Shown here piece by piece: positions 1 to 64,000 of a DNA stretch of 64,000 nt. Location: assembly GCA_902601705.1 (NCBI GenBank), contig CACKNV010000001.1, positions 186,001-250,000 of the forward strand. Direction: 5' to 3'. The DNA is from an uncultured Pelagibacteraceae bacterium (GTDB lineage: Bacteria > Pseudomonadota > Alphaproteobacteria > Pelagibacterales > Pelagibacteraceae). Each line of letters begins with the position of its first letter. The first letter of the stretch is position 1. The notes under the pieces were generated by a model, which worked only from the letters and a program-made list of their open reading frames with translations, had not been told where the DNA came from and did not search any database. The translations under genes and the position numbers were made by a program.

Positions 1-138
1 GGTTTAGTTTATATCGGAATTAGAGTTGGAAAAAAGGTTATTGTAAATAAATGTAACTTTAAAAATAGAGGTAGAGCTTTTATTCAAAGACTAACAGTAA
101 AAAAATCTCTTAATCTATTATTAAAATTAATTAAATAG
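1..138 (+). CDS. cinA: CinA family protein, C-terminal end (partial)
   Basis: The window opens inside a plus-strand reading frame of 45 codons ending in TAG. The translation begins GLVYIGIRVGKK and contains NRGRAFIQR, which fits the end of the CinA C-terminal (nicotinamide-nucleotide amidase) domain, where a GxVYIG strand is followed by an F-x-G-x-R-x-x-I/V-R/Q helix. The 5' part lies outside the window. It converges with the next gene, overlapping it by 8 bp. Context supports the call, because alphaproteobacteria often carry cinA beside ratA and lipA. The fragment is short, so the family is likely rather than certain. Confidence 0.7.
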   Translation, partial: GLVYIGIRVGKKVIVNKCNFKNRGRAFIQRLTVKKSLNLLLKLIK

Positions 139-442
139 GATAACTAAATTCTGGGTTAACAATAAAATTCAGCAAATGAGCCGTAAAACTATTTAATAAT
201 AAAAATATTCCAAAAGCGTTAAGATAAAGAATAAAAACTAAGAAATTTCTTGCTCTTTTTTTTGCTAAAAGATTTTTATTTTCAGGCACCCAATCTTTAT
301 TTGGTGACTTAAAATCATAAGAAAACATCCAGTAAGTTATATCGCTTTCATTAGGATCGCCAGTTCTAATTTTTTTAATATATGAAGCTAAACTTTTAAA
401 GGTAAAAATAAAAACTACTAATAAGACTGTTATAACTAACAT
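131..442 (-). CDS. Small membrane protein of unknown function
   Basis: I do not recognise this 103-residue protein. It has two clear hydrophobic segments, about residues 1-22 and 67-88. The stretch between them is polar and Trp/Tyr-containing (YWMFSYDF, SPNKDWVPENK), so it is probably a two-pass inner-membrane protein. It starts 1 bp from the start of the gene pair ahead of it, since its ATG overlaps the ratA stop region, so it is probably cotranscribed with lipA-ratA. Its 3' end overlaps the convergent cinA end by 8 bp. The ORF is certain as an open frame; the function is unknown. Confidence 0.65.
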   Translation of the reverse strand: MLVITVLLVVFIFTFKSLASYIKKIRTGDPNESDITYWMFSYDFKSPNKDWVPENKNLLAKKRARNFLVFILYLNAFGIFLLLNSFTAHLLNFIVNPEFSYPI

Positions 443-885
443 TATTTATATAACCGCACTGCCCTTTCCTCAAAAGCTTTAGCAATTTTATTTAAACCAA
501 GCTCGAAAGATTTTTTCATTATTCCATTTAAAACTGGATTTTTCAATTCAAAATCAATAAAAAATTCTAGTTGCGTATTATTATTTATTTCTTTGAAATG
601 CCATTCATTTTTTAAGTGCTTTAGAGGACCATCTAAATTCGTAACAATAATTTTATCAGTTTTCTTGTGATAGGAAACATGGCTTGAAAATGTTTCATTT
701 AAAATACTTTTACCAACTTTTAAATCACCATTAAAAGTAATTAGATCTGAACTTTCGTTCTTATCGAAAATCTTACCTTCAATGCACCAAGGGACAAATT
801 CTGGATATTTTTCAATATCAAGAACCATTTCGACAAGTTGATCTTTTTTACAGGGAATAATTTTTTTTAGTGTTGCGGATGACAT
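442..885 (-). CDS. ratA: RatA/COQ10-type START-domain protein
   Basis: This 147-residue protein fills a single polyketide-cyclase/START domain of the RatA/Coq10 family. The family signature is visible at the N-terminus ([12 protein letters not shown]) and in the C-terminal helix ([16 protein letters not shown]). Relatives bind ubiquinone-like lipids in mitochondria and alphaproteobacteria; the E. coli homologue RatA was reported to affect ribosomal subunit joining. The gene overlaps lipA by 19 bp, so the two are almost certainly cotranscribed, as is common in alphaproteobacteria. A role in quinone binding is inferred from the family, not shown by the sequence. Confidence 0.85.
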
Positions 886-1811
886 ACAAGCTTTTTATTT
901 CTTGCGTCTTGTAATCTTCTGAAATCTTCATCAGCGTGATATGATGACCTGGTCAATGGTGACGAAGAAACAAGTAAGAAGCCTTTTGTTTTTGCAATAT
1001 TCTCAAATTCTTTAAATTCATCCGGATGATAATATCGATCTAAAGGATGATGCTTTGCTGAAGGTTGGAGGTATTGACCTATTGTAATGAAATCAACTTC
1101 TGCTGATCTCAAATCATCCATCACTTGTATTACCTCCTCTTTTGTTTCTCCTAAGCCAACCATAATGCCTGACTTGGTAAAAACTTTTTTATTAAATACC
1201 TTTGCATTTTTAAGTAATTCTAATGAAGCAAAATATCGAGCGCCAGGTCTTACTTTTGTATAAAGTCTAGGAACTGTTTCTATATTATGATTGAAAACAT
1301 CTAAGTCTGCTGCTAAAACTTTTTTATATGCATCGCCTTTTCTTAAAAAATCAGGCGTTAGAACTTCAATAGAGGTCTCAGGATTTTTTTCTCTTGTAGC
1401 TTTAACAACTTTATAAAAATGTTCTGAACCTCCGTCTTCAAGATCGTCTCTATCAACAGATGTAATTACTACATGTTTTAAATTAAGATCTTTTACTGCA
1501 TTAGATATTTTTAATGGCTCAAAAATATCAAGTTCAGTTGGTTTACCAGTTTTTACATCACAAAATGCACAAGCTCTGGTGCATGTGTCTCCCATAATCA
1601 TAAAAGTTGCATGTTTCTTGCTCCAACATTCAGTTATATTTGGACAATTAGCTTCCTGGCAAACTGTTACAAGATTGTTTTGATTCACAATTTTTTTGGT
1701 TTGAAAGAATACTTGAGAGTCGACAATTTTAGATCTTATCCAGCCAGGTTTTTTCTTAATTGGATTAATAGGTTTGTTTACTTTCTCTGGATGTCTTGGT
1801 TTTTCACTCAT
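867..1811 (-). CDS. lipA: Lipoyl synthase
   Basis: LipA is a radical-SAM enzyme that inserts two sulfurs into protein-bound octanoyl groups to make lipoate for 2-oxoacid dehydrogenases and glycine cleavage. At 314 residues it has the family length. The auxiliary cluster cysteines are C51, C56 and C62 ([12 protein letters not shown]), and the radical-SAM cluster cysteines are C77, C81 and C84 (CTRACAFC). The C-terminal RSSY motif that supplies the serine ligand is present near residue 290. The ATG overlaps the ftsB stop by 4 bp, and the 3' end overlaps ratA. The pyruvate dehydrogenase genes that often precede lipA in this class are not here. Confidence 0.97.
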
Positions 1812-2101
1812 TTTAATCTTATAATTATTTCGTCCTTAGTCACATAATTAAATTTCTGCCTGTACAACATATCTAAATAATCTGGATCATTTTTTTTTAC
1901 TAATTTAATTTTACGATCTAAATCTTCTAGTTTTGCTGTTAAAACTTTTTCTTCTTCAATCAATTCTTCATAAATATTTTTTTTATCAAAATATGAGATC
2001 AATCCTCTTTCGCCTCCAATAAGATTGATACATATATAAAGCGTAAAAAAAATATTAAATAAAAGAAATCTTTTTTTTTTAAAACTTTTAATTAATCTCA
2101 T
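1808..2101 (-). CDS. ftsB: FtsB/DivIC septum formation initiator
   Basis: This 97-residue protein has the DivIC/FtsB architecture: a basic N-terminus, one membrane span at about residues 13-29, then a charged heptad-rich coiled coil at about 40-72 ([20 protein letters not shown]). It ends with the short conserved block in which [16 protein letters not shown] corresponds to the family's D-x-x-x-x-E-x-x-R-x-x-x-x-x-x-x-x-E region. It would act with FtsL and FtsQ at the division septum. The start is directly adjacent to the eno stop, as in many alphaproteobacteria, which supports the assignment. Confidence 0.88.
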
Positions 2102-3361
2102 TTAGTAGATTCTAGCCATTTTAGCCTGATTTCCAAGCTCTTCTTCGACGCGTAATAATCTATTGTATTTAGCTACTCTTTCTGATCTTGCTAATGAACC
2201 TGTTTTAATTTGTGATGACATAGTAGCCACAGCCAAATCGGCAATAAACGTGTCTTCTGTATCTCCAGATCGATGTGAGATAATAGTGTTGAAATTTGCT
2301 TTTTTTGCTATTGAAATAACTTCAAGAGTCTCAGTTAACGTTCCAATTTGATTAGGTTTTACTAAAATACTATTAGCAGATTTTTCTATAATACCTTTTT
2401 CTAACCTCTTAGAATTAGTTACGAATAAATCATCTCCAACAATTTGAATTTTATTTCCAATTGCATTAGTAATCTTTTTCCATGATTGCCAATCTTCTTC
2501 TGCAAATGGGTCTTCAATAGATTTAATCGGGTATTTAGATGTTAATTTTTTATAATAATTTACAACATCATCTACTGGCATAAAGTTAGATGATTGAACT
2601 GAGTAATCACCTTTTTCATTCATAAGTTCATTGGCAGCAACATCTAAGCAAATTACAACGTCCTTACCTGGTTTTAATTTTGATTGTTCAGTAGCTTGAA
2701 CTATTAAATCTAAAGCTTCTTCGTTAGAATTTATCGATGGAGCGAATCCACCTTCATCTCCAACATTCGTAAGCATCTTTTTAGATTGTAATAGTTTTTT
2801 TAAATTTTGTATTACAAGAAAACAATTTTCTATCGCATCTGTAAAATTTTTTGCGGAGTCTGGTCTAATCATAAATTCTTGAATATTTAAATCATTATCA
2901 GCGTGAGCGCCCCCATTAATAATATTCATCAATGGTATAGGAAGAGAGTAAGATTTGCCTAAACTTTTATAAAGCGATTGTCTATTTGCAATCGCCACAC
3001 ACTTTGCATAAGCTAATGAAACTGCCAAAGTTGCATTAGCGCCTAAATTAGTCTTATTTTCACTACCATCTAACTCTAATAAAATTTTATCAATATTTTT
3101 TTGTTGATTGAAATCTAAATTTTTTAGTTTACTCGAAATTTTATCATTTATATTTTGAACAGCAGTATTAACACTTTTGCCTAAAAATTTATTTTGATCT
3201 TTATCTCTTAGTTCGTGTGCTTCAAATGCACCTGTGGACGCACCAGATGGCGATATTGCAGTTGCTGATGATCCATCATCTAAAAAAATTTCAGCCTCAA
3301 CAGTAGGGTTTCCTCTGCTATCAAAAACTTGTCGCCCTTTAACACTTTTGATTTTTGCCAT
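2102..3361 (-). CDS. eno: Enolase
   Basis: Enolase interconverts 2-phosphoglycerate and phosphoenolpyruvate in glycolysis and gluconeogenesis. The 419-residue length is normal. Visible landmarks are the N-terminal SRGNPTVEAE, the metal and catalytic loop GASTGAFEA, NVGDEGGFAP (catalytic Glu), IVGDDLFVTN (metal Asp), the catalytic-Lys segment ILVKPNQIGTLTET, and SHRSGDTEDTFIADLAV. It lies 4 bp downstream of kdsA and abuts ftsB, forming an apparent operon. Confidence 0.98.
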   Translation of the reverse strand: MAKIKSVKGRQVFDSRGNPTVEAEIFLDDGSSATAISPSGASTGAFEAHELRDKDQNKFLGKSVNTAVQNINDKISSKLKNLDFNQQKNIDKILLELDGSENKTNLGANATLAVSLAYAKCVAIANRQSLYKSLGKSYSLPIPLMNIINGGAHADNDLNIQEFMIRPDSAKNFTDAIENCFLVIQNLKKLLQSKKMLTNVGDEGGFAPSINSNEEALDLIVQATEQSKLKPGKDVVICLDVAANELMNEKGDYSVQSSNFMPVDDVVNYYKKLTSKYPIKSIEDPFAEEDWQSWKKITNAIGNKIQIVGDDLFVTNSKRLEKGIIEKSANSILVKPNQIGTLTETLEVISIAKKANFNTIISHRSGDTEDTFIADLAVATMSSQIKTGSLARSERVAKYNRLLRVEEELGNQAKMARIY

Positions 3362-3365
3362 TCTT

Positions 3366-4186
3366 TTATTTAACTATCTTGTCTATTTCAGTTAATTTTT
3401 TTAATAATGTTTTTACTTCATTTAATGGCACCATATTTGGACCATCTGATGGCGCATTGTCAGGATCTTCGTGAGTTTCCATAAAAATTGCTCCAACTCC
3501 AACAGCAATCGCTGCTCGAGCTAGATACGGGACAAACTCTTTTTGTCCACCACTTTTTTCTCCCATACCCCCTGGTTGCTGAACTGAGTGTGTAGCATCA
3601 AAAACAATTGGAAATCCAAATTTAGACATTATAGGTAACGCCCTCATATCTGATACGAGTGTGTTATATCCAAAACTTGCTCCACGCTCTGTAACTAAAA
3701 TATTTTTATTTCCTGAGTCTTCGATCTTTTTTATTACATTAGCCATATCCCATGGTGCAAGAAACTGGCCTTTTTTTACATTAATTATTTTTCCAGTTTT
3801 TGCAGCAGCAATTAATAAATCTGTCTGGCGGCAAAGAAATGCTGGTATTTGTAAAACATCAACATGATCAGCAACTATTGAACATTGCTCTACTGTATGA
3901 ACATCTGTTAAAATGGGTAATCCAACTTCTTTTCTTATTTTGTCAAATATTGGTAATGATTTTTCTAAGCCCACACCTCTTTTACCTTTAAGACTTGTTC
4001 TATTAGCTTTATCAAATGAGGTTTTATAAATTAAATTAATTCCAAGATCGGTAGTAATTTTTTTTAGTTCTGAAGAAATTTTTAAAGCATGTCCTTCATT
4101 TTCTAACTGACAGGGCCCTGCAATCAAAGTAAAAGGCTTATCATTGGCTATTTCAAAATTAGAACATTTCACTTTATGATTTGTCA

Positions 4187-4187
<1 letters not shown>
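3366..4187 (-). CDS. kdsA: 3-deoxy-8-phosphooctulonate synthase (KDO8P synthase)
   Basis: KdsA condenses arabinose-5-phosphate with phosphoenolpyruvate to give KDO-8-phosphate for the lipopolysaccharide inner core. The 273 residues carry the family's IAGPCQLE start, the [11 protein letters not shown] loop, the PILTDVH segment, the DMANVIKK region with [19 protein letters not shown], and [11 protein letters not shown]. Its ATG shares one base with the pyrG stop, so translation of the two is likely coupled. With the lpx genes elsewhere in the window it shows that the cell makes KDO-lipid A. Confidence 0.97.
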
Positions 4188-5827
<1,640 letters not shown>

Positions 5828-5853
5828 AAATTATTCTAAATACAAAGTCTTAA

Positions 5854-6153
5854 TTACTTAGATTGAGGTATTTGTGGAAGGTTTGAATTTTCTTCTTCTT
5901 CCTTTTCAAGAACTGATTGTGTTTCACGAAACTCATCTCGTGAAATTGCAACAATGGCTATACTGCAAATTATAAATAAAGCAGCTACGATAGAGGTAAA
6001 TTTAGTTAAGAAAGTGCTTACGGACCTTGCAGACGTGAAATTGTCTTGTGAAACACCTAAACCCAACGCACCGCCTTCAGATCTTTGTAGTAATATTATT
6101 ATTACTAATATTATTGCTAAAGCGATATTTACAAAAATTAGTAAACTTTCCAT
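5854..6153 (-). CDS. secG: Preprotein translocase subunit SecG
   Basis: SecG is the small accessory subunit of the SecYEG translocon. The 99-residue protein has two membrane spans (about residues 3-21 and 53-70) joined by the family loop QRSEGGALGLG, followed by a low-complexity acidic tail rich in Glu. The order tpiA-secG-pyrG is common in alphaproteobacteria. It starts 5 bp after the tpiA stop. Confidence 0.93.
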   Translation of the reverse strand: MESLLIFVNIALAIILVIIILLQRSEGGALGLGVSQDNFTSARSVSTFLTKFTSIVAALFIICSIAIVAISRDEFRETQSVLEKEEEENSNLPQIPQSK

Positions 6154-6158
6154 GCTGT

Positions 6159-6902
6159 TTATCTATAGTAATTCTTTATTATATCAATAAATTTTTTAGA
6201 GGTTTTCGATGCTCCTCCTATTAAAAAACCATCTATTTCTTTTATTTCTTTAAACATCTGAGCATTGCTACCATCTACTGATCCACCGTAGAGCACTGCT
6301 GGACTAGCTTTTTTAAAAATAGCCTTTAAAATTTTTTTAATATAGATGGTTGTTTTTCTTAATTCATTTGAGGTTGGAATTTTTCCTGTTCCAATTGACC
6401 AAATAGGTTCGTAAGCAACAATGATATTATTTTTATTAAATTTTTTTTCAAGCACTTTTGTCAATTGTCTTTTTAAAACACTTAATGTCTTTTTATTATT
6501 TTTATCTTTTTTGTTTTCTCCAATACAAAAAACCACTTTTAAATTATTTTTGATAGCATATTTTACCTTTTCCTTAAGCATTACATCAGTGTCGCCCTCT
6601 CCCCTGTTATCTGAATGTCCAACTAAAGTATATTTAGCACCTACGCTCTTTAACATGTATGGACTGATCGCAGCAGTGTTAGAAGAAAAATAATCCCTAT
6701 GATAGCAATTTTGAGCACCTAATGAAATCCTCTTATTTTTAAAATATCTAGAATAGCTCTCAATTAAAGTGTATGGCGGAGTAATTATTACTTTATATTT
6801 GTTTCTTTTTTTGTCTCTAGAATAATATGCATTAATTTTGTGAAGAATACTAATGGATTTTGGCACACCAAACATTTTCCAATTACCAATAAAATATTTC
6901 AT
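6159..6902 (-). CDS. tpiA: Triosephosphate isomerase
   Basis: TpiA interconverts dihydroxyacetone phosphate and glyceraldehyde-3-phosphate. At 247 residues it is of normal length. It has the start GNWKM with the catalytic Lys, VGHSDNR (family consensus GHSERR; His retained), YEPIWSIGTGKIP with the catalytic Glu and the mobile loop (consensus WAIGTGK, here Ser), and YGGSVDGSNA phosphate binding. The deviations from consensus lie beside, not at, the catalytic residues. The protein is very Lys-rich, as expected at low GC. It is the first gene of the minus-strand run and probably uses the promoter listed at 6920-6948. Confidence 0.95.
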   Translation of the reverse strand: MKYFIGNWKMFGVPKSISILHKINAYYSRDKKRNKYKVIITPPYTLIESYSRYFKNKRISLGAQNCYHRDYFSSNTAAISPYMLKSVGAKYTLVGHSDNRGEGDTDVMLKEKVKYAIKNNLKVVFCIGENKKDKNNKKTLSVLKRQLTKVLEKKFNKNNIIVAYEPIWSIGTGKIPTSNELRKTTIYIKKILKAIFKKASPAVLYGGSVDGSNAQMFKEIKEIDGFLIGGASKTSKKFIDIIKNYYR

Positions 6903-6919
6903 AATTTGCCTTAATTTAA

Positions 6920-6948
6920 TTTATAATCTATAGGTGTATAATTTTGAA
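6920..6948 (-). promoter_or_regulatory. Candidate tpiA promoter
   Basis: Read on the minus strand, a TTCAAA -35 (4 of 6 consensus bases) at 6943-6948 and a TATAAA -10 (5 of 6) at 6920-6925 are separated by exactly 17 bp, within the 63-bp divergent gap between tpiA and the ppiD-like gene. In an AT-rich genome such matches can occur by chance. Confidence 0.4.
6937..6942 (+). promoter_or_regulatory. Candidate -10 box for the ppiD-trp run
   Basis: A consensus TATAAT lies 23 bp before the ppiD-like ATG on the plus strand, in the divergent gap. I see no matching -35 hexamer 17 bp upstream. It overlaps the opposing tpiA promoter candidate, so the two transcription units may compete for the same segment. 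Confidence 0.3.
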
Positions 6949-6965
6949 CTTTTTAAATTAATATA

Positions 6966-8423
6966 ATGGCAACATCAATAGGAAAATTATCAAAATCTTT
7001 TTTACTCAAGCTTCTGGTTGGAATAATCATTTTGCCCTTCGTCTTCTGGGGAATGGGTGACGTTTTTAGAGGCGGAAATCAAAATGTAATTGCAACAGTT
7101 GACTCAAATAAGATTAGCACTCAAGATTTTGTAAATTATATTAATCGACTTAATCTAAATGAAGAACAGATAAAAAATTTGTCGAAAACTGATCTTGTTG
7201 AACAAATTTTGTCTGATTATATTGGAAAAAAAGTAATGTCGTTAGAAATAGAGAAACTTGATATCATAGTAAGTGACAATGCTTTAAGAAATATAATTAA
7301 AAAAGATAAATTATTTTTTAAAAATGATAAATTCTCTAGAACTGAGTATGAAAAATTTTTACTCAAAAGTAGTACAACAGCTCCTCAGTTTGAAGCAAAT
7401 ATTGTTGAGCAAGAAAAAAGACGGCAATTTTTAAGTTTTTTAGCGGGAGGAATAGTTATCCCTGAAGTTTTAGTAGAAAAAGAATTTAGAAAAGAAAATC
7501 AAACAAAAACAATTCAATATATAAATTTAGACAAATATCACTCAAAAAATATACCATCACAAGAAAATATAAAAGAGCTTTATGAAAGAAATAAAAATGT
7601 ATTTTTTACTGAACTTAAATCAATAAGATACTCAGAAATTAGGCCTGAATTAATTAGTGGAAGTGAAGAGTATAATGAAAATTTTTTTAAACAATTAGAT
7701 ATTATTGAAAATAACGTTTTAGACGGACAATCTTTTGAAGAAACAGCTAAGGTAAATAATTTAAAAATTATAGAATTTAATAAAATTAATGCAAAAAAAG
7801 AGAATGAAGCAAAAAACAAAATAGAAAGCTTGCCAGATAATCTTTTTAAAAAAATATACAGTATAAAAATACCTCAATCTCCTGAGATTATTAATATAGA
7901 GGGTAAATATTATTTAGCTGAGATTAAAGATGAAGAGAAAAAAAATAGACCAATGAATGACCCTGAAGTGTTAGAGGCACTTACCGCTCAATTAAGTTTT
8001 AAAGAAAAAATCGAAAATAATACGTCGTTAGCTAAAGATATTAGTTTAGGTGCTTTTGATGGAGATAATTATAAAAAATTTGCTGACGATAATGGATTAG
8101 TTGTTAAAAATTATAAAATCTCTAGTTTAAAACAAAATGACATATTTAACGAAGGTTTGGTTAAGCAAATTTTTTTAACTAAAGATGGTGATATCAATCT
8201 TTTAACTAACAACACGCTGACCAAAAGTTTTTTGATATCAACAAAAAAAACTGAATATAAAAGACTAGATAAAGATGGTAATGAATTTGAGCAATATGAG
8301 GCTAAAGCTCGCTTAAACTTGATTAACAAAATATATCAAGCTTATGACGAAAGTGCTAATCAAAAGTATAAAGTTGAGGTTAATCAAAGGACTATAGATC
8401 GTGTCAAAAATTCATTTCAATGA
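6966..8423 (+). CDS. PpiD/SurA-N-type periplasmic chaperone, membrane-anchored
   Basis: The 485-residue protein has one N-terminal membrane anchor (about residues 13-30, LLKLLVGIIILPFVFWG) followed by a SurA-type N-terminal chaperone region, the layout of PpiD. PpiD helps outer-membrane and secreted proteins fold after they leave the Sec translocon. The central region, where a parvulin peptidyl-prolyl isomerase domain would sit (about 220-320), matches the family only weakly by eye, so catalysis is doubtful. In alphaproteobacteria a ppiD-like gene commonly sits between tpiA and trp genes, as here. Its stop overlaps the trpE ATG (ATGA), so the two are coupled. Confidence 0.75.
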   Translation: MATSIGKLSKSFLLKLLVGIIILPFVFWGMGDVFRGGNQNVIATVDSNKISTQDFVNYINRLNLNEEQIKNLSKTDLVEQILSDYIGKKVMSLEIEKLDIIVSDNALRNIIKKDKLFFKNDKFSRTEYEKFLLKSSTTAPQFEANIVEQEKRRQFLSFLAGGIVIPEVLVEKEFRKENQTKTIQYINLDKYHSKNIPSQENIKELYERNKNVFFTELKSIRYSEIRPELISGSEEYNENFFKQLDIIENNVLDGQSFEETAKVNNLKIIEFNKINAKKENEAKNKIESLPDNLFKKIYSIKIPQSPEIINIEGKYYLAEIKDEEKKNRPMNDPEVLEALTAQLSFKEKIENNTSLAKDISLGAFDGDNYKKFADDNGLVVKNYKISSLKQNDIFNEGLVKQIFLTKDGDINLLTNNTLTKSFLISTKKTEYKRLDKDGNEFEQYEAKARLNLINKIYQAYDESANQKYKVEVNQRTIDRVKNSFQ

Positions 8424-9877
8424 AAATAAACGCTAGTTTAAGAGAATTTAAAAATAATCATTCTAAAAAAAAGCATCAAATTTTATTTAGATCGAGGTCT
8501 TGTAGTAAGTATTACAAGGTTGAAAACTTATTTAGGTTTCTCTTAGCTGAAAAAAATAGCTTTATCTTTGAGTCAGTTGAGAAAGGAACAATTAAAGGCC
8601 GTTATACAATAATTGGTCTCAATCCAGATAAAATTTGGGATATTGATAAGAATATTATTACAATTAATAGCTTAGATAAAAAAACTAAAATTAAATCTGA
8701 TCCATTAAAATTTATCAATAAACTAATCAGGGAGTTTAAGGTCAAAGTTCCAAAACAATTACCTCCAATGTCTTCAATGCTTGTAGGTTATTTTTCTTAC
8801 GACGTTATCCGCTATATAGAAAAAATATCTAACAATTGTAAAAACGATCTTAAAATTCCTGATGTCAGATTATCAAGACCTAAAAATTTGGTTATTTATG
8901 ATAATGTTAAAAAAAAAATTTTTTATGTAGAGAATGTTTATGCAGATACAAAAATTAAAAATTACGAAGAAGAATATCATGCGATAAATAATAGGTTTAA
9001 TTTGTATGAAGATTTTGAAAAAATTAAGCTTCCAGAGCAATTCACATTAAAACCTAACAAAAATATAATAAAATCAAATACTTCAAAAGAAAAATTTAAA
9101 TCACTTGTAAGAAAAGCAAAAACATACATTGAAAAAGGAGATATTTTTCAAGTTGTATTAAGCCAGAGGTTTGAGAGAAAAATAAATAAAACACCGATAG
9201 AGGTTTATAATCATTTAAGAAAATCTAATCCCTCACCTTTTATGTTTTATTTCAATTATAAGGATTTTAATATTTTAGGTAGCAGTCCGGAAATATTAGT
9301 AAGACTTCGAGGTGGTGAAGTTACAATTAGGCCAATAGCAGGTACCAGACCTAGAGGAAAAAATAGGAAAGAAGATAAAAAATATGAGTTAGATCTTTTA
9401 AAAGATAAAAAAGAATTAGCAGAGCACTTGATGTTATTAGATCTTGGTAGAAATGATATTGGAAAGGTATCCAAGGTAAATACTGTTAAGGTTACTGAAA
9501 AGTTTAAAGTTGAGAGATATTCTCATGTAATGCATATTGTTTCAAACGTAATAGGAAAATTTAATAATAAATTTTCATTATTTGAAACATTATTATCAGG
9601 CTTTCCGGCAGGCACAGTAAGTGGCGCTCCCAAAATTAGAGCTATGGAAATCATTGATGAATTAGAAAAAAATAAAAGGAAATTATATGCAGGTGGTATT
9701 GGTTATTTCACTCCTAACGGTGAGTTCGATACCTGTATAGCTTTAAGAACAGCTCTAATTAAAAACAATAAATTTTATGTACAGGCTGGTGCTGGTGTGG
9801 TTGCGGATAGCAAACCTGAAAAAGAGTACGCTGAAACGGTAAATAAAGCTAAAGCTTTAATGAGAGCGGTCGATTAA
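8420..9877 (+). CDS. trpE: Anthranilate synthase component I
   Basis: TrpE converts chorismate to anthranilate, using ammonia delivered by TrpG. The 485-residue protein has the N-terminal regulatory block (FESVEKGTIKGRYTIIG, corresponding to the LLES tryptophan-binding region) and the chorismate-binding C-terminal domain, with DIFQVVLSQRF, RPIAGTRPRG, LDLGRNDIG, GFPAGTVSGAPK and the final AGAGVVADSKPEKE. It overlaps the upstream ppiD-like gene by 4 bp and abuts trpG. No leader peptide or attenuator is possible at this junction, so regulation is probably by feedback inhibition. Confidence 0.97.
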   Translation: MKINASLREFKNNHSKKKHQILFRSRSCSKYYKVENLFRFLLAEKNSFIFESVEKGTIKGRYTIIGLNPDKIWDIDKNIITINSLDKKTKIKSDPLKFINKLIREFKVKVPKQLPPMSSMLVGYFSYDVIRYIEKISNNCKNDLKIPDVRLSRPKNLVIYDNVKKKIFYVENVYADTKIKNYEEEYHAINNRFNLYEDFEKIKLPEQFTLKPNKNIIKSNTSKEKFKSLVRKAKTYIEKGDIFQVVLSQRFERKINKTPIEVYNHLRKSNPSPFMFYFNYKDFNILGSSPEILVRLRGGEVTIRPIAGTRPRGKNRKEDKKYELDLLKDKKELAEHLMLLDLGRNDIGKVSKVNTVKVTEKFKVERYSHVMHIVSNVIGKFNNKFSLFETLLSGFPAGTVSGAPKIRAMEIIDELEKNKRKLYAGGIGYFTPNGEFDTCIALRTALIKNNKFYVQAGAGVVADSKPEKEYAETVNKAKALMRAVD

Positions 9878-10444
9878 ATGAAAATTTTATTAATAGATAA
9901 CTATGATAGTTTTACTTACAACTTATATCACTATATCTCTAATTTTAAAAAAAATGTTGAGGTAATTAGAAATGATAAAATTGATAGTAAAACTATTTTA
10001 AGGAAAAAATATGATAAGATTGTTATTTCTCCCGGACCCGGTAATCCTAATCAGGCTGGTAATTGTTTAACAATAGTTAAAGAAGTTCATAAAAAAATAC
10101 CTATTCTTGGGGTTTGTCTAGGTCATCAAATCATTGGTCAGGTTTTTGGTGGAAAAATAGTAAGAGCTAAAAATTTAATGCATGGAAAAACCAGTAAAAT
10201 TAAGCATCAAAGAATGGGTCTTTTTAAGAATATCCAAAATAATTTTGAAGCCACGAGATATCACAGCCTTGTAGTTGATCGTAAAAAGTTTCCAAAAGAC
10301 TTAATAATTACTGCAGAAACTAAAAATAAGACAATTATGGGTTTGATGCATAAAAATTATAATATTCACGGGTTTCAGTTTCATCCTGAAAGTATAAGTA
10401 CTAAAATGGGAATGAAATTAATTAAAAATTTTATCACTAATTAA
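9878..10444 (+). CDS. trpG: Anthranilate synthase component II (glutamine amidotransferase)
   Basis: TrpG hydrolyses glutamine to supply ammonia to TrpE. The 188-residue class-I amidotransferase shows DNYDSFTYNL at the start, the oxyanion strand SPGPGNP, the nucleophile motif GVCLGHQ, and the His-Glu pair in FQFHPES. The ATG directly follows the trpE stop. In some bacteria the same subunit also serves PabB; no pabB is visible in the window. Confidence 0.96.
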   Translation: MKILLIDNYDSFTYNLYHYISNFKKNVEVIRNDKIDSKTILRKKYDKIVISPGPGNPNQAGNCLTIVKEVHKKIPILGVCLGHQIIGQVFGGKIVRAKNLMHGKTSKIKHQRMGLFKNIQNNFEATRYHSLVVDRKKFPKDLIITAETKNKTIMGLMHKNYNIHGFQFHPESISTKMGMKLIKNFITN

Positions 10445-10445
10445 T

Positions 10446-11441
10446 ATGTCTGATATAGCAACTAAATTAAAGCAAGGTCAAAACCTTTCATTTAACGAAA
10501 GCAAATCTCTATTTTCAGATTTAATGGAGGGTAAACACGCAGAAGATAAAATTATTGAAATTCTAGAGGCATTAATAAAAAAAGGTGAAACAAAAGATGA
10601 ATTAGCCGGTGGTATCTATATTTTAAGAGACAAAGCAACAAAAGTTTCTTGTGACCCAGGGACTATTGATACTTGTGGAACTGGTGGAGACGGTCGAAAT
10701 TCTTTAAACATTTCAACAGCCGCTGCGATTGTCTTAGCTAGTATGGGAGTAAAAGTAGCAAAACATGGTAATAAAGCTGTTTCGTCTAATTGTGGTTCAG
10801 CTGATGTATTAGAAGCATTAAAAATTAATATTAATCTTAAGCCAAATGAAGCAGAAGAAAGTATTAAAAATTTTAATTTTGCTTTTATGTTTGCTCCAAA
10901 TTACCATTCAGCTATGAAACACGTTGGGCCTGCTAGAAAAAGGATGGGTAAGAAAACTATTTTTAATTTAATTGGCCCTTTAAGTAGTCCAGCACAAGTA
11001 AAAAGACAAGTAATAGGTGTTTTTGATAAAAAATGGATGAAACCTTTTGCCGAAGCTTTAAAAGAAAATAATGTTGTGCATGCTTATATTGTCCATAGCG
11101 ATGATGGAATGGATGAAATTTCACCTTTTGCAAAAACAAATATTGTGGAATTAAAAGATGGTAAAATAAATGAATTTACAATTAATCCAAAAGATTTTGG
11201 TATAAACGAAGGAAGCAAAGAAAATTTAAAAGGTAAAAATGCAGAATACAATGCAGAAAAGATTATAGATATCTATAAAGGAACTTCTAATGAATTTTCA
11301 CAATCTGTTTCTTTAAATGCTGCGGCAGGATTAATTGTTTCAGGAAAAGAGAATGATTTTAAAGATGCTTTTAACAAAGTAGCTAAACATCTAAGTTCTG
11401 GTGAAGTTTTTAATCATTTAACAAAATTACAATCAAAATAA
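10446..11441 (+). CDS. trpD: Anthranilate phosphoribosyltransferase
   Basis: TrpD transfers phosphoribose from PRPP to anthranilate. The 331-residue protein has the glycine-rich PRPP loop DTCGTGGDG, NISTAAAIVLA, the KHGNKAVSS motif, the FAPNYHSAMK helix and GPLSSPA. It lies one base after trpG, and its last base is the first of trpC. Confidence 0.97.
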   Translation: MSDIATKLKQGQNLSFNESKSLFSDLMEGKHAEDKIIEILEALIKKGETKDELAGGIYILRDKATKVSCDPGTIDTCGTGGDGRNSLNISTAAAIVLASMGVKVAKHGNKAVSSNCGSADVLEALKININLKPNEAEESIKNFNFAFMFAPNYHSAMKHVGPARKRMGKKTIFNLIGPLSSPAQVKRQVIGVFDKKWMKPFAEALKENNVVHAYIVHSDDGMDEISPFAKTNIVELKDGKINEFTINPKDFGINEGSKENLKGKNAEYNAEKIIDIYKGTSNEFSQSVSLNAAAGLIVSGKENDFKDAFNKVAKHLSSGEVFNHLTKLQSK

Positions 11442-12235
11442 TGGTTAATGTTTTAGATAAAATTATTGAAGATAAAAAAGAGTCTTTAAAACTAATTAAA
11501 AAGACAAATTCTTTAGATTCTATTGAAAATATAATCAAATCTTTAAATAACTTCTTGAATTTTAAAGAAGTTATAGCCAATAATAATAGAGCATCGCTAA
11601 TAACAGAGATAAAAAAAGCAAGTCCCTCTGCTGGAGAATTAGTGAAAGATTTCAATCATTTAAATATTGCAAAAATGTACGTAGATAACGGTGCTACCTG
11701 CCTTTCGGTTTTAACTGAAGAAAAACACTTTCTTGGTAAACTCGATTATATAAGAGATATTAAAAATAAGTTTAAAATTCCTGTTTTAGCAAAAGATTTT
11801 TTTATTGATCCTTACCAAATCGCTTTATCTAAAAGTTATGGCAGTGATTGTATTTTGATCATAGTTGCTGCTTTAGACGCTAAACTAGCAGATGAAATTT
11901 ATGCTGAAGCAATAAGACATAAACTTTCAGTAATAGTTGAAGTACACGATAATAAAGAGGCTGAAAATGCTTTAAAATATGAAAAAGCTTTAATTGGAAT
12001 TAACAATAGAAATTTAAAAACACTTGACATCTCTATTAATAATACGATTTCTATCTTTAAAATTTTAAAAGAACATAAAGGCCCTATCATTTCAGAAAGT
12101 GGAATTAAGAATGAAACCGATGCCAAATATATTTATGAAAAGACAGGAATTAAAAATTTTCTAATTGGTGAATCACTTTTAAAATCCGACAATCCTGCAG
12201 AATTATTAAAAAAATTTACTCAAATAGTTCAATAA
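11441..12235 (+). CDS. trpC: Indole-3-glycerol-phosphate synthase
   Basis: TrpC closes the indole ring to make indole-3-glycerol phosphate. The 264-residue TIM-barrel protein has EIKKASPSAG, LAKDFFIDPYQ with the catalytic Lys, the GINNRNLKT strand and SESGI near the end. It is a stand-alone TrpC with no fused TrpF. The trpF, trpB and trpA genes needed to finish the pathway are not in this window; in alphaproteobacteria they usually form a separate trpFBA cluster. Confidence 0.96.
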   Translation: MVNVLDKIIEDKKESLKLIKKTNSLDSIENIIKSLNNFLNFKEVIANNNRASLITEIKKASPSAGELVKDFNHLNIAKMYVDNGATCLSVLTEEKHFLGKLDYIRDIKNKFKIPVLAKDFFIDPYQIALSKSYGSDCILIIVAALDAKLADEIYAEAIRHKLSVIVEVHDNKEAENALKYEKALIGINNRNLKTLDISINNTISIFKILKEHKGPIISESGIKNETDAKYIYEKTGIKNFLIGESLLKSDNPAELLKKFTQIVQ

Positions 12236-12268
12236 AATAAGGGCTTATTTAAAGTTGTAATTTAAATA

Positions 12269-12283
12269 GAACTTTTATAGAAC
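12269..12283. promoter_or_regulatory. LexA (SOS) box upstream of lexA
   Basis: A perfect GAAC-N7-GAAC direct repeat occupies these 15 bases and ends 22 bp before the lexA start. This is the reverse orientation of GTTC-N7-GTTC, the established LexA recognition motif of Alphaproteobacteria, which indicates autoregulation of lexA. The second half-site is also one arm of an inverted repeat (ATAGAACA at 12277-12284, TGTTCTAT at 12300-12307) whose other arm covers the start codon. Confidence 0.85.
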
Positions 12284-12293
12284 ATAGATGTAC

Positions 12294-12297
12294 AAGG
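12294..12297 (+). promoter_or_regulatory. Ribosome-binding site that fixes the lexA start
   Basis: AAGG lies 8 nt before the ATG at 12306. The in-frame ATG at 12288 lies upstream of it and would add six residues unlike any LexA N-terminus, so the later start is preferred. Confidence 0.55.
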
Positions 12298-12305
12298 TTT
12301 GTTCT

Positions 12306-12980
12306 ATGCTTACAAAAAAACAAAAAAACTTACTAATATTCATTAATAAGAAGATTAGATCTTCTGGAATTTCTCCATCATATGAAGAGATGAAAAATTC
12401 ACTCAACCTAAAGTCGAAATCAGGAATTCATAGATTAATATCAGCTTTAGAAGAGCGTGGGTTTGTAAAAAGATTAGCCCATAAAGCTAGAGCTTTAGAA
12501 GTTGTTAAATTGCCAGAAAATGCAAGTGCTAATGATATTTTTAATACTTTTACACCAAGTGTTATTAAAGGTGGATTAGATAAAGAAAAAACGAAATCAA
12601 CTGATGTATCTGTCTTAGGAAGTATTGCAGCTGGAACTCCAATTGAAGCAATTCAACAAGAAGTTGATCGAGTAGCTTTACCTGAAGATTTGCAGAATAA
12701 CGGTGAGCATTATGGATTAAAAGTAAAAGGTGACTCAATGATTGAAGCCGGTATTAACGATGGTGATACAGTAATCGTTAAGAAAACTTCAAATGTAGAT
12801 AGTGGTCAGATTGCAGTTGTTTTAATTGATGACCAAGAAGCAACTTTAAAAAGAGTAAGAAAAAAAGGAAACACTATTGCTCTAGAGGCCGCAAATAGAA
12901 ACTACGGTACAAAAATCTACGCTGCGAATAGAATTAAAATTCAAGGTAAACTCGTTTCTTTATATAGAAACTTTCACTAA
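12306..12980 (+). CDS. lexA: LexA repressor
   Basis: LexA represses SOS genes and cleaves itself when RecA filaments form. Starting at the second ATG it has 224 residues, beginning MLTKKQKNLL as LexA proteins normally do. The N-terminal winged helix-turn-helix contains SPSYEEMKNSLNLKSKSGIH. The cleavage bond Ala109-Gly110 lies in SIAAGTPIEA, and the catalytic pair is Ser144 (GDSMIEAG) and Lys182 (EATLKR). The linker between domains is long, as in other alphaproteobacterial LexA proteins. A canonical LexA box upstream supports autoregulation. The intact catalytic residues indicate a working SOS switch. Confidence 0.96.
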   Translation: MLTKKQKNLLIFINKKIRSSGISPSYEEMKNSLNLKSKSGIHRLISALEERGFVKRLAHKARALEVVKLPENASANDIFNTFTPSVIKGGLDKEKTKSTDVSVLGSIAAGTPIEAIQQEVDRVALPEDLQNNGEHYGLKVKGDSMIEAGINDGDTVIVKKTSNVDSGQIAVVLIDDQEATLKRVRKKGNTIALEAANRNYGTKIYAANRIKIQGKLVSLYRNFH

Positions 12981-12999
12981 AATAGTCTAATTAATATAA

Positions 13000-14391
13000 A
13001 TGTCTTTTAATTGTAGGTTTGCGCCCTCTCCTACTGGGCCTCTTCATATTGGTGGTGTTAGAACAGCTTTATTTAATTGGCTTTTAGCGAAGAAAAATAA
13101 AGGTAAATATTTTTTAAGAATTGAAGATACAGATAAAGAAAGATCAAAAGACGAATTTAAGCAACAAATTATTTCATCATTGTCTTGGTTGGGAATTAAG
13201 CATGATGGTGAAGAATATATTCAATCAAAAAATATTAATAAACATGTTGCGGTAGCTGAAGAATTAATAAAAAAAGGTTTTGCTTATGAATGTTACTGTT
13301 CTGAAGAAGAGATAAATGAACAAAAAGAGAAATGTAAAAAACAAGGTATACCGTATGTTTATAATAGAAAATGGAGAGACGCTAAAGACCTTAAAATTCC
13401 AGAAGGTATAAAACCAGTAATTAGATTTAAGAGTAAAATTTCAGGAAACACAATCATAAAAGATCTAGTTCAAGGAGAGAGGAATATCTCTAATTCCACA
13501 ATTGAAGATTTTGTAATATTGAGGAAAGATAAATCACCAACATACCAATTATCAGCTACAGTTGATGACCACGAGATGAAAATTACACATGTAATTAGAG
13601 GTGATGATCATATGATTAATTCTTTTAAACAAAAACAAATCTATGATGCTATGGGCTGGAAAGTTCCTAACTTTGCTCACATTCCGTTAATTCATAGTGA
13701 ACAAGGGAAAAAATTATCCAAAAGAGATAATGCCTCTACCCTTGAAGATTATGTAAAAATTGGAATTATTTCAGTTGCCTTAAGAAATTATTTATTAAGG
13801 TTAGGGTGGTCTTATAAAGACAAAGAGATTTTTACTAAGCAAGAAAGTATTGATTTATTTGATTTAAGTGGTGTTGGTAAATCACCTTCAAAACTTGATA
13901 TGAATAGAATTTATTCAATGAATGAAACATACATAAAGACGATTGATGAAAAAGATCTTTTTAATTTCTTCAAAGAATATGTTTCGAAATACAAAAAACC
14001 TATAGATCAGACAAAAGAGAGTGTCCTTTTAAATTCAATGAGATTTTTAAAGAATAAAGCAAAAACTCTAGAAGATATTTGGAATAACGCACAATATATA
14101 ATTAATGATAAAATTGAGATTGGCTCAGATGATAAAAAATTAATTGATGATTCATCAAAAAAGGTAATTAACGACTTTATTGATGAATATGAAAAACTAT
14201 CCTCTTTATCTAGAGAAGTTTTAGAACCTATAATTAAATCCTTAATAGATAAACATAAAACTAATTTTAAAGGTGTAGGTCAGCCACTAAGAATAGCACT
14301 TGTGGGTTCAAGATTTGGGCCAGGTATATATGATGTTATCTTATCTTTAGATAAAACTAAAGTAGTTCAAAGACTAAAAAAATTTAAATGA
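13000..14391 (+). CDS. gltX: Glutamyl-tRNA synthetase
   Basis: GltX charges tRNA with glutamate; in alphaproteobacteria it commonly also makes Glu-tRNA(Gln) for GatCAB. The 463-residue class-I synthetase has the HIGH-type motif PLHIGGVRTALFNW near the N-terminus, the RIEDTD block, HVIRGDDH and the KMSKS-type motif KLSKRDNA. A short anticodon-binding helical domain ends with RIALVGSRFGPG. It starts 20 bp after lexA and ends in an ATGA overlap with the next gene. Confidence 0.97.
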   Translation: MSFNCRFAPSPTGPLHIGGVRTALFNWLLAKKNKGKYFLRIEDTDKERSKDEFKQQIISSLSWLGIKHDGEEYIQSKNINKHVAVAEELIKKGFAYECYCSEEEINEQKEKCKKQGIPYVYNRKWRDAKDLKIPEGIKPVIRFKSKISGNTIIKDLVQGERNISNSTIEDFVILRKDKSPTYQLSATVDDHEMKITHVIRGDDHMINSFKQKQIYDAMGWKVPNFAHIPLIHSEQGKKLSKRDNASTLEDYVKIGIISVALRNYLLRLGWSYKDKEIFTKQESIDLFDLSGVGKSPSKLDMNRIYSMNETYIKTIDEKDLFNFFKEYVSKYKKPIDQTKESVLLNSMRFLKNKAKTLEDIWNNAQYIINDKIEIGSDDKKLIDDSSKKVINDFIDEYEKLSSLSREVLEPIIKSLIDKHKTNFKGVGQPLRIALVGSRFGPGIYDVILSLDKTKVVQRLKKFK

Positions 14392-15155
14392 AAGACGCTG
14401 TATCTTTCAGAACGAGAAAAACATCCATTTACGATAAAAAATCTAACACCCCATTTAAAATAAGTAGGTCTAAATTTTTTAATTTTCTTAGTTGTAAACG
14501 ATGCTTTTACCTAGATCGCGTTAAAGGCCTTAAAGAACCTTCTATGCCTGGATGGGCTCTAAACGTTGCTGTAGATGAGCTATTAAAGAAAGAGTTTGAT
14601 CAATATAGAAAAGTGCAAAAACCTCATCCAGTTATGATTAAGCACAATTTAAACTTTGTGCCTTATCAGCACAATGATTTAGATACTTGGAGAAATTCTT
14701 TAAAAGGAGGAATTTCATATTTAGATGAAAAAACTAATCTAATTATTCATGGAGGAATTGATGATCTTTGGTTTGATTTAAATGAAAAAAAAATAGTAGT
14801 TGTAGATTACAAAGCTCAATCATCTACTTATCCTGTAACAATATCCTCCTATCTCGATGCAGAATGGCATCTTAGTTATAAATTACAAATGGATATTTAT
14901 GTTCATATTTTAAGAAAAATGAATTTTGATGTCTCAGACCGAACATTTTTTTATGTTTGTAATGGAGAAAAATCAAATGATAAATTTGATAACAGAATAG
15001 ACTTCAAAACTACGCTGATACCTTACCGAGTTGATACATCTTGGATTGAAGAGAAATTAATTGAAATGAAAGATATTTTAAATCTTGATGAACCGCCTGA
15101 AATTGAAAAAACTTGTGAGAAGTGTGCTTATTTAGAAGGTGGAAAAAAATTTTAA
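14388..15155 (+). CDS. PD-(D/E)XK nuclease, RecB/Cas4-like
   Basis: The 255-residue protein carries the RecB-family nuclease pattern: an acidic motif GGIDD (Asp125/126), D-x-K in VVDYKA (Asp140, Lys142) and the Q-x-x-x-Y motif in KLQMDIY (Gln167). Cysteine pairs lie near both ends (Cys36/Cys39 in CKRC and Cys243/Cys246 in CEKC), as expected for a Cas4/AddB-style iron-sulfur or zinc clasp. The family cleaves DNA, usually in repair or recombination. No cas1, cas2 or CRISPR array is nearby, so a CRISPR adaptation role is unlikely. Its ATG overlaps the gltX stop, which suggests translational coupling. The substrate is unknown. Confidence 0.75.
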   Translation: MKDAVSFRTRKTSIYDKKSNTPFKISRSKFFNFLSCKRCFYLDRVKGLKEPSMPGWALNVAVDELLKKEFDQYRKVQKPHPVMIKHNLNFVPYQHNDLDTWRNSLKGGISYLDEKTNLIIHGGIDDLWFDLNEKKIVVVDYKAQSSTYPVTISSYLDAEWHLSYKLQMDIYVHILRKMNFDVSDRTFFYVCNGEKSNDKFDNRIDFKTTLIPYRVDTSWIEEKLIEMKDILNLDEPPEIEKTCEKCAYLEGGKKF

Positions 15156-15159
15156 TTAA

Positions 15160-15840
15160 CTATCTATTATTATTTTCATCATCGTTATTAGATGATTGAT
15201 CATTATTTTCTGATTGAGGTTCTTCCTCAGTAGTTTCTGTCGGAGTTTCCTCTTGAACTGGTTGTTCTGGTTCTGATTGAGGTTCTGGCTCTGAATAAGT
15301 CTCTTCTTGAGCTGGTTCCTCTTGAGGTTCAGGAGAAGGCTCTTGTTGTGACTGAGCTCTAGCTATATCTGCTGCACTTTTTGTTGCTGGTTCTCTTCTC
15401 ATAAAGAAGTATATTCCAGCTGCAATTACTGCAATTGCTCCTAAGATATATAGAAGAATATTAACCATACTTAATCCTTTTTCCTCTGTAGCTTCAGTAG
15501 TTTTTTCTGTAACTGGTAGAACTTCTTCCTCTTCAGGTTTTGCATCTTGCTCTTGAGTTGGTTCAGCATTTACCTCTTCTTTTGGTTCTTCTTTTTGAGG
15601 TTCTGGTTCAGGTTGCGGTTCTGGTTCAGGTTCTGGTTCTGGTTCAGGTTCTGGTTCAGGTTCTGGTTCTTTAGCTGGCTCTGGTTCAGGCTCAGGCTCG
15701 GGCTCAGGCTCCTTAACTTCTGGAGTTATTACCTGTGTTTCTGGAGCTTTAGCTACCTCTTCTGGATCTTTAGCTTTTGGATTAATCACACCTGAAGCTG
15801 CAACTATTACACCAATTATAATTACTGTAATTAGATCCAT
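15160..15840 (-). CDS. Pro-Glu repeat protein with two membrane segments
   Basis: I do not recognise a family. The 226-residue protein has a hydrophobic N-terminus (about residues 2-19), a Pro-Glu repeat tract at about 44-79, an acidic linker, a second membrane span at about 122-146 followed by Arg-Arg, and an acidic disordered tail ending in Asn/Asp/Ser. By the positive-inside rule the repeat tract would face the periplasm and the tail the cytoplasm. TonB-like proteins use Pro-rich rods to span the periplasm, but those alternate Pro with Lys as well as Glu and have a C-terminal fold that is absent here. The gene converges on the nuclease gene with a 4-bp gap. Confidence 0.7.
   Translation of the reverse strand: MDLITVIIIGVIVAASGVINPKAKDPEEVAKAPETQVITPEVKEPEPEPEPEPEPAKEPEPEPEPEPEPEPEPEPQPEPEPQKEEPKEEVNAEPTQEQDAKPEEEEVLPVTEKTTEATEEKGLSMVNILLYILGAIAVIAAGIYFFMRREPATKSAADIARAQSQQEPSPEPQEEPAQEETYSEPEPQSEPEQPVQEETPTETTEEEPQSENNDQSSNNDDENNNR
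15599..15711. repeat. Hexanucleotide repeat tract encoding Pro-Glu
   Basis: On the plus strand the units are GGTTCT, GGTTCA and GGCTCA variants, in two blocks separated by a short non-repeat segment at about 15670-15675. The period of six keeps the reading frame if unit number changes. Unit variation suggests the array is old rather than newly expanded. It is locally richer in G+C than its surroundings. Confidence 0.85.
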
Positions 15841-15955
15841 CTCTAAGTTTTAAACCTTAATTTACAAAATTCACTTACAAACATGGACGAATTGGGTGTC
15901 GTCTGTGAACAAAAAAGCTTAAATAATAAGAGATTTTTATAGGATTAAGTTACTT
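15841..15955. other. Intergenic segment with a nested inverted repeat
   Basis: This 115-bp gap between msrB and the Pro-Glu gene contains an outer pair TTCAC (15870-15874)/GTGAA (15905-15909) and an inner pair GACGA (15886-15890)/TCGTC (15899-15903), in a stretch richer in G+C than its surroundings. On the minus strand it could be part of the leader of the Pro-Glu gene or a weak msrB terminator, since only four Ts follow. I cannot tell which. Confidence 0.35.
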
Positions 15956-16414
15956 TTATTCTGGTTTAAAAATTAAACAAAGACCATTATTACAGAATCT
16001 TTTACCTGATTCTTTTGGACCATCGTTAAAAACATGTCCATGATGCGCACCACATTTTGCGCAATGGTATTCTACTCTTTCCATGCCAAAGCTATAATCT
16101 ATTTTTGTTTTAAAAGCCCCTGGTAAAGCTTCAGAAAAAGAAGGCCAGCCAGTTCCACTATCAAATTTAGCAATTGATGCAAATAGTTTATTTCCACAAT
16201 TAGCGCAATGATAAAAACCTTTTCTTTTTTCCTTTAATAAATTGCTAGTAAATGGTCTTTCAGTCCCTTCATTAAACATGATATTTTTTTGCTCTTTAGA
16301 AAGGTTTGGATTGATGATTTTTTTAGTAGCGGCTAGAAGAGTTTTAAGTGGAAATAGCAATACTAAAGTCGAAAAACAGAGGATTTTAGCAAATTTTCTT
16401 TTACTAAATTTCAT
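15956..16414 (-). CDS. msrB: Peptide-methionine (R)-S-oxide reductase, exported
   Basis: MsrB reduces methionine-R-sulfoxide in proteins. The 152-residue protein starts with a basic, hydrophobic signal sequence (about residues 1-29, ending TLLAAT), so it probably acts in the periplasm. The MsrB domain has zinc cysteines Cys70/Cys73 (CANC) and Cys118/Cys121 (CAKC), the GTGWPSF motif, GHVFNDGP and the catalytic Cys141 in RFCNNG. The family consensus after the catalytic Cys is N-S-A-S-L; here it is NNGLCL, which introduces an extra Cys146. No msrA is adjacent. Confidence 0.92.
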   Translation of the reverse strand: MKFSKRKFAKILCFSTLVLLFPLKTLLAATKKIINPNLSKEQKNIMFNEGTERPFTSNLLKEKRKGFYHCANCGNKLFASIAKFDSGTGWPSFSEALPGAFKTKIDYSFGMERVEYHCAKCGAHHGHVFNDGPKESGKRFCNNGLCLIFKPE

Positions 16415-16436
16415 AAAATTAGTTTAATATGTTTAA

Positions 16437-16562
16437 ATGATGAAAACAATTTTTTTATTTTTTCTAACAATATATATTGCCTATTATCTATTTAGACCAG
16501 TAACTGAAAAAGAAATAAAAAAATTTAACGACCCAGATAACTGGTCAAATATGGGGCTTTAA
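16437..16562 (+). CDS. 41-residue single-pass membrane peptide (possible)
   Basis: A 41-codon frame starts with two ATGs just outside the msrB start and ends TAA inside the 3' end of the amidohydrolase gene, overlapping it by 18 bp. It encodes a hydrophobic segment (about residues 4-19, with IFLFFLTIYIAYYLF) and a short polar tail rich in Lys, Asp and Asn. It is divergent from msrB. Such overlaps are normal in this compact genome, and without the ORF the stretch between the two genes would be 130 bp of empty DNA. I do not recognise the peptide. Confidence 0.45.
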   Translation: MMKTIFLFFLTIYIAYYLFRPVTEKEIKKFNDPDNWSNMGL

Positions 16563-17474
16563 GGCATTAAGGTGTTCAATAATACTTTCTGATAAAGCTT
16601 GTAAATCATAACCACCTTCAAGAAAAGAAATCACTCTACCTTTAGAATGAATATTGGCAATATCGACTATATTTTTTGTAATTTTAAAAAAGTCTTCTGA
16701 CTCTAAATTAATATTAGCTAACGGATCTCTCGCATGGGCATCAAAACCAGCAGAAATTAAAATTACTTCAGGTTTAAATTTATCTATAGCTCTAAGAACT
16801 TTTTGATCAAATATTCCAAAAAAATCTTTACTTGTAGTACCGGCTTTTAAAGTTGCATTGAAAATATTACCCAACCCAGTTTCATTTTCTGCTCCTGTTC
16901 CTGGAAATAAAGGAAATTCATGCGAAGACCCGTATGCAACTGATTGATCTTTATAAAAAATTTCTTGAGTCCCATTACCGTGGTGAACATCAAAATCAAT
17001 TATTGCAACTTTATTTATTTTATATTGTTTTTGTAAATATCTTGTAGCTACTGCAATGTTATTGATGAAGCAAAAACCATTAGCTCTTACAGTTTCAGCA
17101 TGATGGCCTGGTGGTCTTACAGCACAAAACACTCTCTCATTTTTAAGCATAAGATCCTTAACTGCAGCAATACCAGCTCCACATGATCTTAGAATTGCGT
17201 TTTTACTATCAGGACAAAGCATAGTATCAGCATAGGGTTCTTTCTCTACACCTACTATTCCTTCTTTGGGAATGTTAGAAAAAATTTGCTTTATATATTG
17301 TTTTGGATGAACTAATGAAACGGTTTCTAAATCAGCTAAAGGTGCTTCTTTAAATTCTACTTTTAAATTTGATGATTTTATTGAACTTAAAATACTCTCT
17401 AATCTTTCTTTTCTTTCAGGATGAGTATTACCATTAAATTTTTTTAAACAATCATTATGAGTATAAATGATCAT
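16545..17474 (-). CDS. Histone-deacetylase-family amidohydrolase
   Basis: The 309-residue protein is a complete arginase/deacetylase-fold enzyme of the class II HDAC-like group, which includes acetylpolyamine amidohydrolases. The active-site His pair is His124/His125 (RPPGHHA), the zinc ligands are Asp162 and His164 (DFDVHHGNG) and Asp245 (SAGFDAH), and the catalytic Tyr289 is in EGGYD. Substrates in bacteria include acetylpolyamines and acetyl-lysine; nothing here decides between them. It overlaps the lpxB stop by 4 bp and is the last gene of the long minus-strand run. Confidence 0.9.
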   Translation of the reverse strand: MIIYTHNDCLKKFNGNTHPERKERLESILSSIKSSNLKVEFKEAPLADLETVSLVHPKQYIKQIFSNIPKEGIVGVEKEPYADTMLCPDSKNAILRSCGAGIAAVKDLMLKNERVFCAVRPPGHHAETVRANGFCFINNIAVATRYLQKQYKINKVAIIDFDVHHGNGTQEIFYKDQSVAYGSSHEFPLFPGTGAENETGLGNIFNATLKAGTTSKDFFGIFDQKVLRAIDKFKPEVILISAGFDAHARDPLANINLESEDFFKITKNIVDIANIHSKGRVISFLEGGYDLQALSESIIEHLNALKPHI

Positions 17475-18601
17475 AAATACTTATTAATAGCTTTAGCAGC
17501 TAGGATTGAAGATAAAGTATTAGTTTTAAAACTTTTTAAAATCTTCTGTGTTTTTGATACTTGATCATCAATTTTGTTTGGATTATCTAAATAATTAGAA
17601 ACGACTTCAAATATTTTTTGTGGATTACAATTGGATTGGAGTAATTCTGGTATAATTTCTTTTTTAGCAGCAATATTAATAATATTCGCAAATTTAGTTT
17701 TTACTAACATCTTTATAATAAAAAAATTTATTAAACCCATCTTATATAATATTACTGACGGTATTTTGGCTTTAGATATTTCAAGAGATATCGTTCCTGA
17801 TTTAGAAACGGCGAATACTGATTTTTTTAAAATATGATCTTTAATTTTACTATCATTTATAACTTCACAATTTTTTAAATTATTCTTTTTTATGTGAAAT
17901 TGAATTAAATCGGAATATTCTTTTGTAGCATGAAAAACAAAGGAAAAATCATTATACTTTTCATTCATAAGTTTAATAAAATTTAAAAGTATCGGAGTTA
18001 AAACATCTATTTCAGACTTTCTGCTACCTGCAAAAATAGAAATTAATGCTTTATTCTTTCCTAAAATTTGATTGATATCAATCGCACTTTCAGTGGTTGA
18101 GTCAAGTAAAGGGTGTCCAACAAACTCATGGCTCATATTTTCTTTTTCAAAATAGCTTTTTTCAAAATTAAATAACAAAAGGATGTGGTCAATAAATTTT
18201 TTAATTTTTTTAACTCTACCTTCTCTCCAAACCCATACTTGAGGAGCCACATAGTGTATAGTTTTTATTTCAGGGTTTTTTATTTTAACTCTTTCAGCTA
18301 CTCTTAAGGTAAAATCGGGGCTGTCGACTGTAAATAATATATCAGGGTTAAATTTTTCTATAGCCTTAACTGTATCATTGATTTTGTTCTTAATCTTAAA
18401 AATATTTAATAATACATTGGTAAATCCTAAGTATGTTATTTCTTTAAGATCATAAATAGATCTTATTCCCAACTTTCCTAAATTTTCACCTCCAACCGAT
18501 AAGTATTCTATATTTGAATTAAGTTTATTTAATTCACCTATAACTTTTGACGCTAGTTTGTCTCCTGATGCTTCACCTGTAAGGACAAATATTTTTTTCA
18601 C
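17471..18601 (-). CDS. lpxB: Lipid-A-disaccharide synthase
   Basis: LpxB joins UDP-2,3-diacylglucosamine and lipid X into the lipid A disaccharide at the inner membrane. I place the start at the GTG at 18601 rather than a TTG five codons upstream: it begins MKKIFVLTGEASGD, the normal LpxB N-terminus, overlaps the stop of the preceding gene as GTGA, and has GGAG about 9 nt upstream. The product is 376 residues. Family blocks visible are SPDFTLRVAE, HYVAPQVWVWREGR, FVGHPLLD and SIFAGSRKSEI. It is cotranscribed with lpxI, lpxA and lpxD but separated from them by a sugar dehydrogenase gene. Confidence 0.94.
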   Translation of the reverse strand: MKKIFVLTGEASGDKLASKVIGELNKLNSNIEYLSVGGENLGKLGIRSIYDLKEITYLGFTNVLLNIFKIKNKINDTVKAIEKFNPDILFTVDSPDFTLRVAERVKIKNPEIKTIHYVAPQVWVWREGRVKKIKKFIDHILLLFNFEKSYFEKENMSHEFVGHPLLDSTTESAIDINQILGKNKALISIFAGSRKSEIDVLTPILLNFIKLMNEKYNDFSFVFHATKEYSDLIQFHIKKNNLKNCEVINDSKIKDHILKKSVFAVSKSGTISLEISKAKIPSVILYKMGLINFFIIKMLVKTKFANIINIAAKKEIIPELLQSNCNPQKIFEVVSNYLDNPNKIDDQVSKTQKILKSFKTNTLSSILAAKAINKYL

Positions 18602-19665
18602 TTTTGTAATCTCCAAATAGAACCGTCGTCTGTTATCAGAAAAATTTTTCCTGTGTTTCTCTGAATTTCAATATCTCTTATTCTTCCGATAGTTCCTTTA
18701 AATATGATTTTTTCATTAATAAATTCATTATCTTTAAATCTTATTTTTCTGAGTGATTGATCTTTAAGTGAAGTTATCAAAGCATCACCATTCCATTCTT
18801 TAAATTCGTCTCCTTTGTATATAATCATTGAACTTACCGCTATTGAAGGCACCCAATATTTAATAGCTTTTGTAAATCCTGGCTTCCATTTTGGTCCAAT
18901 TTTCGTTCCTGAATAATTTGTTCCACCCCATCCTAAAATTTTCCAACCATAGTTTTCACCATACTTAGCTTCACCAAACCAATCTCCGCCTTTTGCACCG
19001 TGATTTGTTAAATAAATTTTGTTGTCATAAGGAGATACATCCATGCCTTGAGGGTTTCTTACTCCTATTTGGTAAATCTCTGGTAGCCAATTACTTTTGC
19101 CATTAAATTTGGGATTATCTTTCGGAATCCTGCCGTCTATATGTATCTTTAAAATACTTCCAGGGTGTTTTGTGGGATCTTGTGCAATCATCCCTTCTCC
19201 TCTCTCTCCTGCTGTTATAAATAGAAAATTATCTTTTATAACGAGCCTAGATCCGAAATGATAACCGGAATTTATAGCTGGCTCAGCTCTAAAAATATTT
19301 TTAAAATTTAAATTCTTATCATTAAAATTAGCAGAAGCTACTGAGGTGCTTGATTTGCCATTTCCCCTATTTTCTGAATAGGAAACAAAAATTATTTCAT
19401 TGTGATAAAGTATTTCAAGTAATCCTCCTTGCCCATCTTCTAATATATCTAAATTATGGTTTATATTTTTTATTATTTTATCTTTTATATTAATGAATAA
19501 AATTTGACCGGATTTCTCGGTCATTAGAATTTCATTTTGGTTTTTAAAAGTAAAACTCCATGGGCTTTTAAGTCCTGAAATTATTTGATTTAATTTAAAA
19601 TCTTCAGCTTTAAGATTAAAAGTTTGAACTAAAATAATAATTAAAATTGAAATAATTATTTTCAT
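18598..19665 (-). CDS. PQQ-dependent aldose (soluble) sugar dehydrogenase family
   Basis: The 355-residue protein has a signal peptide (about residues 1-20) and a six-bladed glucose/sorbosone-dehydrogenase beta-propeller, the layout of periplasmic aldose sugar dehydrogenase YliI. Landmarks are GLKSPWSFTF at the start, GYHFGSRL with the likely catalytic His, GERGEGMIAQD, and the GVRNPQGM loop. Known members oxidise aldoses using PQQ and calcium. It overlaps lpxI by 4 bp and lpxB by 4 bp, so it is tightly embedded in the lipid A operon, which is not its usual place. PQQ synthesis genes are not in the window. Confidence 0.85.
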   Translation of the reverse strand: MKIIISILIIILVQTFNLKAEDFKLNQIISGLKSPWSFTFKNQNEILMTEKSGQILFINIKDKIIKNINHNLDILEDGQGGLLEILYHNEIIFVSYSENRGNGKSSTSVASANFNDKNLNFKNIFRAEPAINSGYHFGSRLVIKDNFLFITAGERGEGMIAQDPTKHPGSILKIHIDGRIPKDNPKFNGKSNWLPEIYQIGVRNPQGMDVSPYDNKIYLTNHGAKGGDWFGEAKYGENYGWKILGWGGTNYSGTKIGPKWKPGFTKAIKYWVPSIAVSSMIIYKGDEFKEWNGDALITSLKDQSLRKIRFKDNEFINEKIIFKGTIGRIRDIEIQRNTGKIFLITDDGSIWRLQK

Positions 19666-20450
19666 TTTACTAAAATAAACATCTTATTTTTATTTGCAAA
19701 TTTGATTGATTTAATTTTATCTAAGAAAATATTATTTTTATGTTTTAAAACTATTCCTTTTAAACCAGCAAATTTACATTGTTTTAAAGTATTTAAGCCA
19801 ACTGTAGGTAGATCTAATCTCTTGTCTTGTTTTTTTTTAGGAAATTTGACTAAAACACCATTACTTTTGTTTTTACTCTTTTTTATATTTCTTAGCATAT
19901 CTTGTGTACCTTTTTGTTTTTCGAAAATCACTGAGTTATTCCTTCCAACAGCAGCTTGGATATAGCTATAAGGCTTTGATTTATTCAAAAAATTAATTGC
20001 ATTTATAATGTTTCTCTTATCTTCATTATCTGGTTTATGTTTTGAATAATTCCCTCTTGAAAGGCTTAGCTCTGGTGTAAAAACGGTTGAACTTATCGTT
20101 TTTATACCTTCTCTTTTAAAAATATTAATTATTTCTTTTAAAATTGCAGCATCACCGATTTTTGATTTTTTTATAATCTTAGATATGTAATAGACTCCTT
20201 TAAAATCTAATCTAATTTTTGAAAACTTAGGTTTGTTAACTTTTCCAGCAAACAAAACTTTATTACAATTATTTTCCTTTAAAATTGATATTATCTTTCC
20301 AAATTGGCCAATTGAGACTTTATGTGAGTTTTTATCTTTTTTAAATAAATTTTTATTAGTTAAATCAATTATAATATATTTTTTTTTATTTTTTATTTTT
20401 CTATATATATACTTTGGAAAATCAGTTTCTCCAAAAATTAGACCAATCAT
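19662..20450 (-). CDS. lpxI: UDP-2,3-diacylglucosamine pyrophosphatase LpxI
   Basis: LpxI (DUF1009) hydrolyses UDP-2,3-diacylglucosamine to lipid X, replacing LpxH in most alphaproteobacteria. The 262-residue protein matches the family: an N-terminal domain with the VLFAGKVNKP strand, then a C-terminal domain with SYIQAAVGRNNSVI, KGTQDML, LVKFPKKKQDKRLDLPTVGLNT and a terminal lobe rich in Lys. It lies between lpxA and the sugar dehydrogenase. The position after lpxA is the normal alphaproteobacterial one. Confidence 0.92.
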   Translation of the reverse strand: MIGLIFGETDFPKYIYRKIKNKKKYIIIDLTNKNLFKKDKNSHKVSIGQFGKIISILKENNCNKVLFAGKVNKPKFSKIRLDFKGVYYISKIIKKSKIGDAAILKEIINIFKREGIKTISSTVFTPELSLSRGNYSKHKPDNEDKRNIINAINFLNKSKPYSYIQAAVGRNNSVIFEKQKGTQDMLRNIKKSKNKSNGVLVKFPKKKQDKRLDLPTVGLNTLKQCKFAGLKGIVLKHKNNIFLDKIKSIKFANKNKMFILVK

Positions 20451-20453
20451 AAT

Positions 20454-21233
20454 TTAATTTTGTGGTGAGCAAATAGGTCTTTTTTTATCCTTTTCAATAA
20501 ATTTGATTACCTCAGATACAAGCTCATTATCTTTGTACTCTCCGTTAATTTTACTCAAATTTTCATGAAGATTTTTTGATTTAAATATATCTTTAAATGC
20601 TTTATCTAATCCCATAATTTTTTTGTTTTCATACTTATTTCTTCTTAAGCCAATTAGATTTAATCCCTGCAAATAGTTTCTGTTTCCTATTGATAAACCA
20701 AAAGGAATAACGTCCTTTAAAACACCAGTCATTCCACCTATCATTGCAAGTCTTCCTATTCTTGTGAATTGTTGTACCGCTGAGTTACCACCTATGACGA
20801 CTGAGTCTTCTATTGTAACATGTCCTCCTAATGGTACATTATTTGCTATAATTACATTATTTCCAATTATACAATCATGCGCTATATGTGAGGAGATCAT
20901 AAACAAACAATTATTTCCAATTGAAGTTTTTGAACCTCCTCCTGCAGTTCCTGGATTAATTGTTACATACTCCCTTATAGTATTGTTTTCACCTATAAAT
21001 AAATTTGTTTTCTCATTTTTGTATTTCAGGTCTTGTGGTTTAGTTCCTATACTTGCAAATGGAAATATTTTTGTTCCTTTTCCTATCGTTGTGTAACCTT
21101 CAATATGAACGTTTGATAATAATTCTACATCATCTGATAATTCAACATTTGGGCCCACGTAACAAAAAGGTCCTATTTTAACTTTACTGGAAATTTTCGC
21201 ATTTTTATCAATTACGCTTGAATTGTGTATCAT
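20454..21233 (-). CDS. lpxA: UDP-N-acetylglucosamine acyltransferase
   Basis: LpxA adds the first 3-hydroxyacyl chain to UDP-GlcNAc. The 259-residue protein shows the left-handed beta-helix hexapeptide repeats through about residue 190, the SSHIAHDCIIGNN segment with the catalytic His, and GGNSAVQQFTRIGRLAMIGG. The C-terminal helical domain contains the LNLIGLRRN motif. It abuts fabZ with a one-base overlap. Confidence 0.96.
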   Translation of the reverse strand: MIHNSSVIDKNAKISSKVKIGPFCYVGPNVELSDDVELLSNVHIEGYTTIGKGTKIFPFASIGTKPQDLKYKNEKTNLFIGENNTIREYVTINPGTAGGGSKTSIGNNCLFMISSHIAHDCIIGNNVIIANNVPLGGHVTIEDSVVIGGNSAVQQFTRIGRLAMIGGMTGVLKDVIPFGLSIGNRNYLQGLNLIGLRRNKYENKKIMGLDKAFKDIFKSKNLHENLSKINGEYKDNELVSEVIKFIEKDKKRPICSPQN

Positions 21234-21685
21234 TAGTTTCTATCAACTATGGTTGCTGACCATTCTGCATCTGCCATTTTTTTATCATTTACTTTTGCTG
21301 TACCTTTATACTTCCAAACTCTACCGTGGGATCTTATAGCTTCTATTTCTAAATGAAGTTCGCAATCAGGAATAACAGGACTTCTAAATCTAGCTTTATC
21401 CACGCCCATTAAATAAACTAATTTATTTGCATATTCTTTCGGATCAATTCCATGAGCGGTTAATGCTGCAGCTGCTTGGCCAAATGCCTCGACAATTAAA
21501 ACTCCGGGCATAACTGGTTGACCAGGAAAATGCCCTTGTACGTAAAAACCATTTTTTTTGACGTACATTATCGCAGTGGCTGATTTTAATGGAACAATGT
21601 TAGTTAATTTATCGATAAGCAACATAGGTTCTCTATGTGGAAGTAAACTTTCTATATCTTTTTTATTTAATTCAATTTTACTCAT
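21233..21685 (-). CDS. fabZ: 3-hydroxyacyl-ACP dehydratase FabZ
   Basis: FabZ dehydrates 3-hydroxyacyl-ACP in fatty acid elongation and competes with LpxA and LpxD for the same pool. The 150-residue hot-dog protein shows [12 protein letters not shown], the catalytic [20 protein letters not shown] region (His and Glu), and the [12 protein letters not shown]-type strand (here VIPDCE). The ATG overlaps the lpxD stop as ATGA. Confidence 0.96.
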
Positions 21686-22650
21686 ACTTTTTTATCTTTT
21701 TTTAAAAACTCTCTGAGTGAAACGGCAGGATATCCCATGACAGTTTCTCCGTCATTAATATCTTTTACAACACCGCTTCCACCCCCAATTTTAACATTAT
21801 TTCCAATTTTTAAATGTCCTGAAACTCCAGCTTGCCCGCCTATTGATACATAATTTCCAATTTTTGAACTTCCAGCGAAACCAACCTGCCCAGCAATCAT
21901 ACAATTTGATCCAATTTTCACATTATGAGCAACATGCACTTGATTATCTAAATAAGAATTTTTTCCTATAACAGTGTTGTCTAATGACCCTCTATCAATA
22001 GTGCAAGCAGAAGCGATTTCCACATCATCTTCAATTAAAACCATTCCAATATGTGGAAACTTTATATTTTTATTTTTCATAGGAATAAAACCGAAACCCT
22101 TTTGACCTATTTTACAATTATCCTGTATCACCACTTTATTTCCTATAACAGTATATTTAATAATCACATTTGATCCTATTACACAATTATTTCCAATTTT
22201 TACATCATGCTCAATTATTGTATTAGAACCAATTATGGTATTCGAACCTATTTTTACATTTTTACCAATTAAAACATTGTTACCAAATTTTACAGATTTT
22301 AAAAATTTTTTTTGAGGTTTTTTTAAAGATAAATCTGGGTAATCAATGTCAGCTTTAACATAGATTTTATTTAGAGCTTTTGCTAACTCGAGCAATACAT
22401 TATTTACAATAATCTTTTCAACATTATTTGGTAAAAATTTTTCTAAATTGTTTGTCGTTATACAAGCGCTGGCTTTAGTATTAAATGCTAAAGATTTATA
22501 TTTAAGTGAGTCAAAAAAAGTAAGATCATTTATTTTAGCTTTATCTAATGGTGCAATATTTCTTATAACAAAATTTTTTTTTAAATTATAATCTTTAAAT
22601 ATTTTTTTTATTTGAATCTTATTTTTTTTAAAAAAAAAATTTGAATTCAT
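21682..22650 (-). CDS. lpxD: UDP-3-O-acylglucosamine N-acyltransferase
   Basis: LpxD adds the second acyl chain, on nitrogen, to the lipid A precursor. The start is placed at the ATG at 22650, because the codon before it is TTG. The 322-residue protein has the N-terminal uridine-binding domain followed by many hexapeptide repeats (about 110-300). The catalytic His region is [14 protein letters not shown], and the helix start [10 protein letters not shown] follows. The C-terminal helix is short ([11 protein letters not shown]), as in other compact LpxD proteins. Confidence 0.95.
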
Positions 22651-22656
22651 CAAAAA

Positions 22657-23184
22657 TTAATCGAGCTTAATAGACTTAAGTTTTTTATTTAGTAAATCAA
22701 TAATATCATTAGTAATATTAAGATTTTCATCGGCTAGCAATAAACTTTTTTTATCAATTACCATTCTTATTTTTTTATCTTTCATATAATCTTTAATAAT
22801 TGGATTTAAATTTTTAAGTAATTCATTTCTAGCTTTTTCTCTTTGCTTAGCAACTGTATTTAATAGAGTAGTTCTTTCTTTTTGTAAAAGAGCAACTTTT
22901 TTTCTTAATTCTGAAACCTTTTTTTTGTATTCATCTTCTGTAATTACTTTCTTTTGACTAATTATTTTTTTTTCTTCTTGTTGGATTGTTTTTTCTTTTT
23001 CTTTTAAATTTTTGATTCCTTTTTCAAGCTTATTTTTTAAAAAAGATTGAGCTTTTTTTCCAGCATCACTTTGATTTAAAATATATTTAAAATCTAAAAA
23101 ATAAGGGACGTTAGCGTTAGAATTTGAATTGAAACTAAAGAATATAATGAAAATAATTAATGTTTTTTTTATAAATTTCAACAT
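22657..23184 (-). CDS. OmpH/Skp-family periplasmic chaperone
   Basis: The 175-residue protein has a signal peptide (about residues 1-24, ending NSNANV) and a long charged helical region (about 45-125, rich in Lys and Glu) typical of the Skp/OmpH tentacles. It ends with the family strand VDKKSLLLADENLNIT. Skp holds unfolded outer-membrane proteins on their way to BamA. The position between bamA and lpxD is the conserved one. Confidence 0.88.
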   Translation of the reverse strand: MLKFIKKTLIIFIIFFSFNSNSNANVPYFLDFKYILNQSDAGKKAQSFLKNKLEKGIKNLKEKEKTIQQEEKKIISQKKVITEDEYKKKVSELRKKVALLQKERTTLLNTVAKQREKARNELLKNLNPIIKDYMKDKKIRMVIDKKSLLLADENLNITNDIIDLLNKKLKSIKLD

Positions 23185-23188
23185 ATAT

Positions 23189-25420
23189 TTAAAAAGTTGT
23201 TCCTAAGCTGAAGTTAAAAGACTCTGTTATGTCAGAGCTGGCTTTAGTTAAATTCTGAGACAAGGTAAATGTCATAGGACCAAGCGGTGAAATCCAACTA
23301 GCCATTGCTCCAGTTGAAGATCTCAACTTATTGCTATCATCTATACTACTGTCATAATCTACACCCCAAACGTTTCCAAAATCTAAAAATAAAATAATGT
23401 CTGTTCTTGTATCATCTGGCAATAAATTTGGTAAATTTGCTTCTAAATTTAAAGCAACTGCGTAATTTCCACCAACGTGGTCAGATCCGTCAACTGGCCC
23501 AACTTTATTTCTTTCGAAACCTCTCAACCTCCTGTTGCTTAAATTTTTTCGTTTACTTAGTCTAACATCATCCGATCCAAGACCATTAATTGTTGTAAGA
23601 AGCAGTTTACTTGATCCGATGACATTTTCATTAAGAGTTTTATATCCATTTAAACTTAGGTAATTAGATATAAATGATTTATCAGCATAAAAAGGTAAAG
23701 ATTGTCCTATAGTAAGTATTGATCCATCGGTAGGATTAAACGCCCTGTTTCTTTTATCAAAAGAAAAATTATAATTTCCTGCTATTTCTGAAAAAGTTCC
23801 GCTTTGTTTTTTAAGTGCGTCTGTAGCAAGATCATCAGTTCTTAAATCATCATAACTTGCTTCAACCCCCAAGTTTAATCTTAAATCCTGATATTGTTCA
23901 AACGAAGTACCTATCCCTAAAGAAGTAATTGTATTTTCATAACCTTGATCTGGTTTATCGTTATTTTCACTTGCTATTGAATAACTTATTGCATTACCTA
24001 AAAAATCATAATTTGGATCTGAAAAAATTATTGCTCCGCCAAGAGACTCCGTGTCCACCTCTAGTTCGAAGGTTAAAGATTGTCCTTTTCCCAACCAATT
24101 AGACTCTTTTATATTAACTGCAAAGCTACCACCATTTGTTCCTATTCCTGCTCCAGCGCTTATTTCGCCTGTTGGTTTTTCTTCTACCTGAATATCTATG
24201 ACTCTAAGGTTTTCTTCACTACCATTTTTAACTGAATAATTAACATTTTTAAAAATACCTCTAGCTTTAATTTCTGCTACTGATTTTTCAAGACCTAGCT
24301 TTGTGAATGGGTCACCCTCATCTATAATTAATTCACTTCTAATAACATCTTCATTAGTAATACTGTTTCCAACAATATTTACTCTTTCAATTGTAATTTT
24401 TTCTCCCTCAAAAATGTTAAAAACTATATTTATACTATCTTTTTCAATTATTTCCTCAACATTATGTTCTACAAATTGTAAGCTATTATTTTCTATCAAT
24501 TCATCAAGTTTTTCCAAAAGTTTTTTTACTTTAAAAGGAGAATAGTATTCGCCAATATGTTTTCTAAAATCTTTTTCTAAAGGAAAAAATATTTTATTAT
24601 CGAAAACAGGGTCTGAATTTATCGAAATTTTATTAATTGTGTAACGATTACCCTCTTCGATTGAATAAATTAAATTTACATTTTTTTCATTATTTATCTC
24701 AGCTGAATTGGAATTAATTTTCACGTCGTAAAAGCCTAGAGATTTATAATAATTCTTTAATAATCTGATATCCAAATTAATTAAATCACTACTGTAATTT
24801 GTATTCTTGGTTAAAATTTTCCAAAATTTATTTTCTTCACTAGCAATTATATCCCTTAATCTATTTGATCTAATTTTATTATTTCCAATAAATTTAATTG
24901 TAGATATTTTTGTTTTTTCACCTCTATTTATTTCTATTAATAAATCATAAGCACCATCATTTATTTTATTTAATTTTGAAACAACTTCCACAAAATTATA
25001 TCCTAGTGATGAGTAGAGTGATTTAATTGTATTTATGTCATCTGTTAAATAAGATTTTATATAAGAGCTTTTTTGTTTAAGTTTTATAATTTTTTTAATT
25101 TGATCTTTGTATTTGTTGCTTCTCTCTCCTGTAATGATCAACTGATTTATTATTGGATGCTCTTTTACATTTATATATAAGATTTCATTTTTTAAGTTTA
25201 ACTCAATTTTTTCAAAAAATTCTGTCTCATATAATTTTTTTAAAGATGTATTTAAATCTTCTTCAGTATAATTTTTTCCTATTTCAATATCTCCGTATAC
25301 CTTAATTGTTTCATTAGAAATTCTTTTGTTACCTTTTATCTCTAATTTAGATACATTCTCTGCAAAAGATTTAAATGTAAATAATAATGATATAAAAAAA
25401 TAAATTGTAAATTTAGTCAT
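23189..25420 (-). CDS. bamA: Outer-membrane protein assembly factor BamA
   Basis: BamA inserts beta-barrel proteins into the outer membrane. The 743-residue protein has a signal peptide (residues 1-20), five POTRA repeats to about residue 410, and a C-terminal 16-strand barrel. The barrel shows the conserved RRLRGF motif (surface-exposed lid loop) and a terminal Phe (SLGTTF), the outer-membrane sorting signal. It overlaps the dxr end by 8 bp. The RseP protease gene that usually lies between dxr and bamA in alphaproteobacteria is absent. Confidence 0.96.
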   Translation of the reverse strand: MTKFTIYFFISLLFTFKSFAENVSKLEIKGNKRISNETIKVYGDIEIGKNYTEEDLNTSLKKLYETEFFEKIELNLKNEILYINVKEHPIINQLIITGERSNKYKDQIKKIIKLKQKSSYIKSYLTDDINTIKSLYSSLGYNFVEVVSKLNKINDGAYDLLIEINRGEKTKISTIKFIGNNKIRSNRLRDIIASEENKFWKILTKNTNYSSDLINLDIRLLKNYYKSLGFYDVKINSNSAEINNEKNVNLIYSIEEGNRYTINKISINSDPVFDNKIFFPLEKDFRKHIGEYYSPFKVKKLLEKLDELIENNSLQFVEHNVEEIIEKDSINIVFNIFEGEKITIERVNIVGNSITNEDVIRSELIIDEGDPFTKLGLEKSVAEIKARGIFKNVNYSVKNGSEENLRVIDIQVEEKPTGEISAGAGIGTNGGSFAVNIKESNWLGKGQSLTFELEVDTESLGGAIIFSDPNYDFLGNAISYSIASENNDKPDQGYENTITSLGIGTSFEQYQDLRLNLGVEASYDDLRTDDLATDALKKQSGTFSEIAGNYNFSFDKRNRAFNPTDGSILTIGQSLPFYADKSFISNYLSLNGYKTLNENVIGSSKLLLTTINGLGSDDVRLSKRKNLSNRRLRGFERNKVGPVDGSDHVGGNYAVALNLEANLPNLLPDDTRTDIILFLDFGNVWGVDYDSSIDDSNKLRSSTGAMASWISPLGPMTFTLSQNLTKASSDITESFNFSLGTTF

Positions 25421-26591
25421 TTTTTTTTTTTATTATTTCTTTAATTTTTTTTCTCGTCCATTCGTCAACTTGAAAGATTTCTCTTAAATTAAGTGGTACT
25501 TTTATAGCATATTTTCTATATTTTCTATCTCTCATAATGATCATAATGAACTTAGATATATCCAAAAAACGTATATTTTTTTTGAGAAAATGTTCAACTA
25601 AAACCTCATTTGCTGCGTTAATTATTATTGGAGTAGACGGGTACTCAGTAATTCTGTTTTTAATTTTAATAATTGGAAATATTTTTTGATCGAGTTTCTT
25701 AAAAATTGGTTTATTACTTAAATCTGTTAAATCATTTTGTTTTTTTTTGTAAAAAATATTTATATCAACTTTGTTATCAAAAATAGCATTTGCTAAAGGA
25801 ATTACCATTGATGTATCATGAAATAGCATTTTGCTTAACCCATTTTTAAATTGAATAACAGCATGGACGAGTGAGTCTGGATGTATTAAAATATCCAGTT
25901 TATGATTAGGTATTTTAAATAACTTTTCTGCCTCAATTAATTCTAAAATTTTATTCATAAGCGTTGATGAATCAACTGTAATTTTTTTTCCCATTCTCCA
26001 TTTTGGATGATTAAGAGCTTCTTTAGGTTTGACTTGTTTTAATTTATTGTATGTATAATTAAGAAAAGGACCTCCAGAGGCTGTCAAATAGACTTTTTTA
26101 ATTTCATCTATCTTATGATTTTTTATTAATTCTAAAATAGAGAAATGTTCTGAGTCTACAGGTATAATAATTGTATTATTTTTTTTTGCAGTTTTTTCAA
26201 TTAAGTTCCATCCACATATTACTGACTCTTTATTAGCAATTAAAACTTTTGAACTTAATTTTGTCATTTCTATCGTAGGTTCTAGACCTGCCAAGCCAGG
26301 AATTGCAGATATAGTTATATCCGATTTAAAATTTTTATTGTTATAATTAAAACTTTTAAATATTTTAATTCTGTGATTTCTAAATTTGTATTTTACCCTT
26401 TTAAATACTTTTGGATTATTAACTATAAAATATTTAGGTTTGTATTTTTTAACTTGATTGCAAATTAATGGGAAATTTTTATTCGCTGATAATAAATTTA
26501 TTTTAAAACTTTTTCTGCTTGAGTCTATTATTTTAAATACATTTCGTCCTATAGAACCTGTAGACCCTAAGATTGAAATTTTTTTAATCAT
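25413..26591 (-). CDS. dxr: 1-deoxy-D-xylulose-5-phosphate reductoisomerase
   Basis: Dxr makes 2-C-methyl-D-erythritol-4-phosphate, the committed step of the MEP isoprenoid pathway. The 392-residue protein has the NADPH-binding ILGSTGSIGRN start, NKESVICGW, the metal-binding VDSEHFS block, the TASGGPF loop, HPKWRMGKKITVDSSTLMNK and EVLVEHFL in the C-terminal domain. It lies 1 bp after cdsA. Confidence 0.96.
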   Translation of the reverse strand: MIKKISILGSTGSIGRNVFKIIDSSRKSFKINLLSANKNFPLICNQVKKYKPKYFIVNNPKVFKRVKYKFRNHRIKIFKSFNYNNKNFKSDITISAIPGLAGLEPTIEMTKLSSKVLIANKESVICGWNLIEKTAKKNNTIIIPVDSEHFSILELIKNHKIDEIKKVYLTASGGPFLNYTYNKLKQVKPKEALNHPKWRMGKKITVDSSTLMNKILELIEAEKLFKIPNHKLDILIHPDSLVHAVIQFKNGLSKMLFHDTSMVIPLANAIFDNKVDINIFYKKKQNDLTDLSNKPIFKKLDQKIFPIIKIKNRITEYPSTPIIINAANEVLVEHFLKKNIRFLDISKFIMIIMRDRKYRKYAIKVPLNLREIFQVDEWTRKKIKEIIKKKND

Positions 26592-26592
26592 A

Positions 26593-27243
26593 TTAAAATA
26601 AAAATTTTAAAGCAACAAAACCTACAGGGATGCCAAATAAAATTCCATCAACTCGATCAAGAAAACCACCATGCCCTGGTAAAAATTTTCCAGTATCCTT
26701 TAATTTAGCTTTTCTTTTTAAGTATGAAAAAAAGATGTCTCCAAATTGACAGCTAATAGATACGATTACACCAATCAATAAAAATTTTAAATTTGAATTC
26801 CCTAAGAAAAAAAGGAAAATACAATATATTGTCAAACTTGAGCAAATTATTGAACCTATCGCACCAGAGATGGTTTTCTTTGGACTTATTTTTGTTAGTT
26901 TAGGACCCTTTAAAATTTTTCCAAAAATGTAGCCTCCTATATCAGAAGCTATGCAGCAAAATAAAAAAGAAAACAAAATTAATTTTATTTGAAGAAAATT
27001 GCAAAATATAAAAAAAAATAAACAAAATAAAAAAATGTAAATAATAAAAATAATATTAAAAATTAAATTTAAAAATTTTTCCTTTATAATTTTTTTTGAT
27101 ATATTTGAAAATTCTATTATTGAAAAATTTCCAACTATTATAAGAATTAAAGCCAATAGAGGTTTTGAGTAGAAAATTATAAAAATGGTGAGGATCAAAA
27201 CTATTGAAGTTGCCGTTCTTTTTTTTAAATTTTTTGAAATCAT
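26593..27243 (-). CDS. cdsA: Phosphatidate cytidylyltransferase
   Basis: CdsA makes CDP-diacylglycerol for phospholipid synthesis. At 216 residues it is shorter than E. coli CdsA (about 285), but it keeps the C-terminal catalytic signature intact: SPKKTISGAIG, then SYLKRKAKLKDTGKFLPGHGG followed by DRVDG. Several membrane spans precede it. The shortening is at the N-terminal transmembrane part, as in other streamlined alphaproteobacteria. It overlaps uppS by 4 bp. Confidence 0.93.
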   Translation of the reverse strand: MISKNLKKRTATSIVLILTIFIIFYSKPLLALILIIVGNFSIIEFSNISKKIIKEKFLNLIFNIIFIIYIFLFCLFFFIFCNFLQIKLILFSFLFCCIASDIGGYIFGKILKGPKLTKISPKKTISGAIGSIICSSLTIYCIFLFFLGNSNLKFLLIGVIVSISCQFGDIFFSYLKRKAKLKDTGKFLPGHGGFLDRVDGILFGIPVGFVALKFLF

Positions 27244-27908
27244 ATTGCCCCAAAATTTCGTTTACGTTTTTTAAAAATTCTTAAAATTCTTGATAAATCC
27301 TTTAGTTTAAAATCTGGCCATAATTTATTCAAAAAAAATAATTCTGAATAAGCTAATTGCCATAACATAAAATTGCTTAATCTTTTTTGCCCGCCTGTTC
27401 TAATAAGTATATCAGGATCTGGCATATTTTTTGTATAAAGATTTTTTTCCAAATTTTTAATATTTACATTTTTTTTTATTTTTTTTAATGAATTCAAAAT
27501 TTCATTTTTAGAACCATAATTAATAGCTAAATTTACAATGATTTTTTTATTTTTTTTTGTAAATAATTCTACTCTTCTCAAGGTTTTTTTAATTTTTTTC
27601 GGCAAATTTTTTTTTTCTCCAAGAATACAAATCTTTATTCCTTGATCAATAACATTTTGTATTTCTTTTGAAAAATAAGATTCAATTAAATTGAAAAGAA
27701 AGTTTATTTCCTTCTTTGGTCTTTTCCAGTTCTCTGAGGAAAAAACATAAAAGGACACAATAGGTATATGTAATTTTATTGATCCTTTAATTATTTTTCT
27801 AATAACTTCTACACCTTTAAGATGGCCGTAGTTTCTACTTTTGCCTCTTTTCTTTCCCCATCTGCCATTGCCATCCATAATAAAGGCAATATGGCGAAGA
27901 CTATTCAT
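27240..27908 (-). CDS. uppS: Undecaprenyl diphosphate synthase
   Basis: UppS builds the C55 lipid carrier for peptidoglycan and surface glycans by cis-prenyl addition. The 222-residue protein has the diphosphate-binding IMDGNGRWGKKRG start, GHLKGVEVIRK, FSSENWKRP, the NLAINYGSKNEIL helix and the C-terminal PDILIRTGGQKRLSNFMLWQ. It overlaps frr and cdsA by 4 bp each. The neighbouring dxr supplies the same pathway further upstream. Confidence 0.96.
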   Translation of the reverse strand: MNSLRHIAFIMDGNGRWGKKRGKSRNYGHLKGVEVIRKIIKGSIKLHIPIVSFYVFSSENWKRPKKEINFLFNLIESYFSKEIQNVIDQGIKICILGEKKNLPKKIKKTLRRVELFTKKNKKIIVNLAINYGSKNEILNSLKKIKKNVNIKNLEKNLYTKNMPDPDILIRTGGQKRLSNFMLWQLAYSELFFLNKLWPDFKLKDLSRILRIFKKRKRNFGAI

Positions 27909-28465
27909 ACCTGGCTGATCTCTTTTTCTTTTTCAGCTAAAATTTTTTCTATTTTTTCAATATTTGTGTCTGTTAGTTTTTGGGTATTTTTTTCAAAATT
28001 CTTATTATCATCCTCAGAAATAATTTTATCTTTTAATTTTTTTTTAAGTTCCTCGTTTGCCTCTCGTCTTATATTTCTAATAGCTACTTTACTTTTTTCT
28101 CCCATATTTTTTAATATCTTTATTAGATCTTTTCTTCTTTCCTCTGTTAAGTCTGGAATTCTAAGTCTTATGATTTGTCCATCTATTTGAGGGTTTATAC
28201 CTATTTCAGATTTTTGAATTGCGCTTTCTATTAACGGAGTGTTAGTTTTATCCCATACTTGGACTGAAATTAATCTCGCCTCTGGAACACTAATTGTAGC
28301 GAGTTGATCAATAGGCATTAATTGTCCGTAAACATCTACTTTAATTGTATCAAGCATATTTGTGTTAGCTCTTCCAGTTCTTAGTGTTGAAATATCTTTT
28401 TTTAATGATTGAATGCTTTTATCCATTTTTGAAGAATAATTTTTTTCATTAAATTCACTACTCAC
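27905..28465 (-). CDS. frr: Ribosome recycling factor
   Basis: Frr splits post-termination ribosomes together with EF-G. The 186-residue protein shows LRTGRANTNMLD, YGQLMPIDQLATISVPEAR and the second helical region RIPDLTEERRKDL. It begins with GTG at 28465, and the purine-rich GGAGAGGGAG inside the tsf end is the probable ribosome site. The start is supported because family members have about 13 residues before the M-D-x-S helix. In most alphaproteobacteria pyrH lies between tsf and frr; here they are separated by 2 bp. Confidence 0.95.
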   Translation of the reverse strand: MSSEFNEKNYSSKMDKSIQSLKKDISTLRTGRANTNMLDTIKVDVYGQLMPIDQLATISVPEARLISVQVWDKTNTPLIESAIQKSEIGINPQIDGQIIRLRIPDLTEERRKDLIKILKNMGEKSKVAIRNIRREANEELKKKLKDKIISEDDNKNFEKNTQKLTDTNIEKIEKILAEKEKEISQV

Positions 28466-28467
28466 TC

Positions 28468-29334
28468 CTAAACTCCCTCTCCAACTTTATACCTTACAAA
28501 CTCTAATATTTTAAGAGGTCTGTCAGATGAGTTTTCCTTTAATACATCAGATACCTTTTTTTTCGGATCCATTATCCATATTTGATTTAAAAGTGAGTTA
28601 TCATTTAGAAATTTGGAAATTTTACCTTTTGAAATTTTATCTGCAACTTCGGTTGGCTTGCCAGAGTTAGTAATCTCTGCCTTGATAATTTCCAGCTCTT
28701 TTTCAACTATTTTTTGATCTATACCATCTATATCTATTGCTAGTGGATTAGAAGCTGCAATATGCATTGCTATTTTGGTTCCAATACTATCTTTATCATT
28801 TTCTGAAATTCCATCTAATTTTACTACAGAAATTATTTTTCCTATTCCCTTCTCTATTGCAGAATGTACATAAGCAAAATTCGTGCCTTTAGAATTTTTA
28901 AAAAAATTCGCTCTTCTAATTGTAATTTTCTCACCAATTTTAGCAATTAAATTTACCAGGTTATCTTTTACTAAATTCCCGTTAGTCATTTTTGACTCAT
29001 TCAACTTAGATAAATCTCCTTTAGTTAAAAAATTAATTTCAGATAACTCTCTACAAAATTTAATAAAATCTTGGTTTTTAGCAACAAAGTCCGTTTCGCT
29101 ATTTATTTCAATTAATGAGATTTCACCTGCTTGCTCTTTAACCAAAACAAGTCCTTCTGAGGCAGTCCTGCTCATTTTTTTTGATGCTTTCGCTATTCCT
29201 TTTTTTCTTAGAAATTCTACAGATTTATCAATATCACCGTTGCTCTCGTCTAGAGCTATTTTACAATCTTTAAAACCAACTCCTGTCATCTCCCTTAATT
29301 TTTTTATGTTGTCTAATAAATCTTTATTTGACAT
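28468..29334 (-). CDS. tsf: Translation elongation factor Ts
   Basis: EF-Ts exchanges nucleotide on EF-Tu. The 288-residue protein has the N-terminal UBA-like domain with KLREMTGVGFKDCKIALDE, the KKGIAKASKK stretch, and the core contact motif ETDFVAKNQDF. It is 17 bp downstream of rpsB, the standard pairing. Confidence 0.97.
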   Translation of the reverse strand: MSNKDLLDNIKKLREMTGVGFKDCKIALDESNGDIDKSVEFLRKKGIAKASKKMSRTASEGLVLVKEQAGEISLIEINSETDFVAKNQDFIKFCRELSEINFLTKGDLSKLNESKMTNGNLVKDNLVNLIAKIGEKITIRRANFFKNSKGTNFAYVHSAIEKGIGKIISVVKLDGISENDKDSIGTKIAMHIAASNPLAIDIDGIDQKIVEKELEIIKAEITNSGKPTEVADKISKGKISKFLNDNSLLNQIWIMDPKKKVSDVLKENSSDRPLKILEFVRYKVGEGV

Positions 29335-29351
29335 TGGATAATAATTCTTAA

Positions 29352-30092
29352 TTATTTTTCTTTTGATTTAGATGGTTTTTTTTCAATTTTTTCTTCTGAT
29401 CCTTTTATAAATTTTTCAGCGTCTTTAATTGTACTTTTTAATAAATCACAATATAAATTTATAGATCTTCTTGCATCATCGTTACCTGGAACTGGAAAAT
29501 CAATTCCTGTTGGATCTGAATTAGTGTCAAGAACAGCTATAATAGGAATACCGAGTTTTTTTGCTTCTGCTACAGCGAGAGACTCAATATTAGTATCAAT
29601 AATAAATATTAGATCTGGTATTTTTTTCATTTCAGATATACCACCTAAAGATCTTTGAAGTTTTTCTTTTTCTTTTCCAAACTTAAGAATTTCTTTTTTT
29701 GTAAATCCCAAATTTTCTTTTGATAGTTGATTGTCTAATTTTTTTAATCTTTTAATAGAATTTTGAATTGTGTTCCAGTTAGTTAGCATCCCGCCAAGCC
29801 ATCTATAATTTACAAAGTACTGATTTGTTTCTTTTGCTAAATCGCTCACTTGCTCAGAAGCTTGTTTTTTCGTTGAGACAATTAGTAGTTTTCCTCCACT
29901 AGCAATAACTTTGTGCACTTGAGTAAGAGCATTTTTGAGAAAGTCAACTGTTTGTGTTAAATCTATTATATGTATTGAATTTTTTTCACCAAAAATAAAC
30001 TTTTTCATTTTAGGATTCCATCTTAAAGTCTTGTGACCAAGATGAACTCCTGCTTCGAGTAATTGTTTTATATCAACTTTTGGTACGTTCAT
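29352..30092 (-). CDS. rpsB: Small ribosomal subunit protein S2
   Basis: S2 belongs to the 30S subunit and helps dock S1. The 246-residue protein has the [19 protein letters not shown] start, the [10 protein letters not shown] motif, and [25 protein letters not shown] with a Lys-rich tail. It is preceded by a structured leader (separate entry), which suggests autogenous control by S2 of rpsB and probably of tsf. Confidence 0.98.
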
Positions 30093-30100
30093 ATTTTTTT

Positions 30101-30182
30101 CCGGTTAATCCACCACAGTAATTCCATTTCCATGGACCGGTAGGGCAATGCCCTTTAAACTGTGTGCGAAATTATTCACACA
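30101..30182 (-). ncRNA. Structured rpsB (S2) leader with possible pseudoknot
   Basis: Read on the minus strand, the leader contains: GTGTG (30182-30178)/CACAC pairing; the hairpin GGGC-ATT-GCCC (30153-30143); a helix CCGGT (30140-30136) with ACCGG (30105-30101) that encloses a TCCAT/ATGGA hairpin; and CACAG (30164-30160), which can pair with CTGTG (30118-30114) inside the closing helix, as a pseudoknot. The closing helix ends in CCGGA, the likely Shine-Dalgarno, 8 nt before the ATG. Comparative work on Pelagibacter intergenic regions reported a candidate structured element before S2; this is probably the same element. The details of the fold are my own pairing. Confidence 0.7.
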
Positions 30183-30208
30183 TATATACAATCAATTCAA
30201 AAAATCAA
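30181..30208 (-). promoter_or_regulatory. Candidate rpsB promoter
   Basis: Minus-strand TTGATT (30203-30208) and TATATG (30181-30186) are 16 bp apart, just downstream of the dnaE coding end. Each hexamer matches only moderately. If it is used, the transcript would begin near 30174, inside the leader but before its GGGC hairpin and closing helix. Confidence 0.3.
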
Positions 30209-30212
30209 CTAT

Positions 30213-33200
30213 CTAAACGGTTATTTTTTCAACGTATTTCATGGCTTTTAGGGCTTTAAGATGTTTCACGTCAAATTTTCTATTTTCTTGTAATGAATAA
30301 AAAGCCTTTATGTTTTTATCATTAATTATAAAGTTTATCACTGTATCGCCTTTATTAGATAATAATTCTTTAATTTCATTCAAATTGTGATTAGATTTAA
30401 GTTCAATAGTCACTTTTGAGTAAGGTTTATTTATTACGTCATCTAAGCTCAGAATTTTTTTAACATTAATTCTTCTTTTTTCTTTATCTCCTATGATTTT
30501 GTCTTTTTGTAAAGTGAGAACAAATGACTCTGACACTTTCAATTTTTCTCTGTTTAAAACAAGTGTTTCAGCAAATAAAAAAAGTTCAAATTCTGCTTGT
30601 TTATCACTAAATTTAATTATCGCATAGGGAGTACCTTTAGTACTTTTTTTTTCTTGTATTGCCATAATGGTACCAGCTATCAGCCCCTCATTAGATTTAT
30701 TATTGTAAAACTGACTATATGAAATAATGTTTAATTGATTGAAAACTTCATCAAATTCATTTAATGGATGATTAGTTAAATAAAATCCTATTGATTTAAA
30801 TTCCTCAGATAAAAGTTCCTTTTGACTCCAAGGAACCGAAGGTGAAAATTCAAAATCTTTTTTAAGAGTGTCTTGGTCATCAAAAAGATTTGATTGTTGA
30901 TTTTTTTTATCATCATTTATATTTTTAATTTTTTGAATAATTTTTGGTATAGATGTTAAAAGTTTATTTCTATCTGTATCAAATTCATCAAAAACACCCG
31001 CTTTGACCAACCCTTCTAACTGAAGTTTGTTTATATCTTTAGGATTAACTCTATTAATGAAATCCATAAGAGATTTGAATCTACCGTGATTTTCTCTTTC
31101 TTCGATTATATTTTTTATTGCCTCTAGGCCTACATTTTTAATTGCTCCAAGACCATATACAAGCTTTCCATCTATAGCTCTAAAATCGGAAAAACATTGA
31201 TTTATTGATGGTTTAACAATCTGTATATTTAATTTTTTTAACTCTTCAACGAATTCTCTTAATTTAGATGTATTCATAAGTTCTGTCGACATTGTCGCTG
31301 CAATGAAATCTTCTTTGTAAAAAGTTTTTAAATAAGCAGTTTGGTAAGCTATTAAAGCGTAAGCAGCGGCATGACTTTTGTTAAAACCATATTGAGCAAA
31401 AGGTTCAATTTTTGTAAAAACAAAATTCGCCACATCTTTTGCAATTCCGTTTTTTAATGCGCCATTAATAAATCTTTCTTTTTGTTTATCTAATTCTGCT
31501 TTCTTTTTTTTACCCATAGCTCTTCTCAATATATCTGCCTCGCCAGCGGTAAAGCCTGCTAACGTTTGAGCAATTTGCATAACTTGTTCTTGATAAATAA
31601 TTATTCCATAAGTTGATTTTAATATTTCTTTTAAAGTTGGATGAATATAATCAGGTTCTTTAATTCCATTTTTGCAATCATTATAAATAGGAATATTGCT
31701 CATCGGGCCTGGTCTATATAAAGCAACAAGTGCAATGATGTCGTCAAATTTATTTGGTTTCATTTGCTTAATTGCTTCTCTCATACCAGCACTTTCAAGC
31801 TGAAATAGTCCCGTTGTTTCTCCTGTAGAGAGCATGGAGAAAACTTTTTTATCATTATGATCAATTTTACTAATATCTAAATTAATCTTTTTTAAATTTA
31901 ACCTTTTTATTGTATTATCAATTACAGTTAGCGTCTTTAATCCAAGTAAATCAAATTTTACTAACCCAGCATTTTCTGAGGAATACATATCATATTGAGT
32001 AGACGGTAAAGTTAAATTTGAACTATGATCAATATATAACGGGAATTGCTCAGCCAATTTATCACCAGCGATTACAACTCCAGCAGCATGTGTAGCCATA
32101 TTACGATTAAGTCCCTCTAATTTCAAAGAGAGGTCTAAAAGTTTTCTTACTCTAGGATTGTTTTTAATCTCTTCTTTAAATCTCGGTTCTCGATCAATAG
32201 ATTCTTGCAGTGTAAGAGGTCTAGATGGATCAAATGGCACCATTTTACAAATTCTATCAACATGACCATAAGAAAGTCCTAAGACACGACCTACATCTCT
32301 TAAAACCATTCTAGCTTTTAACTTACCAAAAGTAATGATGTGAGCTACTCCATTTTTATATTTTGTTTTTAAATATTCAAACACTTGGTCTCTTTTTTCC
32401 TCACAAAAATCTATATCAAAATCTGGCATAGAAATTCTATCGGGGTTCAAGAACCTTTCAAAAATCAAATCAAATTCAATTGGATCTAAATCTGTTATAT
32501 CTAAACAATAAGCCACTAACGATCCTGCTCCAGATCCTCTTCCCGGACCTACTGGAATTGAATTTTTTTTTGCCCATTTTATATAGTCAGAAACTATTAA
32601 AAAATAACTTGCATAATCCATAGAGTTAATAATATTTATTTCATGTATTAGTCTCTTTTCGTAAATTTCAACGATTTGCTTTTTGGAATTAATTTTATTT
32701 TTTTTAAAAATAAAGTTATCTAATCTATTAACAAGACCCCTTTTTGCTAATTTTAATAATTCTTCCTCTGGAGATTGACTTTCATTACTGGCTATTGAGG
32801 GTAATATTGGTTTTGATCTTTTTGGCTTAAAATTAAATCTTAAATGAAAACTATAATTATTTTCTAATGCTTCTGGTATATCTGAATACAATTTCTCTAA
32901 TTGTTGTTGGGATTTAAAAAAATGCTGGTTATTGTATCTAAACCTGTTTTTATCATCTATAAAATTTTTTTCTCCGATACAAACTAGTGCATCGTGAGCC
33001 TCATACATATCTTCATTTATATAAAAAATTTCTTGAGTTGCAATAAGTGGCAATTTTAAAGATTTTGAAATTTTTAATAAATAATTTTCATAATTTTTCT
33101 CTTGGAATTCATTGTGTCGTTGAATTTCAATATATAACCTATCTTTAAAAGTATTTTTAAGAGATTTTAATATTTGCTCAATATCTTTAAGCTTATTTTT

Positions 33201-33629
33201 ATAAAAGAGTTTACCAAAAAAATTAGTATAGTTTCCAGTTAACATTATTATATCTTCACAGTTTACTATTAGATCTTTTAAACTACAGGATGGGTCTTTA
33301 GTTCCATTATTTTTTAAATAACTTAATGATGATAATTTTGTTAAATTTTTGTAGCCATGTTCAGATGTTGCATATAATGAAACTTTTCCAGTTATATTTG
33401 ACAAAGAAAGATTTATTTGAGTACCAATAATTGGGTGTGTACCGACTTTGGATATTTTTTCAGAAAATTCTAGAGCACCGCATAAGTTATAACTGTCAGC
33501 TAAACCTAATGTTTTTATTTTTTTTAACTTGCAATAATCAGCTAACTCGTCAATTTTAATGGCTCCTTCACATATTGAGTATTGAGTATGAACTTTTAAA
33601 TGATTAAAATTCTTATTATTAGCGAGCAT
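30213..33629 (-). CDS. dnaE: DNA polymerase III subunit alpha
   Basis: DnaE is the replicative polymerase subunit. The 1138-residue protein has the N-terminal PHP domain (HLKVHTQYSICEGA, GLADSYNLCGALEF), the family C palm with GRGSGAGSLVAYCL and the catalytic aspartates in PDFDIDF near residue 400, the thumb and fingers (RRAMGKKKK, YGFNKSHAAAYALIAYQ), a helix-hairpin-helix and the OB-fold (GLIAGTIMAIQ). There is a separate exonuclease subunit in such systems; dnaQ is not in the window. It overlaps lolD by 11 bp. Confidence 0.97.
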   Translation of the reverse strand: MLANNKNFNHLKVHTQYSICEGAIKIDELADYCKLKKIKTLGLADSYNLCGALEFSEKISKVGTHPIIGTQINLSLSNITGKVSLYATSEHGYKNLTKLSSLSYLKNNGTKDPSCSLKDLIVNCEDIIMLTGNYTNFFGKLFYKNKLKDIEQILKSLKNTFKDRLYIEIQRHNEFQEKNYENYLLKISKSLKLPLIATQEIFYINEDMYEAHDALVCIGEKNFIDDKNRFRYNNQHFFKSQQQLEKLYSDIPEALENNYSFHLRFNFKPKRSKPILPSIASNESQSPEEELLKLAKRGLVNRLDNFIFKKNKINSKKQIVEIYEKRLIHEINIINSMDYASYFLIVSDYIKWAKKNSIPVGPGRGSGAGSLVAYCLDITDLDPIEFDLIFERFLNPDRISMPDFDIDFCEEKRDQVFEYLKTKYKNGVAHIITFGKLKARMVLRDVGRVLGLSYGHVDRICKMVPFDPSRPLTLQESIDREPRFKEEIKNNPRVRKLLDLSLKLEGLNRNMATHAAGVVIAGDKLAEQFPLYIDHSSNLTLPSTQYDMYSSENAGLVKFDLLGLKTLTVIDNTIKRLNLKKINLDISKIDHNDKKVFSMLSTGETTGLFQLESAGMREAIKQMKPNKFDDIIALVALYRPGPMSNIPIYNDCKNGIKEPDYIHPTLKEILKSTYGIIIYQEQVMQIAQTLAGFTAGEADILRRAMGKKKKAELDKQKERFINGALKNGIAKDVANFVFTKIEPFAQYGFNKSHAAAYALIAYQTAYLKTFYKEDFIAATMSTELMNTSKLREFVEELKKLNIQIVKPSINQCFSDFRAIDGKLVYGLGAIKNVGLEAIKNIIEERENHGRFKSLMDFINRVNPKDINKLQLEGLVKAGVFDEFDTDRNKLLTSIPKIIQKIKNINDDKKNQQSNLFDDQDTLKKDFEFSPSVPWSQKELLSEEFKSIGFYLTNHPLNEFDEVFNQLNIISYSQFYNNKSNEGLIAGTIMAIQEKKSTKGTPYAIIKFSDKQAEFELFLFAETLVLNREKLKVSESFVLTLQKDKIIGDKEKRRINVKKILSLDDVINKPYSKVTIELKSNHNLNEIKELLSNKGDTVINFIINDKNIKAFYSLQENRKFDVKHLKALKAMKYVEKITV

Positions 33630-34305
33630 TTACCCGTTTTATATCACCGTTAGAAATAAACAACTTGTAATCTGCTCTGTTGGCAAGTTCTCTATTGTGA
33701 GTTGCAAAAATTATTGTTTTTTTTAATTTTTTTAATTTTAAGAAATAAGAAAAAATTTCTTTTGAGGTATTAAAGTCTAAATTTCCGGTTGGCTCATCTG
33801 CTAGGATTAAACTAGTTTCAGCTATTAAAGCTCTAGCTATAGCAACTCTTTGTTGTTCGCCTCCGGAAAGTTGATTTGGAAAATGTTGGGATCTATCTAA
33901 AATTTTCATTTTTTTAAGAATTTTTTGAGCCTCTTTTTCTGCTTTTACAACATTTTCACCTTTAATAATTAGTGGCATCATTACATTTTCAATAGCAGTA
34001 AAGTCATTTAATAAATTATTGTCCTGAAATATAATTGAAATATTTTTTCTTCTAGTTTCATCTTTTTTTTCATCTGTAAATTTTTTTGTAAAGATATTAT
34101 TTATTTTGATATCTCCTCTTGTTGGTTCATCTAACAATGCCAATAAATGAAGTAATGAAGATTTTCCTGATCCAGATGGACCAACTAATGCTACTAGGTC
34201 TCCTTGTTTAATTTTTAAATTAAGATTCTTAAATAATGTAATATTACCATTAAAATGTTGATAGATTTTTTTAAGATTTACAGTTTCGATTAAAATTTTA
34301 TTCAT
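33619..34305 (-). CDS. lolD: Lipoprotein-releasing ABC transporter ATP-binding protein
   Basis: LolD powers the release of outer-membrane lipoproteins from the inner membrane. The 228-residue ATPase shows Walker [10 protein letters not shown], the Q-loop IFQDNNLL, the signature LSGGEQQRV, Walker [13 protein letters not shown] and the His switch FATHNREL. It overlaps lolC by 8 bp. With bamA and lpx genes in the same run, this region is largely dedicated to envelope building. Confidence 0.95.
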
Positions 34306-35530
34306 ATTTTAAAGCCCTAAATGTTTTCATTTTTGAGATATGTCTAGCTGGAATGTATGAAGCAAGAGCTGAAACAAATATCGATAGAATAAAAATTATA
34401 AATGTTGAATATAGATTTATTTCACTTGGCAACTCCTCTAAAAAATAAATATCGCTTGGAAAAATTTCTAATTTAAAGACTGCTGAAAGAAGTATTCTCA
34501 CTTTTTCAATATTTGATGAGATTATAATGCCTAAAATAATACCAGATACCGTAGCAAAAAAACCTATAGTGAAACCTGTCAAGAAAAAAGATTTTTTTAT
34601 TGAAGTATTATTTAAACCTAAAGTTTTTAGAATAGCTATTTCTTTAGTTTTATTTTTGATTAATATAGTAAGGCCTGAAATAATATTGAATGCAGCTACA
34701 ATAATTATTAAAGTAAGTATTATAAACATTACATTCCTCTCAACTTTCAAAGCGTTAAAAAAAGATTTATTTAAATCTGACCAGGTATAAATAAAATAAT
34801 TTGGATTAAGTTTTTCAATTTCTTTTTTGTAAGAATTGGCTTCGAGAGGATCTATTAAATAAATTTCTAAATTTTGATCTTTGGTTTCCTTATTGAAAAT
34901 TGACAAAGCATCTTCGGTTGTTAAAAAAATAATATTCTGATCAAACTCTACAAAACCAGTGTTAAATATACCTGCTACATTAAAATTTTCTTGTTTTGGT
35001 AAACTTCCTAGTGGGGTAGCAACAAATGCTGATGACATTAAATTTATCCTATCTCCTTCGTTAAGATTTAAATTAAATGCAAGTTCAGATCCAATAAATA
35101 CATTATTTTTTTTAAATTTTTTTAAATTACCGCTTACAATATTTTTTTCTAAAAACTCTTTTATTTTTTTTTCTTCACTATTGACGCCTTTGAAAATAAT
35201 ACCTTTTGCTTGATCACTATTAATTATCACACCTTCGCCCGAATAAGTTTTGCTTACAGAAATACCTTTAAAATTTTTTTTAATTTTAGAAATATATTTT
35301 TCATCAATATCAAAACCATTGGGTTGAATAACAATATGTGGGTTTAATCCAAGTATTTTATTTGTTAGTTCAGTTTTAAAACCATTCATTACTGACATAA
35401 CAATAATTAAAATTGCTACGCCAAGCATAATTCCTAAAAATGAAAAAATAGAAATTATTTTTAGAAATCCCTCCTTTTTTTTGGGTCTGAGATTTCTTGA
35501 TGAAATAAGTCTTTCTACTCTTGTAAACAA
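34298..35530 (-). CDS. lolC: Lipoprotein-releasing system permease (LolC/LolE)
   Basis: The 410-residue permease has four membrane spans (about 24-46, 266-290, 310-335, 370-395) around a large periplasmic domain, the MacB/LolCE layout. It is a single LolC/LolE-type protein, as in most alphaproteobacteria, presumably a homodimer with two LolD. The start is a TTG at 35530: the resulting N-terminus (FTRVERLISSRNLRPKKKEGF) matches the family start, and AAGAGA at the proS end provides a ribosome site. The RNLR/KKK membrane-entry pattern supports the start. Confidence 0.93.
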   Translation of the reverse strand: MFTRVERLISSRNLRPKKKEGFLKIISIFSFLGIMLGVAILIIVMSVMNGFKTELTNKILGLNPHIVIQPNGFDIDEKYISKIKKNFKGISVSKTYSGEGVIINSDQAKGIIFKGVNSEEKKIKEFLEKNIVSGNLKKFKKNNVFIGSELAFNLNLNEGDRINLMSSAFVATPLGSLPKQENFNVAGIFNTGFVEFDQNIIFLTTEDALSIFNKETKDQNLEIYLIDPLEANSYKKEIEKLNPNYFIYTWSDLNKSFFNALKVERNVMFIILTLIIIVAAFNIISGLTILIKNKTKEIAILKTLGLNNTSIKKSFFLTGFTIGFFATVSGIILGIIISSNIEKVRILLSAVFKLEIFPSDIYFLEELPSEINLYSTFIIFILSIFVSALASYIPARHISKMKTFRALKYE

Positions 35531-35534
35531 AATA

Positions 35535-36848
35535 TTATCTCTTAAGTTTAGATTTAATTTCTTCTAGACTTAACAATTCGCTTTCAGAGTTTAATTCCTT
35601 AAACTCAAATTTGTTTTCTTCAGATTTTGATCCAATAATTATTTGAAAAGGAATACCTATCAAGTCATGTTTTTTAAATTTATTTGACATATTCTCATCA
35701 ACATCATCCAACAATACGTCAACATTTTGTTTTTTTAATTCTTGATAAATTTTTTCTGCTTTTTGTAAATTTTCTTTATTGTTTTTGTTGATGCTTGGAA
35801 TAATAACTATATCAAATGGTGAAATTGGCTTTGGCCATTTCATTATTCCATCATTATAATTTGCCTCAATTGCAGCACCAACAAGTCTGGAAACACCAAT
35901 ACCGTATGATCCCATTTTTACAGAAATTTTCTTTCCACTTTTGTCGTCTATTAAACAATTCATTGGTTTTGAGTATTTGTCACCAAAATAAAAAATATGT
36001 CCTACTTCAATACCTTTTGTTTTAATTTGATTTTTTTTATCAACTTCTGAATTGAATTTTTTTTCATCAAATTTTTCATCTGTTGCTGCATAAATATCTG
36101 TAAAATCCTGTCTCATTTTAGATAAAGAAGAGTCACTGAAATCGTATTTGTTTAAATTAATCTCAAATATTCTTTTATCGGCAAATATTTGGCTTTCACC
36201 AGTTTCTGCTAAAATAATAAATTCATGAGAAAGATCCCCACCAATAGGTCCAGTGTCTGCTGGCATCGGGATTGCTTTTAAACCTAATCTATTAAAAGTT
36301 TTTAGATAAGAAAAAAACATTTTGTTGTAAGATTTTTTTGCATCATCATCTGTCAAATCAAATGAGTAAGCATCTTTCATAAAAAATTCTTTACACCTCA
36401 TTACACCAAATCTTGGTCTTATCTCATCTCTAAACTTCCATTGTATATGATAGAGAATTTGTGGGAGTGATTTATATGATTTGACGCTTGATCTAAAAAT
36501 ATCTGTAATTAATTCTTCATTAGTAGGTCCATAAAGCATATCTCTTCCTTGGCGATCTTTAATTCTCAACATTTCTTCACCATAATCATCATATCTACCA
36601 CTTTCTCTCCAAATTTCTGCTGATTGGATAGTTGGCATTAGCATTTCTTGAGCTCCAATAGAATTTTGTTCCTCTCTTACTATTTGCTCAATTTTTTTCA
36701 TGACTTTAAATCCTAATGGCAGCCAAGAGTAAATGCCTGCAGAAGATTGCCTAATCATTCCAGTTTGTAACATTAGCTGATGAGATTTAATTTTAGCCTC
36801 AGCCGGTAAATTTTTAGTTATCGGGATAAATAATTGTGATAGATACAT
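35535..36848 (-). CDS. proS: Prolyl-tRNA synthetase
   Basis: ProS charges tRNA with proline. At 437 residues it is the short alphaproteobacterial type, without the roughly 180-residue editing insertion of the E. coli enzyme. Class II motifs are visible: GIYSWLPLGFKVMKKI, the motif 2 region QWKFRDEIRPRFGVMRCKEF, and motif 3 GSYGIGVSRLVGAAIE, followed by the anticodon-binding domain. Any mischarged Ala-tRNA(Pro) would need editing in trans. Confidence 0.96.
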   Translation of the reverse strand: MYLSQLFIPITKNLPAEAKIKSHQLMLQTGMIRQSSAGIYSWLPLGFKVMKKIEQIVREEQNSIGAQEMLMPTIQSAEIWRESGRYDDYGEEMLRIKDRQGRDMLYGPTNEELITDIFRSSVKSYKSLPQILYHIQWKFRDEIRPRFGVMRCKEFFMKDAYSFDLTDDDAKKSYNKMFFSYLKTFNRLGLKAIPMPADTGPIGGDLSHEFIILAETGESQIFADKRIFEINLNKYDFSDSSLSKMRQDFTDIYAATDEKFDEKKFNSEVDKKNQIKTKGIEVGHIFYFGDKYSKPMNCLIDDKSGKKISVKMGSYGIGVSRLVGAAIEANYNDGIMKWPKPISPFDIVIIPSINKNNKENLQKAEKIYQELKKQNVDVLLDDVDENMSNKFKKHDLIGIPFQIIIGSKSEENKFEFKELNSESELLSLEEIKSKLKR

Positions 36849-36849
36849 T

Positions 36850-37104
36850 TTATTGCAAATATTTTCTTAAATTTAACAAATCAAGCTTAACTAGATAATA
36901 TATTACAATAAAGATTATTGAAGTAATTATCGTTGTAATTAAAAATTTTTTAACTATTTTAGGATTATTTGGGGCTCCAGGATCAACTCCTTCTATTCTT
37001 TCTTTATATTTTTCTTTATTTGATTGAATTCCTACAGGCAGAACAGAAAAGAAAATTATCCACCAAATTAATACATAAACTATAATTGAACCAGTTATAC
37101 TCAC
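36850..37104 (-). CDS. DUF1467 family membrane protein
   Basis: This 84-residue protein has two membrane spans (about residues 4-24 and 52-71). It matches the DUF1467 family of alphaproteobacteria, with WWIIFFSVLPVGI, the central VDPGAPNNP block and a K-rich second span. It begins with GTG overlapping the rnj stop by one base, and no ATG is available downstream. DUF1467 genes typically sit beside proS and rnj, as here. Function unknown. Confidence 0.88.
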   Translation of the reverse strand: MSITGSIIVYVLIWWIIFFSVLPVGIQSNKEKYKERIEGVDPGAPNNPKIVKKFLITTIITSIIFIVIYYLVKLDLLNLRKYLQ

Positions 37105-38765
37105 TAGATTCTCGCTATATTTATATTTGTAAAAGGTTTTTTTCCAGTTTTTTCTCTGATGATTCTTCTACAATTCTGCTTAATAGTCTCTATTAAATTT
37201 TTTTGTTGGTTTTTATTATCTAAAGAGAAAGTTCTACAAATATTGAAAATTTCATCTTCCATATCAAAGATAAAATGATCAAAATTTTCTTTTTCAGGAA
37301 TACCTTTAAATGAAATTATTGGTTTTTTTATTTTCCCATTATTAGACACTAAAAGTGTAATTTCTAAGTATCCATTAATTGATAGATTTTTTCTATCTTT
37401 AATTGATTGAGAGTCAGTTTCAACATTAACGGTTCCGTCTAAATAAATTTTACCAGATGGTGCTTTATCAATAATTTCAGGTTTATCTCCAGGTAATAAC
37501 TTTATAATATCTCCGTTTTCTATTAATAAAGTTTTTGGAACTTGCATTTCTTTTGCGAATAAAACATGCTCAGCCATATGTCGATGTTCTCCATGGACTG
37601 GAATAACACATTGAGGCTTAACCCATTTATACATATCCTTTAAATCATCTCGATTTGGATGACCAGAGACATGAACAAAAGCATTTTCCTCGCTTATTAT
37701 CTCCATCTTATTTTTAACGATTAAATTTTGTATAGAATATAATTTTTTTTCGTTCCCCGGTATTATTTTAGACGAAAAAATAATACAATCACCACTTTCC
37801 ATATAAACATCAGGGTGCACACCATTAATTATTCTGTTCATTGCTCCCATGGGCTCCCCTTGACTTCCAGTTGCTAAATATAAAATTTTGTTTTTTGGAA
37901 CTTTTTTTGCATCTCTTGGTTCTAATGGCTCAATTAAGCCTTTCAAATAACCGCACTTTCTTGCTGCTTTATATATTCTTTGCATTGAGCGCCCAACTAA
38001 ACAAATATTTCGCCCCGTTTTTTTTGCACAATAAAATATGGACTCCATTCTTGCTACATTGGAAGCAAAAGATGTAACCAAAATTCTATTAGTTTTAATT
38101 TCCATAATTCTTAATAAACTATCTCGTACATCCGACTCAGAGCCTGCCCTTCCAGGACTAAAGATGTTAGTTGAGTCGCAGATCATTGTGGACACTCCAC
38201 TATCACCTATAGATTTTAGTTTTTCTTCGTCAATTTGGCTCCCTATAAGGGGATTTGGATCAATTTTCCAATCACCAGTGTGAAGAATTGTACCGAGCGG
38301 AGTTTTAATACTTAATCCGTTGGGTTCTAAAATAGAGTGAGTTAATGTTATAAAATCGATTTCAAATGCTCCGAGTTTAATTTTACTATTTAAAGGTATG
38401 ACATTTAAATAAGACGATATATCAATTTTTTTTTCCTTAAATTTCTCTAAAATTAATGCAGCAGTGAATGGTGTAGCATAAATCTTACAATTTAAACTAG
38501 GCCAAATATGAGCGACGGCTCCAATGTGATCCTCATGAGCATGCGTTAAAACTATTCCAAGTAAGTCATCCTTCTTATCTATTATAAATCCTGCATCTGG
38601 CATAATTAAATCAACACCGGGAACTGAGTCATCGGCAAAAGAAACACCCATGTCAACTATTATCCATTTTTGATTATCCTCTTCTCCATAGGCGTATAAA
38701 TTCATATTGCCACCTATTTCTCCAGATCCACCTAATGGACAAAAAATTAATTTTTCTTTACTCAT
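37104..38765 (-). CDS. rnj: Ribonuclease J
   Basis: RNase J is a metallo-beta-lactamase/beta-CASP ribonuclease with endo- and 5' exonuclease activity, common in alphaproteobacteria. The 553-residue protein has the zinc motif HAHEDH (residues 75-80), a third zinc-binding histidine in LTHSILEP, HTGDWKID, the beta-CASP block beginning ILVTSFASNVARM, and the PVHGEHRHM motif. It starts 4 bp inside the coaX end. It probably takes part in rRNA maturation and mRNA turnover. Confidence 0.95.
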   Translation of the reverse strand: MSKEKLIFCPLGGSGEIGGNMNLYAYGEEDNQKWIIVDMGVSFADDSVPGVDLIMPDAGFIIDKKDDLLGIVLTHAHEDHIGAVAHIWPSLNCKIYATPFTAALILEKFKEKKIDISSYLNVIPLNSKIKLGAFEIDFITLTHSILEPNGLSIKTPLGTILHTGDWKIDPNPLIGSQIDEEKLKSIGDSGVSTMICDSTNIFSPGRAGSESDVRDSLLRIMEIKTNRILVTSFASNVARMESIFYCAKKTGRNICLVGRSMQRIYKAARKCGYLKGLIEPLEPRDAKKVPKNKILYLATGSQGEPMGAMNRIINGVHPDVYMESGDCIIFSSKIIPGNEKKLYSIQNLIVKNKMEIISEENAFVHVSGHPNRDDLKDMYKWVKPQCVIPVHGEHRHMAEHVLFAKEMQVPKTLLIENGDIIKLLPGDKPEIIDKAPSGKIYLDGTVNVETDSQSIKDRKNLSINGYLEITLLVSNNGKIKKPIISFKGIPEKENFDHFIFDMEDEIFNICRTFSLDNKNQQKNLIETIKQNCRRIIREKTGKKPFTNINIARI

Positions 38766-39508
38766 ATCAATTCTTTATAAGCATTTGCTATTCCTTTAAT
38801 AGTAATATCTTGGTCAATAACTGTTTTTTTTTTAATCATTCTTTTAAAAAAATTTGCATATCCGCCTGTAATTAAAATTTTGTATTTAATTTTACTTTTG
38901 GAAATTATTTTATCTATTATATTGTTTATTAAACCTTCATATCCCCAAACAAAACCAGCATTAAGAGCTTCGATTGTATTCTTTCCGTAGTTTTTTTGAT
39001 GACTTTTTAAATTTATTAGAGGAAGTAAGGCAGTTGCTTGACTTAAATTTTTTATAGAAAGGTTAATACCAGGAGCAATTACCCCACCCTCATATATACC
39101 ATTTTTAATAATATCAAATGTCGTTGCTGTTCCAAAATCTAAAATTAGACAATGCTTGAATTTTTTTGCACCTATTGCATTTGCTATTCTATCCGAGCCT
39201 AAATTTTTTTTATTTTTAATGTTAATTTTAATAATCTTATTTAATTTTAAATTCTTAATTTCCAAAATTTTAAATTTAGTCGACTTTAAACTCTTTTTAA
39301 TATTCATAAATACGTTTGGTACAACGCTTGAAAATAAAAAGACTGAATTAATATTTTTGTTAGTTTTTTTTCTAATAATCTTCTTTAAAATATTGTTTTT
39401 ATACATCTTACTAGTGTCAAAATTATATGATCTCAAAATTTTAAATTTTCTACTCATTATACATATCTTTGTTGAGGTATTTCCTATATCACCAATTAAA
39501 TATTTCAT
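38762..39508 (-). CDS. coaX: Type III pantothenate kinase
   Basis: CoaX phosphorylates pantothenate, the first step to coenzyme A. The 248-residue ASKHA-fold protein shows the phosphate loop GDIGNTSTK, LGSDRIANAIGA, the central DFGTATTFDII strand, EGGVIAPGI and ITGGYANFF. It overlaps birA and rnj by 4 bp each. The order nuoN-birA-coaX-rnj is widely conserved in alphaproteobacteria. Confidence 0.94.
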   Translation of the reverse strand: MKYLIGDIGNTSTKICIMSRKFKILRSYNFDTSKMYKNNILKKIIRKKTNKNINSVFLFSSVVPNVFMNIKKSLKSTKFKILEIKNLKLNKIIKINIKNKKNLGSDRIANAIGAKKFKHCLILDFGTATTFDIIKNGIYEGGVIAPGINLSIKNLSQATALLPLINLKSHQKNYGKNTIEALNAGFVWGYEGLINNIIDKIISKSKIKYKILITGGYANFFKRMIKKKTVIDQDITIKGIANAYKELI

Positions 39509-40074
39509 AATTTTTGTATAAATTTTTTTAACTCTGAAAATGAACTTTTATTAGCTTTAAGTAAAAGTTTTTCATATTTTTTTTTAATCATAATAAATAG
39601 TTTTTTATTATCTATATTTTTATTTGTAATATGTTTCAACGAAGTAGAGGGAAAACTGCTGTTTTTTGGATCTAAATTAGTATTTATTCCTATTCCAACT
39701 ATTAAAAATTGTTTTCCTGCATTTATAACGGTCTCTTGTAAAATTCCACAAATTTTTTTTTTTTTAAATAAAAGGTCGTTAGGCCATTTGATTTTTATCT
39801 TATTTGAAAATTTTTTTGTAAGTATACTTCTTAATAAATATGCATTTATGATTGCAAATTTCTTAAAATCTATTTTCTTTTTACTCATATCAAAAAAAAT
39901 ACTTAAAAATAAATTTCCTTTTTTCGAAATCCATTTTTTCCCCATAGTGCCTCTACCTTTTGTCTGACGCTCGGATAAGATTATTGAAGCTTTTATATTA
40001 TCTTTCTTTATTAACATTAAAGCTATGTCATTTGTGCTTTTAACACTTTTAAATTTAAGTGATCTTAATTTCAT
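39505..40074 (-). CDS. birA: Biotin--[acetyl-CoA-carboxylase] ligase
   Basis: The 189-residue protein attaches biotin to the carboxyl carrier protein. It contains only the catalytic domain (QTKGRGTMGKKWISKKGNLF, KWPNDLLF, KKICGILQE, GIGINTN), lacking the N-terminal winged helix of E. coli BirA and most of the C-terminal domain. It therefore acts as an enzyme and not as the biotin-operon repressor. It overlaps nuoN by one base. Confidence 0.93.
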   Translation of the reverse strand: MKLRSLKFKSVKSTNDIALMLIKKDNIKASIILSERQTKGRGTMGKKWISKKGNLFLSIFFDMSKKKIDFKKFAIINAYLLRSILTKKFSNKIKIKWPNDLLFKKKKICGILQETVINAGKQFLIVGIGINTNLDPKNSSFPSTSLKHITNKNIDNKKLFIMIKKKYEKLLLKANKSSFSELKKFIQKL

Positions 40075-41489
40075 TAATTCAAAAATAATGTATCCACTAC
40101 ATTGCTCAAAACTGAAGGGTACAAGAAGAAAGTTAGCAAAATACTACAGCTTATAAAGATTGATAGTTGAGCGAATTTATTTTTTGTATTATCAAAACTA
40201 ATGATACTGGCATCAAAATAAATAGTCTTAATTATTTTAAGATAATAAAAAGCCGATATTACAGTTGTTAATAATCCTATTATTGCCAAAGCATACATCT
40301 TTTGTTCAACTACCGCAGTGAATACATAAAATTTAGCAAAAAATCCTCCAAGTGGAGGTATGCCTGCTAAAGAAAATAAAATTACTAAAAATGATATAGC
40401 TAAAATTGGATGTTTTTTTGAAATACCTGATAAGTCAGAAATATTTTCTTTATACTCACCATCTTTTTTTAATAGATACAGACATGAGAAAGCACCAAGA
40501 TTCATTACAACATAAATAGAAATATAAACTATTGTACTTTCATAACCTGAGATCACTCCCGTTGCTACACCTGCTAAAGCATAACCAATGTGACCTATTG
40601 AGCTATAAGCCAGTAATCTCTTTATATTTTTTTGGCCAATTGCAGCAACTGCACCTAAAATCATTGAAGCTATAGATATAAAAATAATTATTGTCTGCCA
40701 CTCCATTAATATTTTTGAAAATGGTATTAACATAAACTTAATTAAAACTGCCAGTCCAGCAACTTTTGGAACTACTGCAAAATAACTTGTAATTGATGTT
40801 GGTGCTCCTTCATACACATCAGGTGTCCACATATGAAAAGGGACAGCTGAAACTTTAAATGCAAGACCAACAAGAATGAATACCATTGCAAACACTGCGC
40901 CAGTATTTTCTTTGCCTAGTTCGCCCGCAATTAAGTCAAAATTAGTTGTACCCGTAAATCCGTATAACAAAGAGCAACCGTATAGTAATAAACCGGATGA
41001 TAAAGCGCTTAATACAAAATATTTTATACCCGACTCTGATGACTTTAGATTATCTCTATCAATTGAAGCTAAAATATACAGTGATAATGATTGCAGCTCT
41101 AAACCTAAATAAAATAATATTATATCATTAGAACTTACCATAAAAAACATACCTAAAATTGAAAGTAATATTATTATTGGATATTCAAATTTTGCCAATT
41201 TCATATCTAAAATAAAATTTTTTGATGAATTAAGTACAAATAAGCTTGAGATAAGTATCAAAATTTTGAAAAAGTTAGAAAAAGAGTCTCTTGTGAAGCT
41301 CTCTAAAAATATTTTTTCTACATTATTCGAACTATTTAAAATTATGGCGAGGGTTAATAAAATTATTAATGAGGTTAAGTTAAAAATTAAATTAAAACTA
41401 TTTTTAATATATACACCGATCATTAAGATAGAAAATATTGATAGTGTTAAAAAAATTTCTGGAAGCAATATATTTAGATTATTTATCAT
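40074..41489 (-). CDS. nuoN: NADH-quinone oxidoreductase subunit N
   Basis: NuoN is a proton-pumping membrane subunit of complex I, related to Mrp antiporters. The 471-residue protein has about 14 membrane spans. It shows the subunit's SLSLYILA region, PFHMWTPDVYEGAPTS and AYSSIGHIGYALAG, where the conserved polar residues of the half-channels lie. It is the last subunit gene of the nuo operon. Confidence 0.96.
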   Translation of the reverse strand: MINNLNILLPEIFLTLSIFSILMIGVYIKNSFNLIFNLTSLIILLTLAIILNSSNNVEKIFLESFTRDSFSNFFKILILISSLFVLNSSKNFILDMKLAKFEYPIIILLSILGMFFMVSSNDIILFYLGLELQSLSLYILASIDRDNLKSSESGIKYFVLSALSSGLLLYGCSLLYGFTGTTNFDLIAGELGKENTGAVFAMVFILVGLAFKVSAVPFHMWTPDVYEGAPTSITSYFAVVPKVAGLAVLIKFMLIPFSKILMEWQTIIIFISIASMILGAVAAIGQKNIKRLLAYSSIGHIGYALAGVATGVISGYESTIVYISIYVVMNLGAFSCLYLLKKDGEYKENISDLSGISKKHPILAISFLVILFSLAGIPPLGGFFAKFYVFTAVVEQKMYALAIIGLLTTVISAFYYLKIIKTIYFDASIISFDNTKNKFAQLSIFISCSILLTFFLYPSVLSNVVDTLFLN

Positions 41490-41490
41490 A

Positions 41491-42975
41491 CTAATTTAAA
41501 CCCTTTGTTTGAACAGCTATTTCGTAGTTATTTATTAAATTGTCTACTGAAACATTTAAAGTTTCCATTAGTGGAACTGGATAAAATCCAAAAAAAATGA
41601 CCAGCAGAGCTAATAAACCTAACATAATAATTTCTGATTTATTTACATCTTTTGTATTTTTAATTTGATCATTTTTAGTTACTCCAAATATTACTCTCTT
41701 TGTAAGCCAAAGCATATATGCAGCTCCTAAAACAACTCCAAATGTAGCTAACATTGCAACCAAATAATTCTTCTGGAAGGACCCTGTTAAAACTAAAAAC
41801 TCTCCTAAGAAGCCAGATGTTCCTGGAAGGCCCAATCCAGCTAAAGCAAAAACTATAAACAAAAAAGAATATTTTGGTAAATAATTTACTAAACCGCCGT
41901 AAGTGCTGATCATTCTGGAGTGTAATCTGTCGTAAACAACCCCTACACAAAGGAATAAAGCTGCTGAAATCAATCCATGACTAATCATTTGAAAAACACT
42001 CCCTTCAATTCCTTGTTTGGTAAATGTAAATATTCCAAGAGTTACATAACCCATATGGGCAACTGAGGAATATGCGATTAATTTTTTCATATCCTCTTGC
42101 ATTAAGGCGACTAAAGAAGTGTAAATTATAGCAATAATACTTAGTGTAAAAATTAATGGTGTAAAAAATTCTGAAGCTAGTGGAAACATGGGAAGAGAAA
42201 ATCTCAAAAAACCATACCCAGCCATTTTTAAAAGTATTGCAGCTAGTATTACTGATCCGGCTGTAGGTGCTTCAACATGCGCATCAGGTAACCAAGTATG
42301 AACTGGCCACATTGGCGTTTTCACAGCAAAAGAACTGAAAAAAGCTAACCATAATAAATTTTGATACTCTTTAGGTATTTTTATTTCATAAATTTGAGTG
42401 ACATCAGTCGTCCCTGTTATCCAGTAGATCGCAATAATGGCAACAAGCATCAAGACTGATCCCAGTAGAGTAAATAGAAAAAATTTAAAAGCTGAATATA
42501 CTCTTTTTGGTCCACCCCAAACTCCTATAATTAAAAACATAGGAATTAATCCGGCTTCAAAGAATAAATAAAATACTACTAAATCTAATGAGCAAAAAAC
42601 TCCGATCATGAAAGTTTCTAATATCATAATCGCTATTAAAAACTCTTTTACTCTATCTTTAACACTATTAATGCATGAGATTATACAAATAGGAGTAATT
42701 AATGTTGTAAGAACTATGAAGAGAATTGAAATTCCATCTATGCCGAGTTTAAATTTAATAAAATCATTAATCCAAGATTGTTCCTCTATAAATTGAAAAT
42801 CTGCTGATGAATAATCCATTGAATACCAAATAAATAAAGACAATATAAATGTTGCTAAACTACTAAATAAAGAAATGTAAATGGCGCTATTGTTATTTTG
42901 TCCTTTAGATAAGAAAATAAAGAGAGAACTTACTAATGGTAAAAAGATAAGAGTAGATAAAATAGGAAAATCCAT
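41491..42975 (-). CDS. nuoM: NADH-quinone oxidoreductase subunit M
   Basis: NuoM is a proton-pumping antiporter-like subunit of complex I. The 494-residue protein shows FFEAGLIPMFLIIG with the key Glu, PVHTWLPDAHVEAPTAGSV, the LIAYSSVAHMGYV segment and about 14 spans. It is 3 bp after nuoL and 1 bp before nuoN. Confidence 0.97.
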   Translation of the reverse strand: MDFPILSTLIFLPLVSSLFIFLSKGQNNNSAIYISLFSSLATFILSLFIWYSMDYSSADFQFIEEQSWINDFIKFKLGIDGISILFIVLTTLITPICIISCINSVKDRVKEFLIAIMILETFMIGVFCSLDLVVFYLFFEAGLIPMFLIIGVWGGPKRVYSAFKFFLFTLLGSVLMLVAIIAIYWITGTTDVTQIYEIKIPKEYQNLLWLAFFSSFAVKTPMWPVHTWLPDAHVEAPTAGSVILAAILLKMAGYGFLRFSLPMFPLASEFFTPLIFTLSIIAIIYTSLVALMQEDMKKLIAYSSVAHMGYVTLGIFTFTKQGIEGSVFQMISHGLISAALFLCVGVVYDRLHSRMISTYGGLVNYLPKYSFLFIVFALAGLGLPGTSGFLGEFLVLTGSFQKNYLVAMLATFGVVLGAAYMLWLTKRVIFGVTKNDQIKNTKDVNKSEIIMLGLLALLVIFFGFYPVPLMETLNVSVDNLINNYEIAVQTKGLN

Positions 42976-42978
42976 TTT

Positions 42979-44886
42979 TTAATTTAAAATCAAATAAGTA
43001 AGCAGAATTGATAAACCTATCAACATTACAAAAGCATAATCATATATAAATCCTGTTTGAAAAATACCTGCTTTATTAGAAAGTTTTTTTATTAATTTTG
43101 AAATACCGTCGGGACCAAATCTATCTATAAAACCTAGATCACCTTTTTTCCAAAAAAAAGAGCCAATTTTCTTAGCAGGTTTGACAAATAACAATTCGTA
43201 CAGTTCATCTATATACCATTTATTGAGTAAAAAATTATAAAGTGGTGAATTAGTATTTTTAAATTCCTCTAAAATTTTTGTGTTAGAAATAAAATAGTAA
43301 TATGAGATTGGTATAGAGATTACTACTAACACTGGTGTTAAAATTAAAAACCATAAAGGAATTGGGTCATGTTTGATTTCATTTAAAAAGAATATTGATG
43401 ATTGCCAAAATTCATTACTATGATGACCAATAAATGTTGTTTTGAAAAAATAACCAGCGAAAATTGCACCAATAGCTAATAATAATAAGGGACCTAACAT
43501 TACGAAAGGAGACTCATGAGTTTCATTGAATGGTACTTTTGAATTATTGTATGGACCGTGAAATGTTTTAAAAAATAATCTCCAAGAATAAATTGAAGTT
43601 AAAAAAGCAGTAAAAATTCCAATAGTTGCCGCATAGTACCCTAAAGAAGAATTTTTTAAATAAGCAAATTCAATAATAGCATCTTTTGAGTAAAAACCAG
43701 ATAAAAAAGGAAATCCAGTTAAAGCTAAAGTTCCTATCAACATAAAAACATAGGTATACGGAAGTTTTTTTCTCACGCCACCCATATTCCTAATATCTTG
43801 TTCATCTTTAAATGCATGAATAACTGATCCAGAACCTAAAAATAATAAAGCTTTAAAAAAGGCATGGGTGAATAAATGGAACATTGCTACATGATATGCA
43901 CCTACACCTGCAGCAAAAAACATATAACCTAATTGGCTGCAAGTTGAGTAAGCGACAATTTTTTTTATATCATTCTGAACGAGAGCAACTGATGCTGCAA
44001 AAATTGCAGTTATCATTCCAACTATTGTAACTAAGTTCAAAGCAGTTTGAGAATATTCGAACAACGGGGAACATCTAACAACTAAAAACACACCGGCTGT
44101 TACCATCGTAGCCGCATGAATAAGTGCTGATACTGGTGTAGGTCCCTCCATGGCATCTGGTAACCAAGTATGTAGTAAAAATTGAGCTGACTTACCCATC
44201 GCTCCAATAAATAAAAATAAACAAATCAATGTAATTAGAGTTGTCTCAAAACCAAAAAATACCAATTTTTTTTCAATTAATTGTGGAGCTAATTTAAAAA
44301 CTTCTTGAAAATTTATCGTGCCAAAATAAAAAAATATTAGAAAAATTCCAATGGCCAAACCAAAATCACCTACCCTGTTTACGATAAAAGCTTTTATTGC
44401 TGCATTATTTGCACTCTCTTTTTTATACCAAAAACCGATTAAGAGATATGAACATAACCCTACTCCCTCCCAACCAAAAAATAATTGCAGAAAATTATCT
44501 GATACAACAAGAACTAACATTGAAAACGTAAATAAAGATAGGTAAGACATAAATCTTGGTTTGTGCGGATCATGACTCATGTAGCCAATTGAATAAATAT
44601 GCACCAATGCTGAAATCAATGTAACAACTACAAGCATTACTGAACTTAAAGGATCAATATTTATTGACCAATTAGCAACAAAATTTCCTGAACTAATCCA
44701 CTCTAATATTATAAAATTTCCGTATGTATTATTTTGAATCCCATTCCAAAACAAAATTATTGAAAACACAGCTGAAATACTTACGAATAAACTCGTGGTA
44801 ATTTCAGAAAAGTATTTAATTAACGATTTACCTAAAAAGCCTAATATAGATCCAACTAAGGGTAAAAAAACTATAGCGTACTCCAT
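42979..44886 (-). CDS. nuoL: NADH-quinone oxidoreductase subunit L
   Basis: NuoL is the distal pumping subunit of complex I with the long lateral helix. The 635-residue protein has FFGWEGVGLCSYLLIGFW, LLHTWLPDAMEGPTPVSALIHAATMVTAG, KIVAYSTCSQLGYM and the C-terminal extension (about 490-635) expected for the lateral helix and last span. It abuts nuoK. Confidence 0.97.
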   Translation of the reverse strand: MEYAIVFLPLVGSILGFLGKSLIKYFSEITTSLFVSISAVFSIILFWNGIQNNTYGNFIILEWISSGNFVANWSINIDPLSSVMLVVVTLISALVHIYSIGYMSHDPHKPRFMSYLSLFTFSMLVLVVSDNFLQLFFGWEGVGLCSYLLIGFWYKKESANNAAIKAFIVNRVGDFGLAIGIFLIFFYFGTINFQEVFKLAPQLIEKKLVFFGFETTLITLICLFLFIGAMGKSAQFLLHTWLPDAMEGPTPVSALIHAATMVTAGVFLVVRCSPLFEYSQTALNLVTIVGMITAIFAASVALVQNDIKKIVAYSTCSQLGYMFFAAGVGAYHVAMFHLFTHAFFKALLFLGSGSVIHAFKDEQDIRNMGGVRKKLPYTYVFMLIGTLALTGFPFLSGFYSKDAIIEFAYLKNSSLGYYAATIGIFTAFLTSIYSWRLFFKTFHGPYNNSKVPFNETHESPFVMLGPLLLLAIGAIFAGYFFKTTFIGHHSNEFWQSSIFFLNEIKHDPIPLWFLILTPVLVVISIPISYYYFISNTKILEEFKNTNSPLYNFLLNKWYIDELYELLFVKPAKKIGSFFWKKGDLGFIDRFGPDGISKLIKKLSNKAGIFQTGFIYDYAFVMLIGLSILLTYLILN

Positions 44887-45198
44887 TTATCCTTTCATTC
44901 CATGGATATCTTCAACTCTTATTGAACCTCTGTTCCTGTAATAAACCACAATTATTGCTAATCCAATTGCTGCTTCTGCTGCGGCCACTGTCAAAATTAA
45001 CATTGTGAATATTTGCCCAACTATATCTCCAGAAAAAATTGAAAATGATATTAGATTTATGTTTACTGATAACAATATTAATTCAATGGACATTAATATT
45101 ACTATTACGTTTTTTCTATTTAAAAAAATACCAATTACACCTAAAAAGAATATTATTGCACCTAGAGATAAATAATGACCTAGTCCAATCTCAATCAT
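44887..45198 (-). CDS. nuoK: NADH-quinone oxidoreductase subunit K
   Basis: NuoK is a small three-span subunit of complex I. I start it at the ATG at 45198; the codon before is TTG. The 103-residue protein begins [10 protein letters not shown] and carries the two conserved membrane Glu residues ([11 protein letters not shown] and [11 protein letters not shown]). It overlaps nuoJ by 8 bp. Confidence 0.95.
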
Positions 45199-45817
45199 CA
45201 ATTTTTACCCCTTCATTACTCTTTACATCTCTAAGCTCAATTGACGATGATGGATTTCTGGAAATTTGATTAAAATAACTTTGTTTTTTTACTCCTTTTC
45301 TTTGTCTAAAAGTTAAAAGTATAGCTCCAATCATTGATAATAAAAGTATTACTCCAGCTAATTGAAAATATAAAATGTAATCAGTGTACATGACTAAACC
45401 TAACTGATGTGTGTTTGATATATCCGATAAATTTAAAGTGTTGCTTGACATAAGATTATCTTTAAATTTCCAGCCACCAACTACTACTAATAGTTCTAAA
45501 AGAATTAAAACACTAACTATTAATCCTATTGGAATATGAGTTGATTTTTTTCCAATAAACCAAGATTGTTTCTGCTCAGCTACGTTAAGCATCATAACTA
45601 CAAATAAAAATAAAACTGCTACAGCTCCAACATAAACTATTAAAATAATCATACCTAAAAATTCAGCACCAACCATTATGAAAAGACATCCAACTGATAT
45701 AAAATCTAAGATTAAAAAAAACACAGAATTAATGGTGCTTCTTGATGTGATTACCATTAAAGAAGAAAAAATTGCTATAACAGAAAAAAAATAAAAAAAT
45801 ATAGAATGAGCTAACAT
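45191..45817 (-). CDS. nuoJ: NADH-quinone oxidoreductase subunit J
   Basis: NuoJ is a five-span membrane subunit of complex I. The 208-residue protein has the flexible third helix [23 protein letters not shown] and a Lys/Arg-rich C-terminal tail. It lies one base from nuoI. Confidence 0.95.
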
Positions 45818-46303
45818 TTATCTATAAGGTTTATCTAGCTTAATATTCTTAGCCAAAACTGACTCCCATCTATCGCCGTTGTCTAATAGTTTTTCTTTAT
45901 TGTAATAGAGCTCTTCTCTTGTTTCTGTTGCAAATTCAAAATTAGGTCCTTGAACTATAGCCTCAACAGGACATGACTCTTGACATAAACCGCAATAAAT
46001 ACATTTCAACATATCGATATCGTATCTTGTTGTCTTCCTGCTACCATCTGCTCTTTCAGCTGACTCGATTGTTATAGCTTGGGCAGGACAAACTGCTTCA
46101 CAAAGTTTGCAGGCTATACATCTTTCTTCACCATTTGGATATCTTCTTAAAGCATGCTCTCCTCTCATACGAGGGCTTATTGGGCCTTTTTCAAAAGGAT
46201 AATTTACTGTTTTGGATTTTTTAAACATTTCTTTAACGGCCATTAACAATCCTTTGATAAACTCAACTAAAAAAATAGTTTTAAAAATTCTGCTTAGAGT
46301 CAT
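45818..46303 (-). CDS. nuoI: NADH-quinone oxidoreductase subunit I
   Basis: NuoI carries iron-sulfur clusters N6a and N6b in the connecting arm of complex I. The 161-residue protein has two ferredoxin motifs, [12 protein letters not shown] and [12 protein letters not shown], and the family's [15 protein letters not shown] and DMLKC segments. It overlaps nuoH by one base. Confidence 0.97.
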
Positions 46304-47310
46304 TAAAAATTTCCTTTTGGTAGTTTATCAAAATAAAATAAAAAACTCGCTGTAAATACTAAATATATTAAAGAAAATGGAAGAAATATTTTCCATCCTA
46401 ATCTCATTAATTGATCATATCTATATCTTGGTACTATTGCTTTTATTAATGCAAATAAGAAAAATAAGAATAAAATTTTTAAAATCATCCAGATTGGAGC
46501 TGGTATTATATTAATTGGATAAATATCTATAATTGGCAACCAGCCGCCTAAAAAAAGTATTGAGCCCATTGCACACATTAAAAGAATGTTTGCATATTCA
46601 CCAAGCCAAAACATAGCATACATCATTCCGGAATATTCAGTTTGATATCCAGCCACTAACTCGGCTTCTGCTTCAGGTAAATCAAAAGGAGGTCTATTAG
46701 TCTCTGCTAATGCGGAAATAAAAAAAATCACGAACATTGGAAAAAGAGGAATTACGTACCATAATTCTTTTTGTGCTAAGACAATATCTTTCAAGTTTAA
46801 CGATCCAACGCACAATAAAACATTAATAATTATTATTCCAATTGAAACTTCGTAAGAGACCATTTGAGCTGCAGATCTAATAGCGCCTAAAAATGGATAT
46901 TTAGAGTTTGACGCCCATCCACCCATTATAATGCCATAGACACCTAAAGAAGAAACAGCGAATAAATATAATATGCCGACATTAATATCAGACAATACTA
47001 ATTCTTCACTCATTGGAATAACTGCCCAAGCAACTAAAGCTAAAGTCATTGTTACAATGGGAGCAAGTATAAATACCGTTTTATTGGCACTAGCTGGAAT
47101 AATTATTTCTTTGAAAATATATTTTAAAGCATCAGCTAATGTTTGTAGTAAACCAAATGGGCCTACAACATTTGGTCCTTTTCTTTTTTGTACTAAACCC
47201 CATACCCTTCTATCCAACCATACAATCATGGCCACTGAAACTAGTATTGGTACTAATAAAAATAAAATTTTATAAACTTCGCTTCCTAAAATTTGCAAAT
47301 ACTCCATCAT
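46303..47310 (-). CDS. nuoH: NADH-quinone oxidoreductase subunit H
   Basis: NuoH forms the quinone-binding membrane anchor of complex I. The 335-residue protein has eight or nine spans, [23 protein letters not shown] on the first loop, [27 protein letters not shown] (the conserved E-rich quinone-site loop) and [14 protein letters not shown] second ATG lies one codon later. Confidence 0.97.
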
Positions 47311-49364
47311 TAATTATTTGTTCCATCTTTTTTAATTTTTTGACGAATTTGACGACACTCACTCATTGTTTTTGATGAGCGTGAAATAGAGTTTGTGTAA
47401 TAATAGTCAAGTTCTCTCACGAAAATCTTCTCACTAAAAAAACTTGTTTCAATATTATTAGTTTTAATTACTGATTTTTTTGGCAGTTCGTTTATACTAG
47501 AAAAATTTGGAGCAGTTTCTAAAACTTCTTTTCTTAGCTCATCAAAATTAACTTTGTAATCTTTAGAACCTAATTTTTTAATAATTTGGTTAAATATTTT
47601 CCAATCTTCTAAAGCCTCCCCGATTGGATAAGATGCCTTTTTACATTCTTGTATTCTTCCTTCAAGATTTTCATATAAACCATTTTGTTCTGTATATGTT
47701 GCGCTTGGTAAAATTAAATCTGCGATTTCTGCACCTCTGTCTCCATGGCTTCCTTGATAAACAATAAATTCATCATTTTTTTGAAATTCTAAATTGTCAG
47801 AACCTAATAAATATAAAAGTTTAAATTTTCTATTTTTCAAATCATCAAAAAATGATGAAGATTTTTCTTTTTTATCTTGTAAAATTTTTAAATCTAAAAG
47901 ACCTACTGTTGATGCATTTTGTACAAGTGTATTTAATCCATTCCAGTTTTCATTAATTAAATTATTTTTTATTAAAAATCTTTTAAATTCCTCAAATATA
48001 TATCCTCCGCTCTTAAGCTCTAAAGCTGACTCTCCAATAATGATTATTGGTTTTTTTGCTGATAAAAGTTTTTGAGAAAAGTCATGCTCTTTATTTACAA
48101 TTTTTTTAATATCTTCAGTGCTATCACCAATTATTTCATATTCATAAGTTAAGTCGCCTGGATTTCCTATTGAGAAAATCGGTATTTTTTTTTGTACAAA
48201 TGTTTTTCTTATTCTAGCGTTTAAAATTGATGCCTCATGTCTTGGGTTGGTTCCAACAAGTAAAATTAAGTCTGTATCTTCAATTCCTGCTATAGAAGAA
48301 TTAAAAATATAGTTCATTTTTTCATCTGGGTTTATGTAAAAATTTTTTTCTCTAAATTCCAAATTTTCACTTTTTAATGTTTTAAAGAATTTCTTAAAAC
48401 TCAGAGCATTTTCCATATTGATCATATCGCCAATATGCCCAGCTATTTCATTTGGTTGAACTGATTGTATTTTATCAACTAAAAGATTTATAGCTTCATC
48501 CCAAGTAGATTTTTGTAATTTATTATTTTTTTTTATATACGGAACATCTAGTCTCTGTTTTAACAATCCATCACAAGAATATCTTGTTTTGTCAGATATC
48601 CACTCCTCATTAATTTCATTATTTAATCTTGGTAAAATTCTTTTTACTTCCCAATTGTAAGTATCAACTCTTATGTTTGAACCCACTGCATCCATTACAT
48701 CTACACTTTCTGTTTTTTTAAGCTCCCATGGTCTTGCTTCAAAAGCATAAGGTTTAGATGTAAGTGCTCCCACCGGACACAAATCAATAACATTAGCAGA
48801 CAACTCTGACTCCATGGATTTTTCCAAGTAAGTCGTGATCTCCATATTTTCACCTCTTCCAATAGCTCCTATTTCTGGAACTCCGGCAACTTCTGTCGCA
48901 AATCTCACACATCTTGTACAATGAATACATCTTGTCATTTGGGTTTTAATCAAAGGTCCCATATATTTTTCTTTTACATCTCTTTTATTTTCAACAAATC
49001 TTGATTTATCTACTCCATAATAAAGAGACTGATCCTGTAAATCACACTCTCCACCTTGATCGCATACAGGACAATCTAACGGATGATTAGCTAATAAAAA
49101 TTCCATTACACCTTTTCTGGCTTTTTCCACAAAAGTAGTATTTGTTTTTATATTCATTCCCTCCGCAGCTGGCATAGCGCAAGATGCAATTGGTTTAGGT
49201 GATTTTTCTAATTCAACTAAACACATTCTACAATTTCCAGCTATTGATAGTTTTTCATGATAGCAAAATCTTGGTATCTCAACATCTGCAAGCTCGCATG
49301 CTTGAAGGACTGTCATTCCTTTTTCAAACTCAATCTCTTTTCCATTTATTGTTATCTTAGGCAT
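47310..49364 (-). CDS. nuoG: NADH-quinone oxidoreductase subunit G
   Basis: NuoG carries electron-transfer clusters N1b, N4 and N5 in the peripheral arm. The true start is the ATG at 49364 ([13 protein letters not shown]), with GGAGA 6 nt upstream; the open frame runs a further nine codons to a TTG. The 684-residue protein has the 2Fe-2S domain ([15 protein letters not shown]), the C-x-x-C-Q-G-G-E-C-D-L block [25 protein letters not shown], and a molybdopterin-oxidoreductase-like remainder. It overlaps nuoF by 8 bp. Confidence 0.96.
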
Positions 49365-50688
49365 TTTTATTCTCCAATAAATGTTGATCAACTAAATAAG
49401 GATTATTCAATTTTTTCTTAATTAAAGGCTCTTCTCTACAACGGCTTTCCACTTCTTTCCTAAAATGTCTTAACAAACCCTGAACTGGCCAAGCTGATCC
49501 TTCGCCAAAAGCACAAATAGTATGACCTTCAATTTGTTTAGTTACATCAGATAGTAAATCTATGTCACTGAAAGTTGCTTTTCTTTTAACCACTCTATCT
49601 AAAATTCTCCACATCCAACCTGATCCTTCTCTGCATGGAGTACATTGGCCACAACTCTCGTGTTTATAGAACCTGGCAATTCTAGCCATGCACTCAACAA
49701 TATCCTGGTCTTTATTAATAACCACTACTCCAGCAGTACCTAATCCACTTTTATTCTCAATCAAAGAGTCAAAATCCATTGTTAACGTATCGCAAACTTT
49801 TTTTGGTAATAAAGGCATAGATGAACCACCTGGTATAACTGCTTGAAGATTATCCCAACCTCCAACTACTCCTCCAGCATGTTTTTCTATTAAATCTTTC
49901 AGAGGAATCCCCATTTCCTCCTCGACATTACATGGAGCGTTTACGTTTCCCGAGATACAAAATATTTTAGTCCCAGTATTTTTTGGTCTACCTATTGAAG
50001 CAAACCACTTACCACCTCTTCTTAAAATCGTTGGTACAACAGCAACAGTTTCTACATTATTAACTATTGTAGGGCACCCATACAAACCAACTAATGCTGG
50101 AAAAGGAGGTTTTAACCTTGGTTGACCTTTATTACCTTCAATACTTTCCAATAAAGCAGTTTCCTCTCCACAAATATATGCTCCTGCACCATAATGAATG
50201 TGAATGTCAAAATCCCATCCAGAGCCACAAGCATTTTTTCCTAAGAAATTTTTACCATATGCTTGATTAATTGCTTCTTGTAATCGTTTACCTTCGTTAA
50301 GATACTCTCCTCTTATATATATATAACAAACATGAGCATTAACTGCGTAGCCTGCAATTAGACAACCTTCGATTAATTTTTGAGGCTCAAATCTTAAAAT
50401 ATCTCTATCCTTACATGTTCCAGGTTCTGATTCATCTGCATTTATTACTAAATAGTGTGGTCGTGAACCAACTTCTTTTGGAGCAAATGACCATTTTAAA
50501 CCAGTTGAGAAACCTGCTCCACCTCTTCCTCTAAGTTCAGAAGTTTTTACTTCATTTATTATCCATTCACGGCCTTTGTGAATTAAATCTTTAGTATCTT
50601 TCCAATCATCACGTTTTAATGAATTTTCAATATCCCAACCAAATTCATTATAAAGGTTTTTAAAAATTCTATTTTCTTTTTTAAGCAT
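49357..50688 (-). CDS. nuoF: NADH-quinone oxidoreductase subunit F
   Basis: NuoF binds NADH and FMN and carries cluster N3. I place the start at the ATG at 50688 (MLKKENRIF), with GGGGA five bases upstream; the longer frame starts at a GTG. The 443-residue protein has the FMN/NADH motif [14 protein letters not shown], the [19 protein letters not shown] loop and the cluster ligands in [12 protein letters not shown]. It overlaps the nuoE stop by 8 bp. Confidence 0.96.
49371..49375 (-). promoter_or_regulatory. Ribosome-binding site that fixes the nuoG start
   Basis: GGAGA on the minus strand lies 6 nt before the ATG at 49364, inside the nuoF 3' end. Confidence 0.65.
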
Positions 50689-51286
50689 GTTTTTCCCCAT
50701 TAATAATCGATATTTTTTCTGGAGAGGTGTTTTTTCTCCCACGATATGACCCAGGTTTTAAAGGTTTATCTTTTATTAAAGAAATAAGTATTTCTTTTGT
50801 ACTTTTTTCATCTAGGTCTTCATAGTAATCGTCATTTATTTGAACCATCGGAGCGCTAACACAAGCCCCAAGACATTCCACTTCCATCCAAGAGCAATTA
50901 CCTTTTTTTGAAATTTCGTTCTCATTTGGAGAAATATTTTCTTTACATAATTTTACAATTTTATCAGCGCCTCTAAGCAAACAAGGTGTTGTTGTGCATA
51001 CCTGAATAAAATGTTTACCTACAGGAGCAAGGTTATACATTGTATAAAAAGTGGCAACTTCATATACTGATATGTAAGGCATAGCTAAATAATTTGCTAT
51101 GTACTTCATTGCTGCTAAAGGAATCCAATTATCATTTTGTCTTTGAGCTAAATAAAGTAAAGGCATCACTGCACTTTTCTTATTTTTTTTCGGATATCTT
51201 TTTAAAATTTCTTCAACCTTTTTTAAATTTTCATCTGAAAATTTAAATTCTTTTGGTTGTTTGTCATATACTTTTTTTACACTCAT
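50681..51286 (-). CDS. nuoE: NADH-quinone oxidoreductase subunit E
   Basis: NuoE carries the 2Fe-2S cluster N1a. The 201-residue protein has the thioredoxin-like domain with the four ligands in CTTTPC and CLGAC, and the [14 protein letters not shown] segment. A roughly 30-residue C-terminal extension ([15 protein letters not shown]) is typical of alphaproteobacterial NuoE. It overlaps nuoD by 4 bp. Confidence 0.96.
50694..50698 (-). promoter_or_regulatory. Ribosome-binding site that fixes the nuoF start
   Basis: GGGGA on the minus strand lies 5 nt before the ATG at 50688, within the nuoE 3' end. Confidence 0.65.
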
Positions 51287-52458
51287 CTATCTACCTCTCC
51301 AAAAACTATGTCTAGCGAACCGAGCACAGCAGGCACATCAGCCAACATGTGACCGCGAATAAGGTAATCCATCGCTTGCAAGTGGGAAAATCCGGGAGCT
51401 CTTATTTTACATCTATAAGGTTTATTACTGCCGTCAGATATTAGATAAACACCAAACTCACCTTTAGGAGCTTCTACTGCCGTATAAACATCTCCCTTAG
51501 GAACTCTATATCCCTCAGTAAATAATTTGAAATGGTGAATTAGCGCCTCCATAGATTGTTTAATATCATCTCTATTAGGAGGAGAAATTTTATTATCAAT
51601 AGATATAACTGGACCTTTCGGCAGTCTCTCAATACATTGAAGAATAATTTTTACACTCTCTCTCATCTCCTTTATTCTACAAAGATATCTATCGTAACAG
51701 TCGCCATTTTTTCCAACTGGAATTTTAAAGTCTAAATCTTTATAAATTTCATAAGGTTGTGATCTTCTGAGATCCCACGGAACTCCAGAACCTCTCAACA
51801 TGACGCCAGAAAAGCTATGATCAAGTGCCTCTTGTTTTGAAACAATACCTATTTCAACATTACGTTGTTTAAAAATACGATTATCAGTAAGTAAGCCTTC
51901 TAGATCGTCAATTATTTTCGGAAACGACTTACAAAACTTTTCAATATCTTCTACAAGTTTCATTGGTATATCTTTGTGAACTCCGCCTGTTCTAAAATAA
52001 TTTGCATGCAATCTTGAACCGGAAGCTCTTTCATAAAAAGTCATTAATGTTTCTCTTTCTTCAAAGCCCCATAAAGATGGAGTTAAAGCCCCAACATCTA
52101 AAGCTTGGGTGGTTACATTTAAAATATGACTTAAAATTCTGCCAATTTCACAAAATATTACCCTAATATATTTGGCTCTTATAGGTACTTCCACATTTAG
52201 CAATTTTTCGGCTGCCAAAGCAAAGGCATGCTCTTGATTCATAGGTGCTACATAATCTAACCTGTCAAAATAAGGTAAAGCTTGAGTATAAGTTTTTTGC
52301 TCTATTAATTTTTCTGTTCCTCGATGAAGTAGGCCTATATGTGGATCAGCTTTCTCAACTAATTCTCCATCTAATTCCAAAATTAATCTTAACACTCCAT
52401 GTGCTGCTGGATGTTGTGGACCAAAATTAAGGCTTAATGATTTAGTTTTTTTTACCAT
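51283..52458 (-). CDS. nuoD: NADH-quinone oxidoreductase subunit D
   Basis: NuoD forms the quinone-binding cavity of complex I with NuoB. The 391-residue protein shows [15 protein letters not shown] with the conserved His, [13 protein letters not shown], the [14 protein letters not shown] block with the quinone-site Tyr, GGVHKDIP and DIVFGEVDR at the C-terminus. It overlaps nuoC by 17 bp. Confidence 0.97.
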
Positions 52459-53056
52459 CTTTTTCCAAATTTTTTATCTCTCTAATATAATTTGTTCCTT
52501 CCCAAGGACTTTCGAAATCAAAATTTCTATAATTTTGCTCAAGCTTGACTGGTTCATAAATAACTTTTTTCTCTTTCTCGCTATATCTAACTTCATTAAA
52601 GCCGGTTAAAGGAAAATCTTTTCTCAAAGGATGTCCTTTAAATCCATAATCAGTCAAAATTCTTCTTAGATCAGGATGGTTTTTAAATTTAATTCCGTAC
52701 ATATCAAAAACTTCTCTTTCCATCCAATTGGCTGAAGGAAAAATTTTAGTTAAAGAATTTATTGGTTGATTAATTTGAAATTTGGTTAAAACTTTTATTC
52801 TTAAATTATGTACATGAGACAAAAAGAGATAAACTAATTCAAATCTTTTTTCATTTTCTGGGTAATCTACTCCAGCAATATCGATAAGTTGTTTAAACTT
52901 GCAGCTTTCATTAGATTTTAAAAATTGAATTGTATCAATTAAGTCGCCTTCGGCTATTTCAATGATTAATTCCTCATTTTTTATAGATGAATTTTTAATT
53001 TTACTTGAAAGTTCTGAATTAATTAATTTTTCAATTTTTTGTAGTTGTAAAATCAT
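52442..53056 (-). CDS. nuoC: NADH-quinone oxidoreductase subunit C
   Basis: NuoC is a peripheral-arm subunit without cofactors. The 204-residue protein has the 30-kDa subunit signature [30 protein letters not shown] and [10 protein letters not shown]. It is separate from NuoD, not fused as in E. coli. It lies one base after nuoB. Confidence 0.96.
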
Positions 53057-53057
53057 T

Positions 53058-53582
53058 TTATCTTTTCAAAGACCCTTCTCTTCTTATTTTTTTTTGAAGT
53101 TGTAAGATTCCATATAATAATGCTTCTGCTGATGGTGGACAGCCTGGAATATAAATATCTACTGGAACAATCTTATCGCATCCTCTTACAACTGAATATG
53201 AATAGTGATAATACCCTCCGCCATTGGCACAGCTTCCCATAGATACTACATATCTAGGCTCGGGCATCTGATCATAAACTTTTCTAAGTGCTGGTGCCAT
53301 TTTATTAGTTAAAGTCCCAGCTACAATCATCACATCTGATTGTCTTGGTGAGGCTCTTGGTGCAGCACCAAATCTTTCAAGATCATACCTTGGCATTGAT
53401 GTTTGCATCATTTCTACAGCGCAACATGCAAGTCCAAATGTCATCCAATGCAAGGAACCTGTTCTTGCCCAATTAATTAAATTATCACTTGAAGTTGTTA
53501 TAAATCCTTTTTCTGCAAAATCTTTTGCTAAATCTTTGAATTCTTCTGGTATTTGTTTTTGTTTGTCAGAATTCAAATTCAT
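53058..53582 (-). CDS. nuoB: NADH-quinone oxidoreductase subunit B
   Basis: NuoB carries cluster N2, which reduces quinone. I start it at the ATG at 53582 (MNLNSD), which has GGGAG five bases upstream inside the nuoA stop region, giving 174 residues; the frame itself extends further upstream. The cluster ligands are visible in [21 protein letters not shown] and [11 protein letters not shown]. Confidence 0.95.
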
Positions 53583-53584
53583 TT

Positions 53585-53953
53585 TTACTCCCATTCTAAC
53601 GCTCCCTTTTTCCATTCATAAATAAATCCGATAGTCAAAACTCCTAAAAAAAACATCATTGACCAAAAACCTGTTGGACCTATTCCTCCTAACGAAATAG
53701 CCCAAGGAAAAAGAAATGCAATTTCTAGATCGAATATAATAAACAGTATCGCTACTAAATAAAATCTAACATCAAATTCCATTCTAGAGTCATCAAAAGC
53801 TTCAAATCCACATTCATAAGCGGATAATTTTTCTGGATCTGGGTTAGATGGAGAGGCTAAATAGTTAGCAACAATAAACCCTATACTTAGGAATAAAGCT
53901 ATAAATAAAAAAATTATTATAGATAAATAGTCAGATAAAAAATTATAAATCAT
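53585..53953 (-). CDS. nuoA: NADH-quinone oxidoreductase subunit A
   Basis: NuoA is the first gene of the complex I operon. The 122-residue protein has three membrane spans, the [39 protein letters not shown] core signature (split by eye into the YECG and RFYLVAILF segments) and a WKKGALEW end. The promoter lies somewhere in the 163 bp between it and tRNA-Asp. Confidence 0.97.
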
Positions 53954-54116
53954 GTTTTTAATTAATACCTACCTCAATACCGTAGTTTGAGGATTCTTAT
54001 ATTAACTACATCTCTTTATAACATTTTACGTTTAAGAGTACAGGACAGAAGGAAGCATTATTGTTGATTGAAAATTGTTGTTTTTTACTCTTTAGATGAA
54101 AATGATTATCAACTAG
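53954..54116. other. nuo operon leader region with a small inverted repeat
   Basis: No ORF is visible between tRNA-Asp and nuoA. On the minus strand, CCTCAA (53992-53987) and TTGAGG (53977-53972) can form a 6-bp stem 18 nt before the nuoA ATG, directly before a GGTAGG that may serve as a ribosome site. AT-rich hexamers further upstream do not make a convincing promoter. Confidence 0.35.
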
Positions 54117-54193
54117 TGGCGGGAGTGACGGGACTCGAACCCGCGACCTCCTGCGTGACAGGCAGGCGCTCTAACCAGCTGAGCTACACCCCC
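54117..54193 (-). tRNA. tRNA-Asp (GTC)
   Basis: The minus strand folds as a complete 77-nt tRNA. The 7-bp acceptor stem is GGGGGTG/CACTCCC, the D-arm contains AGCTCAG, the anticodon loop CTGTCAC gives GTC (Asp), and the T-arm contains GGTTCGAGTCC. The 3' CCA is encoded (54119-54117). Together with the neighbouring tRNA-Val it forms the tRNA pair that usually precedes nuoA in alphaproteobacteria. Confidence 0.95.
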
Positions 54194-54210
54194 ACAGTTT
54201 TTGAATTTAA

Positions 54211-54286
54211 TGGTGGGCGGTAAAGGACTCGAACCTATGACCCTCTCGGTGTAAACGAGATGCTCTACCAACTGAGCTAACCGCCC
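54211..54286 (-). tRNA. tRNA-Val (TAC)
   Basis: The minus strand folds as a 76-nt tRNA, with acceptor stem GGGCGGT/ACCGCCC, D-arm AGCTCAG, anticodon loop containing TAC (Val) and a T-arm with GGTTCGAGTCC. CCA is encoded at 54213-54211. It lies 17 bp ahead of tRNA-Asp and is probably cotranscribed with it. Confidence 0.95.
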
Positions 54287-54386
54287 TTATTAAATAAAAA
54301 TGAGATATACAATAAAACTTTTATAAAGTAAAAAAGTATTTAATTTGTGGTGTAATTTATAAAAATAGCAGTATTATTAACATATC

Positions 54387-54908
54387 ATGATTTTAAATTG
54401 TAATTCATGTAGTAAAAAATTTGTGGTTCCAGATAAAGCAATTACTGCTTCGGGGCGACTAGTACAGTGTGGTTCGTGTGGAAACAAATGGAAACAATTC
54501 CCAATTAATGAAAATCAGCAGACTGAGTTATCTACTAAAGTTGAAAAGAAATCACCAAATCAACAAAAAACTCCACAAAAGACACAAAAGCCGAAAAGAG
54601 CAAAAAAAAATGCTTCAAGAAAGCCTAGAGAAATAGATTTATATTCTCCAGAATATTTAGCAAAAAAACACGGTATCAAACTAAGTGAGGATGTTAAACC
54701 AACTTTATCTAAAACCAAAGTCTCCTTTGGATTCTATAATTCTTTATTATTGTTATTAGTAATTATTATAATTTTATCTAGAGGATTATATTTCTCTCAA
54801 GAATTTATAGTACAAAAATTACCGTTTACAGAATTTTATATTGATTACTTTTTTGAAAGTATAAGAAATATGTTTGTAATTTGGAAAAACCTAATTTCTA
54901 GTTATTAG
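54387..54908 (+). CDS. Zinc-ribbon (MJ0042-type) membrane protein
   Basis: The 173-residue protein has an N-terminal MJ0042-type zinc ribbon with Cys5/Cys8 and Cys28/Cys31 (CNSC, CGSC). A basic, low-complexity linker (about 45-80, rich in Lys, Gln and Pro) and one membrane span (about 115-135) follow, with a short tail. Proteins of this layout are common in alphaproteobacteria, and their role is unknown. The ribbon would be cytoplasmic. It converges on the fusion gene, overlapping it by 11 bp. Confidence 0.8.
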   Translation: MILNCNSCSKKFVVPDKAITASGRLVQCGSCGNKWKQFPINENQQTELSTKVEKKSPNQQKTPQKTQKPKRAKKNASRKPREIDLYSPEYLAKKHGIKLSEDVKPTLSKTKVSFGFYNSLLLLLVIIIILSRGLYFSQEFIVQKLPFTEFYIDYFFESIRNMFVIWKNLISSY

Positions 54909-57450
54909 CCTCTAATTCTTTAATATTCACAAAATTATCAGATAAATCTATATTATTTTTTTTGATGTCATCAAAAAAATTCCAAGCCAAGACTAAAAGA
55001 ATATTTTTTTTATCTTTAATAAATGATTTATTTTTAATAGGAATTTTTACTCCTGGTATAAATTTATTATGTTTAAGCTTATTATCTTCAACAATAAAAT
55101 CTATTTCTTTTGATATTCCAAAAAAATTTAATGCAGTTGTTGCTTTAGCTGGAGCTCCATAACCTACAATGACTTTATTTTTACCTTTAAGACTTTTAAG
55201 GTTTTTCAAAACATTTTCTCTAATTTTGTATACTTTTTCACCAAATCTTTGGTAAGTTTTAAATTTTTTAATTCCGAAAACTTCTTCCTCTTTAAGCATT
55301 TTTTTAACACTTTTTTCAATTTTTACTTTTTTATCTTTTTTTATATAAACTCTTATCGAGCCTCCGTGAGTATTAATTTTTTCTGATCTAAAAATTTTAG
55401 CCTCAAATTGATTAAAAAAATAAATTAAAGATGTTAATGACCAGTAATTATAATGTTCATGATAAATGTTATCAAAAGTTAAATCTTTAAGTGTATTCAT
55501 CAAGTATTGAACTTCAATAATTATGGTTCCTTTTTTACTTAATAGACTTAACATGCATTCTGACATTTCTTTTAGTTTATCTGAATGAGCAAAAACATTT
55601 GAAGCTAAGATTAAGTCTGCGTTTTTTTTTAACTTTTTAATATTTTTTTTTTCTAAAAAACCATTGAATGTTTTAATCTTATTTCTATTAGCAAGTTTTG
55701 CTAAATTTTTAGCCGGTTCAATTCCAAGAATATTCTTATAACCCAAATCTAAAAATGGTTTTAAAGCAACCCCATCATTACTTCCGATATCTATAATGTA
55801 TGATTTTTTTTTATTTAATTTTAATTCCTTAGAATATTTTTTTGCTGCTTTAATAAAATGGTCTCTAAACACTCTAGAGGTTGATGAGGTGTAAAGATAA
55901 TTAGAAAACATTTTTTTTGGATCAACTGCGACTGATAGCTGACAGTTATGACATTTTTCACAATAGTTTACTTCTAATGGGTAAAGATCACATTTTTCAT
56001 CTTTCTTGTTAATTAAATTATTTGCTAATGGTTGATATCCTAGAGATACGACTCTTTTAAGTTTTGTATTTCCGCATGATCTACATTCAAATTTGTAACA
56101 CTCCAATAATAATTTTTTCTCTTTTTCATCCACAAAAACATGTTTAATAGTATGTGTTATTCCATAGTTTTCATGATCTCTTTCACCTCTAACAAGATTC
56201 AAAAATGTTGTGTCTTTTGTAAAAACCATTGTATGAGCAACATTCGGTTTAATTACTGAAAGTTGACCGGCATTAACAACTTGGGTAATTTTTGGAGCAT
56301 TTGGATTAATTATATCTTGAAATATTTCTATAATTTGACCTTTAGTAAACAAACATTTTTGTTCTTGTTGAGGATGATAATGATTGGCTCTTATTGTACC
56401 TTTTTTTGACTCAATCATTCCTATCAAATTTATTGGCTCTGTTAACTCATGATTGCTTATGGAACCTCTTTTATCAACAAATAAATTCTCGCCATCTTTT
56501 ACGAACTCTAGTTCTTTAATTAAATTTTGTTTAGACCATTTTTGTATCATTTCTTTAATGTTTTGATCTAAGTTATAAAGAAATTTAAAACCTGTGTTCA
56601 ATATTTTTTTATTTGATAAAGAAAAGCCTAAATTTGGAACTTCGTCATTTGTCTCTTTCAACATGATTTTTGGATTATGTTTTTTACAAATTTCAGCAAC
56701 CTCTTTGACCGTTAAAGTGTCCTTTGTTAAATTAAAAATTTCTGATTTAATTTCATTTTTTTCTTCCATAAATTTAAAACACCTTGCTACATCAATTAAA
56801 GGAACAAGACTTTTTATCTGTCTTCCACCTGCAAATAATTTTAAAGTACCGTTTTGAGAAGCAATTTTGGAAAATAGATTTGGCATTATATCAACTCTCA
56901 TTGTATCCGATGAATAACCGTAAACTGAGCCAAGCCTCAAAATTATATAATTTTTACCTGAGTCTTTAAGTTGTTTTTCGTTTGTAGCTTTTGACGAAGA
57001 ATAAGATAACACCGGTTTAGTTTCTTCATTTTCTTGAATGTCAGTTTTTACTTTTTCTATTCCTTCATAAACAACATGGGTTGATGGAAAAATAATCTTG
57101 CAATTATCACTTACTACATCGAGAATATTTTGTGTTCCTTTTTCACCTACTTCCTTTATTTTTTTATCTTGATCCTCTGTTGACTCGTTTTTTGTTCTAG
57201 GAACACTAGTTATTCCTGCTAAATGATGAACGACGTCAGCGTCTGCAAAATACCTCTCTACAAGACTCCTATCTAAAATGTCTCCTTGTACAAATTCCAT
57301 GTTCCAATTTCTTAGTTGATTAACTCTTTCTGAAACAAATCTATTATCGATGACAACAATCTGGTGATACCAGCTTACTCCAGAGTAAAGCTTGCAAAGT
57401 TCAGTACCAATATATCCTAAGCCACCTGTAATTATTATTTTTTTTTCCAT
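54898..57450 (-). CDS. Three-domain fusion: NAD-dependent epimerase, cupin and C-methyltransferase
   Basis: This 850-residue protein joins three sugar-nucleotide domains. Residues about 1-310 are an extended short-chain dehydrogenase/epimerase, with the Rossmann loop GGLGYIG (9-15) and catalytic Tyr150-x3-Lys154 (YSSSK). Residues about 315-445 look like a WxcM/RmlC-type cupin, with HYHPQQEQ (358-364) and a C-terminal HTMVF strand. Residues about 455-850 are a TDP-sugar C-methyltransferase: zinc cysteines 456, 459, 497 and 500, SAM loop DIGSNDG (554-560), and a Rossmann-like C-terminal domain with VGYGAPAKATT. Such activities occur together in branched deoxysugar synthesis. The frame is continuous, so this is one chain, not a sequencing artefact visible to me. 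It is divergent from a GT17 gene. Confidence 0.88.
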   Translation of the reverse strand: MEKKIIITGGLGYIGTELCKLYSGVSWYHQIVVIDNRFVSERVNQLRNWNMEFVQGDILDRSLVERYFADADVVHHLAGITSVPRTKNESTEDQDKKIKEVGEKGTQNILDVVSDNCKIIFPSTHVVYEGIEKVKTDIQENEETKPVLSYSSSKATNEKQLKDSGKNYIILRLGSVYGYSSDTMRVDIMPNLFSKIASQNGTLKLFAGGRQIKSLVPLIDVARCFKFMEEKNEIKSEIFNLTKDTLTVKEVAEICKKHNPKIMLKETNDEVPNLGFSLSNKKILNTGFKFLYNLDQNIKEMIQKWSKQNLIKELEFVKDGENLFVDKRGSISNHELTEPINLIGMIESKKGTIRANHYHPQQEQKCLFTKGQIIEIFQDIINPNAPKITQVVNAGQLSVIKPNVAHTMVFTKDTTFLNLVRGERDHENYGITHTIKHVFVDEKEKKLLLECYKFECRSCGNTKLKRVVSLGYQPLANNLINKKDEKCDLYPLEVNYCEKCHNCQLSVAVDPKKMFSNYLYTSSTSRVFRDHFIKAAKKYSKELKLNKKKSYIIDIGSNDGVALKPFLDLGYKNILGIEPAKNLAKLANRNKIKTFNGFLEKKNIKKLKKNADLILASNVFAHSDKLKEMSECMLSLLSKKGTIIIEVQYLMNTLKDLTFDNIYHEHYNYWSLTSLIYFFNQFEAKIFRSEKINTHGGSIRVYIKKDKKVKIEKSVKKMLKEEEVFGIKKFKTYQRFGEKVYKIRENVLKNLKSLKGKNKVIVGYGAPAKATTALNFFGISKEIDFIVEDNKLKHNKFIPGVKIPIKNKSFIKDKKNILLVLAWNFFDDIKKNNIDLSDNFVNIKELEANN

Positions 57451-57503
57451 ACAATATTTAATAAATATTTACTTATATTATATTTTATTATAACTCAAAT
57501 AAC

Positions 57504-58394
57504 ATGAATATATTTGATTGCTTCATGTATAATGATGAAGACCTTTTATTAGATTTAAGGCTTAATCACCTGAGTAAATTTGTTAAAAAGTTCGTTATAG
57601 CAGAGGCTACTTACACTCATAACGGAGCAAAAAAAAAATTAAATTTTGATATCAATAAATTCAAAAAATTTAAAGATAAAATAATATATTTAATTGTAGA
57701 GGATCAGCCAAAAAACATATTACAATTTAATGCTGATGATACTGAAAGTAGAAAAGGAGAAAAACTTATCTTAAATGGTATGGCGAGAGATTATTTTCAA
57801 AGAGAATATTTAGCAAGAGGATTGATCAAAGCTGACGATGAAGACTTAATATTAATTAGTGATCTTGATGAAATTCCTAATTTGGATAGCCTAGATTTTA
57901 ATAATATTAAAAATAATATTATTATATTTGAACAAAAAATATTCTATTACAAACTTAATCTTCATTATGATGAATTATTATGGCAGGGCACAAGAGGTTC
58001 AAAAAATAAAAATTTAATTTCTCCTCAATGGCTAAGAAATCTTAAAGGAAAAAATTATCCTAAATGGAGAATTGATACCTTTTTTTCAAAAAAAAAATAT
58101 TCTAACTTAGTATTTGTGCAAGATGGAGGTTGGCATTTTACATGTCTGAAATCACCTGAAGAATTAGAAAAAAAATTAAATAATTTTGCACATCACTTTG
58201 AATTTAAAGAGAGTGGACTAAATATAGATGATATAAAAAGATTCATTGCTGAAAAAAGAGTTATTTACGATTATAAAGCAGATCAAAAACAATATAAATG
58301 GTCAGGTAAATCTATTCTTAAAAAAATTGACTCAAAATTATTACCAAACTATGTGTTTAATAATTTAAGCAAATACTTGGAATGGTTAGATTAA
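57504..58394 (+). CDS. Glycosyltransferase family 17-like protein
   Basis: The 296-residue protein resembles GT17 glycosyltransferases (beta-1,4-N-acetylglucosaminyltransferase group). It starts with MNIFDCFMYNDEDLLLDLRL, then EATYTHNG, and holds a DxD-type donor motif in SDLDE (119-123). The late motif is DGGWHFTCLKSPEELEKKL, with the conserved Gly-Gly-Trp-His-Phe. There is no signal peptide or membrane span, so it is cytoplasmic. It is divergent from the fusion gene with a 53-bp gap, which suggests a shared role in decorating a surface glycan or protein. A terminator follows it. Confidence 0.8.
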   Translation: MNIFDCFMYNDEDLLLDLRLNHLSKFVKKFVIAEATYTHNGAKKKLNFDINKFKKFKDKIIYLIVEDQPKNILQFNADDTESRKGEKLILNGMARDYFQREYLARGLIKADDEDLILISDLDEIPNLDSLDFNNIKNNIIIFEQKIFYYKLNLHYDELLWQGTRGSKNKNLISPQWLRNLKGKNYPKWRIDTFFSKKKYSNLVFVQDGGWHFTCLKSPEELEKKLNNFAHHFEFKESGLNIDDIKRFIAEKRVIYDYKADQKQYKWSGKSILKKIDSKLLPNYVFNNLSKYLEWLD

Positions 58395-58424
58395 ATTAAG
58401 CTAGTGAGTGCTTAATTCTTTTTT
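58394..58424 (+). terminator. Intrinsic terminator of the GT17 gene, inside the lon 3' end
   Basis: A perfect 8-bp stem (AATTAAGC 58394-58401, GCTTAATT 58410-58417) with an 8-nt loop is followed by C and six Ts on the plus strand. It begins at the last base of the GT17 stop region and covers the last codons of lon on the other strand. Confidence 0.6.
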
Positions 58425-60785
58425 CAATTTGTCTTTTTTTGAAATTTGATCTACTTCCACCCATTCAACTCTTTTTAATGGTTTCGTCAAAGCAACTTTT
58501 AATACTTCATCAACATTTTTCACAGTAATTATCTCAATAGAGTCCAAAACAGTTTTGGGAACTTCAATTAAATCTTTTTTATTTTCGATCGGTATTAAAA
58601 CTTTTTTAATTCCAGCTCTATGTGCAGCTAATAATTTTTCTTTTAATCCACCAATAGGGAGAACTAACCCTCTTAAAGTTATCTCTCCAGTCATAGCAAC
58701 ATTTTTATTAACTGGTATTTCAGTTATTGCAGAAATAATTGACGTAACCATTCCTATACCGGCCGAAGGCCCATCTTTTGGTGTTGCACCCTCTGGTACG
58801 TGAATGTGAAAGTCTTTTTTATCAAATATTGGAGGAATTATTCCATAATCTAAGCTCTTTGATCTAATATAAGATTTTGCTGCTTTAACGGACTCTTGCA
58901 TAACATCACCTAATTTTCCTGTAATTTGCATTTTACCTTTTCCTGGCATAACGGCAGACTCTATTTTTAAAATTTCACCACCTACTTCTGTCCATGCTAA
59001 TCCTGTTACTACTCCAACTCTATTTTCCTCCTCTATTTCACCATACTTAAATTTCTCAACGCCTAAAAGATCTTTAAGGTCTTTTTCATTTATCGGGTTA
59101 TTAACTTTTTCTTTGTTGTCTATTTTTTTTACTAACTTTCTTCCAATTTTAGAAATTTCTCTTTCTAAATTTCTAACACCAGACTCTCTAGTGTAATGTC
59201 TTATGATTTTTCTATTAATATTTTCATCAATAGTCCATTCTTCTTCTTTCAAACCATTATTCTTACTCTGATTAGGTATCAGGAACTTTTGAGAAATATT
59301 AACTTTTTCATCTTCTGTATATCCGGAAAGCCTAATTACTTCCATCCGGTCCAATAAAGGGGGAAGTATGTTAAGTGTATTTGCTGTTGTGACAAACATC
59401 ACATCAGATAAATCATAATCAACTTCTAAGTAATGATCATTAAATTCCTTGTTCTGCTCTGGGTCAAGAGCTTCAAGTAATGCTGATGAAGGATCACCTC
59501 TATAGTCATTACCAACTTTGTCAATCTCATCCAAAAGAAAAAGAGGATTTTTTGTTCCAGCTTTTTTCATCATTTGAATAATTTTTCCTGGAAGCGATCC
59601 AATATAAGTTCTTCTGTGACCTCTAATTTCTGCTTCATCTCTTATTCCTCCTAAAGAAATTCTTATAAATTTTCTATTAGTCGCTTTTGCTATCGATTTT
59701 CCTAAGGATGTTTTACCTACTCCAGGAGGGCCCACTAAGCACAAAATTGGACCTTTCATTTTTTGAATTCTTTTTTGTACTGCCAAAAACTCTATAATTC
59801 TCTCTTTTACTTTTTCCAATCCGTAGTGATCTTCATCAAGAATTTTCTGAGCATTCTTTAAATCAGAGTTTATTTTAGATTTATTAGACCAAGGTAATTC
59901 TGTCATCCAATCTAAGTAATTTCTTACTACTGTTGCCTCAGCAGACATCGGACTCATAGATTTTAATTTCTTCAATTCTGACATACATTTCTCCCTAGCA
60001 AGTTTGGGCATTTTTGCATCAGTGATAGCTTTAGACAATGACGTTAATTCATCTTTGCCCTCGTCAATCTCCCCTAATTCTTTTTGAATAGCTTTTAATT
60101 GTTCATTTAGATAGTACTCTCGTTGAGTTTTTTCCATTTGATTTTTAACTCTTCCTCTAATTTTTTTTTCTACAGAGAGTACGCTTGTTTCTTTTTCAAT
60201 AAGTTGGTGTATTTTTTCTAACCTTTTTTTAAGATCAATGATTTCAAGTAATTCCTGCTTTTCAAATATTTGAATATTTAAATTTGAGGATATGTTATTA
60301 GCTATCTGAATTGGATCTTTCAAATTTTTAAGATTGCTCGATCCATCGTTTAAATCTTTTTTGCTTAAAACCTGAAGCCTATCAAATTTCTTAATTAAGC
60401 CTAAAGCTAGATTTTCAAGATCTTGTGAATTGTTTTGATCCTCAACTATTTCAACTTCACAAGTTAAATGATTTTTACTACTTTCGTTATATTTTAAAAT
60501 TTTAATTCTTTTTTCACCTTCAACTAAAACCTTTACTGTTCCGTCTGGAAGCTTCAATAATTGTAAAACCTTACTTAAGCAACCATACTGGTAGAGATCT
60601 TTACTAGTTGGATCATCTATTTCTGAATTTTTTTGTGTTACTAAAACTATAGATTTATCAGTCTTCATTACTTCTTGGAGTGCTTTTATTGATTTTTCTC
60701 TTCCAACAAATAATGGTACTACCATAGATGGGAAAATTACTATATCTCTCAATGGGAGAAGCGGTTTTAAATAGGAAGCTTTCAT
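58401..60785 (-). CDS. lon: ATP-dependent protease Lon
   Basis: Lon degrades misfolded and regulatory proteins. The 794-residue LonA has the N-terminal domain (LPLRDIVIFPSMVVPLFVGR), a coiled region, AAA+ with Walker A GPPGVGKTSLG and Walker B LFLLDEIDK, and the protease domain with the catalytic Ser in PKDGPSAG and the Lys further on (PIGGLKEKLLAAHRAGIKKV). It follows clpX by 50 bp. In most alphaproteobacteria hupB follows lon; here the surface-glycan genes follow. Confidence 0.97.
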   Translation of the reverse strand: MKASYLKPLLPLRDIVIFPSMVVPLFVGREKSIKALQEVMKTDKSIVLVTQKNSEIDDPTSKDLYQYGCLSKVLQLLKLPDGTVKVLVEGEKRIKILKYNESSKNHLTCEVEIVEDQNNSQDLENLALGLIKKFDRLQVLSKKDLNDGSSNLKNLKDPIQIANNISSNLNIQIFEKQELLEIIDLKKRLEKIHQLIEKETSVLSVEKKIRGRVKNQMEKTQREYYLNEQLKAIQKELGEIDEGKDELTSLSKAITDAKMPKLAREKCMSELKKLKSMSPMSAEATVVRNYLDWMTELPWSNKSKINSDLKNAQKILDEDHYGLEKVKERIIEFLAVQKRIQKMKGPILCLVGPPGVGKTSLGKSIAKATNRKFIRISLGGIRDEAEIRGHRRTYIGSLPGKIIQMMKKAGTKNPLFLLDEIDKVGNDYRGDPSSALLEALDPEQNKEFNDHYLEVDYDLSDVMFVTTANTLNILPPLLDRMEVIRLSGYTEDEKVNISQKFLIPNQSKNNGLKEEEWTIDENINRKIIRHYTRESGVRNLEREISKIGRKLVKKIDNKEKVNNPINEKDLKDLLGVEKFKYGEIEEENRVGVVTGLAWTEVGGEILKIESAVMPGKGKMQITGKLGDVMQESVKAAKSYIRSKSLDYGIIPPIFDKKDFHIHVPEGATPKDGPSAGIGMVTSIISAITEIPVNKNVAMTGEITLRGLVLPIGGLKEKLLAAHRAGIKKVLIPIENKKDLIEVPKTVLDSIEIITVKNVDEVLKVALTKPLKRVEWVEVDQISKKDKLKKELSTH

Positions 60786-60835
60786 ATTGCAATTATATGG
60801 CGATTAATACACTAATTTCAAGAAACAAATTTAAT

Positions 60836-62089
60836 TTAAGCAACTGATGTTGATGACTTTTTACCATATGTGACAATGGGTTCGGAATCGCCTTTTGCAG
60901 CGGCGTTATCCACCGTAACTTTTATTACATTTTCCATATCTGGCAATTCAAACATTGTTTTTAATAAAATATTTTCAAGAATTGACCTTAACCCCCTCGC
61001 ACCAGTTTTTTTTGAAATAGCTTTCTTTGCTATCTCTGAAATTGCATCATCATTAAATTCAAGTTCGACATCCTCAAATTCAAACAGCCTTTGATATTGT
61101 TTGATCAAAGAGTTTTTAGGTTCTTTCAAAATTTCAATTAAAGACTTTTCATCTAAATCATCTAGTGTCGCGATTATTGGCATCCTTCCAATAAACTCAG
61201 GTATTAAACCATATTTAATTAAATCTTCGGGCTCCAAAAGCTTCATAATTTCAGATAATGGTTGCTCTTTATAATTTTTTACTTTAGCTCCAAAGCCAAT
61301 TGAACTTCCTTTGCCTCTGCTGTCTATTAATTTGTCTAATCCAGCAAAAGCGCCTCCACAAATAAATAGAATATTAGTGGTATCAACTTGTAAAAATTCT
61401 TGTTGAGGATGTTTTCTACCGCCTTGAGGAGGTACACTCGCAACTGTGCCTTCCATTATCTTCAAAAGCGCTTGCTGAACTCCTTCACCGGAAACATCTC
61501 TTGTTATTGATGGATTTTCAGATTTTCTACTAATTTTATCCACCTCATCAATATAAACAATTCCTCTTTGAGCTTTCTCTACATTGTAATCAGCAGCTTG
61601 TAATAATTTTAAAATAATGTTCTCTACATCTTCACCAACATAGCCAGCTTCTGTGAGAGTTGTTGCATCAGCCATTGTAAAAGGAACGTCTAAAATTCTT
61701 GCTAGAGTTTGAGCTAATAAAGTTTTTCCGCAACCAGTTGGTCCTACAAGAAGAATATTTGATTTTGATAATTCAATATCTTTGTTATTCTTAGTTTCGT
61801 GGTTAAGTCTTTTATAATGATTGTGTACTGCGACTGATAATATTTCTTTTGCAAATTTTTGTCCAATTACATAATCATCTAAAACTGCACAAATTTCTTT
61901 AGGCGAAGGCACACCATCTTGATGTTTAACTAAAGAACTTTTATTTTCTTCTTTAATTATGTCCATACAAAGCTCCACACACTCATCGCAAATAAAAACT
62001 GTTGGCCCTGCAATAAGTTTTCTTACTTCGTGTTGGCTTTTTCCGCAGAAGGAGCAATACAAAATATTTTTATTGTTTTTTTCTGACAT
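60836..62089 (-). CDS. clpX: ClpX ATPase subunit
   Basis: ClpX unfolds substrates for ClpP. The 417-residue protein has the N-terminal zinc finger ([16 protein letters not shown]), Walker [13 protein letters not shown], Walker [11 protein letters not shown], the GYVGEDVE pore loop and the IGFGAKV ClpP-docking loop. In alphaproteobacteria ClpXP degrades CtrA and other cell-cycle regulators; whether that holds here cannot be seen. Confidence 0.97.
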
Positions 62090-62106
62090 ATCGAATCAAT
62101 ATTAAT

Positions 62107-62135
62107 AATATAAAACTCTGCTTATCACTTAGCAA
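62107..62135 (-). promoter_or_regulatory. Candidate clpX promoter
   Basis: Minus-strand TTGCTA (62130-62135; 4 of 6) and TATATT (62107-62112; 5 of 6) are spaced by exactly 17 bp in the 79-bp gap between clpP and clpX. This would give clpX its own promoter besides readthrough from clpP. Confidence 0.35.
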
Positions 62136-62168
62136 GTTGAAGTTGTAAAGTGAGCTATATATAGTGTG

Positions 62169-62780
62169 TTATTTACGTTTTTCCACAACAGAGTCTATTA
62201 ACCCAAATTTTTTTGCATCTTCCGCTGTCATGAAATTGTCTCGCTCTAAAGCCTCTGAAATTTCTTCAATAGATTTGCCAGTGTGCTTAGCGTAAATTTT
62301 ATTAAGTCTTTCTTTAAGTGATAAAATTTCTTTAGCATGAATTTGAATGTCTGTTGCTTGACCTTGAAAACCTGCTGATGGTTGGTGTACCATTATTCTA
62401 GAGTTAGGTAGAGAATATCTTTTTCCCTTTTCCCCTGCAGCCAGAAGAAATGATCCCATCGATGATGCTTGACCGATACAAAGGGTTGATACAGGTGAAT
62501 TTATATATTGCATGGTATCATAAATCCCTAAGCCTGCGGTTACTAACCCACCTGGACTATTTATATAAAAATTTATTTCTTTCTTTGGGTTTTCTGACTC
62601 TAGAAATAATAATTGAGCCGTCACTAGAGACGCCACAGCGTCGTTAACCGGACCTACTAAAAAGACTATTCTTTCTTTAAGAAGTCTTGAATAGATATCA
62701 TATGCCCTTTCTCCTTTGCTTGTTTGCTCAACAACCATTGGGATAAGACTATTCATTTTTTCTTCTAATTCGCGACTCAT
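62169..62780 (-). CDS. clpP: ClpP protease subunit
   Basis: ClpP is the peptidase barrel of ClpXP. I start it at the ATG at 62780 ([19 protein letters not shown]), because the longer frame begins at TTG; the product is 203 residues. The catalytic Ser (GQASSMGSF) and His ([13 protein letters not shown]) are in place, with the [23 protein letters not shown] core segment. It is followed by clpX, as usual. Confidence 0.95.
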
Positions 62781-62802
62781 AGTCGTTTTATACAACTATT
62801 GA

Positions 62803-64000
62803 TTACTTTTTACTAATTTTTTTTGATTTTATCTTATTTTTTTCTGCTGGCGTGGTTTTAGATTTCTTAATATCTATATTAGGTTTGTTAAATTCAGCAA
62901 TTATTTTTTCAGCTTCTTTTGTGCTAATTTCTTTAGATGTAAGATTAATTTTTGATTTAATTAAATCTATAATTTTTTCCTCATACAGAGAGCCCTTTAA
63001 ACTTTGAGATGCACTTGGGTTTTTTTGGTAATATTCAAGAACCATTTTCTCTTGACCAGGCATTCCTTTTATTTGCTTTTGAATTTCGTTTCTAACTTCA
63101 TCATCAGAAACTTTTAAATTATTTTTCTCACCATATGCATTCAGCAGCAATCCAAGCTTTATTCTAGATTTTGCTAGTTTTTCATTATTGGATTTGTGCT
63201 TTTCTTTTTCCTCTGGTTTTAAATTTTTAGTCATGATCAATAATTCTTGATCGATTAAGTTTTGCGGTAAATCTACTTGATGGCTCTTCTCAATTTGATC
63301 TAATATTTCTTTTTTAGTAATCGAATTTAATGCCTGTGAATATTGGCTCCCAATTTGTTTTTCAATTAAGGATTTTAAATCTTTAATATCTTTCGCTCCC
63401 ATTAATTTAGCAAAATTATCATCAATTTTATTAATCTTTGGTTTTTTTACATTTAAAATTTTACACTGAAATTTTGTTTTTTTGTTTGCGAGTTCTTTTT
63501 TCGGATGATTAGCCGGAAGTGTAGCCTGTAATATTTTTGTATCGTTTTTTTTAACTCCAATCAATTGATTGTCGAAACCCTTTAAGAATAGGTCTTTTCC
63601 TAACTCTAACTGGACGCCCTTTCCTTCACTCCCATCAAATTTATTACCATCAACTGTAGCGGAATAATCAAAAGTTACTTGGTCTCCATTTACTGCTTTC
63701 TCATTTTCATTTTTTTCTTCAAACAGTTTATTTTGAATTGCGATTTCTTCTAATTTTTCCTCAATAACTTTATTTTCAATTTTTACTTTAAAACTTGTAG
63801 CTTTAAATTTTTCAAAGCTTTTTAAAGTTACACTTGGCAAACAATCAATCTGAAGTTCATAGGTTAGATCTTTTCCTTCACCAAACTGTTTTAAGTCTAT
63901 TTTTGGTTGACCTGCAACTTTTAATTTTTTTTCATCAATTGCTTTTGATGTAGTTTCTCTTAAAATCTTATCTACTACCTCTCCATATATAGATTTGCCA
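62803..64000 (-). CDS. tig: Trigger factor (5' end outside the window)
   Basis: Trigger factor is the ribosome-bound chaperone. The frame stays open to the right edge, so the N-terminus is cut off. Visible are part of the ribosome-binding domain (the YGEVVDKIL segment), the FKBP-like domain (GDQVTFDYSATVDGNKFDGSEGKGVQLELGK) and the C-terminal helical arms, then a Lys-rich tail. A start at 63840 suggested by open-frame calling is only an internal TTG. It precedes clpP, as in most proteobacteria. Confidence 0.95.
   Translation of the reverse strand, partial: GKSIYGEVVDKILRETTSKAIDEKKLKVAGQPKIDLKQFGEGKDLTYELQIDCLPSVTLKSFEKFKATSFKVKIENKVIEEKLEEIAIQNKLFEEKNENEKAVNGDQVTFDYSATVDGNKFDGSEGKGVQLELGKDLFLKGFDNQLIGVKKNDTKILQATLPANHPKKELANKKTKFQCKILNVKKPKINKIDDNFAKLMGAKDIKDLKSLIEKQIGSQYSQALNSITKKEILDQIEKSHQVDLPQNLIDQELLIMTKNLKPEEKEKHKSNNEKLAKSRIKLGLLLNAYGEKNNLKVSDDEVRNEIQKQIKGMPGQEKMVLEYYQKNPSASQSLKGSLYEEKIIDLIKSKINLTSKEISTKEAEKIIAEFNKPNIDIKKSKTTPAEKNKIKSKKISKK

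Follow-up and report, generated by a model that had tools for sequence, protein, structure and literature searches.

The C-3'-methyltransferases TcaB9, KijD1 and MtmC serve in the synthesis of antibiotic deoxysugars and are each encoded as a standalone enzyme. Cj1427, the GDP-heptose C4-dehydrogenase of Campylobacter jejuni, is also a standalone enzyme; it is described as retaining tightly bound NADH, oxidising GDP-heptose at C4 and working by a ping-pong mechanism with 2-oxoglutarate, and a C3/C5 epimerase and a C4 reductase act after it (PMC10680097). The closest precedent for an SDR joined to a cupin is CapF (Cap5F) of Staphylococcus aureus, in which an N-terminal SDR and a C-terminal metal cupin carry out two successive keto-sugar steps, the SDR being presented as an NADPH reductase that acts after the epimerisation (PMC5393024). 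CapF has no methyltransferase, and its substrate is supplied via CapE. In this work, we have analysed a window of 64,000 nucleotides from an uncultured bacterium of the Pelagibacteraceae, the SAR11 group (contig CACKNV010000001.1, positions 186,001 to 250,000), in which an SDR, a cupin and a C-methyltransferase, each a domain of a known kind, are encoded as one chain. A chain with these three domains did not turn up in the open-licence PMC literature, as far as its texts were accessible, and we do not claim that it is absent from print.

Our results show that the fusion is real (Table 1). The first-pass annotation had proposed one unbroken chain of 850 residues in a compact genome, and had set domain borders that agree with the Pfam matches to within a few residues; the open frame coincides exactly with the proposed one and lies on the minus strand, no strand having been given before. 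It runs from ATG to TAG as 850 amino acids plus stop without interruption, many stops interrupt the plus strand over the same interval, and the draft genome measures 1.08 Mb. A hidden stop or frameshift is ruled out as the origin of the long frame, since a single frame matches over more than 780 residues in 124 of 135 loci (a number that includes duplicates). Contig ends truncate eight of the 11 misses; in L027 the match drops out of frame shortly before such an end, and the last two are duplicate entries of a single phage contig with a broken frame. All domains are under purifying selection, with dN/dS values of 0.02-0.11 in every domain against seven close relatives, at synonymous sites that are near saturation. 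In each of the three domains the catalytic residues do not vary throughout an alignment of 125 rows (106 distinct), so that the active sites, whose motifs had been recognised before, are intact in the aligned family. The AlphaFold model of the full chain (pTM 0.63) does not fix the arrangement of the domains, and a loop of the SDR part (residues 175-188) is poorly predicted in it.

Table 1. Features of the fusion gene and its flanks (positions in the window)
Feature	Positions	Strand	Basis
Three-domain fusion gene	54898..57450	-	Open frame; one-frame full-length homologues
SDR domain, residues 1-310; extended SDR, Cj1427-like NAD-type sugar C4 oxidoreductase	56521..57450	-	PF01370; PDB 6vo6
SDR catalytic Tyr150-xxx-Lys154	56989..57003	-	Y and K invariant in 125/125 rows (106 distinct)
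Cupin domain, residues 311-452; RmlC/FdtA/CapF superfamily, predicted epimerase or ketoisomerase	56095..56520	-	Sub-threshold Pfam; predicted model and Foldseek
Cupin motif R-A-N-H357-Y-H359	56374..56391	-	R, A, N, H357 and H359 invariant in 125/125 rows
C-methyltransferase domain, residues 453-850; TcaB9/MtmC/KijD1 family	54901..56094	-	PF08421, PF13489, PF08484; 4rv9
Zinc-binding subdomain C456xxC459...C497xxC500	55906..56085	-	PF08421 E 6.6e-17; four Cys invariant in 125/125 rows
Motif Y663-H-E665-H666 (TcaB9 Y222, E224, H225)	55453..55464	-	Invariant in 125/125 rows
GT17-family glycosyltransferase; divergent neighbour, probable partner	57504..58394	+	PF04724 E 6.9e-18
MJ0042-type zinc-ribbon protein; convergent flank, outside the enzyme	54387..54908	+	PF13717, TIGR02098

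The SDR domain matches PF01370 over residues 5-241, and Cj1427 (6vo6) is its best PDB match by sequence (E 5.8e-27, at only about 26% identity) and also by fold among the SDR matches of the full model. Residues G9, G12, G15, D35, S123, Y150 and K154 are invariant in all aligned rows. An acidic residue at the end of strand 2, here D35, goes with a preference for NAD, and its invariance therefore suggests that the domain prefers NAD(H) over NADP. The domain had been annotated as an epimerase/dehydratase, and the second of these terms has to be dropped, because the Asp-Glu pair of RmlB-type enzymes is replaced here by His-Val: the fusion reads ST-HV-VYEG where the RmlB of the same genome reads ST-DE-VYG, H125 and V126 occupy the dehydratase positions in 125 of 125 rows, and the score against TIGR01181 (RmlB) is 68 bits for a cut-off of 365.1 bits. 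On this motif a dehydratase function is ruled out, so nothing points to a 4,6-dehydration by the SDR domain, nor to a product that must be a 6-deoxy sugar. Cj1427 also lacks the Asp-Glu pair in the aligned stretch, and the fusion has the other features of that type, the YxxxK motif and the NAD-type acidic residue.

The cupin domain alone passes no Pfam cut-off (PF14667, E 0.0011; PF07883, E 0.0095): it scores 12.8 bits against the RmlC family PF00908, whose gathering score is 27, and the FdtA family was not among the matches listed by the Pfam search. Modelled separately, it is nearly all beta (pLDDT 73.5), and its best PDB matches in Foldseek are of RmlC, FdtA and CapF type (E from 4e-6, TMq about 0.5-0.6); the fold matches include RmlC, FdtA, WbcA, DdahB and CapF, as well as the GDP-mannoheptose C3,5-epimerases of C. 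jejuni, and by sequence CapF is a weak match (E 0.24). The predicted beta-barrel and the conserved histidines thus place the domain, as modelled, in the cupin superfamily. Of the earlier label "WxcM/RmlC-like cupin" the fold is borne out, and any closeness to WxcM/FdtA over RmlC or CapF is not; epimerase and ketoisomerase are indistinguishable here. The His-x-His of the motif corresponds to H49/H51 of FdtA, residues altered in named mutants, and H406 is also invariant in 125 of 125 rows. With an SDR followed in one chain by a cupin carrying H357, H359 and H406 as putative metal ligands, the fusion has the order of CapF. The motif is RANHYH or RGNHYH in the six standalone cupins examined that adjoin standalone methyltransferases, and RSNHYH in a cupin-methyltransferase protein (L148).

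The C-terminal part of the fusion was confirmed as a C-methyltransferase with a predicted zinc-binding subdomain by three Pfam domains above cut-off (PF08421, 456-515; PF13489, 535-679; PF08484, 694-834), the zinc cysteines and a complete catalytic set. MtmC (4rv9) is the best match by both sequence and fold (phmmer E 1.8e-59; TMt 0.87). Y518, H622, Y663, E665 and H666, invariant in 125 of 125 rows, correspond to Y76, H181, Y222, E224 and H225 of TcaB9, the residues mutated in the 4e2w-4e31 structures. Judged from its sequence, with zinc and PF08484 domains around a SAM fold and the Tyr/His/Tyr-x-Glu-His set, the domain belongs to the TylC3/TcaB9-type family, and it shares fold, cysteines and catalytic set with TcaB9, KijD1 and MtmC.

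The scan of relatives suggested in the first-pass annotation separates close from distant ones: the former are fused, the latter encode separate genes. At least part of the fusion, mostly in one frame, is present in 31 of 37 and 28 of 29 genomes of the same genus (two samples), and related genera have it too. No further full-length match came from wider samples of 385 genomes at class level and 398 at phylum level, where the related sequences are encoded as separate genes, in some cases with the order preserved. None of 288 matching plasmid records covers 80% of the query. Methyltransferase-only forms (L149, L150) and the cupin-methyltransferase form L148 lie close to the fused clade, which suggested a stepwise fusion from methyltransferase through cupin-methyltransferase to the full chain. 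We did not retain this scheme: inner support is low, and loss is as likely because the locus that holds only the methyltransferase in L149 carries the complete fusion in L160.

Of the 222 loci found, the best 80 were named, and their neighbouring genes were counted. A GT17 homologue lies immediately upstream in 62 of them, a GT2 takes its place in five, neither is found within 400 bases in 11, and two reach a contig edge. Among 16 phage contigs, a GT17 was present in the examined stretch of only four (L118, L130, with a weak match, L135 and L145). An obligate partnership with GT17 is thus ruled out. At the lon-nuo site the fusion and the GT17 gene are inserted together, a reductase gene is absent alongside, and insert-free sites exist.

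The enzyme very probably belongs to the synthesis of C-branched nucleotide sugars, in line with the earlier suggestion of a branched sugar, and the product is probably a rare methyl-branched cell-surface sugar. We propose that the Cj1427-like SDR, with resident NAD, would oxidise C4 of a non-dehydrated nucleotide sugar, an opening step towards which we lean somewhat. The putative metal cupin would then act on the resulting 4-keto sugar, as an epimerase at C3, C5 or both, or by shifting the keto group in the manner of FdtA, and the zinc/SAM methyltransferase would deprotonate the carbon next to the ketone and methylate it, at C3 by analogy. The ketone may finally be reduced, most economically by the NADH held in the SDR, a redox-neutral hydrogen-borrowing cycle, or else by a separate reductase; re-reduction on the chain's own NADH is only a tentative idea. 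The adjoining glycosyltransferase, GT17 here and a polyprenyl-phosphate-type GT2 in some lineages, would use the branched sugar, probably in making a surface glycan. Leaving the ketone reduction open, we give the scheme as a whole, from C4 oxidation to surface-glycan donor, slightly better than even chances. Against it stand the 11 loci with neither glycosyltransferase, counted among the best 80 of 222, and one SAR11 genome (G243) with a cupin-methyltransferase protein that has no SDR: no SDR remnant was seen by eye in three frames ahead of that gene, and the alignment tool nonetheless extended its match back to residue 233.

Could the SDR act last instead of first? RmlB or GMD would then give a 4-keto-6-deoxy sugar, which the cupin would epimerise, the methyltransferase methylate and the SDR reduce at C4, yielding a virenose- or mycarose-like 6-deoxy-C-methyl hexose. 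The reductase role of the CapF SDR (PMC5393024) favours this order, which also agrees with the virenose model (PMC3539893) and with the presence of RmlA and RmlB in the source genome. Unfused SDRs of the same genus, which score 92-100 bits against the profile of the fusion's SDR, have rmlA- and rmlB-like genes, a cupin gene and the gene of a related methyltransferase as neighbours, and SDRs of this class can accordingly act after a 4,6-dehydratase; groups of unfused SDR, cupin and methyltransferase genes likewise stand beside or contain RmlB-like genes (L161, L200, L201), that of L200 being over the cut-off. RmlB itself is somewhat commoner in genomes where the fusion is present (33 of 44) than in those where it is absent (9 of 14), a weak difference among draft genomes that gives no clear association, and dependence on RmlB was therefore not adopted. 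It went undetected in 11 of the 44 fusion-bearing genomes, and in 9 of 22 when those of at least 90% completeness are counted alone, in a search for RmlB among drafts that can miss genes. The invariant D35 suggests NAD(H) whereas CapF uses NADPH, and the closest solved SDR is a C4-dehydrogenase; on the whole we regard an SDR acting last as rather unlikely. Quite improbable, in our opinion, is that the SDR only oxidises and the methyltransferase domain itself performs the 4-ketoreduction, as is described for MtmC, in which case a branched sugar would still be made. MtmC, which leads the matches of this domain by sequence as well as by fold, is presumably the TylCIII-type ketoreductase of S. argillaceus. 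No motif is known to us by which members of the family that reduce could be told from those that do not. A 4-ketoreductase activity is reported for a TylCIII-type enzyme of S. argillaceus (PMC3539893).

Why the domains are joined is a separate matter. Channelling of an unstable keto-sugar, put forward in the first-pass annotation, is plausible. The fusion may instead be a translational convenience, a collapsed operon giving equimolar parts that act as their standalone homologues do, without channelling. Unfused genes in the order SDR-cupin-methyltransferase (L161, L162) and the partial forms near the fused clade agree with this, but convenience alone does not explain why the whole chain has stayed intact across genera and phages. 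We consider it possible though somewhat doubtful; it is compatible with the other chemistries, and this estimate is not exclusive of them.

SAR11 are among the most abundant bacteria on Earth (PMC7029224). Their genomes are streamlined, and a gene of 2.5 kb that most of the sampled genomes of the genus have retained is therefore probably useful. To our knowledge, no C-methyl-branched surface sugar is known in SAR11. In its boldest form, which we hold to be speculative, our proposal of C4 oxidation by the SDR would let the single chain carry out the whole synthesis of a C-methyl-branched nucleotide sugar in a redox-neutral way, fed only with a common nucleotide sugar and SAM: hydride would be taken from C4, epimerisation and C-methylation would follow, and the hydride would be returned, the keto intermediate being kept throughout. 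With its glycosyltransferase it would form a portable two-gene surface-glycan cassette, found in SAR11 core genomes and in phages, which could recoat an infected host. The enzyme is a direct test case for whether a sugar pathway of several steps on a single chain can be redox-neutral thanks to retained NADH.

Because phages carry the same fusion, a C-methyl-branched SAR11 surface sugar would bear on how phages recognise or alter the cells. The fusion is intact in 12 of 15 IMG/VR contigs and is also present in a 642-kb phage. Pelagimyophages similarly carry sugar and glycosyltransferase genes of LPS type, often in the tail-fibre region; the genes named in that account are rfaE, UDP-glucose 6-dehydrogenase and glycosyltransferases, and not the fusion (PMC7029224). 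Pelagimyophages are phages of SAR11. In our tree a single branch, with a support of 100, divides 12 phage proteins from 36 bacterial ones. A recent phage-to-host transfer thus finds no support, and the split suggests that the exchange, in either direction, is old.

The first-pass annotation had claimed one uninterrupted frame of 850 residues holding three domains, and both points are borne out by our analyses. The gene lies in a 1.08 Mb draft genome that, among named organisms, is most closely related to Pelagibacteraceae (SAR11). Pfam recognises in its product an epimerase-type SDR, a zinc-binding domain, a SAM fold and a C-methyltransferase C-terminal domain. The segment linking SDR to methyltransferase is a cupin on the evidence of its predicted structure: searched alone against Pfam, all its scores were under cut-off, and CapF is a weak match by sequence, while its AlphaFold model (alignment of 38 sequences, pLDDT 73.5) matches RmlC-like, FdtA, WbcA, DdahB and CapF structures. 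In the full-length model (pLDDT 82.4, pTM 0.63) the methyltransferase part matches MtmC, KijD1 and TcaB9 (TMt about 0.87), and Cj1427 comes next, through the SDR part (TMt 0.65-0.68).

Coordinates of the fusion gene, its neighbour and related loci
Feature	Position	Strand	Description
Fusion gene	window 54898-57450	minus	open frame ATG to TAG, 850 codons
GT17 gene	window 57504-58394	plus	divergent glycosyltransferase gene
L195, same-genus G077	2198-2992		fusion ending after 265 codons, other genes next
L148, SAR11 genome G243	8934-10604		556-aa cupin-methyltransferase without SDR domain
L149	9447-10655		methyltransferase-only protein
L160	8577-11123		full fusion
L200, same genus	1375-11895		surface-glycan cluster
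L201, same genus	3940-12298		surface-glycan cluster
L202, same genus	3951-9564		surface-glycan cluster
L200	10960-11895		SDR with TNSGYGIGEKD stretch, Cj1427-like
L119, phage contig	4998-7574		fusion frame in several pieces

The fusion is real and conserved, and no artefact. A scan of related genomes for the same three-domain order found close relatives fused: in a first sample of 61 genomes, 51 gave some match, and 31 of the 37 of the same genus (own counted) carried the fusion or part of it, the other six having no match or weaker domain-sized matches only. Of 135 loci, some of them duplicates, 124 match the fusion over more than 780 residues in one frame; of the other 11, eight are truncated by contig ends, L027 departs from the frame shortly before one, and two are copies of a single phage contig with a broken frame. 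Matches from a second family were methyltransferase-sized, SDR-sized, or cupin-plus-methyltransferase with an internal stop. Order-wide, E 1e-60 was reached by 77 of 297 genomes, including 28 of 29 same-genus genomes among those listed by kinship (own counted; the copy truncated in G077, stop-broken in G242 and partial in G322), and three other genera (g6, g9, g10) supplied more full-length copies. The truncation in G077 reflects a rearrangement or an assembly join. The cupin-methyltransferase half, searched family-wide, matched 167 of 397 genomes (111 same-genus), a count that takes in some unfused relatives from other genera; at 1e-75 this half went unmatched in at least 20 genomes of the same genus, which are 75-98% complete; among them are G077 and G017, which have N-terminal stretches of the fusion by the other searches. 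Beyond the family, the class sample gave matches at E 1e-60 in 33 of its 385 genomes and the phylum sample in 21 of its 398, both counts including the window's own genome and the former also one unfused match in its family; none of the remaining matches in these samples was a full-length fusion. An alignment of 125 rows (106 distinct, 12 phage-derived) has 190 columns without any variation: the SDR contributes 53, the cupin 45 and the methyltransferase 92. The dN/dS is 0.02-0.11 against seven close relatives and 0.06-0.21 against L097, and the ratio is 0.17-0.39 against three phage copies, rough figures because synonymous sites were saturated in places and pN/pS was substituted there.

The usual gene order is clpX-lon-[GT17, divergent]-fusion-zinc ribbon-nuoA. 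At 17 lon loci compared from other genomes, nuoA directly follows lon in eight (unknown frames under 120 aa being left out of the display) and other genes do so in seven, G077 having its truncated fusion; in the same-genus genome G020, lon, the zinc-ribbon gene and nuoA are found with neither GT17 nor fusion between. Since such loci lack the pair, GT17 and the fusion behave like an insertion within a core region. Among the best 80 of 222 loci found, GT17 lies directly upstream and divergent in 62 (six counted by hand, as the longest GT17 frame overlaps the fusion start), a GT2 gene lies directly upstream in the same direction in five, neither occurs within 400 bases in 11, and two are at contig edges. 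Three GT2 proteins were scanned; AglJ was closest and ArnC-type polyprenyl-phosphate transferases also matched, all far under cut-offs.

Because the chain joins an epimerase and a C-methyltransferase to a putative former of the 4-keto group, it reads as a branched-sugar pathway. TcaB9-type C-methyltransferases methylate beside a 4-keto group, and the fusion retains the residues mutated in TcaB9 structures. The SDR keeps its nucleotide-binding glycines, D35 (which we take to be an NAD-type residue), S123 and Y150xxxK154 in all 125 rows. Its first-pass reading as a dehydratase does not hold, as His-Val occupies the Asp-Glu site of RmlB enzymes; the genome's own RmlB has that Asp-Glu pair, and so does the RmlB-like SDR in L161, one of the unfused sets. 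Its best match is Cj1427, which with tightly held NADH oxidises C4 of GDP-heptose before a C3/C5 epimerase and a C4 reductase act (PMC10680097, available portions).

The missing dehydratase pair, D35, the likeness to Cj1427 and the lack of a clear tie to RmlB incline us, slightly, to the view that the SDR would start the pathway by C4 oxidation. Of 44 fusion-bearing genomes 33 had RmlB, as against nine of 14 lacking the fusion; this comparison leaves out, from the 62 genomes searched, G020 (sub-cut-off match) and G243, G247 and G153, which have unfused variants. Among the 22 fusion-bearing genomes that are at least 90% complete, RmlB was not found in nine. The SDR may instead close the pathway as a C4 reductase, a role favoured by analogy with CapF, in which the SDR reduces after epimerisation (PMC5393024, available portions), and by the unfused relatives of the fusion SDR, which adjoin rmlA- and rmlB-like genes. 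By another analogy, the methyltransferase domain may itself reduce, as in MtmC. With the SDR as starter, the ketone might be reduced again internally on SDR-held NADH, a speculative and rather doubtful step; this redox-neutral single-chain idea is open to direct testing.

Separate SDR, cupin and methyltransferase genes stand in fusion order in L161, from SAR11, and in L162, from a different genome within the phylum; several more loci have a cupin gene next to a methyltransferase gene. The L148 protein has a GT17 gene about 2 kb off. L149 and L160 come from two genomes and share neighbours that look transaldolase- and transhydrogenase-like by eye. The L200, L201 and L202 clusters hold a 307-308-aa SDR akin to the fusion's, together with a related standalone methyltransferase and a cupin that has RGDHAHK or RGEHAHK and looks FdtA-like by eye; L200 and L201 also have rmlB- and rmlA-like genes. 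The L200 RmlB scores over cut-off, and its SAR11 cluster appears heptose-type by eye. The gene content of the three clusters suggests a parallel unfused pathway.

The fusion also occurs on 15 IMG/VR contigs, L112 and L115 being one stretch on two contigs; 12 have one full-length frame, L126 and L134 are cut by contig ends, and L119 is in several frames, through error or decay. A 642-kb phage record has a copy directly behind a GT17 gene. SbcD/SbcC-like genes, presumably of T4 gp47/gp46 type, follow the fusion in L118, and downstream of the copy in L112 there is a tail-fibre gene; judged by such genes, the phage setting looks real in these contigs. In L113 the next gene is NeuB, and a gene there is GDP-mannose dehydratase-like by eye. 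One branch (support 100) splits 12 phage from 36 bacterial rows, identity between the two reaching about 59%. With standalone methyltransferases as outgroup, 15 fused domains group with three unfused SAR11 relatives in a single clade (support 100), which fits one origin of the fusion.

Every domain is of a known kind, and CapF already provides an SDR-cupin fusion; the unusual points are the chain of three domains, its persistence in the majority of sampled genomes of a streamlined genus, and its occurrence as a whole in phages. The protein appears to be a variant of known branched-sugar enzymes, with a putative function. No description of the chain was found in the accessible parts of the open-licence literature searched, nor is it mentioned in the available portions of a SAR11 paper (PMC2217521) and a pelagimyophage paper (PMC7029224). 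The top viral fold match, BFVD A0A1V0SJ68 from Klosneuvirus, is a 743-aa 'methyltransferase' (869 aligned columns, 22% identity, rmsd 13.2), which may be a separately arisen SDR-methyltransferase fusion of a giant virus.
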